Assembly (NCBI GenBank): GCA_951812585.1
Contig: OX638318.1
Coordinates: 2,664,380 to 2,728,379, forward strand
Length of the DNA stretch: 64,000 nt
Direction: 5' to 3'
Source of the DNA: Rhodothermales bacterium
GTDB taxonomy: Bacteria > Bacteroidota > Rhodothermia > Rhodothermales > Bin80
Position numbers and translations under genes: made by a program. Below are positions 1-64,000 of the stretch, in pieces. The stretch's first letter is position 1; every line of letters starts with the position of its first letter. The notes beneath the pieces were generated by a model. The model did no database searches and was not told the origin of the DNA. It saw only the letters and a program-made list of their open reading frames with translations.

Positions 1-1
1 G

Positions 2-358
2 ATGGCGCAGTATGGCGCCATAGCTGCCCTGACGCAATGTGATGATTATGTGGAGCGCATGCGTCAGGCGTACGACAAGCGGCGTCGTGCCATCGTGAAC
101 GGGCTGCGGGCCGCCGGGCTGCCGACGTTTGAACCGGAAGGGGCCTTCTACTGCTTTCCGGATATACGTGTGACGGGCCTGACCTCGGAAGTATTTGCCC
201 AGCGACTGATCAGTGAAGAACAGGTGGCGGCGGTACCCGGGGATGTGTTCGGTCCGAGCGGCGAAGGATTCCTGCGGTGCAGCTACGCTACGGCCTACGA
301 CAAGATTGTTGAAGCAGTCCGCCGCATCGCGGCGTTTGCAGCGCGCCACCGGACATGA
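2..358 (+). CDS. Class I/II aminotransferase, C-terminal part (5' cut by window)
   Basis: This is the C-terminal small domain of a PLP-dependent class I/II aminotransferase of the aspartate aminotransferase type; the lysine-bearing large domain lies outside the window. The tail shows the usual order of a kinked helix (YDKRRRAIVNGL), the segment GAFYCFPDI, and GEGFLRCSYAT, whose arginine matches the residue that binds the substrate alpha-carboxylate in this fold. The frame is open to the window edge, so the Met at base 2 is probably internal. Its stop overlaps the next start by ATGA, suggesting co-transcription. The exact substrate cannot be judged from this fragment. Confidence 0.85.
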   Translation: MAQYGAIAALTQCDDYVERMRQAYDKRRRAIVNGLRAAGLPTFEPEGAFYCFPDIRVTGLTSEVFAQRLISEEQVAAVPGDVFGPSGEGFLRCSYATAYDKIVEAVRRIAAFAARHRT

Positions 359-738
359 AGAGCAGGCGGATGAAGCGGCTGTGCCGTGCGCAAAGAGGCA
401 TGCTGCCCAAGGTGCTGTGCGGCGGCGCGGCGGCGCTGGTCATTCATCTGGTTATTGGCTGGGCATGGACCTTGGCGGCGGGTGTGGGCGCAGGATTCTG
501 GCAGGGCCGGTGCGGATGGCTGGCGGGCGCAGGCAGCGTGGGGCTGAGCTTCTCACTGCTCATTGCGTACAACTTCGTCGCGGCACCGGTGCCTGTCGGA
601 CGCATGGGTGCCGTCATGGGCGGCATCATGGGCGGACTGCCCCCTGCGGCGGTTTTTGTGTTGACGGGCCTTATCGGCCTGCTTATCGGCGCGGTCGGCG
701 GTGGGCTGGGCGCTGCCGCGCGCCAAATAATCACCTGA
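355..738 (+). CDS. Small hydrophobic membrane protein, function unknown
   Basis: A 127-residue protein with a basic N-terminus (MKSRRMKRLCR) and three or four hydrophobic segments, around residues 20-45, 52-75 and 85-120. The last is very glycine-rich (MGGIMGGLPPAAVF, IGAVGGGLGAAARQ). No catalytic motif is visible and I do not recognise the family. It overlaps the aminotransferase stop by 4 bp and ends 3 bp before prfB, so it sits inside a tight operon; this context, not homology, is the main evidence that it is real. It is probably an inner-membrane protein. Confidence 0.6.
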   Translation: MKSRRMKRLCRAQRGMLPKVLCGGAAALVIHLVIGWAWTLAAGVGAGFWQGRCGWLAGAGSVGLSFSLLIAYNFVAAPVPVGRMGAVMGGIMGGLPPAAVFVLTGLIGLLIGAVGGGLGAAARQIIT

Positions 739-741
739 GAA

Positions 742-1846
742 ATGAGAGAAGACTTCAAGACCCTGATAGGGCGCGTTCACGCGCTCGGAGGCTACCTTTG
801 ACGTTGCTGGACGAAAGGCGCGCATTGCAGCGCTAAGCCAGGAGCGCCTGGCGCCCGGCTACTGGAGCAATCCGACTGCGGCGAAACAGACCGAAAAAGC
901 CATTGCGCAGGAGGAGGACTGGCTTAAACGCTATGGAGCGGTTGCGGAGCTGGCCGACGATGTAGAGACGCTTATCGCCCTGGCCGACGAAGAAGGCGAC
1001 GACAGCCTGGAAGGCGAGATCGCCGCTGCCGGCAGGAAGCTGCGCCGGCGGCTGGAGGCGCTGGAGCTGCGCAGCATGCTTTCCGGAGACGATGACTTCA
1101 GGGATGCCATCGTGACGATCAACCCAGGGGCTGGCGGCACCGAAAGCCAGGACTGGGCCGAGATGCTCTTGCGGATGTATACACGCTGGGCGAATCGGCA
1201 GGGGTTTGAAGCAACCCTTCTGGGTTACCAGGAAGGCGATGTAGCCGGCATAAAGAGTGCTTCGCTGTGCGTCAGCGGGCGCTATGCCTATGGCTTTTTG
1301 CGGAGCGAATCAGGCGTCCATCGCCTGGTGCGCATCTCTCCTTTCGATGCAGGTGCACGGCGTCACACCTCATTCGCCAGCGTCTTCGTGTACCCTGACG
1401 TCGACGACACCATTGAAGTCAATCTGCGCGCAGCCGATATAGAGCTGCAGACCTTCCGATCGGGCGGCAAGGGCGGGCAGAATGTCAACAAGCTGGATAC
1501 GGGCGTGCGGCTGGTATGGACCGGTGCGCTCTCCAACGGTGAGCGGGTGCGTGTAGCGGCGGAGTGCACCGAGGAGCGCAGCCAGCTCCAAAACCGCGAA
1601 AGGGCGATGTCGATGCTGCGGGGCCGGGTGTATCGGATGGAGCAGGACATCCAGGAGGCGGAAAAGAACAAGCGTGAAGCCGAAAAGCAGAAGATCGAGT
1701 GGGGCCACCAGATACGGTCTTATGTGTTTCAGCCGTATACCATGGTCAATGATCACCGTACGGAAGTAAAAACGACCAATGTGCAGGCCGTCATGGACGG
1801 CGACCTTGAGCGCTTCATTAAGGCCTATCTGCTGGGCAAGGCATGA
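742..1846 (+). CDS. prfB: Peptide chain release factor 2, with programmed +1 frameshift
   Basis: RF2 recognises UGA and UAA stop codons and triggers peptide release on the ribosome. The gene starts in one frame at 742 (MREDFKTLIGRV), meets an in-frame TGA at 799-801 after 19 codons, and continues in the +1 frame from GAC at 800 to the stop at 1844-1846, giving about 367 residues. The SPF anticodon-like tripeptide (near residues 199-201, RISPFDAGARRH) and the catalytic GGQ loop (near 244-246, GGKGGQNVNKLD) are both present and spaced as in the family. The split is the classic autoregulatory RF2 frameshift, not a mutation. The gene overlaps nadB by 4 bp. Automatic callers tend to start it falsely at 1076. 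Confidence 0.96.
787..802 (+). promoter_or_regulatory. RF2 programmed +1 frameshift site
   Basis: The bases read GGAGG, a 4-nt gap, then CTT TGA C. This is the known RF2 recoding signal: an internal Shine-Dalgarno-like sequence just upstream of a CUU slippery codon followed by a UGA in poor context (next base C). When RF2 is scarce the ribosome pauses on UGA and slips to the +1 frame, which makes full-length RF2. The translation is homologous to RF2 on both sides only if the shift occurs here. Confidence 0.93.
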
Positions 1847-3453
1847 TGGGTGACCGCTTCAAATACGATTTCCTCATTATCGGGAGCGGTGTGGCAGGAC
1901 TCTGGTATGCGCTGCACGTAGCGGATCATGGCCGCGTGGCGATCGTGACCAAGAAGGAGCAGGCGGAGTCCAACACCAACTATGCGCAAGGCGGTATCGC
2001 GGCGGTGCTCGCGTCGGAAGACTCGTACGAAAGCCATGTGCAAGACACCCTGGTGGCGGGCGCTGGACTGAGCGACCCTGCAGTAACCCGGATTGTGGTT
2101 ACGGAAGGCCCCGCGGAGGTTAAGGCCCTGATGGCCTTGGGTGCCTCCTTTACGCGCGAGGCGGGGGCGCTCCATCTGGGCAGGGAGGGTGGCCATTCGG
2201 TGCCGCGCATTGTGCATGCACGCGATGCCACGGGCTACGAGGTAGAGCGCGCGCTTCTGGCGGCAATCCAGCGCCACTCCGCCATCACGGTGTTTGAGTA
2301 TCACTACGCGGTGGATCTCATCACCGAGCATCATCTGGGGCAGATGGTCACCAAGCTGCGGCCTGACATCGGCTGCTACGGCGCGTACATCTATGACGAG
2401 CGGGCCGATGTGGTACATGTTTTTCTGGCGAAGGTGACCATGCTGGCCACGGGCGGGTCGAGTGCGGTGTACCTGCATACCACCAATCCGCCCATTGCGA
2501 CGGGCGATGGTGTGGCGATGGCGTATCGCGCCAAGGCTCGCATCTCCAACATGGAGTTTGTGCAGTTTCATCCGACGGCGCTGTACCAGGGTGAGGATCA
2601 GCGCGCGGGTGCACGGGGCTTTCTGATATCAGAGGCGGTGCGGGGCCATGGGGCCCGCCTGTTGAATCAGGCCGGCGAGCGTTTTATGCCCGCCTATGAT
2701 CAGCGTGCGGAGCTGGCGCCGCGCGACATCGTTGCGCGCGCCATTGACGATCAGCTCAAGCAGCGGGGTGACGACTACGTGCTGCTGGATATTTCGCACA
2801 AGCCGCGGCAGGAGATTGAGGCCTATTTTCCGACCATTGCGGCAGCCTGTCTTGCGCGGGGCCTGGACATGGCGTCCGATCCACTACCTGTGGTACCCTC
2901 GGCGCATTACCAGTGCGGGGGCGTAGTCACGGATCATCATGCCAGAACCAGCATCGGCGGGCTCCTGGCGACGGGGGAGGTGGCCTGCACCGGCTTGCAC
3001 GGGGCCAACCGGTTGGCAAGCAATTCTTTGCTGGAGGCGCTGGTGTTCAGCCGGCGGGCGGCCAAGGTTGCTGTGCAGCTGATGGCAGCGCGGCCCATCA
3101 ACAAGGCGGTGCCTGACTGGGATGATACCGGGACCGAGCGTCCGCAGGAACGAATCCTGTTGTCGCACAACCGCGACGAGCTTCAGCGCGTGATGTGGGA
3201 CTATGTCGGTATTGTGCGGTCCACGTTTCGGTTGGATCGCGCCTTTCGCCGAACCCGGCTCTTGTACGAGGAGGTGGAGGAGTTTTACCAGCGTACGCGT
3301 CTGGGCAGCGGGCTCTGCGAGCTCCGGAACATGATCGCGGTGGCCTATCTGATCATCCGCAGCGCCCAGATGCGCCGCGAAAGCCGTGGCCTGCACTATA
3401 CGGTGGACTATCCGATACCCGTTGATGGGGAGTGCCGGCCAAGCTTCGTCTAG
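1843..3453 (+). CDS. nadB: L-aspartate oxidase
   Basis: A FAD flavoprotein that oxidises L-aspartate to iminoaspartate, the first step of de novo NAD synthesis. The 536-residue length is normal. The N-terminus has the dinucleotide-binding motif GSGVAG (residues 14-19), followed by AQGGIAAV and the fumarate-reductase-family blocks HPTALY, RGFLISEAVRGHGARLLN and CGGVVTDHHART; GEVACTGLHGANRLASNSL is the C-terminal FAD-contact block. The C-terminal helical domain ends near residue 530. It starts inside the prfB stop (ATGATG). nadA and nadC, the usual partners, are not in the window. Succinate dehydrogenase flavoprotein is the alternative family, but this size and sequence fit NadB. Confidence 0.95.
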   Translation: MMGDRFKYDFLIIGSGVAGLWYALHVADHGRVAIVTKKEQAESNTNYAQGGIAAVLASEDSYESHVQDTLVAGAGLSDPAVTRIVVTEGPAEVKALMALGASFTREAGALHLGREGGHSVPRIVHARDATGYEVERALLAAIQRHSAITVFEYHYAVDLITEHHLGQMVTKLRPDIGCYGAYIYDERADVVHVFLAKVTMLATGGSSAVYLHTTNPPIATGDGVAMAYRAKARISNMEFVQFHPTALYQGEDQRAGARGFLISEAVRGHGARLLNQAGERFMPAYDQRAELAPRDIVARAIDDQLKQRGDDYVLLDISHKPRQEIEAYFPTIAAACLARGLDMASDPLPVVPSAHYQCGGVVTDHHARTSIGGLLATGEVACTGLHGANRLASNSLLEALVFSRRAAKVAVQLMAARPINKAVPDWDDTGTERPQERILLSHNRDELQRVMWDYVGIVRSTFRLDRAFRRTRLLYEEVEEFYQRTRLGSGLCELRNMIAVAYLIIRSAQMRRESRGLHYTVDYPIPVDGECRPSFV

Positions 3454-3532
3454 CCCTGCCCATTATGGGTCGTCATGCAGCGGGTCTGGTCGGCCGATAT
3501 TTCGGAATCAGATTGCTGTTGTATGATTAAAC

Positions 3533-3552
3533 TCATTGCATTACTGCAATGA
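3533..3552. other. Short inverted repeat downstream of nadB
   Basis: TCATTGCA and TGCAATGA form a perfect 8-bp inverted repeat around a 4-nt loop in the 235-bp gap between nadB and the next gene. No T-run follows, so it is a weak terminator candidate; an operator for the downstream gene is equally possible. Confidence 0.3.
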
Positions 3553-3688
3553 TGTGGACCAAACAAGTAGAAACGCTCAATGTGGCCCTCCGTACGCAAT
3601 CTGTGTGGACGAAACTTCACGCAATTAGGCCACGTTGGAAATGCAGGCAAGTCGAAAAATGTCCATTGATAGAGGGGGTACACCGCAT

Positions 3689-4705
3689 ATGAATGCCACG
3701 AAGATGTTGCCAGCCGTGATCTGCATGGTTGCGGTACTGGGCTTGACACCGATGCAGGGCGTGGGTCAGGTCCTGGACGGACCTAATGGTCCCGTCGAGT
3801 TCATTGGGTTGCAGCGTTGGACCGCCCCGGAGCTGTTCGATGCTATTCGCGCACTCGAGCCAGATCGTCCCTTCCATGCCTGTGCAGCTACGATGAAGGG
3901 GCAGCTTGGATTCCCCGATGCAGCCGCGTTTCTGTACTTTTCGGGTAGCCTCAGCGATATCGATCAATCGAGCCAGCGGTACACGGTCGTGGTAGGTGTG
4001 GAAGACTCCACGCGTGTTCATTACCGTTCGGCGGGCAGTGAAACGATCGTGCTGCCGGAGGCCTGGCTGGACCTGCATGCAGCCGTAGCTGAGGATTTAA
4101 ATACGCTGATTCTAGTTGCTCAGACGTTCCACAGGCGGCAATTTGCACAGCAATTTGTCGAATTCATGGGGGCTGATTTTGAGACCATCAAGCAGGGGTG
4201 GGACCTGATCTCCCGTGCAGATAGCATTGTAGATCTCCATCTCGCCCACGAGATTCTTGTCAGAGACAGCTCCTGGTCAGCGCGGGTAGCCGCCACAGTT
4301 GTGCTGGGCAATTTCGCGCAAGACGACGCGTCTTGGCATGGCCTGGTGGGTTCTCTCACAGATCCAGACGGGCGCGTTCGAGCAGTGGCCGCCAGAATGC
4401 TGGGAGGACTCCTGGAGCAGGAATGGGATGCCGTCGAGTGGTCCGCGGCCCGGAGCCCACTGCTGGCGCTCATCGGCGGCACCAATCCTTTCGCGTTCGA
4501 GTTAATCCTTGAAGTCCTTGTAGCTACCGGCGTTGACCCGGCGTTTGGGCAGCAATTGGCTCGCGAACGCCCCGAATTGCTACTGGCGTTTGTGGGTGCC
4601 GAGCATGAGGATACACGGGAGGCCGCCATCGCATTCCTTGTGGCCGTAAGCGGCGAGGACTTCGGAGCGGATGTCGAGGCGTGGGCGGCATGGATTGGCA
4701 GGTAG
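3689..4705 (+). CDS. Secreted HEAT-repeat-like protein, function unknown
   Basis: A 338-residue protein starting with a signal peptide (MNATKMLPAVICMVAVLGL, then a likely cut after GVGQ). I chose the ATG at 3689 because a purine-rich AGAGGGGG lies about 10 bases upstream and the signal peptide begins there; a longer frame opens at 3635. Residues 30-150 hold a domain I do not recognise. From about residue 165 onward the protein is made of helical pairs such as SARVAATVVLGNF, GRVRAVAARMLGGL and DTREAAIAFLVAVSG, which look like HEAT/PBS-type repeats used for protein binding. The final residues read EAWAAWIGR. The protein is probably periplasmic and stands alone. Confidence 0.7.
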   Translation: MNATKMLPAVICMVAVLGLTPMQGVGQVLDGPNGPVEFIGLQRWTAPELFDAIRALEPDRPFHACAATMKGQLGFPDAAAFLYFSGSLSDIDQSSQRYTVVVGVEDSTRVHYRSAGSETIVLPEAWLDLHAAVAEDLNTLILVAQTFHRRQFAQQFVEFMGADFETIKQGWDLISRADSIVDLHLAHEILVRDSSWSARVAATVVLGNFAQDDASWHGLVGSLTDPDGRVRAVAARMLGGLLEQEWDAVEWSAARSPLLALIGGTNPFAFELILEVLVATGVDPAFGQQLARERPELLLAFVGAEHEDTREAAIAFLVAVSGEDFGADVEAWAAWIGR

Positions 4706-4936
4706 GCAACCGCGAAGGGTTGCTGCCATAGGTGGATCGTCTCACGCGGCCAGATGCTCGGTTGCCTCACCATGCCTGCGGTGACATCCTTGTCGGGAAG
4801 TATTTTGCGGATTTCAAGGAGAGGAAGCCCAGCGAGTTGGAGCCTTGGCGCAGGCCGCGCTGCCGACCCGGTTGATAGGCGGTCCTTAGGGCCCTTGCAA
4901 GTCCCTCCCGTGAAGACAAGGGCTGACGCCGCTTGA

Positions 4937-4972
4937 CTGTGCCACGCGGAGGTACACTCCGCTGCGGCACAG
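4937..4972. terminator. Stem-loop between convergent genes
   Basis: CTGTGCC / GGCACAG flanks a second paired arm, GCGGAG / CTCCGC, around a 5-nt loop. It lies between two genes that end toward each other (stops at 4705 and 4991), where a bidirectional terminator is expected. No T-run is present on either side, so termination is only inferred. The rest of the 285-bp gap holds one smaller hairpin (GCAACC/GGTTGC near 4709-4725) and nothing else clear. Confidence 0.4.
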
Positions 4973-4990
4973 CAGATTCATGCTGAATGT

Positions 4991-6691
4991 CTACTCTGCG
5001 CCATCATACAGGGCAGCAAGGACATCCAGTAGCTTACCGTCCAACAGTTCGCGGTCGGCCGCGAGGATGATACCATCCTCGCCTACCAGAATGGGTCGCG
5101 GTATGCCCGTGATCTCAAACAATGCTTTCACGGCCTCGTCGTCTTTCCGCGCCACACGGGTGTGAAGCCAGGGCATGGGATGTCGGTCTTTGCGAAATTG
5201 TTCGATGTCCGTGGGATCATCAAGGAATGCAATACTGACGATTTCAAACCCGGACGCCTTGTACTGATCGTACGCCTCTTCCAGATAGGGTATCTCCTTG
5301 ATGCACGGCGAACACCATGTGCCCCAGAAATCGAGCAGATACATCTGGCCGCTAAGGCCGGTGTTCGTGATGGTCACGGCCGGGTCATCGAACGAGACAA
5401 AAGAAAACTGAGGCACGGCATTGCCAGCCTGCAGTGCCCTGTCCAAGCCAAATCTTCGGTGCACCCATTCTGCTTGTCTCGTATCGGCATGCGAATCCTG
5501 GAGTATGGAGAAATAGAGCCATTTGGTTCTCTCGTCCCCTTCATGGTGCGCCCAATACACACCGCGGTATAGAAACTGGGCCCGGACGGCTGGATCGGGA
5601 TGCTCTTCGATTATCCGGCGAACGTAGGAATTAAGCAATTCCTTGCCCTTCAGCTTTTGGCCAATCCAATACATGATGTTCGATGCGCCGACGGGGCTCC
5701 AAGCTTCGTATGACCAGAGTGGCGAATCTGTCGGAATAGATTCAAGCGCTTCGCGGGCCAGGCGCTTGCCGCTGATTGGCAACGCTGGGGGCAGCCTATC
5801 GAAGTAGCGCAGCAGGAGCCACTGCCGAACAAGGGCCTCTTGCTCTCTGGCAATCTGCTTCCTGATCGCACGGCGTTCCCGGTTTGCAACAAAGATGTGG
5901 TGGACAAAATTGCCGGTGCTTCCGATTCGCCGCGCCCGCTTCTCAACGTCGAGGTAGATGCTGGCAATCCGCGCAATCACGGGGGGATCAGATCCAACAG
6001 TGGGGCCAAGCGCATGCTGAGGCAGGACTGCAGGGTCAAAGGTTATGTCCACAAACGGATCACCCTTAACGTCCACAACGCTGAAGAAGTCACCTTCAGA
6101 GTCCCAGAACGGACCAGAATCGTTAAAGACAAGGCGATCGTGCATCGTGCCCGCGACCATCTTGTTGCTGCTGAATTCGGATGCCTCGAAGCCGTACCGG
6201 ATCCGGTATGCGAGGGTATCGGCATAGGCCTCCAAGCGCACAGCAAACGTCTCGTCCGGTTGGCGTTGCATTCGGATCGCTTTGTCAGACGCTCCCAGCA
6301 CCGCATAGAGCGTATCTGGAGCCAAGGCAAAAGTATGTGCCTGGAGACGAATATGCAGTGCCACCTTCTTCTGATCTGTCAGGATCAAGGGCATTTGCAG
6401 AGTCTCGTGATGGAGACCGGTCGCATACAGCCCGTATCCGCCCGGTTCGTCAAGCGTGAAGGCGAAACGCCCGTCTGCATCCACCGGGACTACCAGGCTC
6501 GTGTCGTCCGGACCGTTTTGAACCACCAGGCGGGAAGCGGTCATGGGCAGGCCATCTGCTTGCAGGAGCGTTCCGCTCAGCTCGATCTGTGCAAGCGCCA
6601 ATGCCGGTGATATCGATAGCAAGGCAACTGCCAGTAGCAAGGCAGCTGCCAGGCGAGCGGTGCAGTGCCTCATCAGGTTCGCGCTAAACAT
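4991..6691 (-). CDS. Secreted TlpA-like thioredoxin-fold protein
   Basis: A protein of about 566 residues with a signal peptide (ARLAAALLLAVALLSISPA, cut near ALAQ), a long N-terminal region and a C-terminal thioredoxin fold. The N-terminus begins with a beta-rich segment (ELSGTLLQADGLPMTASRLVV), followed by a helical part. The C-terminal 110 residues carry DFWGTWCSPCIKEIPYLE with the redox CxxC (near residues 460-463), and TGIPRPILVGEDG supplies the cis-proline. This layout is common in Bacteroidota AhpC/TSA- and TlpA-type lipid or periplasmic reductases. The ATG at 6691 was chosen; a TTG at 6724 would add 11 residues and an ATG at 6673 would shorten it. The substrate is unknown. Confidence 0.8.
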   Translation of the reverse strand: MFSANLMRHCTARLAAALLLAVALLSISPALALAQIELSGTLLQADGLPMTASRLVVQNGPDDTSLVVPVDADGRFAFTLDEPGGYGLYATGLHHETLQMPLILTDQKKVALHIRLQAHTFALAPDTLYAVLGASDKAIRMQRQPDETFAVRLEAYADTLAYRIRYGFEASEFSSNKMVAGTMHDRLVFNDSGPFWDSEGDFFSVVDVKGDPFVDITFDPAVLPQHALGPTVGSDPPVIARIASIYLDVEKRARRIGSTGNFVHHIFVANRERRAIRKQIAREQEALVRQWLLLRYFDRLPPALPISGKRLAREALESIPTDSPLWSYEAWSPVGASNIMYWIGQKLKGKELLNSYVRRIIEEHPDPAVRAQFLYRGVYWAHHEGDERTKWLYFSILQDSHADTRQAEWVHRRFGLDRALQAGNAVPQFSFVSFDDPAVTITNTGLSGQMYLLDFWGTWCSPCIKEIPYLEEAYDQYKASGFEIVSIAFLDDPTDIEQFRKDRHPMPWLHTRVARKDDEAVKALFEITGIPRPILVGEDGIILAADRELLDGKLLDVLAALYDGAE

Positions 6692-7787
6692 TGTTATTCG
6701 TCGGCCAGTTTTCTTCGTTTTCAAGATTCAAGGTACGGCCGGCCGGGGCATTTTGATTCCATTAATGCATGTTGATCCCAGTAATATTCGCTATCGATTG
6801 GACTGAAGCGCCCTGTCCAGTGCGCAGTATTCCACACTGCGATACCCGTGCTGAAGGTGAGGCGGAACCGGCGGCGACGGCAAGCGGCCAAGTGCACCTC
6901 CAACCACTTTCAGGCTGCAGCATGTCTTCTCAACTGCAGACTGCCTCGCGATGCGCTAGAGATGCGCGAACAGGATATTGTTGCAGCCCGGGACGCACAC
7001 CTCCGGCGTGTTTCTACCAGCGTACCCTGGCTTGACTCTTGTACTGTGATCCCAGATCGGACTGCATGACCTCGGGCTGGATGATCGAGCGGCCTTCCGC
7101 CAAACGGGGCACAAGCACGGGCTTTTTGCGCCTTGGAGCGCCACCAGGCGGGCAAAGCCCTTCGGCATGTGGATGCTGGGGATGTCCGCGCCCCATTGGG
7201 GCGTCGGTCTTTTGTTCTTGCGACGCGGAAGACGGCCATCGTACCCCAACGGCGCCGCAGGCCGGGCTTGGGATGTATCGCGTAGCACTTCGTTTTGTGC
7301 ATCAGCCAATGAAAGGGCCCATTCGCCACCCGATGCTCCAGCGTGCCGGTGACTTGAGCCGTGCATAAGATGTTGCGGATGGTGCAAGGCAGAAGGGCGC
7401 TTCGCCGATGGGCCTGTGACCAAGACCCATCGGCGGAGCCCAATAGGCGTACGCTGTTTGCTCAGGGTTTTGTCATACGCCGCTCTGGCCAGGGGCCCCG
7501 CGCAGTCGCTGCCATCATCGGGTCGCACCTGAGGCAGACAAGTTTCCAAGTGCTCTCGGGCCGGAAGTGGGTGCGGAACCTCTGTTGCGCCAGGCACGTA
7601 GGATCCATTGGACAGGAGTCGGAGTCGCTGGACTTGCGAATATGGCGCTCTTGGGCGTACATTTGCGAGGGGTGGCGCACATGGAAGGGGGGCTTGACAG
7701 GCCACCCTTTTTTTGTTGGGCTATGGTCAGATGCACCGCGCCCGTCGCGCTAGGCGAGACTGGGCGCTTTTGACATTTACGGCTGCG
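6692..7787. other. Gene-poor tract between TlpA-like gene and rimP
   Basis: About 1.1 kb with no intact gene. The middle contains a decayed IS3-type transposase on the minus strand (see its entry). The right part has GGGTGGC near 7673 pairing with GCCACCC at 7701-7707, followed by seven or more T (a terminator-like element), overlapping a TTGACA at 7694-7699 that could be a -35 box for the rimP operon. A good -10 at normal spacing was not found. The remainder shows open frames in several directions without recognisable protein sequence. Confidence 0.5.
7036..7345 (-). pseudogene. Decayed IS3-family transposase (OrfB) fragment
   Basis: Read on the minus strand, three adjacent pieces in three different frames line up in the order of an IS3-family integrase. 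The first is HKTKCYAIHPKPGLRRR (7250-7310), equivalent to the conserved AIYPKP block. The second is WGADIPSIHMPKGFARLVAL (about 7140-7200), equivalent to the W-x-D-I-T-Y-I block with the first catalytic Asp. The third is MQSDLGSQYKS (about 7035-7066), equivalent to the HSDxGSQYTS block with the second Asp. The frame changes between blocks and the loss of the C-terminal Glu region show it is dead. No inverted-repeat ends could be fixed by eye. Confidence 0.72.
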
Positions 7788-8252
7788 ATGGAATCGACAG
7801 ATACGCTGCAGGATCATGTGGCCGCCCTCGTGGAGGGCATCCTGAGGGACGGTCCCTGCTTTGCGGTGGAGATCGCCGTCCGCGGCAAGGTGGGCTCGCA
7901 AGCCGTGGATGTATTCGTGGAAAGCGATGCGGCGCTGGATGCGTACGCGTTGGGCCAGATCAGCCGCGAGGTAGGCTACGTGCTGGACACGGATGAGGTC
8001 ATGCCGGGCCCGTACACGCTCAACGTGTCGTCACCCGGTGCAGACCGACCCCTGCGGTTGCCGCGCCAGTATCGCAAGATGATCGGGCGCAGGCTGCGTG
8101 TGCACTACAGACAAGCCAGCGGCACATGCACCGAAGTGGTCGGAGCGCTGGAATACGCGGATGCAGAACGCATCGCGGTGGCAGCGCGCAACGAGCCCGT
8201 GACCATCAGCTACGACAATATCCTCTGGGCCAAGGTGCAGTTGCCGTGGTAA
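7788..8252 (+). CDS. rimP: Ribosome maturation factor RimP
   Basis: RimP assists assembly of the 30S subunit. The 154-residue protein matches family length and shows the conserved core DVFVESDAALDAYALGQISREV, then MPGPYTLNVSSPGADRPL, which is the family signature (the LEVSSPGxDRPL block), and the C-terminal SH3-like part ending WAKVQLPW. The ATG at 7788 gives a normal N-terminus; an in-frame start at 7713 would add an unlikely 25 residues. It is the first gene of the rimP-nusA-infB cluster, with 21 bp to nusA. Confidence 0.93.
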   Translation: MESTDTLQDHVAALVEGILRDGPCFAVEIAVRGKVGSQAVDVFVESDAALDAYALGQISREVGYVLDTDEVMPGPYTLNVSSPGADRPLRLPRQYRKMIGRRLRVHYRQASGTCTEVVGALEYADAERIAVAARNEPVTISYDNILWAKVQLPW

Positions 8253-8273
8253 TCAGGTAGAAAAGAAAACGCA

Positions 8274-9563
8274 ATGCAAAGTACGGACCTTGTTTCCTCG
8301 TTCGCGGAGATCGCGCGCGAAAAGGAGATAGATCGCGACCGGCTTCAGCTGATCGTGGAGGATGTGTTTCGCGCGATGATTCGGAAGCGGTATGGATCGG
8401 ACGAAGCCTTCGAGATCATCCTCAACCCGGATCACGGAGATATCCAGATCCTGCATGTTCGCGAAGTCGTTGAGGACTACGATCTTGAGGACCCGGTCAC
8501 ACAGATCGAGCTGAAAGACGCGCTCCTTATCGATGAGGATGTAGAACCGGAAGACGATGTGGCGGAGGAGATCTCGCTCAAGATGTTCGGGCGGCGCGCG
8601 GTGGCCATGGCGCGGCATAACCTGCGCCAGCGCATCCGGGACATCGAGAAGGAGAACATCTTCGAGGAGTACTCGGACCGGATCGGCGAGATTGTCGTGG
8701 GCGAAGTGTATCAGCATCGCCGCCGCGAAGTGCTTGTCATGCACAACAGGGTGGAGCTTATACTTCCGCGGGAGGAGCAGATTCCCCGGGATCGCTATCG
8801 CAAGGGCGACATGCTGCGCGCCATCGTAAAGGAGGTGCGGCGCGATCCGGGCAGCAATGTGCATGTCATCATCAGCCGGTCGGATCCGCAGCTGATGGAG
8901 CGCCTCTTTGAGCTGGAGGTCCCGGAGATCGACGAAGGCGATGTCGAAATCAAGCGTATCCTGCGCGAGCCGGGCGCGCGCGCAAAGGTGGCCGTAATCA
9001 GCCACGACGACCGGATCGATCCGGTCGGTGCCTGCGTCGGGCTCAAAGGCAACCGTATCCACGCGGTGGTTCGGGAGCTCAGCAACGAGAATATCGATGT
9101 GCTGGAGTGGGCCGACGATCCGTACATGCTGATCCGGCGGGCGCTTTCGCCCGCGAGCCCGGTCTCCGTTGCGCTCAATGACGACCTGGATCCGCCGCGC
9201 GCCAAGGCAGTTGTGCGTGCCGATGAGGTCAGCCAGGCCATCGGCAAGGGCGGCATCAACATTCGACTGGCCTCCCGCATGTCGGGCTACGAGATCGATG
9301 TTTACCGGGAAATTCCGGCGGACGAAGAAGACATTGAGATTGGCGAGTTTGACGACGAGTTCAGCCAGGGTACGCTGCAGAAGCTGAAAGACATCGGCTG
9401 CGATACGGCGAAAGCCGTGCTGGAGCTCTCTATTGATGAGCTCATCCGACGCAGCGGTCTTGAAACGGAAGTGGCGCAGCACGTCATCCACGTTATCAAG
9501 TTGGAATTTGACCTTGAGGAGGAAGAGGAGGACGAATTCGCCGAGGAAGAGATCGGCGTCTAG
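8274..9563 (+). CDS. nusA: Transcription termination/antitermination factor NusA
   Basis: NusA binds RNA polymerase and nascent RNA and affects pausing, termination and antitermination. The 429-residue protein has the N-terminal polymerase-binding domain (residues 1-130), an S1 domain (about 135-200, GEIVVGEVYQHRRREVLVM) and two KH domains (KH1 with GACVGLKGNRIHAVV; KH2 with QAIGKGGINIRLASRM). A short helix-hairpin-like segment (DIGCDTAKAVLELSIDEL) and a very acidic tail follow (EEEEEDEFAEEEIGV). Its place between rimP and infB is the standard bacterial order. Confidence 0.96.
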   Translation: MQSTDLVSSFAEIAREKEIDRDRLQLIVEDVFRAMIRKRYGSDEAFEIILNPDHGDIQILHVREVVEDYDLEDPVTQIELKDALLIDEDVEPEDDVAEEISLKMFGRRAVAMARHNLRQRIRDIEKENIFEEYSDRIGEIVVGEVYQHRRREVLVMHNRVELILPREEQIPRDRYRKGDMLRAIVKEVRRDPGSNVHVIISRSDPQLMERLFELEVPEIDEGDVEIKRILREPGARAKVAVISHDDRIDPVGACVGLKGNRIHAVVRELSNENIDVLEWADDPYMLIRRALSPASPVSVALNDDLDPPRAKAVVRADEVSQAIGKGGINIRLASRMSGYEIDVYREIPADEEDIEIGEFDDEFSQGTLQKLKDIGCDTAKAVLELSIDELIRRSGLETEVAQHVIHVIKLEFDLEEEEEDEFAEEEIGV

Positions 9564-9601
9564 ACTCGCGAGCGCACCCAGAAGCCACGACACCGGCGTT
9601 T

Positions 9602-12463
9602 ATGGCCATATCGACAAAGTCATTCAAGAAGAAGCGGCTTTTCAAGGTCGCGAAGGAGCTCAATATTCAGACTGATCATATTGAGTCCTTCCTCAACGAG
9701 AGCGGTCACGGGCGTGCGCTCAAGGGCACCGGGATTATGGCCTCCATCACCAGCGAGGAGGCCTACCATGCGCTCTTGGACAAGTTCAAGGGAGATCGCG
9801 CCACGGCCGAGCGCGTGGAACGACTCAGAGAAGAGCAGGCGCGCGCGGATGAACTAGCGGAAACCATCGGAGACTTCGCGCCGGTGGAGATTGAGGATGT
9901 GGAACCGCAGGTAGTGCCGGAAGCCTCGCCACCGATCACCGTAGCGCCGGAAGAAAAGCAGGATGGTCCAACCATTGACGAGGTCATTGCGAGGGAGATA
10001 GATGTCTCCGTTCCGCCGCTGACACTGCCTGCTGCCGAAGAAACGCCAGCCGCCCCTGGAGTCGAGAAACCGCCTTCGGCCGCCGAGCCCACTGCGGCTC
10101 CAACAGACGCATCGACCGAAACGCCGACTGATACGCCGGAGGCGGTGAAACCGGAGGTGGTGGAACCGGAGGCTGAGATGCCGGAGATCGCGCTGCCGGA
10201 CGCGGAGCCCGGAGATGCTTCGGAAGCGACGAAGGTGGAGCCGCCTGCGCCCACGGTGCCGATGGCTGAAGAGCTGCCACCGGCGCAACCGGACAGTGAA
10301 GCCAAGGCAGTGACTCCGTCGCCGGCCGAAGGTAGCGTCATCAAGGCCGCAGATAAGGTCAACCTGCAAGGTACCACGGTAGTCGGGAAGATGGACCTGA
10401 AGACCGTGGACGAGAAGAAGCCGACCGAGGAAAAACGCATTAGGCGCAAGCGGAAGCGCAAGGGGACGCGCACGACCGTGCAGGCGACCACCGAAACCAA
10501 GTCAAAGTCCGAGTCGGCGGCAAAACGCAAGAAGTCCAAGCGGCGCACCAAGTCCAAGGTTGACAGTGGCGCTGTGGGACAAACGGTGCAGGAAACGCTG
10601 CGGGAGGTGGAGCACAGCAGTTCGCGCGTTCGACAGCGGCGGCGGCGGGCACGGCGTCAGCAGCGGGCGGAAGAGCGGCTGCATGAAAGCAGAGAGAAGG
10701 CGCAGCAGGAACGCAAGGTCCGCGTGACGGAGTTCATCTCTACCGGGCAGCTTGCGGAGTTGATGGATACCCCGGTTACCGATGTGATCAGCATGCTGTT
10801 CAATGCGGGGATGGTCGTGTCCATCAATCAGCGACTGGATGCGGATACGATCTCGTTCGTAGCCGATGAATTCGAGTTCGAGGTGGAGTTCATCACCGAG
10901 TTCGGAACCGAAGACATCGAGCTGGAGGAGGATCGGTCGGAGGATTTGGTGTCGCGCGCGCCGGTGGTCACTGTCATGGGCCATGTGGACCATGGCAAGA
11001 CATCGCTCTTGGACTACATTCGCCGTGCCACTGTGGCGATTGGGGAGTCAGGCGGCATCACGCAGCATATCGGTGCCTACAAGGTGTATCTCGATGGCGG
11101 CCGCGTCGTGACCTTCCTGGATACGCCCGGGCATGAGGCCTTTACGGCCATGCGTGCGCGCGGTGCCAAGGTGACGGATATCGTCATCCTGGTCGTAGCT
11201 GCAGACGACGCGGTGATGCCGCAGACGATTGAAGCGATAAACCACGCACGCGCGGCCGAAGTCGCTGTGATTGTGGCAATCAACAAGATCGATCTGGCCG
11301 ATTCCGACCCGAAGCGGGTGATGCAGCAGCTTTCGGATCATGGCGTGCTCGTTGAGCAGTATGGCGGCCAGGTGCAGTGTGCGAATGTATCGGCCAAGAC
11401 GGGCCAAGGCGTCGACGATCTGCTCGAAAAAGTGCTCCTGGAGGCCGACATACAGGAGCTCAAAGGGAATCCTGACCGGCGCGCCCAAGGCATCGTCATC
11501 GAAAGCCGGCTGGACCGGGGCCGCGGCAATGTGGCCACCGTGCTGGTGCAGAACGGCACGCTGAAAGTTGGTGATCCGTTTGTTGCGGGCATTTACGGCG
11601 GCAAGGTCCGAGCGATGTTTGATGAGTCCGATCAGCGGATCAAGCAAGCAGGGCCATCAGAGCCGGCGCTGGTCCTTGGACTGCCGGGCCAGCCCACAGT
11701 GGGAGATCAGTTTATCGGCTTCGATGATGCGGACGAAGCGAAGCATGTTGCACAGCGCCGCCAGCAGATATGGCGCATACAGCAACTGCGCCAGTACAAG
11801 CATGTGCGCTTGGAGGATATCGGGCGACGCATGGCGCTGGGCGACATCAGCGAACTGAACCTGATCATCAAGGCTGATGTGGGCGGCTCGGTGGAAGCGC
11901 TGAGTGATGCACTGTTGAAGCTGTCCACCGATGAGGTCGCCGTCAACATCGTCCACTCGGGCGTCGGGGCCATCAATGATAGCGATGTGATGCTGGCTTC
12001 TGCATCGGATGCGATCATCATTGGATTTCAGGTGCGGCCGACCACAGGCGCGCGCCATGCCAGCGAGCGCGAGGAGATAGACATCCACACATACTCCATC
12101 ATCTACGACGCCATCGAAGATGTGCGCGATGCACTGGAAGGGCTGCTGCAGCCCGAGGAAACCGAGCGGGTCACGGGTTCTGTTGAGGTGCGCGAATTGT
12201 TCAAGGTGCCCAAAGTCGGAACTGTGGCGGGATGCTACGTAATCGAGGGAAAGGTGCGGCGAAACGACACCGTGCGCATACTGCGCGAAAGCGTCGTTAT
12301 CTATAACGGCACTGTTTCCTCGCTGCGCCGCTTCAAAGAGGATGTGCGCGAGGTGGTCAGCGGCTACGAGTGCGGCATCGGCATCGCGAACTACAACGAC
12401 CTGAAGGTAGGCGACCAGTTTGAGGTGTACGAGATCGTTGAGTTGAAGCGGACGCTGGATTAG
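9602..12463 (+). CDS. infB: Translation initiation factor IF-2
   Basis: IF-2 is the GTPase that brings initiator fMet-tRNA to the 30S subunit. The 953-residue protein starts with a short IF2-N-like segment ([19 protein letters not shown]), then a long low-complexity Pro/Glu/Ala/Thr-rich spacer (about residues 90-260) and a basic stretch rich in Lys/Arg (about 275-365). A second IF2-N domain follows near 375-430. The G domain has [12 protein letters not shown] (G1), [15 protein letters not shown] (G3) and NKIDLAD (G4). The C-terminal domains II-IV end at [13 protein letters not shown]. It lies 38 bp after nusA and 2 bp before rbfA. Confidence 0.97.
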
Positions 12464-12465
12464 CA

Positions 12466-12834
12466 GTGAGCGTACGAACGCGCCGCGTCGCAAAGCTTCT
12501 GCAGCGCGAAATCGCTGCAATCCTGGCGCTGGAGCTGCCCCAGGAGCGGCTGGTGACGGTCACCGGGGTGCGCGTATCCAATGACCTGGGGATTGCGTAC
12601 ATCCATGTCAGCGTGATGCTTGCCACCTCGGAGCACCGGCAAGCGGCCCTTGCCCAGCTTAAGGGGCAGGCCGCGCAGATACGTAAGGCGCTGGCGCAAC
12701 GCATTCGGCATCAGATGCGCGCGATGCCCGAGCTGCGCTTCTTTCTGGACGAATCGCTCCATGAGGTATCCAAGATGGATACGCTGTTGGATACCATTCG
12801 TGCGGAGCGGGCGCAGCGCTCCGGGGAGTCATGA
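12466..12834 (+). CDS. rbfA: 30S ribosome-binding factor A
   Basis: RbfA helps mature the 16S rRNA 5' end and supports growth in the cold. The 122-residue protein has the typical opening RTRRVAKLLQREIAAIL, the core VRVSNDLGIAYIHVSVM and the closing block PELRFFLDESLHEVSKMD. A GTG at 12466 is the only sensible start, two bases after the infB stop, and the gene overlaps truB by ATGA. This is the standard infB-rbfA-truB order. Confidence 0.94.
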   Translation: MSVRTRRVAKLLQREIAAILALELPQERLVTVTGVRVSNDLGIAYIHVSVMLATSEHRQAALAQLKGQAAQIRKALAQRIRHQMRAMPELRFFLDESLHEVSKMDTLLDTIRAERAQRSGES

Positions 12835-13562
12835 CGCAAGGAGTCATGACGAAAACGGTGACCGTTTCGGGCCGCACAGCGCTGCCAGCTGATCTTGCTA
12901 ATACCGTGCTGCTGGTTGACAAGCCCCGGGGCTGTTCCTCATTCGGCATCATCAAGCAGCTTCGCCGCCTCTTGCCGACGCGAAAGATTGGACATGCGGG
13001 CACGCTGGACCCTGCGGCCACCGGACTGCTTATCTGCCTCGTCGGTCGTCGCACGACGCGGCGCATGGAATCTTTCATGCGCCTGCCCAAGACCTATGTA
13101 GGCACGTTCCGGCTGGGGGAGGTGACGCCATCGCATGATGCGGAAACGCCCGTCACGGAGCGCAAGCGATGGGAGCACCTGTCGATGGATGACCTAGAGC
13201 GGGCTCGACAACAGTTTGTGGGTGCGATCAGGCAGCAGCCTCCGATGTATTCCGCGGTGAAGGTTCAGGGCGAGCGGCTATACAAGAAGGCCCGGCGGGG
13301 AGAGGTCGTAGCGCGCAAGTTCAATACGGTGCATGTGTACAACTTCGCGCTCACCGGCTGGAAAGGGGCAGACGTTGCGTTCAGGGTTCAGTGCAGCAAG
13401 GGCACGTACATTCGGGCGCTAGCCCACGACATGGGGCAGGCCTTGAAGGTGGGTGCACACCTGGTCGCGCTGCGTCGTACGGCCATCGGAGCGTACCATG
13501 TGCGCGATGCCTGGACCATGGATGCGTTGAAGCGGGCGCTCGAGGCCCGCCCGCAGGCATGA
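12831..13562 (+). CDS. truB: tRNA pseudouridine-55 synthase TruB
   Basis: TruB converts U55 in the T-arm of tRNAs to pseudouridine. The 243-residue protein has LLVDKPRGCSSFGIIKQL, then GHAGTLDPAATGLLICLVGR, where Asp60 is the catalytic residue. It continues with the TYVGTFRLGEVTPSHDAET block and the RNA-binding CSKGTYIRALAHDMG block. It lacks a large C-terminal PUA domain, so it is a short-form enzyme. A second ATG five codons on (12846) is possible. It overlaps both neighbours by 4 bp. Confidence 0.95.
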   Translation: MTQGVMTKTVTVSGRTALPADLANTVLLVDKPRGCSSFGIIKQLRRLLPTRKIGHAGTLDPAATGLLICLVGRRTTRRMESFMRLPKTYVGTFRLGEVTPSHDAETPVTERKRWEHLSMDDLERARQQFVGAIRQQPPMYSAVKVQGERLYKKARRGEVVARKFNTVHVYNFALTGWKGADVAFRVQCSKGTYIRALAHDMGQALKVGAHLVALRRTAIGAYHVRDAWTMDALKRALEARPQA

Positions 13563-14524
13563 TACGGGAATACGGGCTGAGCGCCGTAAAGCGGGATTCC
13601 CATGCCGTTGTGACGGTGGGCTCCTTCGATGGAGTACATGCGGGACACCAGGCGATTCTAGCGCATGTGATCGGACGTGCGCGTGCACAGGGTGCTTGCA
13701 GTACGTTGGTGACATTTGAGCCGCATCCGCGGCAGGTGCTGACCGGAAAGGCCCTGCCGGTATTGACGACGGTTGAGGAGAAGGTGGCGATCCTGGAAGC
13801 CTTGGGACTGGATCGGCTGATCATACTTGAATTCACGCGCACCTTTGCCGGCATGGAGCCGGAGCAGTACGTGCGGGACATTCTGGTGGGGCGCATCGGG
13901 CTGTGTGCGATCGCAGTAGGGCACGATCACGGGTTTGGGCGCGGCCGCCAGGGAGACGCAGCCCTGCTCCGACGCATGGGATTGGAGTTGGGTTTTGCGG
14001 TGGCGGTGGTGCCGCCAAAGCGGGTCGGGTCACGCGTGGTCAGCTCCCGCGCGATTCGGCAGCTCATCACGGAAGCGGGCGATGTGGCCAGTGCAGGTGT
14101 CATGCTCACGCGTGCCTACTCGATCGCAGGCACTGTTGTAAGGGGTGCGGGACGCGGTCGCACGATCGGTGTCCCGACGGCCAATCTCAAGGTGCAGGAC
14201 ACAGAAAAGGTCTTGCCCCGATGCGGCGTCTATGTGGTGCATGTCCTGGTGTGTGGAGAGACCTTTGGCGGCATGATGAACATTGGATACCGCCCCACGG
14301 TGGAGCGCGAAGGCCCACTACACCTGGAGGTTCACCTATTCGATTTCAGTGGAGATCTCTACGGGGAACAGGTCGCCGTACGTTTTTTGCGCCGCTTGCG
14401 CGACGAGCAAGCGTTCGCGTCGGTGCAAGCGCTCAAGGCGCAGCTTTCGCGGGACGCGCTCGAGAGCCGCGCTTTACTGACCCATATGGAACCAATGGCT
14501 GAGTCTACCGTATCAACAGGCTGA
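13559..14524 (+). CDS. ribF: Bifunctional riboflavin kinase / FAD synthetase
   Basis: RibF phosphorylates riboflavin to FMN and adenylates FMN to FAD. The N-terminal nucleotidyltransferase domain shows GSFDGVHAGHQAIL (the HxGH motif) and VGHDHGFGRGRQGD. The C-terminal riboflavin kinase domain shows GRGRTIGVPTANL (with the T/N metal and flavin contacts) and MMNIGYRPTVE. I start it at the ATG at 13559, which overlaps the truB stop; a longer frame to 13391 lies inside truB and is not real. The length of 321 residues is normal. The truB-ribF-rpsO order is common. Confidence 0.95.
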   Translation: MIREYGLSAVKRDSHAVVTVGSFDGVHAGHQAILAHVIGRARAQGACSTLVTFEPHPRQVLTGKALPVLTTVEEKVAILEALGLDRLIILEFTRTFAGMEPEQYVRDILVGRIGLCAIAVGHDHGFGRGRQGDAALLRRMGLELGFAVAVVPPKRVGSRVVSSRAIRQLITEAGDVASAGVMLTRAYSIAGTVVRGAGRGRTIGVPTANLKVQDTEKVLPRCGVYVVHVLVCGETFGGMMNIGYRPTVEREGPLHLEVHLFDFSGDLYGEQVAVRFLRRLRDEQAFASVQALKAQLSRDALESRALLTHMEPMAESTVSTG

Positions 14525-14620
14525 TTCGCTTCGGTCCGCGGCTCGTGGCTGACTCTGGCCTTGGTCAGCGATAGGCGGGCGGGGGCGGGATCCTGGTAAG
14601 GCCGCATTGTAAGCCGCACG

Positions 14621-14887
14621 ATGATTTCTAAAGAGCAGAAGGCCGAGCTGATCAAACAGTTCGGCAAGAACGAGCAGGACACCGGAACCTCGGAGGTTCA
14701 GATCGCGATCTTTTCTACGCGCATACGTGCGCTGACAGAGCACCTCAAGTCCAATCCGACGGATCACGCTACGCGGCGCGGCTTGCTGAAGCTCGTGGGC
14801 AAGAGGCGGCGTCTCCTAAACTACTTGATAGAAACTGACATAGAGCGGTACCGCGCGATCACGCGCGAACTTGGCATCCGCAAGTAG
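14621..14887 (+). CDS. rpsO: 30S ribosomal protein S15
   Basis: S15 binds 16S rRNA at the central three-way junction and nucleates the 30S platform. The 88-residue protein is full length and has GKNEQDTGTSEVQIAIFSTR, then LTEHLKSNPTDHATRRGLL and VGKRRRLLNYL, all S15 signature blocks. It lies 96 bp after ribF and 76 bp before pnp; this rpsO-pnp pairing is conserved across bacteria. Confidence 0.97.
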   Translation: MISKEQKAELIKQFGKNEQDTGTSEVQIAIFSTRIRALTEHLKSNPTDHATRRGLLKLVGKRRRLLNYLIETDIERYRAITRELGIRK

Positions 14888-14923
14888 GTGTTCGGTCGGG
14901 TGGTTGTTTTTCTTTCTGCGTTG

Positions 14924-14940
14924 GGCGTGCGTAGCACGCC
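14924..14940 (+). other. Hairpin between rpsO and pnp
   Basis: GGCGTGC and GCACGCC pair perfectly around a GTA loop, 37 bases after the rpsO stop and 24 bases before pnp. A T-rich stretch lies upstream, not downstream, so it does not look like an intrinsic terminator. In Escherichia coli this interval holds a terminator and an RNase III site through which PNPase controls its own mRNA; a comparable processing or control role here is inference. Confidence 0.45.
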
Positions 14941-14963
14941 GCATTCAAACTGATAACTGATTT

Positions 14964-17237
14964 ATGAATTCCAAAGCAAAAACTGTCCATATAGATTTTG
15001 GCCCTGACAAGGCGATGACGCTGGAGACGGGGCGTCTTGCGAAGCAGGCCAATGGCGCCGTAGTGGTGCGCATGGGCGACACGATGGTTTTGTGCACAGC
15101 GGTGCTGTCGCGGACGGTCAAGTCGGGTCAAAGCTTTTTCCCGCTCACAGTAGACTACCGCGAGAAGTTCGCGTCTGGCGGCAAGATTCCGGGAGGCTTC
15201 ATCAAACGTGAAGGGCGCTCCAACGACAAGGAGATCCTGACATCCCGGCTGGTGGATCGGGCCATCAGGCCGCTGTTCCCCGATGGCTTTCGCAACGAAG
15301 TGCAGATCATCGGATCGGTGATCAGCGCGGACGATGAGAATGACGGCGACATGCTGATCGGCGTGGGCGCCTCGGCCGCGTTGATGTTGGCGGGTGCACC
15401 GTTTGATGGTCCAATTGCCGAGGTGCGCGTGGGCCGTGTAGAAGGCACCTTTGTCGTCAATCCGACACTGACGGAGACGGCGGAGAGCGACTTCAATCTG
15501 GTTGTGGCTGGCAAGTCGGATGCCATCGTGATGGTAGAGGGAGAGATGGCGGAGGTCTCGGAAGAGGATATGGTGGAGGCGCTCGCCGTGGCTCATGACG
15601 CCATCAAGGCTCTCTGTGCTGCGCAGCACGACCTTCTCGCGCAATGCCCGACGCCTGTGCCGTTCGCGTACACCTGCGATGTGCCGGAGGATGCGCTCAT
15701 TGCAACTGTGCGCGATCTCATTGGACCGCGCGTAGAAGCGCACATTCGGGCGCCATACGAGAAGGCGGCCTTCTACGATGGCCTGCGCGAACTCAAAGAG
15801 GAAGCGGTCGCCGCGCTCGCCGACGAGGAGCTCGGTGTCAGGTCTGCGGATGTCGCAAATGCAGCCGGCATCGTTTCCAAGGATTGCATGCGTGAGATGG
15901 TGCTGTCCGAAGGGCGTCGTATTGATGGCCGCGGCCCTAAAGATGTCCGGCCCATATGGTGCGAAATAGGGTATTTGCCCCGCGTGCACGGATCAGCGGT
16001 TTTCACGCGCGGGGAGACGCAGGTCATTGCATCGGTTACGCTCGGCACCACGCGGGATGTGCAGGCCATCGATCAGGTCTTCAACCAGCAGGACAAGCGC
16101 TTTTTCCTGCACTACGAGTTTCCGCCTTTTTCTACGGGCGAAGCCAAGTTCTTGCGCGGAGCAAGCCGCCGCGAAATTGGCCATGGATTCCTGGCCGAGC
16201 GGGCCCTGGAGGGCATGGTGCCGAGTGCTGAAGCGTTTCCGTACACCATCCGCGTCAACACCGATGTGTTGGAGTCCAACGGATCCTCGTCTATGGCCAG
16301 TGTCTGCTCCGGGAGCTTGGCGCTCATGGACGCGGGTGTGCCGATGCGCGAAGCGGTCTCAGGCGTAGCGATGGGGATGATCTCCGATGGAACGCGGACC
16401 GCCATACTGACCGATATTCTGGGCACCGAGGACCACCTCGGCGATATGGATTTCAAGGTTACGGGCACGCGTACGGGCATCACGGCGTGCCAGATGGATA
16501 TCAAGATCAGCGGCTTGTCGCAGGCGCTCTTGCTCGAGGCGCTGTATCAGGCGCGCGAGGCGCGCCATCATATCCTGGACTGCATGGATGCGGAGCTCCG
16601 TGCGCCGAGGCCGGACATGTCGCCGTACGCCCCGCGTCTGACGCAGATTACGATTGATGCCGACCAGATCGGGGCGCTCATAGGGCCTGGAGGCAAGGTC
16701 ATCAAGGCCATTCAGGCGGACACAGGCACTTCTATTGATATCGAGGAACGCGATGGCCTAGGCTTTGTGACCGTGGCCGCTTCGCGGGCGGAGCAGGCGG
16801 ACCAGGCGATAGAGGTGGTACGCGGCATCGTCACGGTGCCCGAGCCTGGGGAGCAGTACGAGGGCACGGTCAAGGCGGTTCTGGAGATTGGCGCCGTCGT
16901 GGAGATTCTTCCTGGCAAGGAAGGGCTGGTTCACATTTCCGAGCTGGATCATGGCTACATCAAGAGCGTGGCCGATGTGGTGCAGGTAGGCGACAAGATC
17001 GCGGTGCAGGTCATAGAGAGTCGTGATCGCGGAAAGCTGCGACTCAGCCGCAAGGCCACGCTTCCGCGTCCAGAGGGGCACGGAGAGTATCGGCGCTCAC
17101 GCGGTGGCCCGCAGGGACGCGGACCGCGTTCTGGTCCGTCGCGCAGGGGTCCGCGCCCCGGTGGTTCCAGGCGGAGCGGTCCGCCTGGCCGTGGAGCGGG
17201 GCCAAGGGATCGAGGGGGCTACGGCGGGCGCCGGTAG
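14964..17237 (+). CDS. pnp: Polyribonucleotide nucleotidyltransferase (PNPase)
   Basis: PNPase degrades RNA from the 3' end by phosphorolysis. The 757-residue protein has two RNase PH domains (about residues 1-230 and 310-545) with GGKIPGGFIKREGR and the active-site region AILTDILGTEDHLGDMDFKV. A KH domain (GALIGPGGKVIKAIQADTG) and an S1 domain (GTVKAVLEIGAVVEILPGKE) follow. The last 55 residues form a Gly/Arg/Pro-rich tail with repeats such as RRGPRPGGSRRSG and GRGAGPRDRGGYG, which goes beyond the folded family core and resembles an RNA-binding RGG tail. It ends 5 bp before the M16 peptidase. Confidence 0.97.
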   Translation: MNSKAKTVHIDFGPDKAMTLETGRLAKQANGAVVVRMGDTMVLCTAVLSRTVKSGQSFFPLTVDYREKFASGGKIPGGFIKREGRSNDKEILTSRLVDRAIRPLFPDGFRNEVQIIGSVISADDENDGDMLIGVGASAALMLAGAPFDGPIAEVRVGRVEGTFVVNPTLTETAESDFNLVVAGKSDAIVMVEGEMAEVSEEDMVEALAVAHDAIKALCAAQHDLLAQCPTPVPFAYTCDVPEDALIATVRDLIGPRVEAHIRAPYEKAAFYDGLRELKEEAVAALADEELGVRSADVANAAGIVSKDCMREMVLSEGRRIDGRGPKDVRPIWCEIGYLPRVHGSAVFTRGETQVIASVTLGTTRDVQAIDQVFNQQDKRFFLHYEFPPFSTGEAKFLRGASRREIGHGFLAERALEGMVPSAEAFPYTIRVNTDVLESNGSSSMASVCSGSLALMDAGVPMREAVSGVAMGMISDGTRTAILTDILGTEDHLGDMDFKVTGTRTGITACQMDIKISGLSQALLLEALYQAREARHHILDCMDAELRAPRPDMSPYAPRLTQITIDADQIGALIGPGGKVIKAIQADTGTSIDIEERDGLGFVTVAASRAEQADQAIEVVRGIVTVPEPGEQYEGTVKAVLEIGAVVEILPGKEGLVHISELDHGYIKSVADVVQVGDKIAVQVIESRDRGKLRLSRKATLPRPEGHGEYRRSRGGPQGRGPRSGPSRRGPRPGGSRRSGPPGRGAGPRDRGGYGGRR

Positions 17238-17242
17238 CGGCT

Positions 17243-18469
17243 GTGTATACCAAGACGCTTCTTGACTCAGGCGTCCGTGTGATCACCGAGGCAGTGCCGA
17301 CCGTTCGGTCCGTCGCTGTAGGGATATGGGTGCACACGGGAAGCCGTGACGAAGTGCCGATCCAGGCGGGAATCAGCCACTTCCTCGAACACATGGTGTT
17401 CAAGGGAACGCGGCGTCGGCGTATGCACCACATAGCGCGGCGCATGGAGTCCGTAGGCGGCTATCTCAATGCGTTCACCTCCAAGGAGTACACCTGTTTC
17501 GAGTCGCGGGCGCTGGATATCCATCTGGGCAGGGCGATCGAAACAGCAGCGGACCTAGTGACTGCACCCTTATTTCCTGAGAATGAGCTTGAGAAGGAAA
17601 AGAGTGTGGTGTTGGAGGAAATGAAGATGTACCAGGATGCACCGGAGGATTCGATCTTTGACCGTTTTGAGCGCATCGTGTATGCGGGCCATGCCTTCGG
17701 CCATCCGATCATCGGTCACCCGCACACTGTGGCGGCGTTGTCTCAGGCAGACCTTTTTGCGTATCTCAACCGCCGTTACACGCCCGAGCGCATTGTCGTG
17801 GCTGCGGCGGGCAACCTGGCGCACAACGCTGTCGTGCGCGCCGCGGAAAGAGCTTTCCGAGAGCTGCGTCCGGCTACCGGACCGGATCGGCGGGCATCCG
17901 TTGGGCGGTACATGCCGCAGCACTTCGAAGAGGCGCGCCCCATTCAGCAAGCCCATCTGGTGCTTGGACGGCGGGGCCTGAGCATCAGGCACCATCAGCG
18001 GTCTGCGATGAGCTTGCTCAGCACCATCCTTGGCGGCGGCATGTCGAGTCGACTGAATCAGAATATCCGCGAGAAGTACGGATTCTGCTATAATGTGTCC
18101 TCGTTCTTGAACATGCACTCGGACACGGGAGACTTTGGGATCTACATGGGCATGGATGCGGCGCACATCGATCGGGCAGAGAAGCTCATCATGCGGGAGT
18201 GTACGAAGCTGACAAGGCAACGGGTAAGTGCACGAACGTTGAGTCAGGCCAAATGTCAGTTGAAGGGCACCATCCTGCTCGGGCTGGAAAGCATGAGCAG
18301 CCGCATGTCGCGCATCGCGCGCCAAGAGCTCTTGCTTGGACGCTGCGTTACACTGGATGAGGTGCTGAAGGAGCTGGACGGCGTGGAATCCGCCGATGTC
18401 CAGCGTGTGGCTGAAGCGCTATTCGATCCCGCAGGGTTTTCGCGGGTGGTGCTTTTGCCAGAGGCCTAG
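17243..18469 (+). CDS. M16-family zinc peptidase
   Basis: A 408-residue processing-protease-like enzyme. The inverted zinc motif HFLEH (residues 46-50) sits in GISHFLEHMVFKGT, and the distal glutamate is in SVVLEEMKMYQDAPED. The C-terminal non-catalytic half has LGRRGLSIRHHQRS and the family block GGGMSSRLNQNIREKYGFCYNV. It starts with GTG at 17243. The rpsO-pnp-M16 order is a common bacterial arrangement, although the physiological substrate is usually unknown. No signal peptide is present, so it is cytoplasmic. Confidence 0.93.
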   Translation: MYTKTLLDSGVRVITEAVPTVRSVAVGIWVHTGSRDEVPIQAGISHFLEHMVFKGTRRRRMHHIARRMESVGGYLNAFTSKEYTCFESRALDIHLGRAIETAADLVTAPLFPENELEKEKSVVLEEMKMYQDAPEDSIFDRFERIVYAGHAFGHPIIGHPHTVAALSQADLFAYLNRRYTPERIVVAAAGNLAHNAVVRAAERAFRELRPATGPDRRASVGRYMPQHFEEARPIQQAHLVLGRRGLSIRHHQRSAMSLLSTILGGGMSSRLNQNIREKYGFCYNVSSFLNMHSDTGDFGIYMGMDAAHIDRAEKLIMRECTKLTRQRVSARTLSQAKCQLKGTILLGLESMSSRMSRIARQELLLGRCVTLDEVLKELDGVESADVQRVAEALFDPAGFSRVVLLPEA

Positions 18470-18490
18470 AGTGTGGAGATTTGACTCCGG

Positions 18491-21400
18491 TCACGCAGCG
18501 GCCGCAGTACCACGACGTGCGTTGACACGCAGAAAGATGGCCATCAGCGCGGGCACAAGCAGGATCAGAATCGCGGTGGTTATCATGATGCCAACCCCGA
18601 GTGATGCTGCGAAGGGCACCAGGAATTGCGCCTGAATGGCCCGCTCCAGGATGAGCGGCGTGAAGCAAAGGAATGTGGTCACTGAGGTCAGAAAGATGGG
18701 CCTAAAGCGCCCCTTGGCGCCATCGATGATGGCGGCCTTCGCCGAAGCACCTGCGCGAAGCCGATGATCGATAAAGTCGATCATGACCAGCGAATCGTTC
18801 ACAACGACACCGCTGAGACCAAAAAAGCCCATGAAAGATGCGGCACTAACCGCAACGCCCAGCACGAGGTGCCCCAGGACAAGTCCAATGAGTCCGAAAG
18901 GAATGATGGCCATCACAATAAATGGCTTCCGGTAGGACCGCAGCGGAATGGCCAGGAGCGCAAAGATTGCGAGCATCGCAAGCACAAAGCCGCGATATAG
19001 CGCATCCAGCGAATCCAGCTGCTGCTGCTGTTCGCCGCCGAAGGTATAGGTCAGCTCGGGGTTGGCAACAATCAGTTGCGCCAGGATCGTATTCTCAAGG
19101 ATGTCATTTGCTCTTCCGCCCGAAATCACCGCTTCGTTCACATCCGCGGTTACTGTAACGACACGCTGCCGGTCCTGACGCCGGATCGCCGGGGCCGATG
19201 TGCCCATGGTCATCGATGCCACCTGACTGATCGGAACCTCCATTCCCGTGTTAGTGCGAATCAGGTATCTCTCGACATCCGTGATTGCCTTGCGCTCGCT
19301 TTCTGGCAGCCTGGCATAGACGCGCACCTCTTCCCGGTCTCGCTGCATCCGCAAAGCTTCGACGCCAAAAAAAGCTGCCCGCACCTGCTGCGCCATCTCT
19401 TCAACAGTGAGGCCAAGCGTCTGCGCCCTCGGTCTTAGCTCCAGCTGAATCTCTCCGACACCCGGCGTATGATCAGACCGGATGTCAAAGATGCCTGCCA
19501 CGCCGCGGAGGCTGTCCACTACCGCGTCCGCAGTTTCCGCCAGGCGTGCCGGATCGGGGTGTGAAAGCACAACCGCTATAGGGCTGCCTAGATCTATGAC
19601 TTCGCCGCTGAAGGCGATCCCCCGCACATATGGAAGGACCCCCACCGCTTCACGCCAGGCCTGCATCACCGCGATGGTGGACAGGTTCCGCTGCTGGGTA
19701 CTCAAAAGCTTGAATTCGACCGTTGCAATGTTCGCCTGCGGATTCTGCGTGGGCGTAGGATCAAGTCCTCCGCCCTCCACCCGAGGCATCTGGCCGACCG
19801 TTATAGACGTGCCCGACAAGAGCGAAGGGGCGTCGGCCGGCCTCTGATGATCGAGGCTGTCCAAGACTCGCCGTCCCGCCGCTTCCAGTTCCATTGCCAC
19901 CGCGTAGGTTCGCTCCGCTGGCGTGCCGTCCGGCATTTCAAGCGTAGCTGTGATGAAGTCGCCCTCCACGACATCGGCAAAGGTGGTTGGGAGTATGCCC
20001 GCTGGCAATAGAGAGAGGCAGAAAATGAGTAGTCCTATGGACGCGGCTACGATAACGCCTGGATAATCCGTTGCAAATCGCAACGCCCGGCGCAGTGGAC
20101 CATCCAGAAACCAGTTCAGCCACCGGTCCACGAAACCTCGGGTATATGCAAAGAATCGGTCCACCAGATTGGTCGGTATCCAGTCCGGTCCGTGAAGATG
20201 GGACAAATGCCGGGGCAGAATAAAGAGCGATTCGGCCAGCGAAATCAGAAGCATGCTGATAATGATCACCGGCAGCGCGGTCCATACTTCTCCGATTCCC
20301 CCCGGGATAAAAAGCAGTGGCGTGAACGCAGCCACCGAGGTAAGAACCGCGAACGTAAGCGCGTTCTTGATCCGCTTGGCTCCCCGGACCGCGGCAAGGA
20401 CGCCCGGCACTCCCTGCATGCGCTCGTAGTGGATGTGTTCGGCCACGACAATGGCATCGTCGACTATGATGCCGATAGCCAATACGAATGCAAAGAGCGA
20501 GATGGTGTTTATTGCGAGGTCCAGCGTGAGCATCACGGCCAAGGCCCCAACGCCGGAGGTTACAAGGCCGATGACAACCCATAATGCGAGCCGTATTTCC
20601 AGAAACAGGGCTAGCGAGATGAACACCAGCAAAAGACCCAGCAGCCCGTTCCGGACCAGGAGGTTGACCCGCTCCGAATAGGTCTGAGAGTCGTCGTTCC
20701 AGACAGTGACTGAAACGTTCTCGGGCAGGGAAGGGATGATCACACTCTCGAGGTGTTCGTGAACAGCCCGGGCGATGTTCATCACCTGCTCGCCATCAGC
20801 CCGGTACACTTCCACAAACAACGCCGCCTGACCCTGATGCCGAATGATCAGGTCTGTCTGCCGAAACGTGTCGCGAACATCGGCAACTTCCCCAAGGCGT
20901 ACCACAGTTCCATCAATCCGCGCGATAACGGGGATTTCCTCAAAGTCGTGCTGATCATAACGCTGCCCAACCGTGCGGACGCGTACTTCGGCGTCACGTG
21001 TATCGATGCTGCCCGCCGACAGGTCAAGTGAACTGCGACGGATCGCGTGCGCGATATCTTCAAGTGTCAGGCCGAGGGCGCGCAAACGCACCAGCGGTAC
21101 TTCAACGGAAACCTCGTAGTCTTTCGCACCGGTAGTCTCGACCCGGGATATTTCGGACAGTGATTCCAGCTCGTCCTCTACCTGTTTGGCCAACTCCTTC
21201 AAGGAACGCTCCGGGATATCGCCCGAGATTATTAGGCGGATCATGCTGGTGCTGTTGTCCATCTCCCGGAACTGGGGACGCTCGGCTCCACCGGGAAAGG
21301 ACTGTATGCGCCGGACCGCAGTCTGGACTTCGTCCATGGCCTCGCCAATATCCGTGCCGGTCTTCAATTCTACCCTCACTGAGGCCAGCTCTGGAGACGC

Positions 21401-21682
21401 CAATGACTTGACAGACTTGACGCTCTCCAGTGCTTCAACCTGCTCCTCGATCTTGACAATGATTGACTCTTCCACTTCTGTGGGCACCGCACCTGGATAG
21501 ACCACGGATACTTCAATGGTGTTGAAGGGCACCGTAGGCCAGGCTTCCCGCTCCAAGCCGCCGAGCGCGACGAGGCCGGCGGCTATAATGCCAAACATCA
21601 GCAGGTTGGCGGCAACACGGTTGTTCGCCATGTAGGCGATAGGTCCACGCAGCTCGTCCTGAAATGCGTCGTCCCTGTTCAT
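18491..21682 (-). CDS. RND efflux transporter permease
   Basis: A 1063-residue inner-membrane proton/drug antiporter of the RND superfamily. The first membrane helix lies near residues 22-42. A periplasmic porter domain follows (MDEVQTAVRRIQSFP). The central helix block carries the paired aspartates of the proton relay (AIGIIVDDAIVVAEHIHYER) and a second porter domain comes after. Near the C-terminus is the matching helix block FFGLSGVVVNDSLVMIDFID. Drug or lipid substrates cannot be told by eye. It faces the same way as the adaptor gene upstream but is separated from it by 362 bp. Confidence 0.95.
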   Translation of the reverse strand: MNRDDAFQDELRGPIAYMANNRVAANLLMFGIIAAGLVALGGLEREAWPTVPFNTIEVSVVYPGAVPTEVEESIIVKIEEQVEALESVKSVKSLASPELASVRVELKTGTDIGEAMDEVQTAVRRIQSFPGGAERPQFREMDNSTSMIRLIISGDIPERSLKELAKQVEDELESLSEISRVETTGAKDYEVSVEVPLVRLRALGLTLEDIAHAIRRSSLDLSAGSIDTRDAEVRVRTVGQRYDQHDFEEIPVIARIDGTVVRLGEVADVRDTFRQTDLIIRHQGQAALFVEVYRADGEQVMNIARAVHEHLESVIIPSLPENVSVTVWNDDSQTYSERVNLLVRNGLLGLLLVFISLALFLEIRLALWVVIGLVTSGVGALAVMLTLDLAINTISLFAFVLAIGIIVDDAIVVAEHIHYERMQGVPGVLAAVRGAKRIKNALTFAVLTSVAAFTPLLFIPGGIGEVWTALPVIIISMLLISLAESLFILPRHLSHLHGPDWIPTNLVDRFFAYTRGFVDRWLNWFLDGPLRRALRFATDYPGVIVAASIGLLIFCLSLLPAGILPTTFADVVEGDFITATLEMPDGTPAERTYAVAMELEAAGRRVLDSLDHQRPADAPSLLSGTSITVGQMPRVEGGGLDPTPTQNPQANIATVEFKLLSTQQRNLSTIAVMQAWREAVGVLPYVRGIAFSGEVIDLGSPIAVVLSHPDPARLAETADAVVDSLRGVAGIFDIRSDHTPGVGEIQLELRPRAQTLGLTVEEMAQQVRAAFFGVEALRMQRDREEVRVYARLPESERKAITDVERYLIRTNTGMEVPISQVASMTMGTSAPAIRRQDRQRVVTVTADVNEAVISGGRANDILENTILAQLIVANPELTYTFGGEQQQQLDSLDALYRGFVLAMLAIFALLAIPLRSYRKPFIVMAIIPFGLIGLVLGHLVLGVAVSAASFMGFFGLSGVVVNDSLVMIDFIDHRLRAGASAKAAIIDGAKGRFRPIFLTSVTTFLCFTPLILERAIQAQFLVPFAASLGVGIMITTAILILLVPALMAIFLRVNARRGTAAAA

Positions 21683-22044
21683 CGGACGCTAATGGTGGTT
21701 GAGCGGATGATCAGCATGGTGGCTGCCTGCGTAGTCAGCATGTAGTCTGAGGTGCTACGCGTAAGGGGTGCGTGGCCTGCTGCGGCAATTGGTAACCGAA
21801 TTGCACTGGGGCTGCGGCGGATCGCGCTGCAGGCCGCTCTGGCATCCTGCGATGCGCCGCTAATCCCATGCCCGAACCAGGCGCAGCCTCATCGGCCGTG
21901 TCTTTCCGCCGGGACCCGAGCCAGGCGGGTAGATTTGGGATAGTAAAATTCGATTCGCGAATCACGGGTCGTGTCACTGATACGAGCTCACGTTTCATCC
22001 TCGCCTGTGCTTGGCAAAAACGCGTGTGATCCTTGTCGTGGCGC
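21683..22044. other. Spacer between RND adaptor and permease genes
   Basis: A 362-bp gap within what would normally be a tight adaptor-permease operon. It contains a perfect 12-bp palindrome (see its entry) and no protein I recognise. A 123-codon minus-strand frame runs through it but has no family signature. Confidence 0.45.
21952..21963. promoter_or_regulatory. 12-bp palindrome upstream of RND permease
   Basis: GATTCGCGAATC is a perfect palindrome, preceded by an AT-rich TAGTAAAATTC, located about 270 bp upstream of the permease start. It could be a repressor operator controlling the pump. No regulator gene lies nearby and no second copy was noticed, so the role is only a suggestion. Confidence 0.25.
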
Positions 22045-23271
22045 TCATGGTTCGCCTTCCGTGCTCGTCCGAACCGGCATGCCTTCGACTGCCACCTGAA
22101 TGCCACCGATGATTACGGATTGGCCTGCCTCGAGCGCGCCGGTCAGAAAAACTTCGTCATCCGAACGCTGCAGAACGCGCACGGGAATGATGCTCACCGT
22201 ATCGTTGTGTACCACCCAGAGCTCGTTACCAGTTCTTAGCGCCGCCCTGCGCACTCTGAAATACGGGCCCGGAGCGCGACCGTCGATCAGGACTTCCACG
22301 AACTTGCCCACTAGGAGGGGCGTGCTGCCGTAATTGGTGCCCTGTGTGCCCAAGGGAAGGTGCGCACCGCCTGTGAACGGATCCGGCACACGCACGACCA
22401 CCTCGATTGTGCGCGTTTCCTTGTCAAGTGCTGCCTTGGCCCTGTCTACATAGCCGTCCCATGCGAAGCGATCATCGCCGAAATCTGCTATAACGCGGGC
22501 GGGCACGCGTCGAGACGCGTTGCCGGCGCTGAGTGTCCAAAGGCCTGGGATGAGCGCAGCACTAGCATCGGCAAGCGGAGCCACTATTTCCACGGCATCT
22601 GTCGCATACAGACGCCCCACGCTGTGGGCTGACATCACGTATTGACCCACATCTACGAACTCCTCCAGCACGGCGGCGTCGAATGGGGCACGGACCTCAG
22701 TGCGCGCGAGGGCCAACTCTGCCTCTTGGAGCAGTGCGCGGTCTCTGGCCAGCGCGGCTCTGGCGGCCTCCAGCTGCGGTTCCCAAGAGGCCAACGGAGC
22801 GGGGTTTTCCGCCCATTCGCCGCTGGTTTCCAGACGTTTGAACTGTTCATACTGATCACGAGCGATTTGCGCCTCTGCCGCAACCCGCAACAACTCAACC
22901 TCTTGGCTGGCCACGCTGGCACGCGCCTGCTCCACCTTGTTCTGGTAATCGGAATCGTCGATGCGAAAGAGCGGTTGCCCCGCATGAACTCGCCCCCCGC
23001 TTTGGAAATCTGATGCCACCCACACGACTCTGCCCGCGACTTCCGCCGTAACGTCAACTTCAGCGCGTGGGCGAACGGTGCCTGCTCCGTAAACAGGGAT
23101 GGCTCCTTTTCCCGCTGCGACCGTCGTCGTGGTGACGAAAGGAATACGTGTCGGGACAGTCCGTCGGGCAGGCTCGGACCTGAGTGCAACCAAGGTCACA
23201 GCTACGACAGAACACCCGCCGAGTATGGCGCTAGCCAAAATGAAGCTGCGTTTTCTGCTCATGGTTCCCAT
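22045..23271 (-). CDS. RND efflux periplasmic adaptor (HlyD/MFP family)
   Basis: A 408-residue membrane-fusion protein linking the inner-membrane pump to an outer-membrane channel. It has an N-terminal hydrophobic anchor (FILASAILGGCSVVAVTLVAL), then the lipoyl-type half motif AEVDVTAEVAGRVVWVASD. A coiled-coil hairpin follows (about residues 110-190, QARASVASQEVELLRV ... LARDRALLQEAELALART). The second lipoyl half is VRAPFDAAVLEEFVDVGQYV, and the rest is beta-barrel and membrane-proximal domains. An alternative ATG lies three codons in. It pairs with the permease downstream; no intact TolC partner lies in the window. Confidence 0.92.
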   Translation of the reverse strand: MGTMSRKRSFILASAILGGCSVVAVTLVALRSEPARRTVPTRIPFVTTTTVAAGKGAIPVYGAGTVRPRAEVDVTAEVAGRVVWVASDFQSGGRVHAGQPLFRIDDSDYQNKVEQARASVASQEVELLRVAAEAQIARDQYEQFKRLETSGEWAENPAPLASWEPQLEAARAALARDRALLQEAELALARTEVRAPFDAAVLEEFVDVGQYVMSAHSVGRLYATDAVEIVAPLADASAALIPGLWTLSAGNASRRVPARVIADFGDDRFAWDGYVDRAKAALDKETRTIEVVVRVPDPFTGGAHLPLGTQGTNYGSTPLLVGKFVEVLIDGRAPGPYFRVRRAALRTGNELWVVHNDTVSIIPVRVLQRSDDEVFLTGALEAGQSVIIGGIQVAVEGMPVRTSTEGEP

Positions 23272-24194
23272 TTGTGCCGCCTCATCGTTTACTCAGCACT
23301 TTCCAACGGTGTCGGGTTGGTGTCGGATTTTGAAATGATGTTCGAAATGCAGCCTGCGCAGCCGTCATTATGACTGCAAGTTGCCCATGTAGCAGCGGTG
23401 GTTAAGGCCTGAGGCGACCCGTGCCACGCCAAAGCTAAGGAATAACCACATAACGGCTTCGGCTGTTTGCCGACTTAGAGGAATCAGCTACATGATGGAC
23501 ATCCGCTGAATCGCAGTGCATGTGTCGCGTCCTTGCGCTTGCAAGATCTATACTGGGCCCTATCGGAGCCATTGCTGCGCATGTTGGGGTCAGTCCGCTG
23601 CGCTGTTCAGGTACTTGGCAAGGCGGCGCAAGCACCGCGCCTCTTGGAGCGCTCACGGTGCGCCTGCGTGCGGCCACTATGCAGGACCGCATTGCCACTA
23701 GTGAGCGCTGAACATGATTCCCTATATTAGCTTAGCCGATGCAAGTGCTTGGGCAGGCAGTACGGATTCATCCAACTGCCCAGGATCGCAAGGGCTGAGC
23801 GGTACGGCTCAGTCCGGGCAGAGTATATTAATGCCGATAAGCGTCAGGCCCTGCGCGATTTCAGTCTGGGTCGAAGGCATGGTGCCACTTAAGCGGACTC
23901 GCCTACCACTGCATCAGCGACCAGTACTGCGGTACTCTGAATGCAGTCTCCAGCGGAGCGCCATGGGACTCTCGGGGTATTGCGTAGCCAGGCAGCACAT
24001 TGTGGGCACCGGCAAACAAGGTTGCAACCATACTGTCCACAAGTTCGATGTGACTCGGTGGTGCTTCAACGATTCGACGACAGTTCCCAGCGTGGGCTCC
24101 GGATTTTTCGTGGAGCAACCACTGGGGGTGCTCCGCAATGCTGCCGGTGCCGACCGTGGCATTTTGTCCCAATAGCCTTTACCGTTGACGACTG
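23272..24194. other. Gene-poor tract before the Rieske oxygenase
   Basis: About 920 bp with no gene I can support. Frames of 60-150 codons exist on both strands, for example minus-strand 23903-24172, but none shows a family motif, signal peptide or credible start. The composition looks like decayed coding sequence rather than a compact promoter region. Confidence 0.45.
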
Positions 24195-25211
24195 ATGATG
24201 GGTTCGCTTCCACCGTTTCCTGAGGGCTGGTACTTTGTCGCTAGCCGCCAGTCCATCCTTAAGAAGAAGCTGATACAGAAGACGTGGATGGGCGAAGAAA
24301 TTGTCGCATGGTGCGACGATGATGGCCAAATCTGCGTAAGCAGTGCGATATGCCCGCATTTAGGGTCCAACCTTGGACCGGGCTCTGGTGCTGTGGTGCA
24401 TGATGGGTGCCTCGTATGCCCGTTTCACGGCTACGCATTCGCGGTCGATGGCAACTGTGTTGCCACGCCCTATGCTCCTCCACCCAAGGCCACGCGTCTG
24501 AAGGTATTTGAAACCAGGGAAGTCCTTGGCATAGTCTTCGCGTGGTGGGGCATCGATGGGCGTCCGCCGCAATGGCACTTTCCAGAAGATCCCGAGACGG
24601 GTCCCGAATGGAGCAGGCTAAGATTCCAGACCATTCGATTCAAGGGACACCCTCAGGAAACGACCGAGAACGCTGTAGATCTGGCACATCTGCGGTACGT
24701 TCATGGCTTCCATAACGTTAGCCGCGCGGATCCCCTGGTTGTGAATGGCGCCTTCCTTGTCAGCAATTTCAACTTCAAGCGCACCCAGCGTATCGCAAAG
24801 GTGGTGAACATCGACTTTGACATCGCCGCGCGTACGGATATCTATGGTCTCGGCTATTCGCTCGTAGAGATTCATGAGCGCTCCATTGAGATGCGCGCGC
24901 GGTTATGGGTGCTTGCCACACCTGTCGACGGCACGGTCATTGACCTGGTGCTGGTCAGCCAGGTGCGGGAGATACGCAAGCCGAAGCGGCCCATTGTCGG
25001 TATAGGATTTCTTCCGCTGCGTGTCCGCCACAGGATCATGAACAAATTCCTGGTGAGCATTCAAAGACAAGAAGTGATGCAGGATGTGGACATATGGGAG
25101 CACAAACGCTACGTGGCTCGTCCAAGACTGTGTCGGTCCGATGGGGAGATCGGCAGGTTCCGGCGTTATTGCAAACAGTTCTACTTGCCTGATTCCGGCT
25201 ACAACGCCTAA
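24195..25211 (+). CDS. Rieske non-heme iron oxygenase
   Basis: A 338-residue oxygenase component. The Rieske [2Fe-2S] ligands are visible as C53-P-H55 and C75-P-F-H78 (ICPHLGSNLGPGSG ... GCLVCPFHGYAF). The catalytic mononuclear iron site is N159-x2-D162-x2-H165-x4-H170 (ENAVDLAHLRYVHGFHNV). The C-terminal domain lacks aromatic-ring dioxygenase hallmarks. The overall plan (short sequence, Rieske domain first, histidine-rich helix about 85 residues later) resembles the sterol/steroid-type group that includes KshA and the cholesterol desaturases DAF-36/Neverland. No ferredoxin or reductase gene is nearby. It starts with ATGATG, and the substrate is unknown. The next gene, a P450 fusion, lies 1.2 kb downstream on the same strand. 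Confidence 0.88.
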   Translation: MMGSLPPFPEGWYFVASRQSILKKKLIQKTWMGEEIVAWCDDDGQICVSSAICPHLGSNLGPGSGAVVHDGCLVCPFHGYAFAVDGNCVATPYAPPPKATRLKVFETREVLGIVFAWWGIDGRPPQWHFPEDPETGPEWSRLRFQTIRFKGHPQETTENAVDLAHLRYVHGFHNVSRADPLVVNGAFLVSNFNFKRTQRIAKVVNIDFDIAARTDIYGLGYSLVEIHERSIEMRARLWVLATPVDGTVIDLVLVSQVREIRKPKRPIVGIGFLPLRVRHRIMNKFLVSIQRQEVMQDVDIWEHKRYVARPRLCRSDGEIGRFRRYCKQFYLPDSGYNA

Positions 25212-26404
25212 CCTGCGCTGCGCTCGGGTGGTCGTAATGTCCACACTTCAAATTGCAGCGCGCGCTATCTCACAAGGCAGCCGGGTCGTACAGGCTTTTC
25301 CCCACAGGCGTACGGCAAGTGGACCTTACGTGCGCCTGTGGGATACGAACGCTTGTTTTCCTCAGTTGTGCTGCTAAGCGCTTGTTCGTCGGGGCCTATA
25401 AGACTATTCCCGGTTTGCGTCGCGGCTGTGGGCATGGGCGCAGATGATTGTTGTGCGTTCAGAGAAGCGTCAGCAGCGTACGGCCAGGATCCTCAGATAC
25501 CCACGAGATGCCCAAGCCGCCTGCGGAGGGTGATCGCGGCAGTATGTCAGATCTGGCGTCGTTTCGCACTGCACACCTTGCCCTACAGCTGCAACTTTGC
25601 TTCGCTCCCTGTCAACTCAGTACCTGTTGGGCCACAGCTTGAGTGAAGGCGAAATTGCTGCATCAGCGGAGCGGCCAGGCACATGCCGCCTCCAGGGATT
25701 GCCAGCAGCTAATCTTCAAGGTGCGAGAATGCGAGAAATCGCAAATGGGAAACAGCGTGGCAATCTGCTTGGTGCTGCCCGTTGTTGCCGAACCCGTATG
25801 CAAGCTTGGAGGCCGAAGCCATTCCGTCCAGCAGCCGGCTGGCATCACCCTCTCTGTTCAGCCATGTTCTGCTTCTTATATTCCAAGGGTGGCGCAATTG
25901 GGAGAGGCGCGTTCTGGCCTGCATCATGTGCGCCAGGCGACCGCGTGCGGCTGGATCAGAGCGGTCAATTTGAGCGAGTTACAGAAATAGGGATGGATTG
26001 AGCCGGCAAGGCATCCCTGTTTGCGGACGGTTGATTTTGGCCAACATTTTGTCCACACAATTCGGTACTTTACCTGCGCGGGAACAGGCTGTAGCTTAGG
26101 AGTGCGTCGCTTGTTGATCAACTGCTAAGAGGCTTGGTTCAGGCTGTGTTCGATGCTGCCAGGCAGCTAGGTGCACTGCGTCCGTCTGATGATGCGGAAG
26201 TGGTTCAGCAACTGAGCATGTGCCGTGTGCAGCTACTGGTCAAGTCAAGCGTGATTGCGAGCAAAACAGTGACAAGCAATCACACCACAGGGTATTTGCC
26301 AATGCGGTGCGTCGGCTACGTGTTGAACCGGACCACTGAATTGGTGCGCAGGTTCGTCCCGTCCAATGCGCACAACACAGGTTGTACTGTTCACCAATGA
26401 TAGC
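25212..26404. other. Gene-poor tract between Rieske oxygenase and GPP34-P450
   Basis: About 1.2 kb with no gene I can support. Frames of 100-135 codons (25597-26001 plus, 25643-25990 plus) have irregular composition and no motif. No terminator or clear promoter was recognised. Decayed coding sequence is likely but no parent family can be named. Confidence 0.45.
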
Positions 26405-28420
26405 ATGTCCATGTTTCCCCCAATACGTATTGCCGAAGAGCTGATTCTCCTCATGCTGGACGAACGCAGCGGCTATCTGGATATGGTGCCGAACTGGGAC
26501 TTTTCCTGCACGATAGCAGGCGCCGTACTGGCTGATCTCGCTCTGGAGAATCGCATCGACACGGACCTGGAGCAGCTGATACTGGTGGATCCCAGTCCGA
26601 CCGGAGACACTCTGCTTGATACAATACTACAGGAGATAGCTGCGTCCGAAGAGGCCTCAGATACCCAATTCTGGATTGAGCGGAATGCGAGCCGGTCCGA
26701 TGATATCGTGATGACCGCGCTCGACCGTCTGGTTGACAGGAATATCCTCGACTACGAGCCAGGGGGTTTCTGGGGACTTTCACGCTCGGTCATGCGGTCG
26801 GGAACCTATCCGACTTCCGACCTGAAGACTCGCAAGGAAGCCAAAGCAAGGGTTCTGAACGTCATCTTGAACGACACTATCCCGGACCCGCGCGATGCTA
26901 TACTCATTGCCTTGATGCATACGGCGGGCGGATTCAAAAAAATGCTTGAGCATGAAGATTACGAGGAGAGGCTTGAATGGATCGAGACGATCACTAAGCT
27001 GGAGCTGATAGGGCGCACGGTTGCCGGCGCGGTGAAGAACAGCGCCATCGCGCCCAGAACGCGCCGATTTTTACAAACCAAGCCAATCCCACGGCTCCGT
27101 ATCACTGAGATCTTGCGCCAGCGTGACTTTTTCATCGGCAACATTGCCAAGGCGATGTGCGGGATCTACCAGACGCACGGGCCGGTTGTTAAGATTCCCA
27201 TGAAGATGGGCAAGGCAAAGGCCGTCGCCTTAATCGGGCCGGGAATCAATCGGTGGGTCAACAAGCACGGACGTTTTTACCTCCGGTCAAAAGATTACAT
27301 CGAGAAGTTCGAGCAAGCGTTCGGTGCATCCAAAACGCTGCCGGGCCTGGATGGTGCGGAGCACCACAAGATGCGAAAGGCACTACGGCATGTGTATTCC
27401 CGCACTGCCTTGGCAGATCGGCTCCCGGAAATGATTGATCTCTGCAGACGGTCACTGGGCCAGTGGAAGAAGGGTGATGTGTTTGGTGCGACTGAAATGT
27501 TTCAGAATCATATCAGCAGTCAGGTGTCGCACCTTTCCATAGGTGTCGACTGCAGTCATTACGTGGACGAATTGCTGAAGTATCAGCACCGTGCGCTGAC
27601 CGTACACGTTCAGGGGGCGATGCCGAAGTTTATGCTTTCAACGCCCAAAATGAGGCGTTACAGACAGCGTGTTGTTGAGCTCAAAGAGGCGATAAGTGCA
27701 TCGCACACGCCGGCGCAGAGGAAGGGAAAAACAATGGATATTCCCGACGCTATTCTGGCGCTCCACAAGAATGATCCGATGTTTATGCCGGAAACCGACA
27801 TGACCTTTCCCTTTGTCGCGTCCATGGTTGCAAGCATCTATCTTGGAAGTGCGCTGAGCTTTGCAATCTTTTGTCTGGTCAACCACCCGGACGTTTACGA
27901 GAGAGTCCACCGTGAAGCCTCCTTGCTATTCAGTAACGGACGATTGCCAGAAGCCAAGGACTTTAACTTGGCCAGCATCGATGTTGCGCACCGGGCCTGC
28001 CTGGAGGCCCAGCGACTGTACCCGGTGATTCCATGGCAGCTGAGAACGGTGATGAACCAGTGCACGGTCAGCGGTTTCGAAATACCCGTTCATACGCGGT
28101 TGCTCATTTGCCAGACCGCCCCCCACTATATGGAGGACCTGTTTGAGAATCCGAGTGCGTTCGACATAGACAGGTACCTTCCAGATCGGGCCGAGCATAC
28201 GGTGCCGGGTGCCTACGCGCCCTATGGGTTGGGGACGCACACCTGCCTCGGAAACCGGTGGGTGGAACTCCAGATGGCGGTGAATCTTCTTCTGATTGTA
28301 TACCATCTGAAGCTGGAGATGGCGTCTGAAAAATACAAGCTCCGCATCAATCCATTTCCGACTTGCGCCCCGGATAAGAAGCTGAAGCTTCGTGTCGCTG
28401 AAGTAACGAATCCCGTCTGA
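26405..28420 (+). CDS. GPP34-cytochrome P450 fusion protein
   Basis: A 671-residue two-domain protein. Residues about 1-220 match the GPP34/GOLPH3 fold family: IRIAEELILLMLDE at the start, the helix AGAVLADLALENRID, then ILVDPSPTGDTLLDTIL. The remainder is a cytochrome P450. The K-helix ExxR is E534-A-Q-R537 (CLEAQRLYPVIPW), and the heme loop YGLGTHTCLG puts the iron-ligating Cys near 614, with Tyr where Phe is usual. The I-helix reads VASIYLGSALSFAIF, so the normal acid-Thr pair appears absent. GPP34 domains bind phosphoinositide membranes in eukaryotes; a membrane-targeting role here is inference. The ATG at 26405 is chosen; 26366 would add 13 residues. No redox partner is adjacent. Confidence 0.88.
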   Translation: MSMFPPIRIAEELILLMLDERSGYLDMVPNWDFSCTIAGAVLADLALENRIDTDLEQLILVDPSPTGDTLLDTILQEIAASEEASDTQFWIERNASRSDDIVMTALDRLVDRNILDYEPGGFWGLSRSVMRSGTYPTSDLKTRKEAKARVLNVILNDTIPDPRDAILIALMHTAGGFKKMLEHEDYEERLEWIETITKLELIGRTVAGAVKNSAIAPRTRRFLQTKPIPRLRITEILRQRDFFIGNIAKAMCGIYQTHGPVVKIPMKMGKAKAVALIGPGINRWVNKHGRFYLRSKDYIEKFEQAFGASKTLPGLDGAEHHKMRKALRHVYSRTALADRLPEMIDLCRRSLGQWKKGDVFGATEMFQNHISSQVSHLSIGVDCSHYVDELLKYQHRALTVHVQGAMPKFMLSTPKMRRYRQRVVELKEAISASHTPAQRKGKTMDIPDAILALHKNDPMFMPETDMTFPFVASMVASIYLGSALSFAIFCLVNHPDVYERVHREASLLFSNGRLPEAKDFNLASIDVAHRACLEAQRLYPVIPWQLRTVMNQCTVSGFEIPVHTRLLICQTAPHYMEDLFENPSAFDIDRYLPDRAEHTVPGAYAPYGLGTHTCLGNRWVELQMAVNLLLIVYHLKLEMASEKYKLRINPFPTCAPDKKLKLRVAEVTNPV

Positions 28421-29455
28421 GATCCGAATCGGTTGCGGGCACCATCCCCGGTCTTACGGCGGAAAGATCGCTCTGCATCTGCGCCTGGTCAATTGACCTC
28501 GCCGCAGATGCCTTTGGTACGGATGACGCCAGCAATCTGCGCCTGGTTTCACCAGGAGGGCAACACAGAGCACACGTCCAGCAGCATATTGCTGTCTCGT
28601 TTCAAGTCCTCGTCATGCAAATGACTGCGTCCTCGGTGTGCTGCTTCCTTGGGCGCGTGTGCAAGCCCAGGTTCAGGATGCGGTCACGCTTTCCCTGCTG
28701 GAGGCGGTCCAGATGGCCTTGCACAACAACTACGCTCTGTAGATAGGTCGGCTGGATGTGGCGGAAGCGCAGCAATCCGTGTGCGACCGCGCCCCGATTC
28801 TGTATCCGCAGGTCAAGGTTCGAAGCAAATGCACACGCAATCTCAGGACAGCCAACCCTTGTCCGGGTTAGCCGGACGCTTACCTTGCGGCGGTGTACGA
28901 CAATCTCATCGCGCATGGTACGGCGAGAGCAGCTTTGGGACTGGACATGAGTAGGCAATTAGATAGCAGTGTCCCCTCCGATCCATAGCTTCTTATACCT
29001 GTGCCGGGCACAGCAGTACTGCTGTGAACCGCCTTGCGGCGGACCATCCGGCGCTGTGCGCTGCTGGTTCGGGCATCGATGCTGCCGTACTGACCACATT
29101 TGTAGAGCCATTTCAGCAGCAGCCAATGTATCCGAACCGGCAAGTTGCCAGTGGGCATGGCGATGCACCGCATCGCGCCGGTGGAAATTGTGCTTGGACA
29201 GCTAAAAACACGCGGCAAGAGCATTGGTAGGAGGGGCGCGGGTTTCATCAAGCGGCCACTCTGCCAGATCCGAATGCAGTCTGAGAAGAATATGCAAATC
29301 TTGGGTACTTTGTTATACAGCGGCGTATCTTTCGCATGACCTTCAAGGCGACCGCCGAGCGATCGCCGAGGCGAGGCGAGGGCGTCGCGGAAGGTTCGGT
29401 GACGAAGCGCATCTGGATGCAGCTTCTTTATTCTAATCTAAATGGTAAGCGAGTT
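28421..29455. other. Gene-poor tract between P450 fusion and SusC
   Basis: About 1 kb with no intact gene. It contains a decayed TolC-like gene at 28623-28955 (see its entry) and a 13-bp direct repeat, ATCTGCGCCTGGT, at 28477 and 28535. The 500 bases before the SusC start should contain its promoter, but no convincing Bacteroidota-type -33/-7 pair was found. Confidence 0.45.
28623..28955 (+). pseudogene. Decayed outer-membrane efflux (TolC-family) gene, N-terminal part
   Basis: In one plus-strand frame the sequence reads VLGVLLPWARVQAQVQ (signal-peptide end), then DAVTLSLLEAVQMALHNNYA, an in-frame TAG at 28740-28742, then IGRLDVAEAQQSV and LYPQVKVRSKCTRNLRTAN. This is the typical opening of an OEP/TolC-family protein: the SLxEAxxxALxNN block followed by the AxxxxxxAxxxxxPxV helix. 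A second stop follows at about 28857 and no C-terminal half remains. The original start also seems frameshifted (ATG at 28612/28621 is in another frame). It may be the lost channel of the RND pump at 18-23 kb, which is inference. Confidence 0.72.
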
Positions 29456-32400
29456 ATGGAACAGCGAAGATTGTGGTGGCGAGCGAAAACAGCTTGGCGT
29501 GTGGGACTAATCGCGCTGGCAACGCTGTTGGGGACAACAGTGACGCAGGCGCAGTTGCACACGGTAACTGGTACGGTGGTCGCCGCTGAGGACAATGAGC
29601 CGCTGATCAGCGTGAACATCGTAGAGATGGGCACGCTCAACGGCACGGCTTCGGATGTGGATGGCACGTACGCCTTGGCAGTATCAAATTCTGATGCGAT
29701 CCTGGTGTTCTCCTTTATCGGATACGTCAGCCAGAACGTGGCGATCAATCAGCGGGCGGAAATCAACGTATCCCTGGCAGAGGATACCGAGCTTCTGGAA
29801 GAGGTGGTGGTCACTGCCGGTGGTATTGAGCGCAAAGAACGGGCGCTCGGATATTCGGTGACCGAGGTGAGTGGCGAGGACCTGCGCGAATCGCGGGAAA
29901 TCAATCTGGCCAACTCTCTGGCAGGCAAGATTGCAGGTGTGCAGGTCACCAAGCCCGCCACAGGCCCGGCCGGCTCAAGCCGGGTCATCATCCGCGGTGT
30001 TTCATCCTTGGGCGAAGACAGTCAGCCGCTCTATGTGGTCGATGGCATACCCATTGATAATACTACGCTGGGTAGTGCCGGCATGTGGGGCGGAAGCGAC
30101 GGGGGCGATGGTATTTCCAGCATGAACCCGGACGACATCGAAAACATATCGGTCTTGAAGGGGCCGTCCGCCGCTGCGCTGTACGGGACGCGCGCCAAAA
30201 ACGGTGTAGTGCTTATTACAACCAAGAAGGCCACGCCGGGCTTGGGCTTAGGCGTGGAATTCAGCAGCAACACCACTTTTGAAGAGGTGCTAGTCAGTAC
30301 CGACTGGCAGGACATCTACGGCCAGGGTACGCGTGGTGAGAAGCCATCGTCTGCAGAGGACGCGCTCAACACAGCAGACTTTGCCTGGGGCGCTCCACTC
30401 GACGGAAAGAAGGTCGTCAGCTGGGATGACACGATGCAGCCGTATTCAAGAGCGGCGGATGCTGTGAAGAGCTTCTACAACACGGGCGTGACTTCGGTCA
30501 ACAGCCTTGCGCTGACCACTGCTACACAGACTTCGTCGCTGCGTATGGGCTTTTCCCACCTCAACAATGAAGGGATCAGCCCCAATTCCGGCGTGGTTCG
30601 CACATCGTTCTCCATTCGTGGAACCTCGGACTTTGGATCGCGCCTGAGCGCAGATGCCAAAATAAACTTCGTACGCGAGGACGTGAAAAACAGGCCGCGC
30701 CTGTCGGATTCACCGGGCAATGCCAATTACTCGGTCTATCAGATGGCACCAAACATCGATGTGACGACAATGGAATGCCCACCGGAAGACGAGGCCTGTA
30801 CGGAGCCGGGCACTGATGTGGACGGCTCGGAGCTGCACCGCGGACTCTTTGGCAGCATCTATATGCAAAATCCCTACTGGGCTGCCCATCAGTTTACCAA
30901 TGCAGACGAAGATCGCCGGATCATCGGCTTTGCGTTGCTGACCTACGAATTCACGGATTGGCTCTCGCTTATGGGTCGTGTGGGCGGCGACACCTATACC
31001 ACGCGGCGCACCAGTATTACACCTTGGGGCACGGCATACAGTCGGCTCGGAGGCCAGTCTGAAACCGAATACCGCATCACGGAAATCAACACGGATTTCC
31101 TGATAAACATGCAGCAGGAAATAACGCCGGACATTGGCGTACAGGCCACCTTCGGCGGCAATATCCTGTTCCGCGAAAACGAGACCCTGAGCCTGAGCGG
31201 CGGCGGCGGCTTTAATGTGCCTGGACTGGAGGTGGTCACCAACCAGAACACTCGGTCGCATGGGTACGGTATCAACGAGAAGCAGATCAACTCGCTGTTC
31301 GGCTCTGCGGAATTTTCCTACTTGGATTACCTGTTCGTTACGGTGACTGCTCGCAATGACTGGTCCAGCACGTTGCCCATCGACAACAATTCGTACTTCT
31401 ACCCATCGATCAGCGGGAGCTTCGTGTTTTCGGATGCCTTTGAAGTGCCTGCATGGCTGAGCTTTGGAAAACTGCGGGCCTCATGGGCAGAAGTCGGCGG
31501 CGACACGAATCCGTACAGCCTCGCGCTGACCTATGCGCTCTACGGCAGCCACTTGGGGCAGCCCCGTGGCGGGGTCGCCCAGGGTCGCATTCCGCTTGCC
31601 GCTTTGAAGCCCTCGTCCAACATAGGGGTTGAGGCGGGCTTTGACATCCGGTTCCTGGGCAATCGGTTCGGGATCGACTTCACCTACTACACCCAAAGCG
31701 CGATCAATCAGATTCTGTCCACGACGATTTCCAGTGCTTCGGGCTTTGGCAGCCAGACAATCAATGCCGGTGAGATCAAAAACTCAGGCATTGAGGTGCT
31801 GCTCTCCACTACGCCGTATCGCGCCGGGGACTGGCGTTGGGACTTTGACGTCAACGTGTCTCGCAACCAGAACGAAGTTGTGGAGCTTGTGGAAGGACAA
31901 ACTTCTTTGACACTGGGCGAGAGCCGTCATCGCGGCAATTTTGTCACCGCGGAAGTCGGAGAGGCGTATGGTACCATCAAGGGGCGCAAGTATCTCCGCC
32001 AGAACGTACCAGCCGGCGGTTCCGATTGCGATGCCACAGGGCCCATCGTGCATGATGCGGATGGTCTTCCAATGCGCACGGCGGACCTCTGTGTCGTTGG
32101 CAACGGGACGCCGGATATGATCGGAGGCATTGGCAACGCGCTTCGCTGGCGCAATCTCAGGCTGAATATGCTCTTCGACATGCGCTTTGGTGGTGACATC
32201 TTTTCGGTTACCAACAGTGCTGCGTACGACAACGGCTTGCACAAGAACACGTTGCAGGGCCGTGAAAACGCGACGGAGGACCGTAAACAGGGGTACATCG
32301 TGGGCGACGGCGTGGATCAGGATGGCAATCCGAACACCGTGCAGGCCGACCCCCAGGACTACTGGGGCCGGATCGGCGGCGGATATATCGCCGAGGAGTT

Positions 32401-32656
32401 TGTCTACGACGCAAGCTTCGTAAAGCTGCGCGAATTGCAGCTTAGCTACCGCCTGCCGCCGCGCGTGCTCGCGCGCACACCGATCAAGGTGGCTACTGTG
32501 TCGCTGGTGGCAAGGAATCTCTGGCTTCTGTACAGCAAGGTGGACAACATCGATCCGGAATCAATCTTCAATAACACACATACAGGAATTGGCCTGGAGC
32601 ACAGCGGCGTGCCGCATGTGCGAAGCGTTGGGTTCAACCTTAATGTGCGGCTATAA
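29456..32656 (+). CDS. SusC/RagA-family TonB-dependent outer-membrane transporter
   Basis: A TonB-dependent outer-membrane transporter of about 1066 residues. A signal peptide (VGLIALATLLGTTVTQAQ) is followed by a carboxypeptidase-regulatory-like domain (VTGTVVAAEDNEPLISVNI ... GTYALAVSNSDAILVFSFIGY). The TonB-box region is LLEEVVVTAGGIERKERALGY. The plug domain has the SusC signature blocks VSSLGEDSQPLYVVDGIPI and ISVLKGPSAAALYGTRAKNG, and the barrel ends RSVGFNLNVRL. The ATG at 29456 is chosen because the signal peptide begins there; the frame is open back to 29336. It pairs with the SusD gene 55 bp downstream to import an oligomer, glycan or peptide of unknown nature. Confidence 0.95.
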   Translation: MEQRRLWWRAKTAWRVGLIALATLLGTTVTQAQLHTVTGTVVAAEDNEPLISVNIVEMGTLNGTASDVDGTYALAVSNSDAILVFSFIGYVSQNVAINQRAEINVSLAEDTELLEEVVVTAGGIERKERALGYSVTEVSGEDLRESREINLANSLAGKIAGVQVTKPATGPAGSSRVIIRGVSSLGEDSQPLYVVDGIPIDNTTLGSAGMWGGSDGGDGISSMNPDDIENISVLKGPSAAALYGTRAKNGVVLITTKKATPGLGLGVEFSSNTTFEEVLVSTDWQDIYGQGTRGEKPSSAEDALNTADFAWGAPLDGKKVVSWDDTMQPYSRAADAVKSFYNTGVTSVNSLALTTATQTSSLRMGFSHLNNEGISPNSGVVRTSFSIRGTSDFGSRLSADAKINFVREDVKNRPRLSDSPGNANYSVYQMAPNIDVTTMECPPEDEACTEPGTDVDGSELHRGLFGSIYMQNPYWAAHQFTNADEDRRIIGFALLTYEFTDWLSLMGRVGGDTYTTRRTSITPWGTAYSRLGGQSETEYRITEINTDFLINMQQEITPDIGVQATFGGNILFRENETLSLSGGGGFNVPGLEVVTNQNTRSHGYGINEKQINSLFGSAEFSYLDYLFVTVTARNDWSSTLPIDNNSYFYPSISGSFVFSDAFEVPAWLSFGKLRASWAEVGGDTNPYSLALTYALYGSHLGQPRGGVAQGRIPLAALKPSSNIGVEAGFDIRFLGNRFGIDFTYYTQSAINQILSTTISSASGFGSQTINAGEIKNSGIEVLLSTTPYRAGDWRWDFDVNVSRNQNEVVELVEGQTSLTLGESRHRGNFVTAEVGEAYGTIKGRKYLRQNVPAGGSDCDATGPIVHDADGLPMRTADLCVVGNGTPDMIGGIGNALRWRNLRLNMLFDMRFGGDIFSVTNSAAYDNGLHKNTLQGRENATEDRKQGYIVGDGVDQDGNPNTVQADPQDYWGRIGGGYIAEEFVYDASFVKLRELQLSYRLPPRVLARTPIKVATVSLVARNLWLLYSKVDNIDPESIFNNTHTGIGLEHSGVPHVRSVGFNLNVRL

Positions 32657-32711
32657 CGGGCGCTTCATGAGAAGCGACAATCACAATCCCGAAATGCGAA
32701 AGCGAAAACAC

Positions 32712-34235
32712 ATGAAAACGAAAATACTGGGATGCGCCGCACTTGTACTGTGCCTGTTGGCGCTTCCATCCTGCGATGCCGGCTTTGAGGAACTCAACGT
32801 CAATCCGACGCAGGCTTCGCAGATAGATCCCAACTTCAAGATCACCAACATACAGGTGAACATTTCAGGGCAGCGCTATGAGAACTGGCGCACGAACCTG
32901 ATTTACAGCTCGGTAATGATCCAGCATTTTGCTACGCTCCCAGGATACTGGGCTGGCGACAAGTATGGCTATATAGCCTCGTACTCGGCCGCCATGTGGG
33001 ATCGTTACTATCCGAACATTTCCAGACAGATTGAGGATCTCCTGGTCCAATGCTCCGAAGATCCGGACATGGCGAACATCTGTCATATCACGCAGGTCCT
33101 TCGCGTGATTATGTACCACCGCCTTACGGATCTGTATGGGGATGTACCGTACTCCGAAGCAGGAAAGGGCTTCTTGGAGGGCATCACCAAGCCAAAGTAT
33201 GATCGTCAGTCCGATATTTACGCCGACATGCTGGCGAGGCTGGAGGCTGCAGGTACGGGCCTTAACGCTGCCGCATCAACGGCCGGTGCCGGTGACGTGA
33301 TGTACCAGGGTGATGTAGAACAGTGGCGCAAGCTGGCTTACTCCCTGATGCTGCGGCTAGGCATGCGCATGGTGAAGGCGGACCCTGCAGGGGCGCAGAG
33401 CTGGGTGCAAAAGGCTATTGCTGGCGGCACGATGGAAAGCAACGGTGACATTGCCTACGTCCCGCACAACGATCCTACCGGGTGGCGCAACGGCAACGGG
33501 CAGGTGTTCTCCGCCGATGGCAATCCGCGGCTGTCTAAGACTTTTGTGGACTGGATGGTGACCCATGGTGACCCGCGCCTGTACATCTACGGCACGACGC
33601 CCGTGGCCGGCGCGGATCCTGTAGGTATGCCGAACGGCAAGGTTGCTGGTGGCTCTGATGCAGATCATGGCATCGAGAACGATCCTAGTTGGGTTACCTG
33701 CGACACGGGCGCCACGCCATGCGGCATGGATGTCTACATGGTGCCCAACTCCTTCATCAAGGGTCAGGATGATCCGATGTTCTTTATGACGTATGCCGAG
33801 GTTGAATTCCTCAAGGCGGAAGCCGCTATTCGCGGCTGGTATTCTGGCGACGCAGCCACACACTATGAGAACGGCGTGCGCGCAGCGATGGAGTACCTGG
33901 TCATGTATGACGCCAATGCGGCAATACCGGCGGCGGACATTGACGCGTATCTCGCAGCCAATCCATACGATCCTGCCAATGGCATGGAGCAGGTGAACAC
34001 ACAGCTTTGGGCCGCCGTCCTGCTCAATGAGTACGAGGCCTATGCCAACTGGCGCCGAACCGGATATCCGAACCTAACGCCCGTGAATTACCCGGGCAAC
34101 GTGACCGGCGGTACCATTCCGCGCCGCATGCGTTACCGCGAGGCGGAGCAGGTATCCAACCCCGAAAATTACAACGCTGCTATCGCCAGTCAGGGGCCAG
34201 ACGAGCTGACTACGCGCGTCTGGTGGGACAAGTAG
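32712..34235 (+). CDS. SusD/RagB-family outer-membrane lipoprotein
   Basis: A substrate-binding lipoprotein of about 507 residues that caps its SusC partner. The ATG at 32712 gives a lipoprotein signal (MKTKILGCAALVLCLLALPSC) with the acylated Cys in LPSC; a longer frame runs back into susC. Family features include GFEELNVNPTQAS, the helical TPR-like region around MYHRLTDLYGDVPYSEAG and the C-terminal block YEAYANWRRTGYPNLTPV. This arrangement is the shorter SusD/RagB-like form seen beside marine SusC proteins. No glycoside hydrolase or sulfatase gene accompanies the pair, so the substrate remains open. A strong terminator follows. Confidence 0.93.
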   Translation: MKTKILGCAALVLCLLALPSCDAGFEELNVNPTQASQIDPNFKITNIQVNISGQRYENWRTNLIYSSVMIQHFATLPGYWAGDKYGYIASYSAAMWDRYYPNISRQIEDLLVQCSEDPDMANICHITQVLRVIMYHRLTDLYGDVPYSEAGKGFLEGITKPKYDRQSDIYADMLARLEAAGTGLNAAASTAGAGDVMYQGDVEQWRKLAYSLMLRLGMRMVKADPAGAQSWVQKAIAGGTMESNGDIAYVPHNDPTGWRNGNGQVFSADGNPRLSKTFVDWMVTHGDPRLYIYGTTPVAGADPVGMPNGKVAGGSDADHGIENDPSWVTCDTGATPCGMDVYMVPNSFIKGQDDPMFFMTYAEVEFLKAEAAIRGWYSGDAATHYENGVRAAMEYLVMYDANAAIPAADIDAYLAANPYDPANGMEQVNTQLWAAVLLNEYEAYANWRRTGYPNLTPVNYPGNVTGGTIPRRMRYREAEQVSNPENYNAAIASQGPDELTTRVWWDK

Positions 34236-34257
34236 CGTAGGTAGCATTCAGCAGCAC

Positions 34258-34296
34258 AACGGGGGCGTCTGCAGTTGCGGGCGCCCCCGTTTGGTA
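34258..34296 (+). terminator. Intrinsic terminator after the SusC/SusD pair
   Basis: AACGGGGGCG pairs perfectly over 10 bp with CGCCCCCGTT around a 14-nt loop, 23 bases after the SusD stop, and ends in GTTTGGT. The strong GC stem followed by a short T-rich tail fits a rho-independent terminator closing the SusCD operon. Confidence 0.8.
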
Positions 34297-34399
34297 TGAA
34301 CCAATGTGCTCCAATGGCGCTTTGGGGCTTTTACCCGCAGCGCCGTGTGCGAGGGCGCACCACTGCCTGAGATTATCGGATGCCTGATGATCACAATCG

Positions 34400-35365
34400 T
34401 TGGCGCATGCCGGGAGGCGGTTGTGGAGCGAAGCGAAATCCAACGAAGGGAGGTGCCGCTGCGTACCGATTCTGTATTACGCGCGCGATCGGGCGCAAGT
34501 GAAGGCGTACACTGCGTATGAGGCGCAGTCGGGACTTACTAAGAAGAAGTTCACGCACTACGAAGAAGAGACGGGGCGCTGGTACCAGCACGTAGCGTTG
34601 GAGCAGGCCTCCAATGCAAGCAGTGCAGGAGAGGAACGGGTTATTGGCAACAGACCTGTGATTTCCAGCCTGGGATGGCGCTGGTCGCAGCATACATTCG
34701 ACGCGCGCCTGGCTGAGAATCCTCACCTGATCTACTGGACGCGTACGGGGCGGTCGCGGTTCAAGCTCTATATGGAAGTGTACAGAGGCCGGTCTATTGG
34801 AAATCTTTGGACTGACATCAAGTACCTGGCCTCCAACGATTCAGAGCGAACGGGATATCCCACAAAGCCGTTGGTACTCCTAGACCGCATTATCAGGGCG
34901 TCGAGCGACGAAGGGGACATGGTGTTTGATCCATTCTGTGGCTGCGCCACCACGCTGGTCGCTGCGGACAGGTTGCAGCGCAAATGGATCTGCATAGGCA
35001 TCTCGCCCAAGGCAGTAGAACGGGTAGTGGACCGGGTGAAGGCCGATCAGGGCTGCTCAAGGCCATCATTTCCCGAAATGATCTGCGCAGCGAACGGACC
35101 AAGGCAAGATCAGGCTTTACAATCATCCCGAGAACCGCAATCCTTGTTCGGTAAGCAGGGTGGGCGATGCAATGGCTGCAGGCGTGATTTTCCAAGGGAT
35201 ATCCTCCATGTAGACCACAGAGTCGCAAGATCAAAAGGCGGCACAGACCACATTAAAAACTTGCAGCTGCTTTGCCCTACATGCAACAGCAAGAAGGGCA
35301 CCGAGAGCCACGAGTACCTGATGAGAGTTCTGGAAAGGGAACGGACGCACTATCCATACGCATAG
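34400..35365 (+). pseudogene. 5'-truncated DNA methyltransferase with C-terminal HNH domain
   Basis: The frame encodes the back half of a beta-class DNA adenine/cytosine-N4 methyltransferase fused to an HNH nuclease-like domain. Visible parts are a target-recognition-type region, TGYPTKPLVLLDRIIRASS, and the SAM-binding motif DPFCGCATTLVAADRLQRKW (near residue 174). The C-terminal HNH zinc-finger region has C-x2-C (GGRCNGCRRDF), HVDHRVARSKGGTDH, NLQLLCPTCNSKKG. The catalytic DPPY/DPPF motif, which in this class precedes the part shown, is missing, and the frame opens only at a TTG within non-homologous sequence, so it is probably a dead fragment. The HNH half is intact and could still fold. 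Confidence 0.75.
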
Positions 35366-35383
35366 ATTGCTGACGGCACGCGT

Positions 35384-35430
35384 TTCGAAGAATCTTCGAA
35401 TCGAAGCACCTTCAAACCCGATGGTGCTTC
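35384..35430. other. Two nested inverted repeats after the methyltransferase remnant
   Basis: TTCGAAG-AAT-CTTCGAA (35384-35400) is followed directly by GAAGCACC and GGTGCTTC (35403-35430, 12-nt loop). They lie between two convergent genes (stops at 35365 and 35649). Neither has a T-run. They may be a bidirectional terminator or the end of a mobile element. The remaining 200 bases of this gap show nothing clear. Confidence 0.4.
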
Positions 35431-35648
35431 CCGACTAGGGGCGCGGCATGGGTACGGATTTGCGCCGCAGGTTTCCGGATCAAACAGCAGAATCAGTGCA
35501 TGGCCTGATGACGCCGCGCGTGATGATACCGCTACGCTACTGGTGCGGGTGAACGCTGCGAGATGTCTCTGCGGCTACGTACCAGGCGTACCTGATTGAG
35601 ATCTGCATTAGACGCGCCGCTCGATCCCGGACATGCCCACCGTGCAGC

Positions 35649-37394
35649 CTAAAGCGTAAAGTCGAAGCGGATAGATCGCTCCACAGACTGGCCCGTGACC
35701 TCGTCGATGACGCGTACCGTAATATTGATCGGCTCGCTTCTGTCCCATGTGCTGAGGTCCAAGCTGATGTACTCCTTGGCAGTGCGCAGCATCCCGCTGT
35801 GACTGGAGGCCACGGCGAGCGGATTGCGGTTTTGGTTTTTGACACTTTCAACCCGATACTCCAAGGAGTAGTGCACCGCATCGTTCTCACCAAAAGTCAG
35901 GTGGTACACTTCAAAGTACAGCGCTACAGGCGTGGTCGGCGTCAGTGCAGCGAAGGGGTACACGGCGGCCTCTTCAAAGGTTGCTTCTGGCGGCATCGAC
36001 AGCGGCTTGATGTCGCTCATCTCCAGAGTGAATGGGTCCGCCTGCAGTGCGGCGAGGGAGTCAAGACTGTGTGTGCCCATCTTCAGCGTCGCTCCCGCGC
36101 TGACATTTCCATCGTCTTCGAGGTAAGCCCATCGTTGATCCCACTGCATGGCAAGATGGATCATCGGCGATGCTGAGGCCAAAGACCAGGTCTGAGTGCG
36201 GAGCCTGCGGCCATGCGTCGCGACAAAGTGATGTGTATCAATGGCCTCTGTAGCAAATCGTGTGTTTCGCCGGGCTACGGCGAAGGTGATAAGGTAGCGA
36301 CTGGTGGGCTTGTGTCCTTCGCCCTCCAGTCGGCGAACCAGGTGCCTGGTCGGTGTCAAGTCGTCGGCCGAAAGGCCCCAATAGACTTCCACGCGCGTCT
36401 GGCCATCCGGCGCAAGAAACCGCGCCCATCGCAGGGCGGGCGTAAGTGGCAAGGCCCCGTGCAGCGCGTTTGTGTACGCGACAGGGATGATATGCTTGCG
36501 GTTTTCCTCATAAAAGTCATCATCCAGACGCATCTTGTTCAGCGTCCTTCGAGCAAATTGGTACGGGCTGGTACCTGTACCGCCGGGCACGGTGACGTAG
36601 CTGTTGAGCGCATCGTAGGTCGTTCCGTAGTGAGGATGGGCCAGGGCGAGCTGCGCGAACACCTCTTCCATGATGGGAATAAGCAGCATGACTCGGCGCC
36701 GGCTGGCGATGAGCTCGCGCGGGATCAGGTCTTCGGCCGTACCAATCCTGTATGGTTTGTGGCGCGACGAACGCACAAAAAGGTAGTGCGCTTCCTTGTC
36801 TATCTGGCGGTATTCCCAGAGATCGTTGGCCGGGAGTTTGGCCGAATACGGATTCATCCTGATGCCGACAGAGACAATCTTGATCTGCTTGCTGCGTATT
36901 GGCGCACCAAGCCGGATGTAGATTACACCGCGATCATCCACGCCATGCTCATGATCCTTGTAGGCATAATGCTCCAAGGCGTAGGCAATGCGGGCCAAAT
37001 GCTCTTGTATGCGTTCGTTGTTTTGTGTGGCAGGAAGAGGATCCTGACGGTGCCACCAGCTGACCACATCCTCTATGTCGCCGCCTTCACTTGCCAGGAG
37101 GCGTTCCAAAGAAGGACGCGCCGGATCGCCCTCCGCCATAACCATTGCGATATAATGCAAGTGTCGCCGCGCTGCAGCACGGTCTTCCACGCTCATGGCC
37201 GTATCAATCGAGCGCAGGAGCGAGAGGTACGCAGACTCTACGTGCGGATAAGCCCTGACGCGCTTCTCTCTGAATACCTGTGTGATTTGCTGATCCAGCG
37301 CGGCGATCGACGCCGCAGGCGGGCGCGCCGCCTGGGCGAATGCCCCTGTGCCCAAGGCCCCCGAAAGCGCTATGAACCCTATGATGCGCAACAT
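35649..37394 (-). CDS. GWxTD-domain secreted protein
   Basis: A protein of about 581 residues with a signal peptide (MLRIIGFIALSGALGTGAFA). The middle carries the GWxTD-type block GVDDRGVIYIRLGAPIRSKQ, then LWEYRQIDKEAHYLFVRSS. The C-terminal third is beta-rich (VALYFEVYHLTFGENDAVHYSLEYRV) and ends in NITVRVIDEVTGQSVERSIR, typical of GWxTD proteins of Bacteroidota and related phyla. Their molecular function is not established. I start at 37394, where the signal peptide begins, although the frame is open to 37499 inside the divergent neighbour. That neighbour starts 56 bp away, so the two probably share a promoter region. Confidence 0.82.
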   Translation of the reverse strand: MLRIIGFIALSGALGTGAFAQAARPPAASIAALDQQITQVFREKRVRAYPHVESAYLSLLRSIDTAMSVEDRAAARRHLHYIAMVMAEGDPARPSLERLLASEGGDIEDVVSWWHRQDPLPATQNNERIQEHLARIAYALEHYAYKDHEHGVDDRGVIYIRLGAPIRSKQIKIVSVGIRMNPYSAKLPANDLWEYRQIDKEAHYLFVRSSRHKPYRIGTAEDLIPRELIASRRRVMLLIPIMEEVFAQLALAHPHYGTTYDALNSYVTVPGGTGTSPYQFARRTLNKMRLDDDFYEENRKHIIPVAYTNALHGALPLTPALRWARFLAPDGQTRVEVYWGLSADDLTPTRHLVRRLEGEGHKPTSRYLITFAVARRNTRFATEAIDTHHFVATHGRRLRTQTWSLASASPMIHLAMQWDQRWAYLEDDGNVSAGATLKMGTHSLDSLAALQADPFTLEMSDIKPLSMPPEATFEEAAVYPFAALTPTTPVALYFEVYHLTFGENDAVHYSLEYRVESVKNQNRNPLAVASSHSGMLRTAKEYISLDLSTWDRSEPINITVRVIDEVTGQSVERSIRFDFTL

Positions 37395-37450
37395 GAACCC
37401 TAATGGCCCTTCATTGGTACGCGCGTATGCCCGATAGGTCGCAGGCCCCA

Positions 37451-40400
37451 ATGGATTCGTCGATACAGAAAGGTAAACGGTTGGCGACCACTCGAACACA
37501 CTGGTTGGTGCACTGGTTGGTGCCCTGCCTGCTTTGCTGCCTCGCCCTTATCAGCGGCTGCGCCAAGGAAGCGCATATGCCCCTCTTCACGCACTTGTCG
37601 CCGGAGGAGACCGGCATCACCTTCGTGAACGCGGTCCAAGAGCAGGAAGGGTTTAACGTACTGGAATACGAATACTTTTACAATGGCGGTGGTGTAGCCA
37701 TAGGGGATATCAACAACGATGCATTGCCCGATGTTTACCTGATTGCGAACATGGCCCCTGACCGGCTGTACCTGAACAAGGGCGAATGGGCTTTTGTGGA
37801 CATCACGGAGCAGGCCGGCATCCAGCACAGCCCGTCATGGCATACGGGTGTCACGATGGTGGACATCAACGACGATGGCTGGCTTGACATCTATGTCAGC
37901 CGCAGCGGCAATGTGGCCGCCGAGCGGCGCCGCAATCAGCTGTTCATCAACAACAGAAACCTCACCTTTACTGAGCAGGCCGCATCTTACGGACTCGCTG
38001 ATGCCGCCTACACCAACCATGCCGTGTTCTTTGACTACGACCTGGATGGCGACCTTGATGCGTATCTGCTCAACCATTCCATTCGGCGCCTGTCGAACTT
38101 TCTCGTGGAATACATGCGAGAGCAGCGCGACTCGCTCGCCGGCGACAAACTGATGCAGAACCAGGATGGCTTTTTCGTCGACGTAAGCGCGCAGGCCGGA
38201 ATCATTGGCAACCCTCTGGGTTTCGGCCTAAGTGCGGTGGTCAGCGACATCAACCTGGACGGATGGCCGGATCTCTACGTGTCTAATGACTACATCGAAG
38301 ACGATTACCTGTATATCAATCAGCAGGACGGCACCTTTGCCGAATCGATACGCGTGTACCTGGATCATACCTCGTACTCCTCCATGGGTGCGGACATCGC
38401 AGACATCAACCACGATGGCCACCCGGACATCATCACACTGGACATGCTGGCCGAAGACAACTACCGCCAGAAGATTCTGAAGGGGCCGGAAGACCACATC
38501 TTCTATGCGAAGCTGCGAGAGGACGGGTTTCATGAACAGTACATGCGCAACATGCTCCATGTGAGTGCAGGGGACGACTACATCGAAGTCGGGCAACTGG
38601 CGGGACTGTCCAACACGGACTGGAGCTGGGCCGCTTTATTTGCTGACTTTGACCTGGATGGATACCAGGACGTACTGATCACCAACGGGTACCTGAGAGA
38701 CTACACCAATCTAGACTTTTTGAGGACCACGCTGGTGGAGGCCTATCAGGCGGCGAGCGCACGCGGCGCGGCGCTGTCCTCTCTCGACATGGTGCAGCAC
38801 ATGCCATCGACGCGCATAAACAACTATGTGTTTCGCGGCAGACCCAAGCTGGTGTTTGAGAATCGCACCGAGGACTGGGGATTTGGGCGAGCTACGCACT
38901 CCAATGGGGCAGCATACGCCGATCTTGATGCGGATGGCGATCTAGACCTGATCATCAACAACATTAACGCGCCTGCAGATGTTTACCGCAATGAAGCACA
39001 GTCGCGGGGTGCCAGGAGCCTGACTATTCGCCTCCAAGGGCCGCCTGGAAACCGGCAGGGCATTGGCGCGAAGGTATCCGTCACCATGGACGATGGGACT
39101 GCACATCGCGAAATGATTCCTGTGCGCGGGTACCTGTCGTCGATGGAGCCGATCCTGATCGTAGCCGCGGGGCAGACTTCGGCCGCCTCGGTCACGGTCA
39201 CATGGCCCGACGGCTTGCAGCAGACCGCACGCTCTGTGCCGGCGCATGGCCAACTCACGGTGGAATACGACGCGGCCGTTGCACCGCCGGCACCGGCGCG
39301 CGAGGAGCCGATACTGTTCGACCGCGCGCCGGCGCGTGGCATTGTGTTTCAGCATCGCGAAAACCCGTTCAGTGACTTTGACCGGGAACCGCTCTTGCCG
39401 CAGTTGCTTTCGCGTGAAGGCCCGGCGCTGGCCGTAGGCGATCTCAATCAGGATGGACTGGCGGATCTCTTTTCCGGGGGTGCGCAGGGCCAGGCGGCAA
39501 AGCTGTTTTTGCAGCAGGTGGATGGGACATTCCTGCCGGTCGTCTCAGAGGCGCTGGCCAGTCACAGCCGCTTTGAAGATGTGGATGCATGCCTGTTTGA
39601 CTATGATGGCGACCTGGACCTGGACCTTTACGTAGCCAGCGGCGGCAGCAGCGCGCCTTTGGACGATCCTTCGTACCAGGACCGGCTCTACGTCAACATG
39701 GGGTTCGGTCGCCTGGTCCATGCGCCTGACGCGCTTCCGGTCATGCACACGAGCACAGGCGCGGTAGCAGCATCGGATTTCGACGGTGATGGCGACCTGG
39801 ACCTGTTTGTGGGCGGGCGCGTGCGGCCTGGGCGCTACCCTTTGTCCCCGCGCAGCTACCTGCTGGCTAACGAACCGGAGGGCTTTGTCGATGTAACCGC
39901 GGAGCGGGCTCCCGCGCTGATGCATCCGGGGCTTGTTACCGATGCGATTTGGGCAGACTTGACGGGCGGCAAAGAGGCTGAACTCATCCTCGCGGGAGAG
40001 TGGATGCCCCTGCGCGTGTTTGTACATGCGGAATCGGGCACGTTGGTAGAGTCTACCGAGCGTCTGGGTCTGGCAGAATCTCAGGGATTCTGGACCGCGC
40101 TGGCCGCGGGTGACCTGGATGGCGATGGCGACCAGGATGTGGTGGCCGGCAACCGGGGCTTGAACACGCAGATCCAGGTGTCCGCTCGCGCACCCGCTGC
40201 GATATACGCGGCGGATTTTGACCAAAGCGGTACGCTGGATGCGATTGCAAGCGCCTTCGTTGCAGGTGAGGAAGTGCTGGTACACTGGCGCGATGCGGTC
40301 TTGGACCAAGTGCCCGGGTGGTCGGCCCGCTTTCCGACGTACGAATCATTTGCTGCGGCTACGGTGCGCGAGGCGCTGACGGACGCTGAGCGTCAGCGCG

Positions 40401-40825
40401 CTACCAGGGTGGTGGCGCGCGTTGCCGAATCCTCCGTCTTTGAAAACCTGGAAGGGCAGTCGCTTGCTCGCCGCAGCTTGCCCCGCCGGGCCCAAGTGGC
40501 GCCAATCCAATCGATCATAATCCATGACTTTGATGGCGATGCTAAGCTGGATCTTGTCACAGCAGGCAATCAGTTTGGGATGCGCGCAGCTGTAGGCCGG
40601 CAGGACGCAGGGCGGGGCCTGTTGCTCAAAGGAGATGGCCAACTGAGTTTTGAGGTCATTGGCTCAGCCGGCCTGGAAGCGGCTCAGGATGTGCGCGCCA
40701 TGCGCATGCTGCCGACGAGCGCGACAATGCTGGTGGTGGTAGGCAATAACAATGGCCCGCTTGAAGTGTACGCGTGGCTGCAGGGGCCGGGTGTACGCCA
40801 ACAACAAGGATTCGTGCACAGGTGA
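37451..40825 (+). CDS. FG-GAP/VCBS-repeat lipoprotein with ASPIC/UnbV domain
   Basis: A surface or periplasmic lipoprotein of about 1124 residues. The lipoprotein signal is WLVPCLLCCLALISGC, with Cys in the lipobox. Many FG-GAP calcium-loop repeats follow, such as GDINNDALPDVYLIAN, DYDLDGDLDAYLL, DFDLDGYQDVLITNGY, DLDADGDLDLIINN and DFDGDGDLDLFVGG. A mid-protein ASPIC/UnbV domain (around residues 510-600) has GNRQGIGAKVSVTMDDG and VTVTWPDGLQQT. A second propeller fills the C-terminus. Such CRTAC1-like proteins are common near SusCD loci in Bacteroidota, and their ligand is unknown. The ATG at 37451 is chosen over 37403 because the signal sequence begins there. Confidence 0.9.
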   Translation: MDSSIQKGKRLATTRTHWLVHWLVPCLLCCLALISGCAKEAHMPLFTHLSPEETGITFVNAVQEQEGFNVLEYEYFYNGGGVAIGDINNDALPDVYLIANMAPDRLYLNKGEWAFVDITEQAGIQHSPSWHTGVTMVDINDDGWLDIYVSRSGNVAAERRRNQLFINNRNLTFTEQAASYGLADAAYTNHAVFFDYDLDGDLDAYLLNHSIRRLSNFLVEYMREQRDSLAGDKLMQNQDGFFVDVSAQAGIIGNPLGFGLSAVVSDINLDGWPDLYVSNDYIEDDYLYINQQDGTFAESIRVYLDHTSYSSMGADIADINHDGHPDIITLDMLAEDNYRQKILKGPEDHIFYAKLREDGFHEQYMRNMLHVSAGDDYIEVGQLAGLSNTDWSWAALFADFDLDGYQDVLITNGYLRDYTNLDFLRTTLVEAYQAASARGAALSSLDMVQHMPSTRINNYVFRGRPKLVFENRTEDWGFGRATHSNGAAYADLDADGDLDLIINNINAPADVYRNEAQSRGARSLTIRLQGPPGNRQGIGAKVSVTMDDGTAHREMIPVRGYLSSMEPILIVAAGQTSAASVTVTWPDGLQQTARSVPAHGQLTVEYDAAVAPPAPAREEPILFDRAPARGIVFQHRENPFSDFDREPLLPQLLSREGPALAVGDLNQDGLADLFSGGAQGQAAKLFLQQVDGTFLPVVSEALASHSRFEDVDACLFDYDGDLDLDLYVASGGSSAPLDDPSYQDRLYVNMGFGRLVHAPDALPVMHTSTGAVAASDFDGDGDLDLFVGGRVRPGRYPLSPRSYLLANEPEGFVDVTAERAPALMHPGLVTDAIWADLTGGKEAELILAGEWMPLRVFVHAESGTLVESTERLGLAESQGFWTALAAGDLDGDGDQDVVAGNRGLNTQIQVSARAPAAIYAADFDQSGTLDAIASAFVAGEEVLVHWRDAVLDQVPGWSARFPTYESFAAATVREALTDAERQRATRVVARVAESSVFENLEGQSLARRSLPRRAQVAPIQSIIIHDFDGDAKLDLVTAGNQFGMRAAVGRQDAGRGLLLKGDGQLSFEVIGSAGLEAAQDVRAMRMLPTSATMLVVVGNNNGPLEVYAWLQGPGVRQQQGFVHR

Positions 40826-41227
40826 GTGCCGCGGCCTCCACACGGAGTGGCGCGTGAGCGGACCGGGCGGGCAGTGCTGCGCCTGCACGCGGGGACACCC
40901 ATTTGAAGGCCTCCTGATTTTGTACCTTTTAACCACAGCCATGGGCCATCCAGGTCGGGCGCGGCAGGAGAACCCCGGGCGTTCGCGCGATAGCCGGCGT
41001 GCAGGTAATGTGTGCGCGTGCGCAGGAGGTGGCGGCTCCACGTGAGAAACATATCTTGCGCGCTCTTGGTGGGATGAGGGCCTGTGTATAGAGCGAATGG
41101 GATTCAGATGTTCACGATGGATCACTTGCGTCGCCCACTGGGGCACGAGGCCCAGTCACCAGACCGGATCTAGCATCAGGCACCCATGTGCATCGTTCGT
41201 AATCGTTAACGCTATGGGCATTCCAGC
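40826..41227. other. Intergenic region before the epimerase gene
   Basis: About 400 bp without a supported gene. Overlapping frames on both strands (for example 40664-41146 minus) are mostly shadows of the upstream gene and are Arg/Pro/His-rich. No tRNA, strong terminator or promoter was recognised. Confidence 0.45.
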
Positions 41228-42157
41228 ATGAAAGTTCTCGTAACCGGGGGCGCAGGGTTTATAGGGTCTCACGTCGCAGGCCTTTTGATGAATGAAGGCT
41301 ACACAGTGCATGTACTGGATGATCTGTCTTCAGGCCGTAAGCGGAATGTGCCACGCAACGTGCCGTTTCATCGCTTGGACATCCGCGACCCTGCGACCAG
41401 AGCCCTGATGGCGCGAGAGCGGTACGAGGTGCTGGTTCATCACGCGGCGCAGATGGATGTGCGCTATTCCGTGGCGGATCCGGCAGGCGATCTGAGCATC
41501 AACTTGGGCGGCTTCCTGAACCTGATGGAGGCTGGTCGCCAGCATGGACTAAAGCGCGTGCTCTTTGCCTCTACAGGCGGGGCCATCTATGGTGAACCGG
41601 AAAAGGCGCCGCAGACCGAATCGCATGTGCTTAGGCCGGTGTCCCCCTATGGCATCACCAAGTTGGCTACCGAGAAGTACCTGCACTTCTATGCCACGCA
41701 GTACGGCATATCGTATGTAGCGCTTCGCTACGGCAATGTCTACGGCCCGCGCCAGAATCCGCACGGGGAGGCAGGCGTTGTGGCGATTTTCGCCCAGCGC
41801 CTTCTGGATGGCCTGACTGCAGTCATCAACGGCGATGGCCTGCAGACGCGAGACTATGTGTTCGTCAGGGATGTGGCGCGCGCAAATCTCGCGGCGCTCA
41901 GATATGACGGTCCCTCGTGCGCTATCAATATTGGGACAGGCCAGGAAACCAGCGTTGCTGCGTTGCTCGCGCTTATTCAAGAGGCGGTTGGCGTCTCTAC
42001 TAAGGTACGCCATGCGCCGGCCAGGAAGGGAGAGCAGCGGCGCAGTGTGCTTGGATGTGCGCGGGCGCAGTCGACCCTTAAGTGGGAGCCAACAGTGTCC
42101 ATTCAGGAAGGACTCCAAGAAACCGCCTGCTGGTTTGCATCCCAGTGGCAGCCCTAG
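41228..42157 (+). CDS. NAD-dependent nucleotide-sugar epimerase/dehydratase
   Basis: A 309-residue extended short-chain dehydrogenase. The Rossmann motif is GGAGFIGSHVAG near residue 7. The catalytic region shows FASTGGAIYGEP and the Y-x3-K pair in SPYGITKLATEKYLHFY. RYGNVYGPRQNPHGEAG and RDYVFVRDVARANLAAL are typical of UDP-glucose/UDP-glucuronate 4-epimerases. It therefore probably makes a nucleotide sugar for polysaccharide or glycan synthesis; GalE is the nearest label but the substrate is not fixed. It ends 3 bp before scpA. Confidence 0.88.
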   Translation: MKVLVTGGAGFIGSHVAGLLMNEGYTVHVLDDLSSGRKRNVPRNVPFHRLDIRDPATRALMARERYEVLVHHAAQMDVRYSVADPAGDLSINLGGFLNLMEAGRQHGLKRVLFASTGGAIYGEPEKAPQTESHVLRPVSPYGITKLATEKYLHFYATQYGISYVALRYGNVYGPRQNPHGEAGVVAIFAQRLLDGLTAVINGDGLQTRDYVFVRDVARANLAALRYDGPSCAINIGTGQETSVAALLALIQEAVGVSTKVRHAPARKGEQRRSVLGCARAQSTLKWEPTVSIQEGLQETACWFASQWQP

Positions 42158-42160
42158 GCC

Positions 42161-42868
42161 ATGTATCGCATACAGCTAGAGAAGTTCGAAGGACCACTGG
42201 ATCTGCTCCTGTTTCTGATCCAGCGTGACGAGATAGACATCCTTGATATTCCTATCGCGCGCATCACGGATGAGTATCTGGGCCATGTGCGTCTGATGGA
42301 GACCATTGATCTGGACGGTGTGGCAGACTTTCTGTATTTGGCGTCTATGCTGATCAGCATCAAGGTGCGCATGCTCCTGCCCCAACAGGAGGAGGAGAGC
42401 GAGCCTCTGGATCCGCGCCAGGAGTTGGTCGAACGCCTACTGGAGTATCGACGCTACAAGGAAGCTGCGGGCCGCCTGGGCATGCAGCACGATGAGCGAT
42501 CCAGATTCTTTACGCGGGGGGAGGCATCGGCATCCGAGTTCGCCTCGATGCCGGAACATCTTGTGAATACCTCGACCTATAACCTGATTAGCGCTCTGCG
42601 CCGTATTCTCGTCGATGCGCCCGAGGAGCCGACACTCGCCATAGCGGCCCGGGAGTACTCCTTAGCAGAGCTGCGGAGTTTTGTGCTGGAGGCAGTCGCG
42701 GTCCGCGGTGTGATGTCCTTTGCCGTACTGGTGCGCCTCAAGAGCAAGAAGTTCATCATCGGAGCCTTTCTAGCCGTACTGGAGATGGCGCAGCTCGGCC
42801 AGGTGGTGATACGGGCTGCAACGTCGGAGAATGACTTCCTGGTGGGGCCAACAACCGCAAATGGATAG
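42161..42868 (+). CDS. scpA: Segregation and condensation protein A
   Basis: ScpA is the kleisin that bridges the SMC heads in the bacterial condensin complex. The 235-residue protein has the conserved start YRIQLEKFEGPLDLLLFLIQRDEIDILDIP (here cited by its ends, YRIQLEKFEGPLDLLL and DEIDILDIP), the block YLASMLISIKVRMLLP and the C-terminal winged-helix part AVRGVMSFAVLVRLKSKKF. It overlaps scpB by 8 bp, the usual operon. Confidence 0.95.
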   Translation: MYRIQLEKFEGPLDLLLFLIQRDEIDILDIPIARITDEYLGHVRLMETIDLDGVADFLYLASMLISIKVRMLLPQQEEESEPLDPRQELVERLLEYRRYKEAAGRLGMQHDERSRFFTRGEASASEFASMPEHLVNTSTYNLISALRRILVDAPEEPTLAIAAREYSLAELRSFVLEAVAVRGVMSFAVLVRLKSKKFIIGAFLAVLEMAQLGQVVIRAATSENDFLVGPTTANG

Positions 42869-43493
42869 CAAGCGTCAAGACGAGCTGATGCAGGCGGTGG
42901 AGGCGTTGGTCTTCGCAGCGGATCAGCCGGTAAAGGCCAGTCAGATCGCCCGCATCATTGGCGAGGTGGCCGCAGAGCAGGCACCGGAGGACAAGGTCAT
43001 AGAATCGGTTGTCGCCCGGCTCAATGCCCGCTACGAGGCGCAGGGGACTGCATTACGCATTCACTTTTGGGCGGGCGGATACCGGATGGCGACGACAGAA
43101 GCGGTGGCGCCGTACTTGCAGGCGTTCTTTCGGGGAGACCGAGGCCGACGCCTCACACGCCCGCTTATGGAAACCCTGGCCATCATCTGCTACCGGCAGC
43201 CAGCCACCAAGCCGGAAGTAGACCACATTCGCGGCGTGGATTCCGACTACGCATTGCGCCGCCTGCTGGATTATGGGCTGATAGCATTCGCGGGCCGTGC
43301 CGAGGCCATCGGCCGGCCTATTCTGTATGCAACCACCGACCGGTTCCTGGAAGCGTTTGGACTATCGGACCTGGGAGCGCTGCCGAACCTTCGCGAAGTC
43401 GAAGCGTTGCTAGGTGATCCCTCATTCAACCAGGCGCAGGCCCGCATGTTGATGGTCAACGGCCTTCATGACTCCGAGGGGGAAGCGTTGTAG
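42861..43493 (+). CDS. scpB: Segregation and condensation protein B
   Basis: ScpB binds ScpA and completes the SMC-ScpAB complex used for chromosome segregation. The 210-residue protein has two winged-helix domains: LMQAVEALVFAADQPVKAS at the N-terminus, then RPLMETLAIICYRQPATKPEV, the family signature. DYALRRLLDYGLIAFAGRAE and YATTDRFLEAFGLSDLGALP follow. The ATG at 42861 is chosen; a start at 42831 would push it further into scpA. rluB follows at 49 bp, a very common gene order. Confidence 0.94.
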   Translation: MDSKRQDELMQAVEALVFAADQPVKASQIARIIGEVAAEQAPEDKVIESVVARLNARYEAQGTALRIHFWAGGYRMATTEAVAPYLQAFFRGDRGRRLTRPLMETLAIICYRQPATKPEVDHIRGVDSDYALRRLLDYGLIAFAGRAEAIGRPILYATTDRFLEAFGLSDLGALPNLREVEALLGDPSFNQAQARMLMVNGLHDSEGEAL

Positions 43494-43541
43494 AGTCAGG
43501 CGTAGCACGGGCCTCCGCCTGACCCCTAGTCTGTACGCAGG

Positions 43542-45816
<2,275 letters not shown>

Positions 45817-45919
45817 CGGGTACGCTACTGATCAGCAGTCCGGCCTTCGCGCAAGGCGATGGGGGCGTGCAGGTAGCAATGCGCACGCGTATGGAAACCG
45901 CGCGGGTCTGGCAGTCGCG

Positions 45920-46981
45920 CTAAAGGTCAACCGTTCGGCCTTCGCGCAGGGCGGTATCAGCGGCCAACACGATTCGCAGGCTGTTTACGGCGTCCTGCAC
46001 ATGGTCGCTCAGGTCCCGATCATGCCGGATGGCATCCAGCAGGAACGCTTGCTCCAGTGCGCAAAGCGCATCGTGGTCCGGTTCGTCGGAGGTGTCGATG
46101 ATTTCGTCAGGCCTGCTGAAGCGTCCCGAGGTATCCCGCATGCTGTGGTGCAAGCGCAGCCCCCCGGTCTGCGTATGGCCTTCAATATCGTCGGATTGCT
46201 CTTTGGCTTCGTCGACGATGCTCACACATCCCTTGGGTCCCACCACATCCTTGACAAAAGAGGCCGTTTCGCTCATCATGGGTCCCCAGCCTGCTTCGTA
46301 CCAGCCGACCGATCCATCGGCAAAGGTCACTAACAGATTTCCGTAGTTGTACATCGTGGGTGCAATCTCGTCCGTGAGACGTGCTCCAATGGCACTCACG
46401 CGAACAGGCCTGGAGCGGGTCATCTGACACATCACATCCACATAGTGCACGCCGCAGTCCACAATCGGCGACATGGATTGCATGAGTGCCTTGTGCGTCT
46501 CCCACTGCGGCCCGCTGCTCTGCTGGTTCAGATTCATGCGCATTACTAGGGGCTTGCCCAAAGTTTGCGCGATGCGAATAAACTGCTGCCAGGCCGGATG
46601 CACCCGCAGGATGTATCCGATGACCAGCTTCCGCTGCGTCTTTTCGGCCAGATCTGCCAGCGCTTGCGCTTCGGCCACGGTGGTTGCCAGCGGCTTCTCG
46701 ACAAAGACATGCGCACCGCTCAGCAGACTCTTGGTAACGTAGTCCGCGTGGGTTTCCGGGTAGGTGTTGATGGAGACGACAGCAGGCCGTGTGGCCTGCA
46801 GTGCGTCTTCGAACCGCGCAAAAGTGGGGTAGCCTCCCAGCGCCTGAGACAGCCGCTCACGCGACGCTGGCGTGCGGCTGACCAGTCCGACGATGTTGAA
46901 CTCCTTCAAGGCATGATACGCCCGGGCATGGGAGGCCCCCATATGCCCGCAGCCCACCACAAGTACGTCAAGCGGTTGCAT
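45920..46981 (-). CDS. Gfo/Idh/MocA-family oxidoreductase
   Basis: An NAD(P)-dependent dehydrogenase of about 353 residues, usually acting on sugars, inositols or related cyclic compounds. The Rossmann motif is VLVVGCGHMGASHARAYHAL near the start. The family block VSINTYPETHADYVTKSL is followed by the EKPLATTVAEA motif (GAHVFVEKPLATT), with its catalytic lysine. The C-terminal beta-sheet domain includes CGVHYVDVMCQM. The ATG at 46981 is chosen because the Rossmann strand begins directly after it; 47026 is the alternative. The specific substrate is not predictable. Confidence 0.9.
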   Translation of the reverse strand: MQPLDVLVVGCGHMGASHARAYHALKEFNIVGLVSRTPASRERLSQALGGYPTFARFEDALQATRPAVVSINTYPETHADYVTKSLLSGAHVFVEKPLATTVAEAQALADLAEKTQRKLVIGYILRVHPAWQQFIRIAQTLGKPLVMRMNLNQQSSGPQWETHKALMQSMSPIVDCGVHYVDVMCQMTRSRPVRVSAIGARLTDEIAPTMYNYGNLLVTFADGSVGWYEAGWGPMMSETASFVKDVVGPKGCVSIVDEAKEQSDDIEGHTQTGGLRLHHSMRDTSGRFSRPDEIIDTSDEPDHDALCALEQAFLLDAIRHDRDLSDHVQDAVNSLRIVLAADTALREGRTVDL

Positions 46982-47147
46982 AAGTCTGATTTTGGCGGCA
47001 CACTCATCGCAGCACGGCGTGCTCATTGATACGCGCACTCGTCGCTTTTGATTGAGCCGGCCACCAGGGCGGTGCGTGGAAACATCAGCGCATCTATGCA
47101 GGTTGCGCGCGTTAGCAGTACTTTGTTCTGCCAACCCATGTTGATCC

Positions 47148-47780
47148 ATGTGTGGACGTATCGCACAGGTGCATACGGCTGAAGAATTGCAAGATCTGCT
47201 CGGCATCACCGTAGGTGCTGAAGTTCTGACAGACGTTCACGTTTCCTACAATGTGCCGCCATCAGCGAGGCTTGCCACACTGGTATCAGACCAAGGCTGG
47301 ACCGGCTGGTGTGCGCTCACTTGGGGGTTCAGGCCGGCTTGGACAAAGAAGGGGCCCCCGATGATCAATGTGCGCAGCGAGACCGTACGAGAGAAACGCA
47401 TGTTCATCCGGGCGATTCGGCATCGGCGTTGCATAGTCGTTGCCTCGGCCTATTACGAGTGGCTGCCGACGCCCAGCGGCAAGCAGCCGTTTTGCATACG
47501 TTCTGCGCGGGGCTTGCCCCTGCTCATGGCAGGCATCTATGAAAACGGCACCTGCGCCATCATGACGCGGGCCGCGCGGGGGGATCTATCCTACATCCAT
47601 GATCGCATGCCGGTGTTGATTTCCCGTGCGCTGTTGGAACCGTACCTGACAGACTATCGCGTGCTGCCGGAGGCCATAGCGTTTGCCGAAGCGCTGCCGC
47701 TGCATGCGTACAAGGTCACCAGGCAGGTTGGCAATCCGCGGTTCAGCGGACCGGAATGCATGGAGCCGCTCGCGGCATAA
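47148..47780 (+). CDS. SRAP-domain protein (YedK/HMCES family)
   Basis: Family members form a stable thiazolidine crosslink to abasic sites in single-stranded DNA and so shield them. The 210-residue protein starts MCGRIAQ, so Cys2 is exposed as the N-terminal nucleophile after Met removal. The other active-site residues are visible: N74 and R76 in PPMINVRSETV, E104 in SAYYEWLPT and H151 in IHDRMPVLI. YNVPPSARLATL is the conserved early block. It is isolated, with no SOS operator recognised upstream, and is transcribed away from the Gfo/Idh/MocA gene. Confidence 0.92.
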   Translation: MCGRIAQVHTAEELQDLLGITVGAEVLTDVHVSYNVPPSARLATLVSDQGWTGWCALTWGFRPAWTKKGPPMINVRSETVREKRMFIRAIRHRRCIVVASAYYEWLPTPSGKQPFCIRSARGLPLLMAGIYENGTCAIMTRAARGDLSYIHDRMPVLISRALLEPYLTDYRVLPEAIAFAEALPLHAYKVTRQVGNPRFSGPECMEPLAA

Positions 47781-48908
47781 TCTGTGGTGTGGGGCTGTGG
47801 ATGCTCAGTACGGTGCACAGCGGGTGCCCCCTATTGTCTGATTCGTCACAGTAGACGGACACGGCATCCAGTATTCCTTGACCCTCTTGCAAAGCCCCTG
47901 AATTGAAGGTTTGTTCGCTTGCGAGGCAGACGATGGGCATTCGCCTGTGGCCGGTATAAGGGTAGTGCACCAGGCTGACGGGCGTGATACAGTGGGTGAG
48001 CGTTCCGCAATATGAAGCTGCAACCAGACGCGTATTTCTGCGAGCTGCGCGCGTTCACTCGTGAGGGTGGACGTGAAGTGTCGGTAGCGGCGCATGTAGC
48101 CAGGGCTATTAGAGCACCGAAAGTATCGTGATTCGGGCCGCCGGGGGCCTTCAGCTTGGTCGAAGGCAGCAGGTTCGTCATCGATAGGGTGAGGCGGCGG
48201 ACAGGCCTGCAAGTGCCCGAGACCCCATGGACGCATGTACGTATTCTGCCGGGACCTGAGAGGCCTTCATTCTACCCTGTAGTCGTGCAGGGTCACAAAG
48301 GAGCGGTGCGTAGGCACCGTAACCGGAGATGTACAGGATGAAGGAGTCAGACACGGCCATCGTAGCGATGAAGCTGCGAACAAAGGGCAACCAGCGGGGC
48401 AGCGGGAGCGAAGGGCCGTGCCTCAAGGGGAAGCCGCAAGATTCACACACGCACTAAGCGCGCTGGTTCGCGTGTCCCAGGGGATCGATCGGTTACGGCA
48501 AATTGATTTCCGACACGCGCGGCAGCGCCCCCCCTCCGGATGCCTTAACGGGCACGTCCGAATCGGTCTGGGGGCCCAGGGCACCCCGGTTCCTACCAAG
48601 ATACCGGCCACCTGATGTTCGGGGCACTTGCGCTCACCGCAAAATCAACGGCTGTGCTGAACCAGGTCATCCATATGCATGGTTGCGTATTCCAATGTCG
48701 AGCAGGAGCCAAGGGATCGGTGCCGTGCACAGTGCAGAGATTGTGACTGAAATCCACTACGGCGAGATCACATTGGTGACGTATACTACCGGAGGGAGAC
48801 GGCAAAACCGTGACGGTCGCCCACATAGTCCGGGCCAATTGCATCCATTCGTGCCGCTCGGATCACCGCTACCACCCAATGCTATGGATAGGTTTGCAAG
48901 AGCCTCCT
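47781..48908. other. Gene-poor tract between SRAP gene and M24 peptidase
   Basis: About 1.1 kb without an intact gene. The middle (48170-48530) resembles the 5' part of a group II intron and the start of its maturase (see its entry). On either side, only short frames without motifs are seen. Confidence 0.45.
48170..48530 (+). mobile_element. Possible group II intron remnant with maturase N-terminus
   Basis: The sequence GTGAGGCGGCGGACAGGCC, then CAAGTGCCCGAGACCCCATGG and GACCTGAGAGGCCTTCATTC, looks like the domain I region of bacterial group II introns. It is followed at 48338 by an ORF of 39 codons reading MKESDTAIVAMKLRTKGNQR and KGKPQDSHTH. After a frame change, LSALVRVSQGIDRLRQI follows. 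This resembles the linker found at the start of group II intron reverse transcriptase/maturase proteins. The reverse transcriptase domain, domain V and the 3' end are absent. Recognition is by memory of sequence style, so it is tentative. Confidence 0.4.
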
Positions 48909-50012
48909 ATGATAATGCCAGAGGATGCCGCTAGGAGGCGGTCCGCAATGGCTGCCCACAGCGCGTTGGGGGCGCTACTAAGAGGCCGCGGCGTGGGGGC
49001 GCTGCTCGTTAGCCACCTGCCAAAGATCCGAAGGCTTTGCGGCTTCACAGGGTCGCGCGCCTTGCTGTTGGCGCGCCCGAGAACGCGTTACCTGCTGACA
49101 GATGGCCGTTACGCCGAGCAAGCCCAGGCCGAGGTGCGTGGGGCCCGAGTTGTGATCGGCGACGGCAGCTTTTGCAACATGGTGCGCAAGAAGCGGTTGC
49201 TCCGCGGCATCAGGCGTGTTCTGTTTGAAAGTGATTACGTGACCGTCGAGGAGCGTGATGCGTGGCAAGAGGCGTTTCCATCGCTTTCATGGATCGGCGG
49301 CGCGCAGCTTTTGCAGGACTTTCTGGCGCAGAAGACCCAAGGCGAAATCGCGCGTATGCGCCAGGCACAGGCGATCTCCGAAGCAGTTTTTGCACAGGTT
49401 CTTCAGATCATTCGGCCCGGCATGACAGAGCGCGAAGTCGCTGCCGAAGTAGTGTGTGCACACCTGAGGGGCGGTGCCGAGCGGATGTCGTTTGACCCGA
49501 TCATAGCGTCTGGACCGCGTTCTGCGCTGCCACATGCGCGCCCCTCGGATCGGTGCCTCAGAAAGGGCGATGTCGTGCTGATGGATTTCGGTTGCTTCTA
49601 CCAGGGTTATGCATCAGACATGACGCGCATGGTGGCACTTGGAGATCCAGGACCCGAAGTCAGGCGCGTGCACGCGGTGGTTCTGGACGCGCACCGCCGT
49701 GCAGTGGATTGTGCCAAGGCCGGTGTAATCGCCCGCGCACTGGACGCCGCCGCGCGGAGTGTAATCGATGCAGCCGGATACGGCCCCAACTTCACGCATG
49801 GTTTGGGGCACGGCATCGGGTTGGAGGTGCATGCATGGCCTAGCGTATCAGCGCACGCGGCGGACCGATTACTCTCAGGTACCACGATCACCATCGAGCC
49901 GGGCGTGTACCTCCCCGGTGCCTTCGGTATAAGAATAGAAGACACCGTAGTGCTTCAGGAGAAGGGATGTGCGCGCCTGGGCACGCTGGACCGTGCACTG
50001 ACCATCCTGTAG
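48909..50012 (+). CDS. M24B Xaa-Pro aminopeptidase-like protein
   Basis: A metallopeptidase of about 367 residues that removes N-terminal residues preceding proline. The N-terminal creatinase-like domain contains YLLTDGRYAEQAQAEV. The pita-bread catalytic domain shows all five metal ligands: Asp in VVLMDFGCFYQGYASDMTR (both Asp residues), His in FTHGLGHGIGLEVHAWP, Glu in TITIEPGVYLPG and Glu in FGIRIEDTVVL. The length is typical. An ATG at 48909 is chosen; 48915 is also possible. A glycosyltransferase gene starts 2 bp after its stop. Confidence 0.93.
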   Translation: MIMPEDAARRRSAMAAHSALGALLRGRGVGALLVSHLPKIRRLCGFTGSRALLLARPRTRYLLTDGRYAEQAQAEVRGARVVIGDGSFCNMVRKKRLLRGIRRVLFESDYVTVEERDAWQEAFPSLSWIGGAQLLQDFLAQKTQGEIARMRQAQAISEAVFAQVLQIIRPGMTEREVAAEVVCAHLRGGAERMSFDPIIASGPRSALPHARPSDRCLRKGDVVLMDFGCFYQGYASDMTRMVALGDPGPEVRRVHAVVLDAHRRAVDCAKAGVIARALDAAARSVIDAAGYGPNFTHGLGHGIGLEVHAWPSVSAHAADRLLSGTTITIEPGVYLPGAFGIRIEDTVVLQEKGCARLGTLDRALTIL

Positions 50013-50014
50013 CG

Positions 50015-51331
50015 ATGCCACCTGAAGTCTGTAGCCCTACGATGGTGGATCCGACCATGCGGCGCAAGGTGTTGGTGCTGGCTTACTACTTTCCGCCGCT
50101 GGCGCTCAGCGGCGTGCAGCGGATCGTGGGCTTTGTGAAGTACTTGCCGCGCTTCGGCTGGCAACCTACGGTCATTACGGCCAATCCATCCGGATACTAT
50201 GCGTTCGACCAAGGCCTGCGTGATGACGTAGAAGCTGCGGGCGTTGCGATCTGTTCTACCAGGAGTTTCGATCCAACACGACTTTTTGGGCGCAGGCGGG
50301 TCGTAGCATTGCCATCAGAGCCTGTTCGGCGCCGCATCGCGGCCGTTAATCACGCCTTGTTTGTGCCTGACAACAAGATTGGCTGGGTGCCCTTTGCCGT
50401 ATCTGCGGGCAAGCGGCTCCATCGTGCACAGCCATTCGATGCCATCCTTATATCTGCGCCCCCGTACTCGGCGCTTTTGGCGGCGCGAAGGCTGGCCCGC
50501 AGGCTTGACCTTCCCCTGGTGATTGATTTTCGCGATGACTGGGTGGAGAATCCGTTCCACAGGTACCCAACGGCGTGGCACAAGCGATGTCACACCTTTT
50601 TGGAGCGCCGCGTAGTAGCCGAAGCCAGCACCGTAACCGCCATCAACCGCGTAATCCGCGACTCCCTCGCGCGCCGGAATCCCAAGGCGCGGGCCATCGT
50701 TGCGCTTCCGCACGGCCACGATGTCGACGGGGCCCCCTCGGCAGAGCGGCGGAATAAGATGCGATTCATGTATACGGGCATATTTTACGGGTGGCAGACG
50801 CCGGATTATTTTTTGCGGGCACTGGCCGAGGTTGTACGATGCCATCCAGAGATAGCGGCGCATGTGGATGCTCACTTTTTGGGACAATTGCCGAAGCAGT
50901 CCCAGATGTTGATCACCAGTCTCGGACTTGAGCGGATAGTGACCTTCCATGGGTACGTGCCGCACGCCGATGTACTGGCTGCGCAGCAGTCGGCCGATGT
51001 CTTGTGGATGACGATCGGCACTCAGCCCGGAGGGCACGGCCTCAGCACCAGCAAGTTGTCGGAGTATATGGGCTGCAGAAAGCCGATTCTAGCCTTGGTG
51101 CCGCCGGGTATCGTTCGGGAAGACCTGGAGCGTTATCAGGCAGCGGTCACGGTACATCCAGAGGATGTCGGTGGCATCGCCAAGGCGCTCATAGGCCTCT
51201 TTCGTGCGTGGAAGCATGGATCACTGCCGGTGCCGGATGAGCACTTTGTGATGTCACGGTCGCAGACCAGCATCACAAAGAAGCTGGCAGGGTATCTGGA
51301 GGCGAGCCTGAGATCAAGCCCTGCATCATGA
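50015..51331 (+). CDS. Glycosyltransferase, GT4-like
   Basis: A GT-B fold glycosyltransferase of about 438 residues. The acceptor-binding start reads VLVLAYYFPPLALSGVQRIV, with the glycine-rich loop near SGVQR, and continues DAILISAPPYSALLAARRLA. The C-terminal donor-binding half has MYTGIFYGWQTPDYFLRAL, VTFHGYVPHADVLAAQQSAD and STSKLSEYMGCRKPILALVP, whose Glu is in the expected place for nucleotide-sugar contact. It probably builds a polysaccharide or glycolipid. Start at 50015; ATGs at 50042 and 50057 are alternatives. It sits 2 bp after the M24 peptidase gene. Confidence 0.88.
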   Translation: MPPEVCSPTMVDPTMRRKVLVLAYYFPPLALSGVQRIVGFVKYLPRFGWQPTVITANPSGYYAFDQGLRDDVEAAGVAICSTRSFDPTRLFGRRRVVALPSEPVRRRIAAVNHALFVPDNKIGWVPFAVSAGKRLHRAQPFDAILISAPPYSALLAARRLARRLDLPLVIDFRDDWVENPFHRYPTAWHKRCHTFLERRVVAEASTVTAINRVIRDSLARRNPKARAIVALPHGHDVDGAPSAERRNKMRFMYTGIFYGWQTPDYFLRALAEVVRCHPEIAAHVDAHFLGQLPKQSQMLITSLGLERIVTFHGYVPHADVLAAQQSADVLWMTIGTQPGGHGLSTSKLSEYMGCRKPILALVPPGIVREDLERYQAAVTVHPEDVGGIAKALIGLFRAWKHGSLPVPDEHFVMSRSQTSITKKLAGYLEASLRSSPAS

Positions 51332-51386
51332 CGTTCCATGTGCGGCAATCCGCACAACCTGACAGGATGACAATCGTTTTGCGGCT

Positions 51387-51809
51387 ATGGCCTTAGATCA
51401 ATCAGATAGCCTGGTGCTGACGTTGCCCAGCACGTTTGAGGCGCTGGAGCGGGCTGTTGCACAGGCGCAGGAGTTTCTGGCTTCCTGCATGATCGCGGAG
51501 GAACTGGCCCACAATGTGGTGCTTTTGGCCAGCGAGGCCATCACCAATGCCATGGAGCACGGCAACGGCTGGGATGCGGCGAAGAAGGTCACGTTCATCC
51601 TTAGGGCTGCGGAGGATCAAGTCGAGGTTGTGGTCACAGACGAGGGTCAGGGGTTTGATGCATCAAGGTCGAGAGATCCACTTCAGGAGGCCAATATGTT
51701 GAAGGATAGCGGGCGCGGTCTCTTTCTTATGCAGCAACTCGCGGATGATGTGCAGTACAGCGATCACGGGCGGGCGGTAAGGCTTGTGTTTCGCGTGCCT
51801 GCGGGTTAG
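51387..51809 (+). CDS. Anti-sigma-factor-type ATP-binding protein (RsbW/SpoIIAB-like)
   Basis: A 140-residue HATPase_c domain protein of the serine-kinase/anti-sigma type. It has the N box in LLASEAITNAMEHGN, the G1 box VVVTDEGQGFDASR and the G2-like GRGLFLMQQLADDV. These small kinases bind a sigma factor or phosphorylate an STAS anti-anti-sigma partner in stress-response switches. No STAS protein or sigma factor gene is adjacent, so its partner lies elsewhere. It lies 55 bp after the glycosyltransferase, on the same strand, and is followed by a terminator. Confidence 0.9.
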   Translation: MALDQSDSLVLTLPSTFEALERAVAQAQEFLASCMIAEELAHNVVLLASEAITNAMEHGNGWDAAKKVTFILRAAEDQVEVVVTDEGQGFDASRSRDPLQEANMLKDSGRGLFLMQQLADDVQYSDHGRAVRLVFRVPAG

Positions 51810-51915
51810 CCCCGACTGCAGGGCCTTGGCAAGGCGGCCACGACCGGGCCAGGATCATACCGGCGCGGGCGGGCGCATCATGGCTGAGCCGGTAGCCTTG
51901 GACGCGTAGCCTTTG

Positions 51916-51954
51916 GCGCGACAGGCAAGGCGTTGCGCGCGTCGCATTTTTTTT
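51916..51954 (+). terminator. Likely intrinsic terminator after the HATPase gene
   Basis: GCGAC and GTCGC pair around a GC-rich interior loop, followed by A and eight T residues. It lies about 110 bases after the HATPase stop and 40 bases before the convergent MBL gene. The T-run is clear but the stem is short and may be extended by internal GCG/CGC pairing. Confidence 0.5.
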
Positions 51955-51993
51955 GGCGCATGCACGCGCCGCCCTTTGACTTATCTTGAAGGA

Positions 51994-52635
51994 CTAATCC
52001 TGAAGGAACGGATTGTATAATCGCTCACGTGCAATGGTCGTCGCGGGGCCATGCCCAGCGTACACTACGGTGTCATCTGGCAACGTGAGGAGCTTCTGGT
52101 AGATGGACTGCATGAGCACAGCCAAGTTGCCGCCAGGAAGGTCATACCGCCCAATAGAATTCTCGAACAGCACATCGCCGACCATGACGAAGGCCGACTC
52201 ACGGTCGTAAAAGCATAATGATCCGGGCGCATGCCCAGGCGTAAGCAGCACCTCCCACGCTGCCGCACCAAATCGAATCACATCCCCTTCCTTGAGCGGC
52301 AGGATGGGCAGCGGCGGATCCTCCACGAAGGTGCCAAACGAGGCGGCCTGAACGCGGGCGTGTTTCAGAAATGGCATGCAGTCCGCATGCGCGGACCATT
52401 GCATCTGGAACATGCGAGCGAAGTGCGCGCATCCGAAGATGTGATCAACATGCGCATGGGTCAGCAACAGGCGGCGCACCGTGAGCCCGCGGCGCTTCAA
52501 AAAGGACGCGACGGCCGCACGCTCGGATGTGCTGAAGGCGCTGGCGTCCACCAGCACGGCATCAGACTCGCTGTAGCAGACGTAGCTGTTGGTCTGAAAG
52601 GGGCCAAGGACGAATGTCTTTACATGCGTGGCCAA
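51994..52635 (-). CDS. MBL-fold hydrolase (glyoxalase II-like)
   Basis: A 213-residue metallo-beta-lactamase fold protein. The metal motif HxHxDH is clear in LLLTHAHVDHIFGCAHFAR. The further ligands are in TPGHAPGSLCFYD (His), VMVGDVLFENSIGRYD (Asp) and the C-terminal YAGHGPATTIARE (His). This set fits the glyoxalase II/YcbL subgroup of thioester hydrolases. It begins with TTG at 52635, three bases after the rsmI stop, so it is the last gene of an rsmI-containing operon. The substrate is not predictable. Confidence 0.9.
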   Translation of the reverse strand: MATHVKTFVLGPFQTNSYVCYSESDAVLVDASAFSTSERAAVASFLKRRGLTVRRLLLTHAHVDHIFGCAHFARMFQMQWSAHADCMPFLKHARVQAASFGTFVEDPPLPILPLKEGDVIRFGAAAWEVLLTPGHAPGSLCFYDRESAFVMVGDVLFENSIGRYDLPGGNLAVLMQSIYQKLLTLPDDTVVYAGHGPATTIARERLYNPFLQD

Positions 52636-52638
52636 GGG

Positions 52639-53307
52639 CTATCGTTGCGGTGCAATGATAAGGACCAGTTCTCCCCGAATCCGGGGCTGCGCCGCAAAAT
52701 AGGCATGCAGCGATCCAAGTGTGCCGCGGCGTAGCTCCTCGTATTGTTTGGTAAGCTCGCGCCCGACAGCAGCGGCGCGTTCCATGCCGAAGTGCCGGGC
52801 TAATTCTGACAGTGTTCTCACCAGTCGGTGGGGCCCTTCATACAGCACGACTGTGCGTGGCTCCTGCGCCAGCGCCATTAGTCGCGCCTGGCGTCCCTTC
52901 TTGGGCGGCAAAAATCCCTCAAAGACAAAGCGTTCTGAGGGCAGTCCGCTGGCGGTGAGCGCCGGTATCAGGGCCGTAGGGCCGGGCAGTGCCACTACAG
53001 AAATCTCCGCCTCATGGCAAGCGCGCACAAGGAAGAAGCCAGGGTCTGCAATGCCGGGAGAGCCGGCGTCCGAGACCAGCGCTACGGAAGCGCCACCCAT
53101 CATCTTTGCGGCAAGCTGCGGCGTCTTGCGCCGTTCGTTGTGATTATGGTAGCTGGTTGTGGGCGTCGTGATGCCGTAGTGGGACAGCAGTATGGCGGTC
53201 CGGCGTGTGTCTTCGCATGCGATCAGGTCGACCTCCTTCAAGACGCGGAGGGCGCGCAGGGTGATGTCTTCCAGATTCCCGATGGGCGTGGGCACCAGGT
53301 ACAGCAT
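52639..53307 (-). CDS. rsmI: 16S rRNA (cytidine-1402-2'-O)-methyltransferase
   Basis: RsmI 2'-O-methylates C1402 in the 16S rRNA decoding centre. The 222-residue protein has the tetrapyrrole-methylase-type fold with LYLVPTPIGNLEDITLRAL, ACEDTRRTAILLSHYGI, VSDAGSPGIADPGFFLV and EGFLPPKKGRQARL, all RsmI signatures. The C-terminal helical domain is short. The ATG at 53307 is chosen; the frame extends to 53457 inside the upstream permease gene but lacks sense there. It follows the LptF/LptG gene by 5 bp. Confidence 0.94.
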   Translation of the reverse strand: MLYLVPTPIGNLEDITLRALRVLKEVDLIACEDTRRTAILLSHYGITTPTTSYHNHNERRKTPQLAAKMMGGASVALVSDAGSPGIADPGFFLVRACHEAEISVVALPGPTALIPALTASGLPSERFVFEGFLPPKKGRQARLMALAQEPRTVVLYEGPHRLVRTLSELARHFGMERAAAVGRELTKQYEELRRGTLGSLHAYFAAQPRIRGELVLIIAPQR

Positions 53308-53312
53308 CAGTA

Positions 53313-54665
53313 TCACCGGAGCTTGCGGGAAAGGCGTGCGCGGAGTCTTCGCAGTGCACGAAGTCTTGGCAGCGCACGGAGGTCCAACGAGACATACGCG
53401 AACAGCCCTAATGCGCCAAGGCCCACGACCACATTGGCGATCCACATGCTGATCCAAGGGCTGAGGAAGCCCCGGTCCGCCAACTTTTCCCCCTGAACCA
53501 GGGTGGACCAGTACAGCAGAAACACGCCAAGGGCCACGATAGCAGAGATTCCCAGGCCGCCGCGGCGTATGCTCAGGCCTAGGGGCGCGCCGAGCAGCAT
53601 GAAGATGAGGCAGGCCGTCGCGATCGAGAACTTCTTGTGTATCTCTACGCGATATCGGTTCATCCAGCGCTCCTGACGGGCTATGGTGCGCATGAGCCTG
53701 CCGACTTCGTCGGAGGCCATGCGTGCACTTTCACCTGCAAATGCGCTCACGCGCATCGAATCGTCCTGAAAGCGCTGCGGTGCGCTGGTCGTGCGGGCGA
53801 CCATTGGGTAGGCATTCCGAATCATGGCGCGGTTGGTGTCAATGCGGGCGCGAAGTGAGTCGACGACCAGCATCATCACCAAGGTTCGCGTAGAGCGATC
53901 AGAGCGATGTCCGTCCGTCAGGCCCGTGCGCTCAAAGTTGAAGGCGGACAGGTCCAGCGAAAGATGCAGCCGATCAAACCGAAACCGCTCGTATCGTTCA
54001 TACATGTCGCTGCTCGTATTGGGCAGGAAGCGATGCACTTCGCCCGTCTGAAGATGCAGCTTTGCCTTGACACCTTGAGAAATGAGCGTGCCGCTCTGTG
54101 CCGTGATCGTTGTGCCGGTGCGACGGCCTCGGGTGTGATCATAGATCAGAATGTCGCGCAGCGCATTCCCGTTGCGATGCTTGACCAGGATGGCGTAGTC
54201 GTCCAGCCCGTCGTAAAAGACGCCGGGCTGCAGGTCAAAGCCGGGACGTTTCGAATGCACATCCTCCCAGATGTTGCGTGCCCTGAAGTTGGATTCAGGC
54301 AAAAGCACGTTGTTGAAATAGACCATTACCAGCGTGAGGGCACAGCCCACGAGGAGGGCCGGCCAGGTGATCGCAAGGGCAGACACGCCGCTGGTCTTCA
54401 CCACAAGGTAGGCACGCGACTCTGCGAGCGAGCCAAACGCCATGAGCGCGGAAAGCAACGCCGACATGGGCACGGCCAATACGAACATGTAGGCCAGGTT
54501 ATAGGCGATAAGCTCCAGCACAAGTCCAAGTGGCAGATTGCGACCCGCGATATCCGGCAAGTACTTTATGAGGAATTGCATCAACAGCAAGAACAGCAGC
54601 AGCCCAAGCCACCCAAAAAAGGGGCCGGGCAATCCATGCAGGGCCATCCGATGCAGGTGTTTCAT
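53313..54665 (-). CDS. LptF/LptG-family lipopolysaccharide export permease
   Basis: A 450-residue inner-membrane protein of the YjgP/YjgQ family, part of the ABC transporter LptB2FG that pulls lipopolysaccharide from the inner membrane. Membrane helices lie near residues 10-30 (FGWLGLLLFLLLMQFLI), 55-75, 98-118 and three near the C-terminus (SIATACLIFMLLGAPLGL, GISAIVALGVFLLYWSTLV, ISMWIANVVVGLGALGLFA), with a periplasmic jelly-roll domain between (about 120-320). It is the only copy in the window; LptF versus LptG cannot be decided. Confidence 0.9.
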   Translation of the reverse strand: MKHLHRMALHGLPGPFFGWLGLLLFLLLMQFLIKYLPDIAGRNLPLGLVLELIAYNLAYMFVLAVPMSALLSALMAFGSLAESRAYLVVKTSGVSALAITWPALLVGCALTLVMVYFNNVLLPESNFRARNIWEDVHSKRPGFDLQPGVFYDGLDDYAILVKHRNGNALRDILIYDHTRGRRTGTTITAQSGTLISQGVKAKLHLQTGEVHRFLPNTSSDMYERYERFRFDRLHLSLDLSAFNFERTGLTDGHRSDRSTRTLVMMLVVDSLRARIDTNRAMIRNAYPMVARTTSAPQRFQDDSMRVSAFAGESARMASDEVGRLMRTIARQERWMNRYRVEIHKKFSIATACLIFMLLGAPLGLSIRRGGLGISAIVALGVFLLYWSTLVQGEKLADRGFLSPWISMWIANVVVGLGALGLFAYVSLDLRALPRLRALRRLRARLSRKLR

Positions 54666-54787
54666 TGTCTAAATTCCCAAGCGCTGCGCCCAAAATACGG
54701 CTTCACCGCTGAGGCCGCGCGGACTAAAGCAACATGTTTACGGAGCAGTCGTTTGAGCGACAGGCCCGTTGTCTTCTTCGTTACTCG

Positions 54788-57721
54788 ATGAATTGGAAGC
54801 AGATTGATCGCATCGCTGCCGCGTTCGTGTTCTTGTATGCGCTTGTGTTGTACACGCTCACGGTTGCGCCCACCGCCAGCTTCTGGGACGCAGGCGAGTT
54901 CATCGCCATCGCTAGCGGCCTGCAGGTATCTCATCCCCCAGGCGCGCCGTTCTACATGCTGGTAGGACGGCTGTTTGCCATGTTTGTGCCGCAGTCCGTC
55001 GTATCCTTGTCGATCAACATGGTGTCGGTGCTCTGCAGTGCGGTCACGATTCTGCTCACGTACTGGATCATCGTGCGCCTGGTGCGGGAGTTTCAGAGCA
55101 CTGACCAGTCTGCTCGCGAGCATTTTGCGGCGATTGCGGGCGGCGTCGTAGGCGCGTGCACATTCGCGGTCACCGACTCGTTCTGGTTCAATGCGGTCGA
55201 GGCCGAGGTGTACGCCATGTCCATGCTCTTTACGACGCTGGTGGTGTGGCTGATCATGCGCTGGAGCGACCTGGCGCGCGCGTCCGCAAGGAGAGGCGTG
55301 GTGCTGGGGAAGAGGGAAAACCGCATACTGGTGCTTGTCGCATACCTCTTCGGACTGGCTATCGGTGCGCATCTCTTGAGTCTTCTGGCGCTGTTCTTTA
55401 TTGCGCTGATAATCTTCTTTGTGAAGTTTGACCGGGAAGAGTGGACGCGGGCAGGAAGATCGGAATGGCTCTCCCCGCGCCGTTGGGGCGGGCTCGCGGC
55501 GGCACTGATCATTGCGTCCGTGGTGTTTGCCATTATCTACCCGGGCATCGTGCAAAAACTTCCAGTCCTGGCAGGCCGGACCGAGTGGCCTCTAGTGGTG
55601 CTGCTTGGCATTTCGTTTGCCGTGTTGGGTCTGGTATACTTAACGCATGTGTGGAAGCGGCCGGTGTTCAACCTTGCCAGCGTTTGTTTGTTGGTGGTAC
55701 TCATCGGCTATTCCACGTATGCGCTCATATTCATTCGCAGTGCTGCCAATCCGCCGATAGACGAGAATGACCCGGAGAATCCTGCGGCGATTGTTTCGTA
55801 TTTGGCGCGGGAGCAGTACGGCGAAACGCCGCTCTTGCACGGGCCCGCTTTTGTTGGCGGGCCGAACCCGACATACAGGGAAAAGACCTTGCCGCGCCGC
55901 TACTCCCCGGCGTCGCACCACCGCCGTGTCTATGCCCAGTACGATTCAGACTGGGACTTCTTCTGGAAGTACCAGGTAGGGCACATGTACGTGCGGTACT
56001 TCCTGTGGCAGTTTTCTGGCCGGGAGAGCGACATTCAGGATGCCCGGGCGATTACCGGCATTCCATTCCTTGATGGGCCGTACGAATCCTTCTTCCAGAC
56101 CCCAAGTGAGCGCGCCAGTCGCAACAAGTATTTTGCCTTGCCGCTCCTGCTCGGGCTTTTGGGCATGATGTACCACTTCACGAGGGATTGGCGGCGAGCC
56201 TTCAGTGTTCTGGTACTCTTTCTGATGACGGGGATCGGCATCGTCCTGTATCTCAACCAGACCCCTATGCAGCCGCGAGAGCGCGACTACTCGTACGTGG
56301 CCAGCTTTTTCACCTTCAGCTTGTGGATCGGCATCGGCGCCACCGGGCTGATCCAGATGGTGGCCGACGCGGTGCGCACAAATCTGCGGAGCGTTGCTTC
56401 TTGGGGCACGGCCAGTATGGTGCTAATCGCCGTACCCGGCCTTATGATCTTGCAGAACTATGATGATCATGACCGCTCCGGGCGCTACGTGGCACCGGAA
56501 TATGCATACAACATGCTCAACAGCGTTGATCAGAACGGTATCGTCTTCACCAATGGTGACAACGATACTTTCCCGCTGTGGTATTTGCAAGAGGTGGAAG
56601 GCGTTCGCCGCGATGTGCGGGTGGCCAACCTTTCACTGCTGAACACGCCCTGGTACATACGGCAGCTTAAGCATCAGTGGTCGCGTGAATCTGCGCCGCT
56701 GCCGATCACCATGGATGATGCCCAGATCGAGGGCATCGGACTGCAGCGCTGGACGCCGCGCGTGGTCTCGTTGCCGGTGGATACCGTGCAGCTGACGGAT
56801 GATTTGGAGGTGTTTGGCCGCCCAATGGATGCACAGCGTCTGCAAAGCCCGATGCAGTGGACGCTCAACGGGCGCAATTTCGGGCAGGATGCGAATGGGG
56901 ATCCCGTCAATGCGCTATATGCAGCCGATCAGGCGGTGCTCGACATTCTGGTGACGAATGCACTGCAGGGCTGGACCCGCCCGGTGTACTTCGCGGTGAC
57001 CGTGTCGCCGGACGGGCGTCTGAACCTGGAGAACCACTTTCAGCTGGAAGGGCAGGCCTACCGCATTGTTCCTATCGAGCACGATTTGCCCATGGGTCGT
57101 ATTGACACGCAGTTGTCTCCTGAGGTACTGCGCCGATTCAAGTTCACCAACCTGAACAATCCGGGCGTCTATTATGACGAGAACATCCGGCGCATGATAG
57201 ACAACTACCGGAACGTATTTTCGCAGACCGCCATAGGGCTCAGTGATGAAGGGCGTACGGACGAAGCGATCGCGCTCATGGACCACATCATGGCTGCCGT
57301 ACCGTACGAAACAATCCCTGGCGACATCTCGTCGTTCGTCTTTCCGGCGCGTGCCTATGAACTCGCGGGGCGGCTTGACAAAGCGAAAGAAATCATGCAG
57401 TCCGCTGAGCCTTACCTTTTGCATCACTTGAATACGGCAGGCAATCCATCAGAGCAGCAACGGCTGTTTTACATGGCGCAGCAGGTTGAGCGCGTGTACG
57501 TTGCCGCCCGTGATTTTGAGGCCTATGCGGATTTCCGCACCAAGATCAATGCGCTGGTCGGAGATCCCACAGTGGTGACACCGGAGGCCGCCCGGAGTAC
57601 CTTCGAAGGGGATACGGCATCGATCGGTGAAAGCATGGACGAAGAAGGTGCGGACGAGGAAAGCATGGAAACGAATATGGACACAGTGCCATCCTCCGGC
57701 GCGGGAGACCCGAACGAGTAA
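54788..57721 (+). CDS. DUF2723 multi-spanning membrane protein (TMEM260-like)
   Basis: A protein of about 977 residues. The opening YALVLYTLTVAPTASFWDAGEFI followed by SGLQVSHPPGAPFYML is the DUF2723 signature, here quoted in two parts. About eleven hydrophobic helices follow up to residue 560, then a large soluble C-terminal domain (FTNGDNDTFPLWYLQEVEGV, DVRVANLSLLNTPW). The family is related to mammalian TMEM260, an O-mannosyltransferase, so a GT-C glycosyltransferase role on exported proteins is plausible but inferred. The ATG at 54788 (MNWKQIDRI) is chosen over 54734 because it matches the family N-terminus. The acidic Ser/Glu-rich tail ends at the stop. Confidence 0.88.
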   Translation: MNWKQIDRIAAAFVFLYALVLYTLTVAPTASFWDAGEFIAIASGLQVSHPPGAPFYMLVGRLFAMFVPQSVVSLSINMVSVLCSAVTILLTYWIIVRLVREFQSTDQSAREHFAAIAGGVVGACTFAVTDSFWFNAVEAEVYAMSMLFTTLVVWLIMRWSDLARASARRGVVLGKRENRILVLVAYLFGLAIGAHLLSLLALFFIALIIFFVKFDREEWTRAGRSEWLSPRRWGGLAAALIIASVVFAIIYPGIVQKLPVLAGRTEWPLVVLLGISFAVLGLVYLTHVWKRPVFNLASVCLLVVLIGYSTYALIFIRSAANPPIDENDPENPAAIVSYLAREQYGETPLLHGPAFVGGPNPTYREKTLPRRYSPASHHRRVYAQYDSDWDFFWKYQVGHMYVRYFLWQFSGRESDIQDARAITGIPFLDGPYESFFQTPSERASRNKYFALPLLLGLLGMMYHFTRDWRRAFSVLVLFLMTGIGIVLYLNQTPMQPRERDYSYVASFFTFSLWIGIGATGLIQMVADAVRTNLRSVASWGTASMVLIAVPGLMILQNYDDHDRSGRYVAPEYAYNMLNSVDQNGIVFTNGDNDTFPLWYLQEVEGVRRDVRVANLSLLNTPWYIRQLKHQWSRESAPLPITMDDAQIEGIGLQRWTPRVVSLPVDTVQLTDDLEVFGRPMDAQRLQSPMQWTLNGRNFGQDANGDPVNALYAADQAVLDILVTNALQGWTRPVYFAVTVSPDGRLNLENHFQLEGQAYRIVPIEHDLPMGRIDTQLSPEVLRRFKFTNLNNPGVYYDENIRRMIDNYRNVFSQTAIGLSDEGRTDEAIALMDHIMAAVPYETIPGDISSFVFPARAYELAGRLDKAKEIMQSAEPYLLHHLNTAGNPSEQQRLFYMAQQVERVYVAARDFEAYADFRTKINALVGDPTVVTPEAARSTFEGDTASIGESMDEEGADEESMETNMDTVPSSGAGDPNE

Positions 57722-57779
57722 CCGCCGCAGGATGGGTGCGCATAGGCATAGCGATGATATGGACTGAGCCCGAACCTGT

Positions 57780-58244
57780 ATGAACAGCGGATATCCAGTA
57801 AATCATGAGTTCGACGACGCGGATTTTGCGCGTATCGGTGCAGCGCTCGGAGCCGAGGCCCACCGTGAAGGCGCGATGACCTGGTATGTGCTGGAGGACA
57901 AGAAGACAAGCGACAAGCTCAGGCTCGAAATAATCTGCGGCTTGTCCACACCTGACTCCATACGGAAAGAAGAGTTAAACAACCTTATCAGGGTGATAAC
58001 CCCATACAACCGTCTGCAGCTGCAGGGCTGCACCGGCATAATCTATGTTGAGGAAGGCGAGGTGATCTTCTGGGCGCGGCGTGAAGGCGTTTCCAGCGGG
58101 CTGGCCGTGGATCGGAAGGTGTACTGTACCCTGTACGCGAACGTTGATAACCGCCTGTTGTCGGCGGACTTCACCAAGCTGTCCGGAGAGCTTATCATGA
58201 GTTCAGTCATGCTTTCAATGGCGGCGTCGGCCGAAGACCTGTAG
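57780..58244 (+). CDS. Unrecognised 154-residue cytoplasmic protein
   Basis: No known family is recognised. It starts MNSGYPVNHEFDDADFARI and shows an alternating alpha/beta pattern (AMTWYVLEDKKTSDKLRLEI, GCTGIIYVEEGEVIFWARRE), ending in LSGELIMSSVMLSMAASAEDL. It has no signal peptide, membrane helix or metal motif. It lies 58 bp after the DUF2723 gene and 8 bp before ybeY, with good codon usage and no gaps, so it looks like a real operon gene. Its tight link to ybeY hints at a ribosome- or RNA-related job, but nothing in the sequence proves that. Confidence 0.72.
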   Translation: MNSGYPVNHEFDDADFARIGAALGAEAHREGAMTWYVLEDKKTSDKLRLEIICGLSTPDSIRKEELNNLIRVITPYNRLQLQGCTGIIYVEEGEVIFWARREGVSSGLAVDRKVYCTLYANVDNRLLSADFTKLSGELIMSSVMLSMAASAEDL

Positions 58245-58252
58245 TCAAGCGC

Positions 58253-58747
58253 TTGACCGGCCTGCATATCACCCACGCGCATGCGGCATTGCGCCTGGAT
58301 GAGGCGCTGCTCGGCGCGCTGGTACGGCTTGTGCTGGATCGCGAGGCGCGCACTTTGGACTTTTTGGGCATCATCCTGACGGATCGCGCATCGCTGCGAG
58401 CCTTGAACAAGCGGTTTCGCGGAGGCGACTACGACACGGATGTGCTGAGTTTTCCAATGGGCGACAGTCAGGCGATCGATGGGGAGGTGTACGTCAGCTT
58501 GGACTACGCGAAGGCGCGGTGCGAGGAGTTTGGGGCTTCCTTCGTTGAAGAAGCGCTGCGCTACGTGTTGCACGGAATTTTGCACCTTGTCGGGTATGAT
58601 GACAAGGATGCGAGGGGTCAAGCCGGGATGCGTCGCCTGGAAGACCTGTATCTAGGCAGCCTTGCGGAGGCGGGTTACAACCTTGCGGACGACGTTGGCG
58701 CTCTGCATGATGTAGAAATGAATACAGGGGACGCCGAAGTCGAATAG
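58253..58747 (+). CDS. ybeY: Endoribonuclease YbeY (rRNA maturation)
   Basis: YbeY is a zinc RNase in 16S rRNA 3' processing and ribosome quality control. The 164-residue protein has RFRGGDYDTDVLSFPMGDS (family block) and the metal motif LHGILHLVGYDDKDARG. The two His ligands are present and an Asp stands where proteobacterial enzymes have the third His; the Bacteroidota form also deviates here. A TTG at 58253 is the start. About 40 residues follow the zinc motif, and the last 32 codons overlap the convergent metF gene. Confidence 0.88.
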   Translation: MTGLHITHAHAALRLDEALLGALVRLVLDREARTLDFLGIILTDRASLRALNKRFRGGDYDTDVLSFPMGDSQAIDGEVYVSLDYAKARCEEFGASFVEEALRYVLHGILHLVGYDDKDARGQAGMRRLEDLYLGSLAEAGYNLADDVGALHDVEMNTGDAEVE

Positions 58748-59608
58748 TTCTTCGCACTGCTGAACTGCCCACTGAATACCGACTTCGCGTATGTGTTCTG
58801 GGCGTGCTTCGACGACTTCGCTTGCCAGCGCTTCTGGAATCTCGATATTGAATCGGTAGGGCAACAACTCCAGCTGACGCTTGGAGGTGAATATTTTGAG
58901 GCCAGGAATGATCGGCACGGTAATGCCGGCATTGCGGCAGCGCTCAACAAATTTGGTGTAGTGTTTGTTGTCGAAGAACATCTGCGTCGTGATGTAGGCT
59001 GCGCCTGCATCCACCTTTCGCTTCAGGTATTGCACATCCCATGTCATGTTGGGGGCACGGTAGTGCTTTTCAGGGTAGCCTGCAACGCCGATGCAGAAGT
59101 CGGTAGGCACCGCATCGATGAGGTCTTCCAGGTAGCGTCCCCGGTTCATGGACTCGATCTGGTGCACGAGTTCTATCGCGCTCCGGTTTACGGCCGTTCC
59201 GGGCGGCAGTGTTTTCTGGTAGCCTGTGTCGTCGCCATGCAGCGCCATCACGTTGTTGATGCCCAGATAGTTGAGCTCAATCAGTGCATCTTCCGTTTCG
59301 CTGCGTGTGAAGCCATGACACAACACATGCGGGACGGTCTCTATGCCGAAGCGGCTCTTTATGGCGGCGCAGATGCCGATGGTTCCTGGGCGTTTACGCT
59401 TGATGCGCCGCCGCCAGGAGCCATCGGGAAGCTCTTCGTACTGCGCCTCCGCGGAGTGGCTGGTGACATCGATGAAGGGCGGCTGAAATGGCATCAGCTC
59501 TTCCACGACGGCCATGAGCTGTGCCGCGGAGCTTCCACGCTTGGGCGGGATGATTTCAAAGGAGATCAGCGGCTGCGTCGCAGCCTCCAACAGTTCGGGA
59601 ATCCTCAT
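58652..59608 (-). CDS. metF: Methylenetetrahydrofolate reductase
   Basis: Reduces 5,10-methylene-THF to 5-methyl-THF for methionine synthesis. About 318 residues in the typical FAD barrel: LISFEIIPPKRGS with its FAD- and folate-contacting Glu, PFIDVTSHSAEAQYEE, VPHVLCHGFTRSETEDALI, NNVMALHGDDTGYQK, FCIGVAGYPEKHYRAPN and AGAAYITTQMFFDNKHY. The ATG at 59608 is chosen; 59632 would add eight residues. Its 3' end overlaps the convergent ybeY by 96 bp, an unusually long overlap of two conserved genes. The DoxX gene lies 24 bp upstream on the same strand, so they may be co-transcribed. Confidence 0.94.
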   Translation of the reverse strand: MRIPELLEAATQPLISFEIIPPKRGSSAAQLMAVVEELMPFQPPFIDVTSHSAEAQYEELPDGSWRRRIKRKRPGTIGICAAIKSRFGIETVPHVLCHGFTRSETEDALIELNYLGINNVMALHGDDTGYQKTLPPGTAVNRSAIELVHQIESMNRGRYLEDLIDAVPTDFCIGVAGYPEKHYRAPNMTWDVQYLKRKVDAGAAYITTQMFFDNKHYTKFVERCRNAGITVPIIPGLKIFTSKRQLELLPYRFNIEIPEALASEVVEARPEHIREVGIQWAVQQCEELFDFGVPCIHFYIMQSANVVRKVVTRLRKAA

Positions 59609-59632
59609 GTGCTGTGACGGGAGGCGGCGCAC

Positions 59633-60793
59633 CTAGCGGTATCGGAATTGGTCTATTACTGCAGGGTCTTTGCTGCGCTTCAGGATCGCGCCAGAGTGCA
59701 CATCGCGAAACACGATTTCTTTCGGGCGGGGGGTGACATCGGCCAGGAACAGCGCCCAGCCCCAGATGCTGTAGCGGGCCTGCGTGATGACCGTGGGGTC
59801 TTTGTCAAGCGCTTCTACGGATTCTTTGGACGACAGTGTTTCCGGTACGGCGAGCGTCTCCACCGGGTTGGCAAAAGGACCTTCTTCCGGCAGCACATGC
59901 CCCAGGATTTCGCTAGCGCGCGCCGTTCGGGCGGTCACCGGTGCCGGGCTGGCGCGCTTGAACAGGTAGTGGTCGCACGACCAGTTGCCCGGGCCGTAAA
60001 GAAACAGCAGGATCAACAGGAACAACGTTAAAGCGGCAAGCTCGAAGCCCTGCGAGCCCTGGTGCAGCCCGACATGGATGTCGGTGACGATCAGTGCGCC
60101 CACGAGGACTGGTATCTGGAGCAGTGCCGCCAGCCGGGTGAGCAGTCCTGCGGTCAGGATGAAGCCGCCAAAGACATGCGTCAGCGCCACGTAGTGGAGC
60201 AGGACCGTAGACTGAAGCCGCGCCGCTGAGTCTGCCGACATCAGGTCAAAGAAGCTATTGGCATCCGCAATGAACTGTGTGCCGCGAACGAAGAGTGCGA
60301 TACCGAGGTAAATCCGCAGAAGATCAAAGGCCGGGCCACGAAAGACATTAAGCCGCCCCAGAAGCTGTTGCCATGGATGCTGGCGGCGCAGGTGATCGAT
60401 CGACCACTTTCCCGAGCCGCATACCAGGACGAGCGTCAGCAGAAAGAGCACCAGCGCCGAGAGCTGAAACGACTGGTCCGCAGAAAACATGCCGGACACA
60501 CTCAGAAAGACCGCCCCGAAAAGAATCGGAATCTGTACGAGCGTCGCCATGCGGGTCCAGAACCCGATGGCGATAGCGAGGCCCCCCAGGATGTGAATCA
60601 GCGCGACGCCGGTCATGACGCCTGGCGCGCTCAGCCAAGCCGGTGCGGATGCGGGCAGGAGCGACGTAAACAGTTCATGCTCGTACAGGAAGAGAACGCC
60701 GCGTGCAAACAGGCCGATGCCCAGATAGATGCGCACCAGGTCGAATGCCACTTCCCGGTACTCATCCAGCCAGGCAATAAACCTTTGAATCAT
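59633..60793 (-). CDS. Tandem DoxX-domain membrane protein
   Basis: A 386-residue protein with two DoxX-like four-helix domains in series. Domain one starts FDLVRIYLGIGLFARG and has LIHILGGLAIAIGFWTRMATL. Domain two starts FDLLRIYLGIALFVRGTQFI and has LTHVFGGFILTAGLLTRLAAL. The two copies clearly derive from a duplication. After residue 270 comes a cytoplasmic tail with ITQARYSIWGWALFLADVTP and a closing stretch on dhsgailkr-like residues. DoxX proteins relate to quinone or thiosulfate oxidation and redox stress, but function is unsettled. It lies 24 bp upstream of metF and downstream of a small membrane protein gene. Confidence 0.88.
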   Translation of the reverse strand: MIQRFIAWLDEYREVAFDLVRIYLGIGLFARGVLFLYEHELFTSLLPASAPAWLSAPGVMTGVALIHILGGLAIAIGFWTRMATLVQIPILFGAVFLSVSGMFSADQSFQLSALVLFLLTLVLVCGSGKWSIDHLRRQHPWQQLLGRLNVFRGPAFDLLRIYLGIALFVRGTQFIADANSFFDLMSADSAARLQSTVLLHYVALTHVFGGFILTAGLLTRLAALLQIPVLVGALIVTDIHVGLHQGSQGFELAALTLFLLILLFLYGPGNWSCDHYLFKRASPAPVTARTARASEILGHVLPEEGPFANPVETLAVPETLSSKESVEALDKDPTVITQARYSIWGWALFLADVTPRPKEIVFRDVHSGAILKRSKDPAVIDQFRYR

Positions 60794-60826
60794 CTAGCTG
60801 CCAGAAGAGTGAACCGCAATGATAAT

Positions 60827-61096
60827 CTAGTTGCGTCGAAGCATCAAGTCATCTTCCCACACTTCAGGCAGCCCGGCAGAGTCTCCGCCCTCCCAGTCGT
60901 AGTTGCTTGTCGGCTCTTGCACGGCATCGCTTCGCAAGAGCACCACGGGAGCCTTGCGAATAACGAGCATGCTGCGACGATGCCGGGGCCGGCCTACCTT
61001 GCGCTGCCGTGTAAAGTAAACGCGCAGGCCCTGCACCACAGCGAAGAGCACTAGGGGTGCAAACAGTATAAGAGCAACAATAAGGAATGTGTTCAA
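60827..61096 (-). CDS. Small single-helix membrane protein, function unknown
   Basis: An 89-residue protein with one N-terminal membrane helix (FLIVALILFAPLVLFAVVQGL), a basic cytoplasmic stretch (YFTRQRKVGRPRHRRS) and an acidic end (YDWEGGDSAGLPEVWEDDLM). It starts with TTG and is 33 bp upstream of the DoxX gene on the same strand. The positive-inside order supports it being expressed. I do not recognise a family. Confidence 0.5.
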   Translation of the reverse strand: MNTFLIVALILFAPLVLFAVVQGLRVYFTRQRKVGRPRHRRSMLVIRKAPVVLLRSDAVQEPTSNYDWEGGDSAGLPEVWEDDLMLRRN

Positions 61097-62193
61097 AGTG
61101 CGCGCGGTTGACCCATTCTGGAATTGCTAATGCAGTTTATTGCCATCGGTTCCGCAGCCGAGCGCTGCGGCGTGGGCAAAAGCGCAAAAAGCCATGCAAG
61201 CCGCCGCCCCGGCTGTCAGGTGTGCGGGTGCAGCGTAGCCGCCTGTCGCGGAGAGTTCTGTCTCGAACGATGCGCAGCTGTCATACACGCACAGCATGCT
61301 GCCGGTCGCGGCCGCTGTCGCAGCCGTCCTGTTGGATTGGCGCGCCTGCCCTGCCTGCGCGCCAGCATTCGTGGTGCAGGCGTCGGTGTCGCAAGTGCAG
61401 TCAGGAAGCCGCTTGCATTGCGGCCGGTTGTGCGCGATCATGCATCTGAAGCCATGCCCGATGCGCGGTCAAGCTTTGCAAGGCCCGTGAGAGTCGACTG
61501 CGGCGCACACACTGGCAAGCGCCGGGGAGGTTCTACTTGATAAGCGTCATCGTCTGCATTTGGATGAGCTTGCCACCGGACTCCAGGCGGTAGAAGTATG
61601 TGCCGCTGGCAACGTCCACAGCCTCCCAGTGCAGGGTGTGAACGCCGCGTCCATAGACCTGGTCGGTAAGCACGGCTACCTTTCGGCCCGTCGTGTCAAA
61701 GACGGCCAGACGTATTATTGGGCCTCAACGGGCGCTTCAAATTGGATGGCCGTGGATGCGTTGAACGGATTCGGGTAGTTCTGCGCCAAGCGGAATGCAG
61801 CAGGTAGTTTACCATCATCCTCGTCAACGGCAGTATCGGTTGATCCGATATTAGCAGTCCATACGCCGCGCCCATGCGTAGCTGCCACCAGCTGTCCATC
61901 CAAGGCTTACATTTGCCAGATAGACATTACGGGCAGCGCGTCATCAACGTAGGACCAGTTATCGCCTTGGTCAGTGGATTCGACTATGGTGGAGCCCTGC
62001 TAACGACACTTGGCGAGCCCGGAGAGGGCCCGGGAGAATTCCGTGGCCGGACAGAGAAGGCTGCCGTCGCCGATCAGGGGAGTGTGGCAGACTTGGAGAA
62101 GATGGAAGCGCTCTTGGCAGCCCTGTCTGCATAAGGCTACCCAGCGCCCCCGGGAAGGCATCGTGAGTGGGAACGTGCCGGAGATGTCTCACT
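61097..62193. other. Gene-poor tract around the BNR/T9SS remnant
   Basis: About 1.1 kb without an intact gene. The minus strand carries the decayed BNR/T9SS gene (61533-61996). The part 61097-61532 has GC-rich frames on both strands, Cys- and Ala-rich, without motifs. A plus-strand stretch near 62010-62134 (LGEPGEGPGEFR, LEKMEALLAALSA) is open for a short while but cannot be assigned. Confidence 0.45.
61533..61996 (-). pseudogene. Decayed BNR-propeller protein with T9SS C-terminal sorting domain
   Basis: On the minus strand the remnant reads STIVESTDQGDNWSYVDDAL (a BNR/sialidase-type blade), an in-frame TAA near 61908, then [15 protein letters not shown] (the usual last blade of such propellers). 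A linker and [20 protein letters not shown] follow. After a frameshift near 61716 the type IX secretion sorting domain continues: IRLAVFDTTGRKVAVLTDQV, HTLHWEAVDVASGTYFYRLE and the terminal SGGKLIQMQTMTLIK with a stop at 61533-61535. One stop and one frameshift, plus loss of the N-terminal part, make it a pseudogene. It shows the lineage used a type IX system. Confidence 0.8.
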
Positions 62194-62985
62194 CTAGTAA
62201 GGTTCCGCCCCCTCACGCCGCTCGAGTGACGGCATGAGGTCGTACTTGACCCAGCCAAATTCAGGATCTATGACCAGCGCCATTTCGAAAGCCTTGCGCG
62301 CCTCGCTAAGATTGTCCTCGTCCAAATGGGCAATGCCCAACCATGCATATACGTCGCTGTGTCCCCACGAAGGCTGGAGCGGATTCGAGACTGATTCTTC
62401 CTGAAAAAGCGTTGCCGCACGACGAAGACCCTCTATGGCCCTCTTCTTGCTGCCTCCCCACATTCTGGGTGTGTTGAAATCGCCGATCGCCTTGAGAAGC
62501 ACGACTCTGGGATTGTCGGGAGCGATTTCGACAGCCGTTCTCTGTGCGCGCCTTGACTTTTGCCCGAGTGTCATACCCAACAGGGGCTTAAGACTAATTT
62601 TTCGTCCGTAAACGCTCGCCAAGAGCGCCCATCCTTCCGCAAAGGACGGGTCCCGCTGCGTTGATTCCTCCAAGTGGTGGATGGCATAGTCAATGTGCAC
62701 GAGCAACTCGCGCTTAGGAATGTCGGGATTGCTGCCGGTAAGCAGATCAACCAGTTGATGCGCGGCGTACGCGGCGTAGTAGTGCGCAAGCGTAGCAAGG
62801 CTTTCATCGGCCGTTGCCCGTTCAAACGTTGCGCGGGCTTGCTGAATCTTGTCGGACTTGCCCTCAGACTCGCCTACCCGAAGCATCTGCTTGGCCTGCA
62901 ACAGGAGTGAGTCGGCGGGCTGGGCACGTATGGCTGTGACGGAAGCGAGCAACGCCAATATTGCAAGCAAAGTAGAGTGTCGCAT
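62194..62985 (-). CDS. Secreted TPR-like repeat protein
   Basis: A protein of about 263 residues with a signal peptide (MRHSTLLAILALLASVTAI, cut near IRAQ). The mature part is helical with TPR-like repeats: KIQQARATFERATADESLAT, LVHIDYAIHHLEESTQRDPS, the block AIEGLRRAATLFQEES and WLGIAHLDEDNLSEARKAFE with ALVIDPEFGW. Similar periplasmic TPR proteins occur widely in Bacteroidota as scaffolds. The ATG at 62985 is chosen; the frame runs to 63054. It is upstream-adjacent to, and on the same strand as, the TonB-dependent receptor fragment, with 104 bp between them, so it may be downstream in one operon. Confidence 0.78.
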   Translation of the reverse strand: MRHSTLLAILALLASVTAIRAQPADSLLLQAKQMLRVGESEGKSDKIQQARATFERATADESLATLAHYYAAYAAHQLVDLLTGSNPDIPKRELLVHIDYAIHHLEESTQRDPSFAEGWALLASVYGRKISLKPLLGMTLGQKSRRAQRTAVEIAPDNPRVVLLKAIGDFNTPRMWGGSKKRAIEGLRRAATLFQEESVSNPLQPSWGHSDVYAWLGIAHLDEDNLSEARKAFEMALVIDPEFGWVKYDLMPSLERREGAEPY

Positions 62986-63089
62986 GGGGTGCAGAATGTT
63001 GGTGAAGGGATTGCCGCAGTGATAGCGCCTAATTGTCAAGTGTGAAACATGCATTCTGCGTTGAAGCTACAGAATGCAACTGCATTCGG

Positions 63090-64000
63090 CTATGGTGAGA
63101 GGTTGATAACGGCCCCGAAGTACAGGAACCGGCGATACCGCGTGGACCGTCCGCTACGGCTGGAATAGTCCGAGGCATAATCGTAGTCCAAAACGTTGGC
63201 GCGATTGAGCACGTTGCCTACTGAAAGGTAGATGGAGACATTGTGTGCTCCAAACGGCACAAAGTAGTTGGACGCAATGTCGAGCCGGCGGAAGTCGGGC
63301 AGCCGTTCGGAGCCCGGCGGTCCTTCCACAGGTAGATAATATCTTCCTTCACCTGTGGAAATAGCATCGACTATCGGTGTAACCGGACGCCCGGTGGCAT
63401 GCCTAAACGTAAAGCTTCCATATAGAAACCTGACGATTCTCACCTTGCCTACGACCGTTAGGTTGTGCGTAATGTCGAACGGGGATGGCCCTTGTGCCAA
63501 TATATAGTCGGAACCCAGATGCTGGGCCTGAAGCCGCTTTGAATCGAGCAGAGAGTAGGCGAGCCAGCCATTGAACCGAGTCTGTAAGTACGCGCCAAAC
63601 TTGATGAAGAAGTCCAGGCCCCTGGCTTCGCCCTTACCAGTACTGAGATAGGTAGACGCGTCAGTAGAGAGCGTCAAGTTGCGGTACATCTTGTCATAGG
63701 CCTCCAACCTCAGTGTTAGGGGCCCTTGCTCATAGAGCCAACCCGCGATGAGGTGCCGGGCCAGTTGCGGCTCGAGTTTATGCTGCGAGGTCGCCGCTTC
63801 GTATTGGTAGGGCGATGGGAATTGATGATACAGACCCCACGCCAGCCGTATGCGAGAAGCCTCCGAAACCAGGTATCGGACAGAAAGGCGCGGATCCACT
63901 GTGGCCTGACCCGACAGCTGGTGGTAATCGGTCCGAGCGCCCGCCAAAAGGTGCACGCGCCGGGTTACCCTGAATTCTCCTTCACTATATAGGCCAGCTC
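63090..64000 (-). CDS. TonB-dependent receptor, C-terminal part (cut by window end)
   Basis: The frame is open to the window edge (it continues upstream through AGLYSEGEFRVTRRVHLLAG), so the N-terminal plug and most of the barrel are missing. The visible 303 residues are outer-membrane beta-barrel strands, for example RYLVSEASRIRLAWGLYHQF, PSPYQYEAATSQHKLEPQLA, GPLTLRLEAYDKMYRNLTL and GLDFFIKFGAYLQTRFNGWL. The final strands end in YRRFLYFGAVINLSP, whose aromatic-rich end is the usual barrel-assembly signal. The ligand cannot be inferred from this part. The TPR-like secreted protein lies 104 bp downstream. Confidence 0.85.
   Translation of the reverse strand, partial: AGLYSEGEFRVTRRVHLLAGARTDYHQLSGQATVDPRLSVRYLVSEASRIRLAWGLYHQFPSPYQYEAATSQHKLEPQLARHLIAGWLYEQGPLTLRLEAYDKMYRNLTLSTDASTYLSTGKGEARGLDFFIKFGAYLQTRFNGWLAYSLLDSKRLQAQHLGSDYILAQGPSPFDITHNLTVVGKVRIVRFLYGSFTFRHATGRPVTPIVDAISTGEGRYYLPVEGPPGSERLPDFRRLDIASNYFVPFGAHNVSIYLSVGNVLNRANVLDYDYASDYSSRSGRSTRYRRFLYFGAVINLSP

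Follow-up and report, generated by a model that had tools for sequence, protein, structure and literature searches.

A family of bacterial GPP34–cytochrome P450 fusion proteins whose gene neighbourhoods suggest a possible new pathway of sterol-like lipid modification and export

GOLPH3 and Vps74 are separate COPI/glycosyltransferase adaptors, and the pocket with which GOLPH3 contacts phosphatidylinositol-4-phosphate (PI4P) is formed by residues W81, R90, R171 and R174. Among bacterial P450s, the CYP51 of Methylococcus is fused to a ferredoxin. For sterol-handling gene sets, the closest described systems are BstA of Methylococcus, which provides a precedent for RND transport of bacterial sterols (PMC10942540), and the clusters of steroid genes (CSGs) of Ircinia symbionts, whose core consists of ERG24, CYP51 and OSC (PMC9531527). 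In the literature searched, an open-access subset, no description of a fusion between GPP34 and a P450 was found, which agrees with the initial annotation of the gene studied here, where no described function was known for such a protein. The sponge sterol papers, including PMC9531527, likewise made no mention of it in the portions covered.

The fusion gene lies in a stretch of 64,000 nucleotides from a Rhodothermales bacterium, referred to below as the window, in which the RND, membrane-fusion protein, Rieske and fusion genes stand in a row. The features are as follows:

18491..21682, minus strand: AcrB-type RND permease (family member scanned in L033; neighbour at 51 of 94 fusion loci)
22045..23271, minus strand: RND-exporter membrane-fusion protein, HlyD type (43 of 94 loci; family member scanned in L037)
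24195..25211, plus strand: Rieske oxygenase with a KshA_C domain (Pfam; 42 of 94 loci)
26405..28420, plus strand: GPP34–cytochrome P450 fusion protein, 671 aa (open frame 26366-28420, start at 26405)
26429..27034, plus strand: GPP34 (GOLPH3-like) domain, residues 9-210 (Pfam PF05719, E 2.3e-35)
27035..27136, plus strand: inter-domain stretch, residues 211-244, with a conserved KPIP motif (length near-constant across 72 relatives)
27137..28357, plus strand: cytochrome P450 domain, residues 245-651 (Pfam PF00067, E 1.1e-31)
27830..27850, plus strand: altered I-helix motif A-S-I-Y-L-G-S, residues 476-482, replacing A-G-H-H-T-S-S of CYP51
28004..28015, plus strand: ExxR motif, E534-R537 (invariant in 72 relatives)
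28223..28252, plus strand: heme-binding loop YGLGTHTCLG (Cys614 codon 28244-28246)

The initial annotation had read this gene as one uninterrupted frame joining a GPP34-type domain to a P450 with ExxR and a Cys heme loop, and the results upheld that reading, including its coordinates. The GPP34 match, expected within residues 1-220, covers residues 9-210 and reaches 122.9 bits against a cut-off of 29.1, the P450 match is likewise far above its cut-off, and both P450 motifs are present and invariant among 72 relatives. AlphaFold2 modelled the whole protein with a pLDDT of 89.2 and a pTM of 0.84, and the N-terminal domain alone with a pLDDT of 90.2. In Foldseek searches, the predicted N-terminal fold matched GOLPH3 (1.4e-8, TM 0.75) and Vps74 (1e-6) and nothing else at E<1e-3, and the C-terminal part was a P450 fold. 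Neither a frameshift nor misassembly explains the join, as 72 aligned fusions from independent assemblies share one architecture and a near-constant linker. The 3.2 Mb genome of the window contains a single GPP34 and a single P450, namely the two halves of this protein. Rfam, promoter and terminator scans around the gene yielded nothing informative, and the stretch of ~1.15 kb that separates the Rieske gene from the fusion (25212-26365) carries no convincing gene.

Full-length fusions were found at no fewer than about 88 distinct loci in about ten bacterial phyla (by record title, Pseudomonadota, Acidobacteriota, Rhodothermota/Bacteroidota, Chloroflexota, Binatota, Nitrospirota, Latescibacterota, Gemmatimonadota and Verrucomicrobiota); the 94 loci of the neighbourhood counts correspond to these about 88, because six genomes are present in both of the collections searched. 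A single-protein query against the GTDB contigs gave no matches and a multi-sequence alignment query was required, with which at least 79 fusion loci at 43-74% identity were detected, ruling out an oddity of a single genome. Among 395 genomes of the window's phylum, the architecture survey revealed 13 fusion carriers belonging to two families of one order. The fusion tree agrees only partially with the phyla, and Acidobacteriota hold near copies of the window gene. The divergences of the GPP34 and P450 halves are correlated (r = 0.905; the largest of 500 permutations gave 0.17), and the linker measures 15-17 residues in the 72 aligned fusions, except for two of a divergent second group, which have 26-27. 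The joint divergence of the domains and the nearly constant linker length are what one old fusion event would be expected to leave, and the origin of the family looks like such an event. Judged by its sequence, the window gene is a member of a distinct, old GPP34–P450 family that is real and widely conserved.

Several further observations concern the diversity of these genes. The second group (L044-L048), at about 30% identity, has canonical I-helix motifs, and an acyltransferase_3 gene follows second-group fusions at three loci. Both groups occur together in four genomes (G207, G258, G278 and G392). Two fusion genes lie close together at L078, L095, L105 and L126, the paired copies at L095 and L126 coming from different subclades. 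At a contig end (G270:C57:3-227) there is a C-terminal fragment belonging to the first group of fusions (55% identity). In another family of the phylum, a 955-aa frame (L052:1-2865, minus strand, G040) joins GPP34 to a molybdopterin oxidoreductase and is a second kind of fusion between GPP34 and a redox enzyme.

Analysis of the neighbourhoods showed that AcrB/HlyD/NodT-type exporter genes are the commonest neighbours. Besides the permease, membrane-fusion protein and Rieske genes counted above, an SMT-like methyltransferase occurs at 32 of the 94 loci, an outer-membrane efflux protein at 30 and a flavoprotein, which we take to be COG2907-like, at 23; the next commonest family reaches 7, and no single family is found at all 94. 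The order and orientation of these genes vary between loci, so they are linked but do not form a single fixed operon. The flavoprotein gene of the window genome lies away from the fusion, and its product shares 74% identity with the f12 copy and 79% with copies from other phyla. None of the eight Chloroflexota loci has RND, membrane-fusion or outer-membrane genes, and five of them have an MMPL protein. An MMPL-family transporter adjoins the fusion at L124, L127, L129, L137, L144 and L145, mostly in Chloroflexota; the L124 copy matched Patched and sterol-sensing-domain models, and the scanned Chloroflexota example matched sterol-sensing and HpnN-type models.

Two of the linked enzymes resemble enzymes of steroid metabolism. 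The neighbouring Rieske protein has both Rieske and KshA_C domains, as in steroid-type Rieske oxygenases, and its best solved relative is the 3-ketosteroid 9alpha-hydroxylase KshA (1e-25); it is not the 4beta-methylsterol monooxygenase SdmA, because it scored 26.5 bits with the NCBIfam model of that enzyme, far below the cut-off of 600. The SMT-like neighbour carries a Sterol_MT_C domain (PF08498, E 2.9e-17) and keeps the signature segments YYDL...WGxSxHFAP and YAIESTCHAPDK, so that by domain and sterol-binding segments it is a predicted sterol 24-C-methyltransferase. Sterol_MT_C occurs in 9 of the 395 genomes of the phylum, and all nine are among the 13 fusion carriers (Fisher 1e-15, a value that ignores kinship and comes from two related families of the phylum). 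A strong OSC-type cyclase (E < 1e-50) was detected in four genomes, again all among the 13. In one of the carriers (G392), a steroid cluster scanned in full comprises a squalene epoxidase–OSC fusion, a CYP51-type P450, ERG24, a Rieske protein and an SMT, with the epoxidase, SQHop_cyclase_N and SQHop_cyclase_C in one 1139-aa frame (L177:5149-8568). Cyclase matches in frames of similar length were also seen at L178:5674-9204 and L176:6468-9962. In G270 and G301, a CYP51-type P450 stands beside an OSC-containing frame (1164-1179 aa), with Sterol_MT_C matches nearby. The ERG24-CYP51-OSC core is absent at the fusion loci themselves, the cyclase lying elsewhere in 4 of the 13 carrier genomes. An SMT and a sterol cyclase were looked for in the window genome and in several other carriers and none was detected; there, therefore, the substrate would be imported or would be something else.

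Because the fusion adjoins sterol-type enzymes and an exporter, the data point to an undescribed pathway that modifies and exports sterol-like lipids. We propose, giving it about an even chance, that a membrane-docked P450 tailors a sterol-like lipid together with the linked enzymes and that the linked transporter moves the product outward. The P450 half would modify a sterol or sterol-like triterpenoid supplied by the symbiont community or the host, the Rieske oxygenase, SMT-like methyltransferase and flavoprotein would act together with it, and the RND exporter, or MMPL in Chloroflexota, would carry the product out. The GPP34 half would dock the heme domain at the cytoplasmic face of the membrane or at a membrane partner, near the hydrophobic substrate, by a route other than the PI4P pocket of GOLPH3. 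The initial annotation had suggested that the P450 is held at, or acts on, a particular membrane lipid; the sterol-type neighbours fit this idea, and only PI4P as that lipid is not supported. Several points weaken the sterol proposal: the window genome has no detectable SMT or cyclase, the similarity of the P450 and the Rieske protein to steroid enzymes is remote, the fused P450s form a clade separate from the cluster CYP51s, the I-helix is altered, every neighbour family is absent somewhere, the co-occurrence comes from two related families, and drug efflux is likewise a role of generic RND exporters.

An alternative that we consider rather unlikely is detoxification, in which the P450, Rieske protein and flavoprotein would oxidise hydrophobic toxins of the host or community, such as terpenoids or brominated compounds, the RND pump would expel the products, and the resemblance to steroid enzymes would reflect hydrophobic substrates only. 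The predominance of AcrB/HlyD/NodT-type exporters among the neighbours is consistent with it, as is the loose proximity of the P450 to terpene oxidases in NCBIfam, where pentalenene oxygenase matched at 7.8e-23, far below the cut-off. However, at 32 loci a methyltransferase bears the C-terminal domain and the signatures of SMTs, which would be unexpected in a detoxification module, as would the confinement of SMT to fusion carriers among the 395 genomes.

The reaction of the P450 half deserves separate consideration. By profile, its nearest solved relatives are bacterial CYP51s, the best being that of Methylococcus (2.1e-44), at about 19-20% identity. A quick tree grouped the fused P450s in a single clade (support 100), distinct from three CYP51-type P450s that belong to steroid clusters in related genomes. 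Membership of the CYP51 family was rejected on this basis, although bacterial CYP51s are the closest among solved P450s; a deep sister relation may exist, the branches being long. The residues G608, G610, H612, C614 and G616 of the heme site, together with E534 and R537, are invariant in 72 sequences, in accordance with ExxR and the heme-loop signature FxxGx[RH]xCxG, whose Phe is often Tyr. The missing Arg in this loop was rejected as a sign of degeneration, since CYP51 also has His there. The I-helix is altered: ASIYLGS aligns with AGHHTSS of CYP51, and one residue is deleted after it; of 72 sequences, 10 retain the Thr and 62 have replaced it, and the preceding position, an acid or His elsewhere, is Tyr in 68 of 72. 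Most fusions lack the acid/alcohol pair of oxygen activation, for which exceptions are known within the P450 superfamily. The motifs form a graded series from GLDTTAS/GLHTTAS in the second group through AGHY-TGS or AGHY-LGS in an intermediate group to ASIY-LGS. Because of the altered I-helix, ordinary monooxygenation by the fused P450 is in doubt. It might even be that the heme domain is no longer a monooxygenase but a peroxygenase, an isomerase/dehydratase or a non-catalytic lipid sensor, with GPP34 as its membrane contact. The changed residues and the graded series speak for this, as does the retention of the heme Cys, ExxR and fold, whereas some P450s without the Thr hydroxylate with the help of the substrate, as exemplified by P450eryF, and catalysis is favoured by the strongly conserved heme site; we regard this reading as rather improbable.

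The fusion carriers, which are known from MAGs, are apparently mostly marine-sponge symbionts. This habitat is suggested by a sponge named in one record title (L098), by the genome name prefixes RHO, COS, CAR and APA, which fit the demosponges sampled in PMC8163846, by the match to published MAG sets and by the Ircinia symbiont classes with steroid clusters, which correspond to the fusion host classes (PMC9531527). We put forward, tentatively and as a somewhat unlikely extension of the sterol proposal, that sponge symbionts share horizontally, across phyla, a pathway in which a GPP34-docked P450 of altered oxygen chemistry, a steroid-type Rieske oxygenase, a diverged SMT and a flavoprotein remodel and export holobiont sterols. 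If this were true, bacteria would contribute to the unusual sterols of sponges. The question of whether symbionts produce or remodel the sterols of sponges bears on the debate over 24-isopropylcholestane as the 'oldest animal' biomarker (PMC10070321).

In the GPP34 half, R90, R171 and R174 of GOLPH3 align with A38, D99 and V102, and the corresponding columns of the family are, rare exceptions apart, not basic. Since the contact arginines are replaced by Ala, Asp and Val, the binding of PI4P was not borne out, and tethering of the P450 to PI4P or a close phosphoinositide is highly improbable despite the clear GPP34 homology and fold and the Trp kept near W81 of GOLPH3 (W31, 68 of 72 members).

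The fusion places bacterial GPP34 domains in a concrete enzymatic setting, offers an expressible and assayable protein with a changed oxygen-activation site, and adds a cross-phylum, predicted sterol-type enzyme set with its own exporter. Compared with GOLPH3 and Vps74, it shares a GPP34 domain above the Pfam cut-off and a predicted fold with matches to these two proteins only, but this domain is part of a bacterial cytoplasmic P450 fusion and has lost the PI4P-contact arginines. With the Methylococcus CYP51–ferredoxin protein it shares a P450 fused to another domain and a His two residues before the heme Cys; however, GPP34 is attached N-terminally in place of the ferredoxin fusion, and the I-helix, the low identity and the separate clade set it apart. 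As in Methylococcus BstABC, RND-superfamily transporter genes are co-localised with Rieske genes, which in that system are sterol-modifying (PMC10942540), whereas BstA is HpnN-like and the fusion loci have an AcrB-type RND permease with a membrane-fusion protein and an outer-membrane channel, or MMPL in Chloroflexota. Finally, the Ircinia CSGs (PMC9531527) resemble the fusion loci in that sterol-type genes occur in many sponge-bacterial phyla, with an SMT close by and indications of horizontal transfer, and in the common classes Rhodothermia, Gammaproteobacteria, Dehalococcoidia, Binatia and Nitrospiria, but differ in that the fusion loci combine Rieske, SMT-like, flavoprotein and RND/MMPL genes in place of a core with OSC and ERG24.
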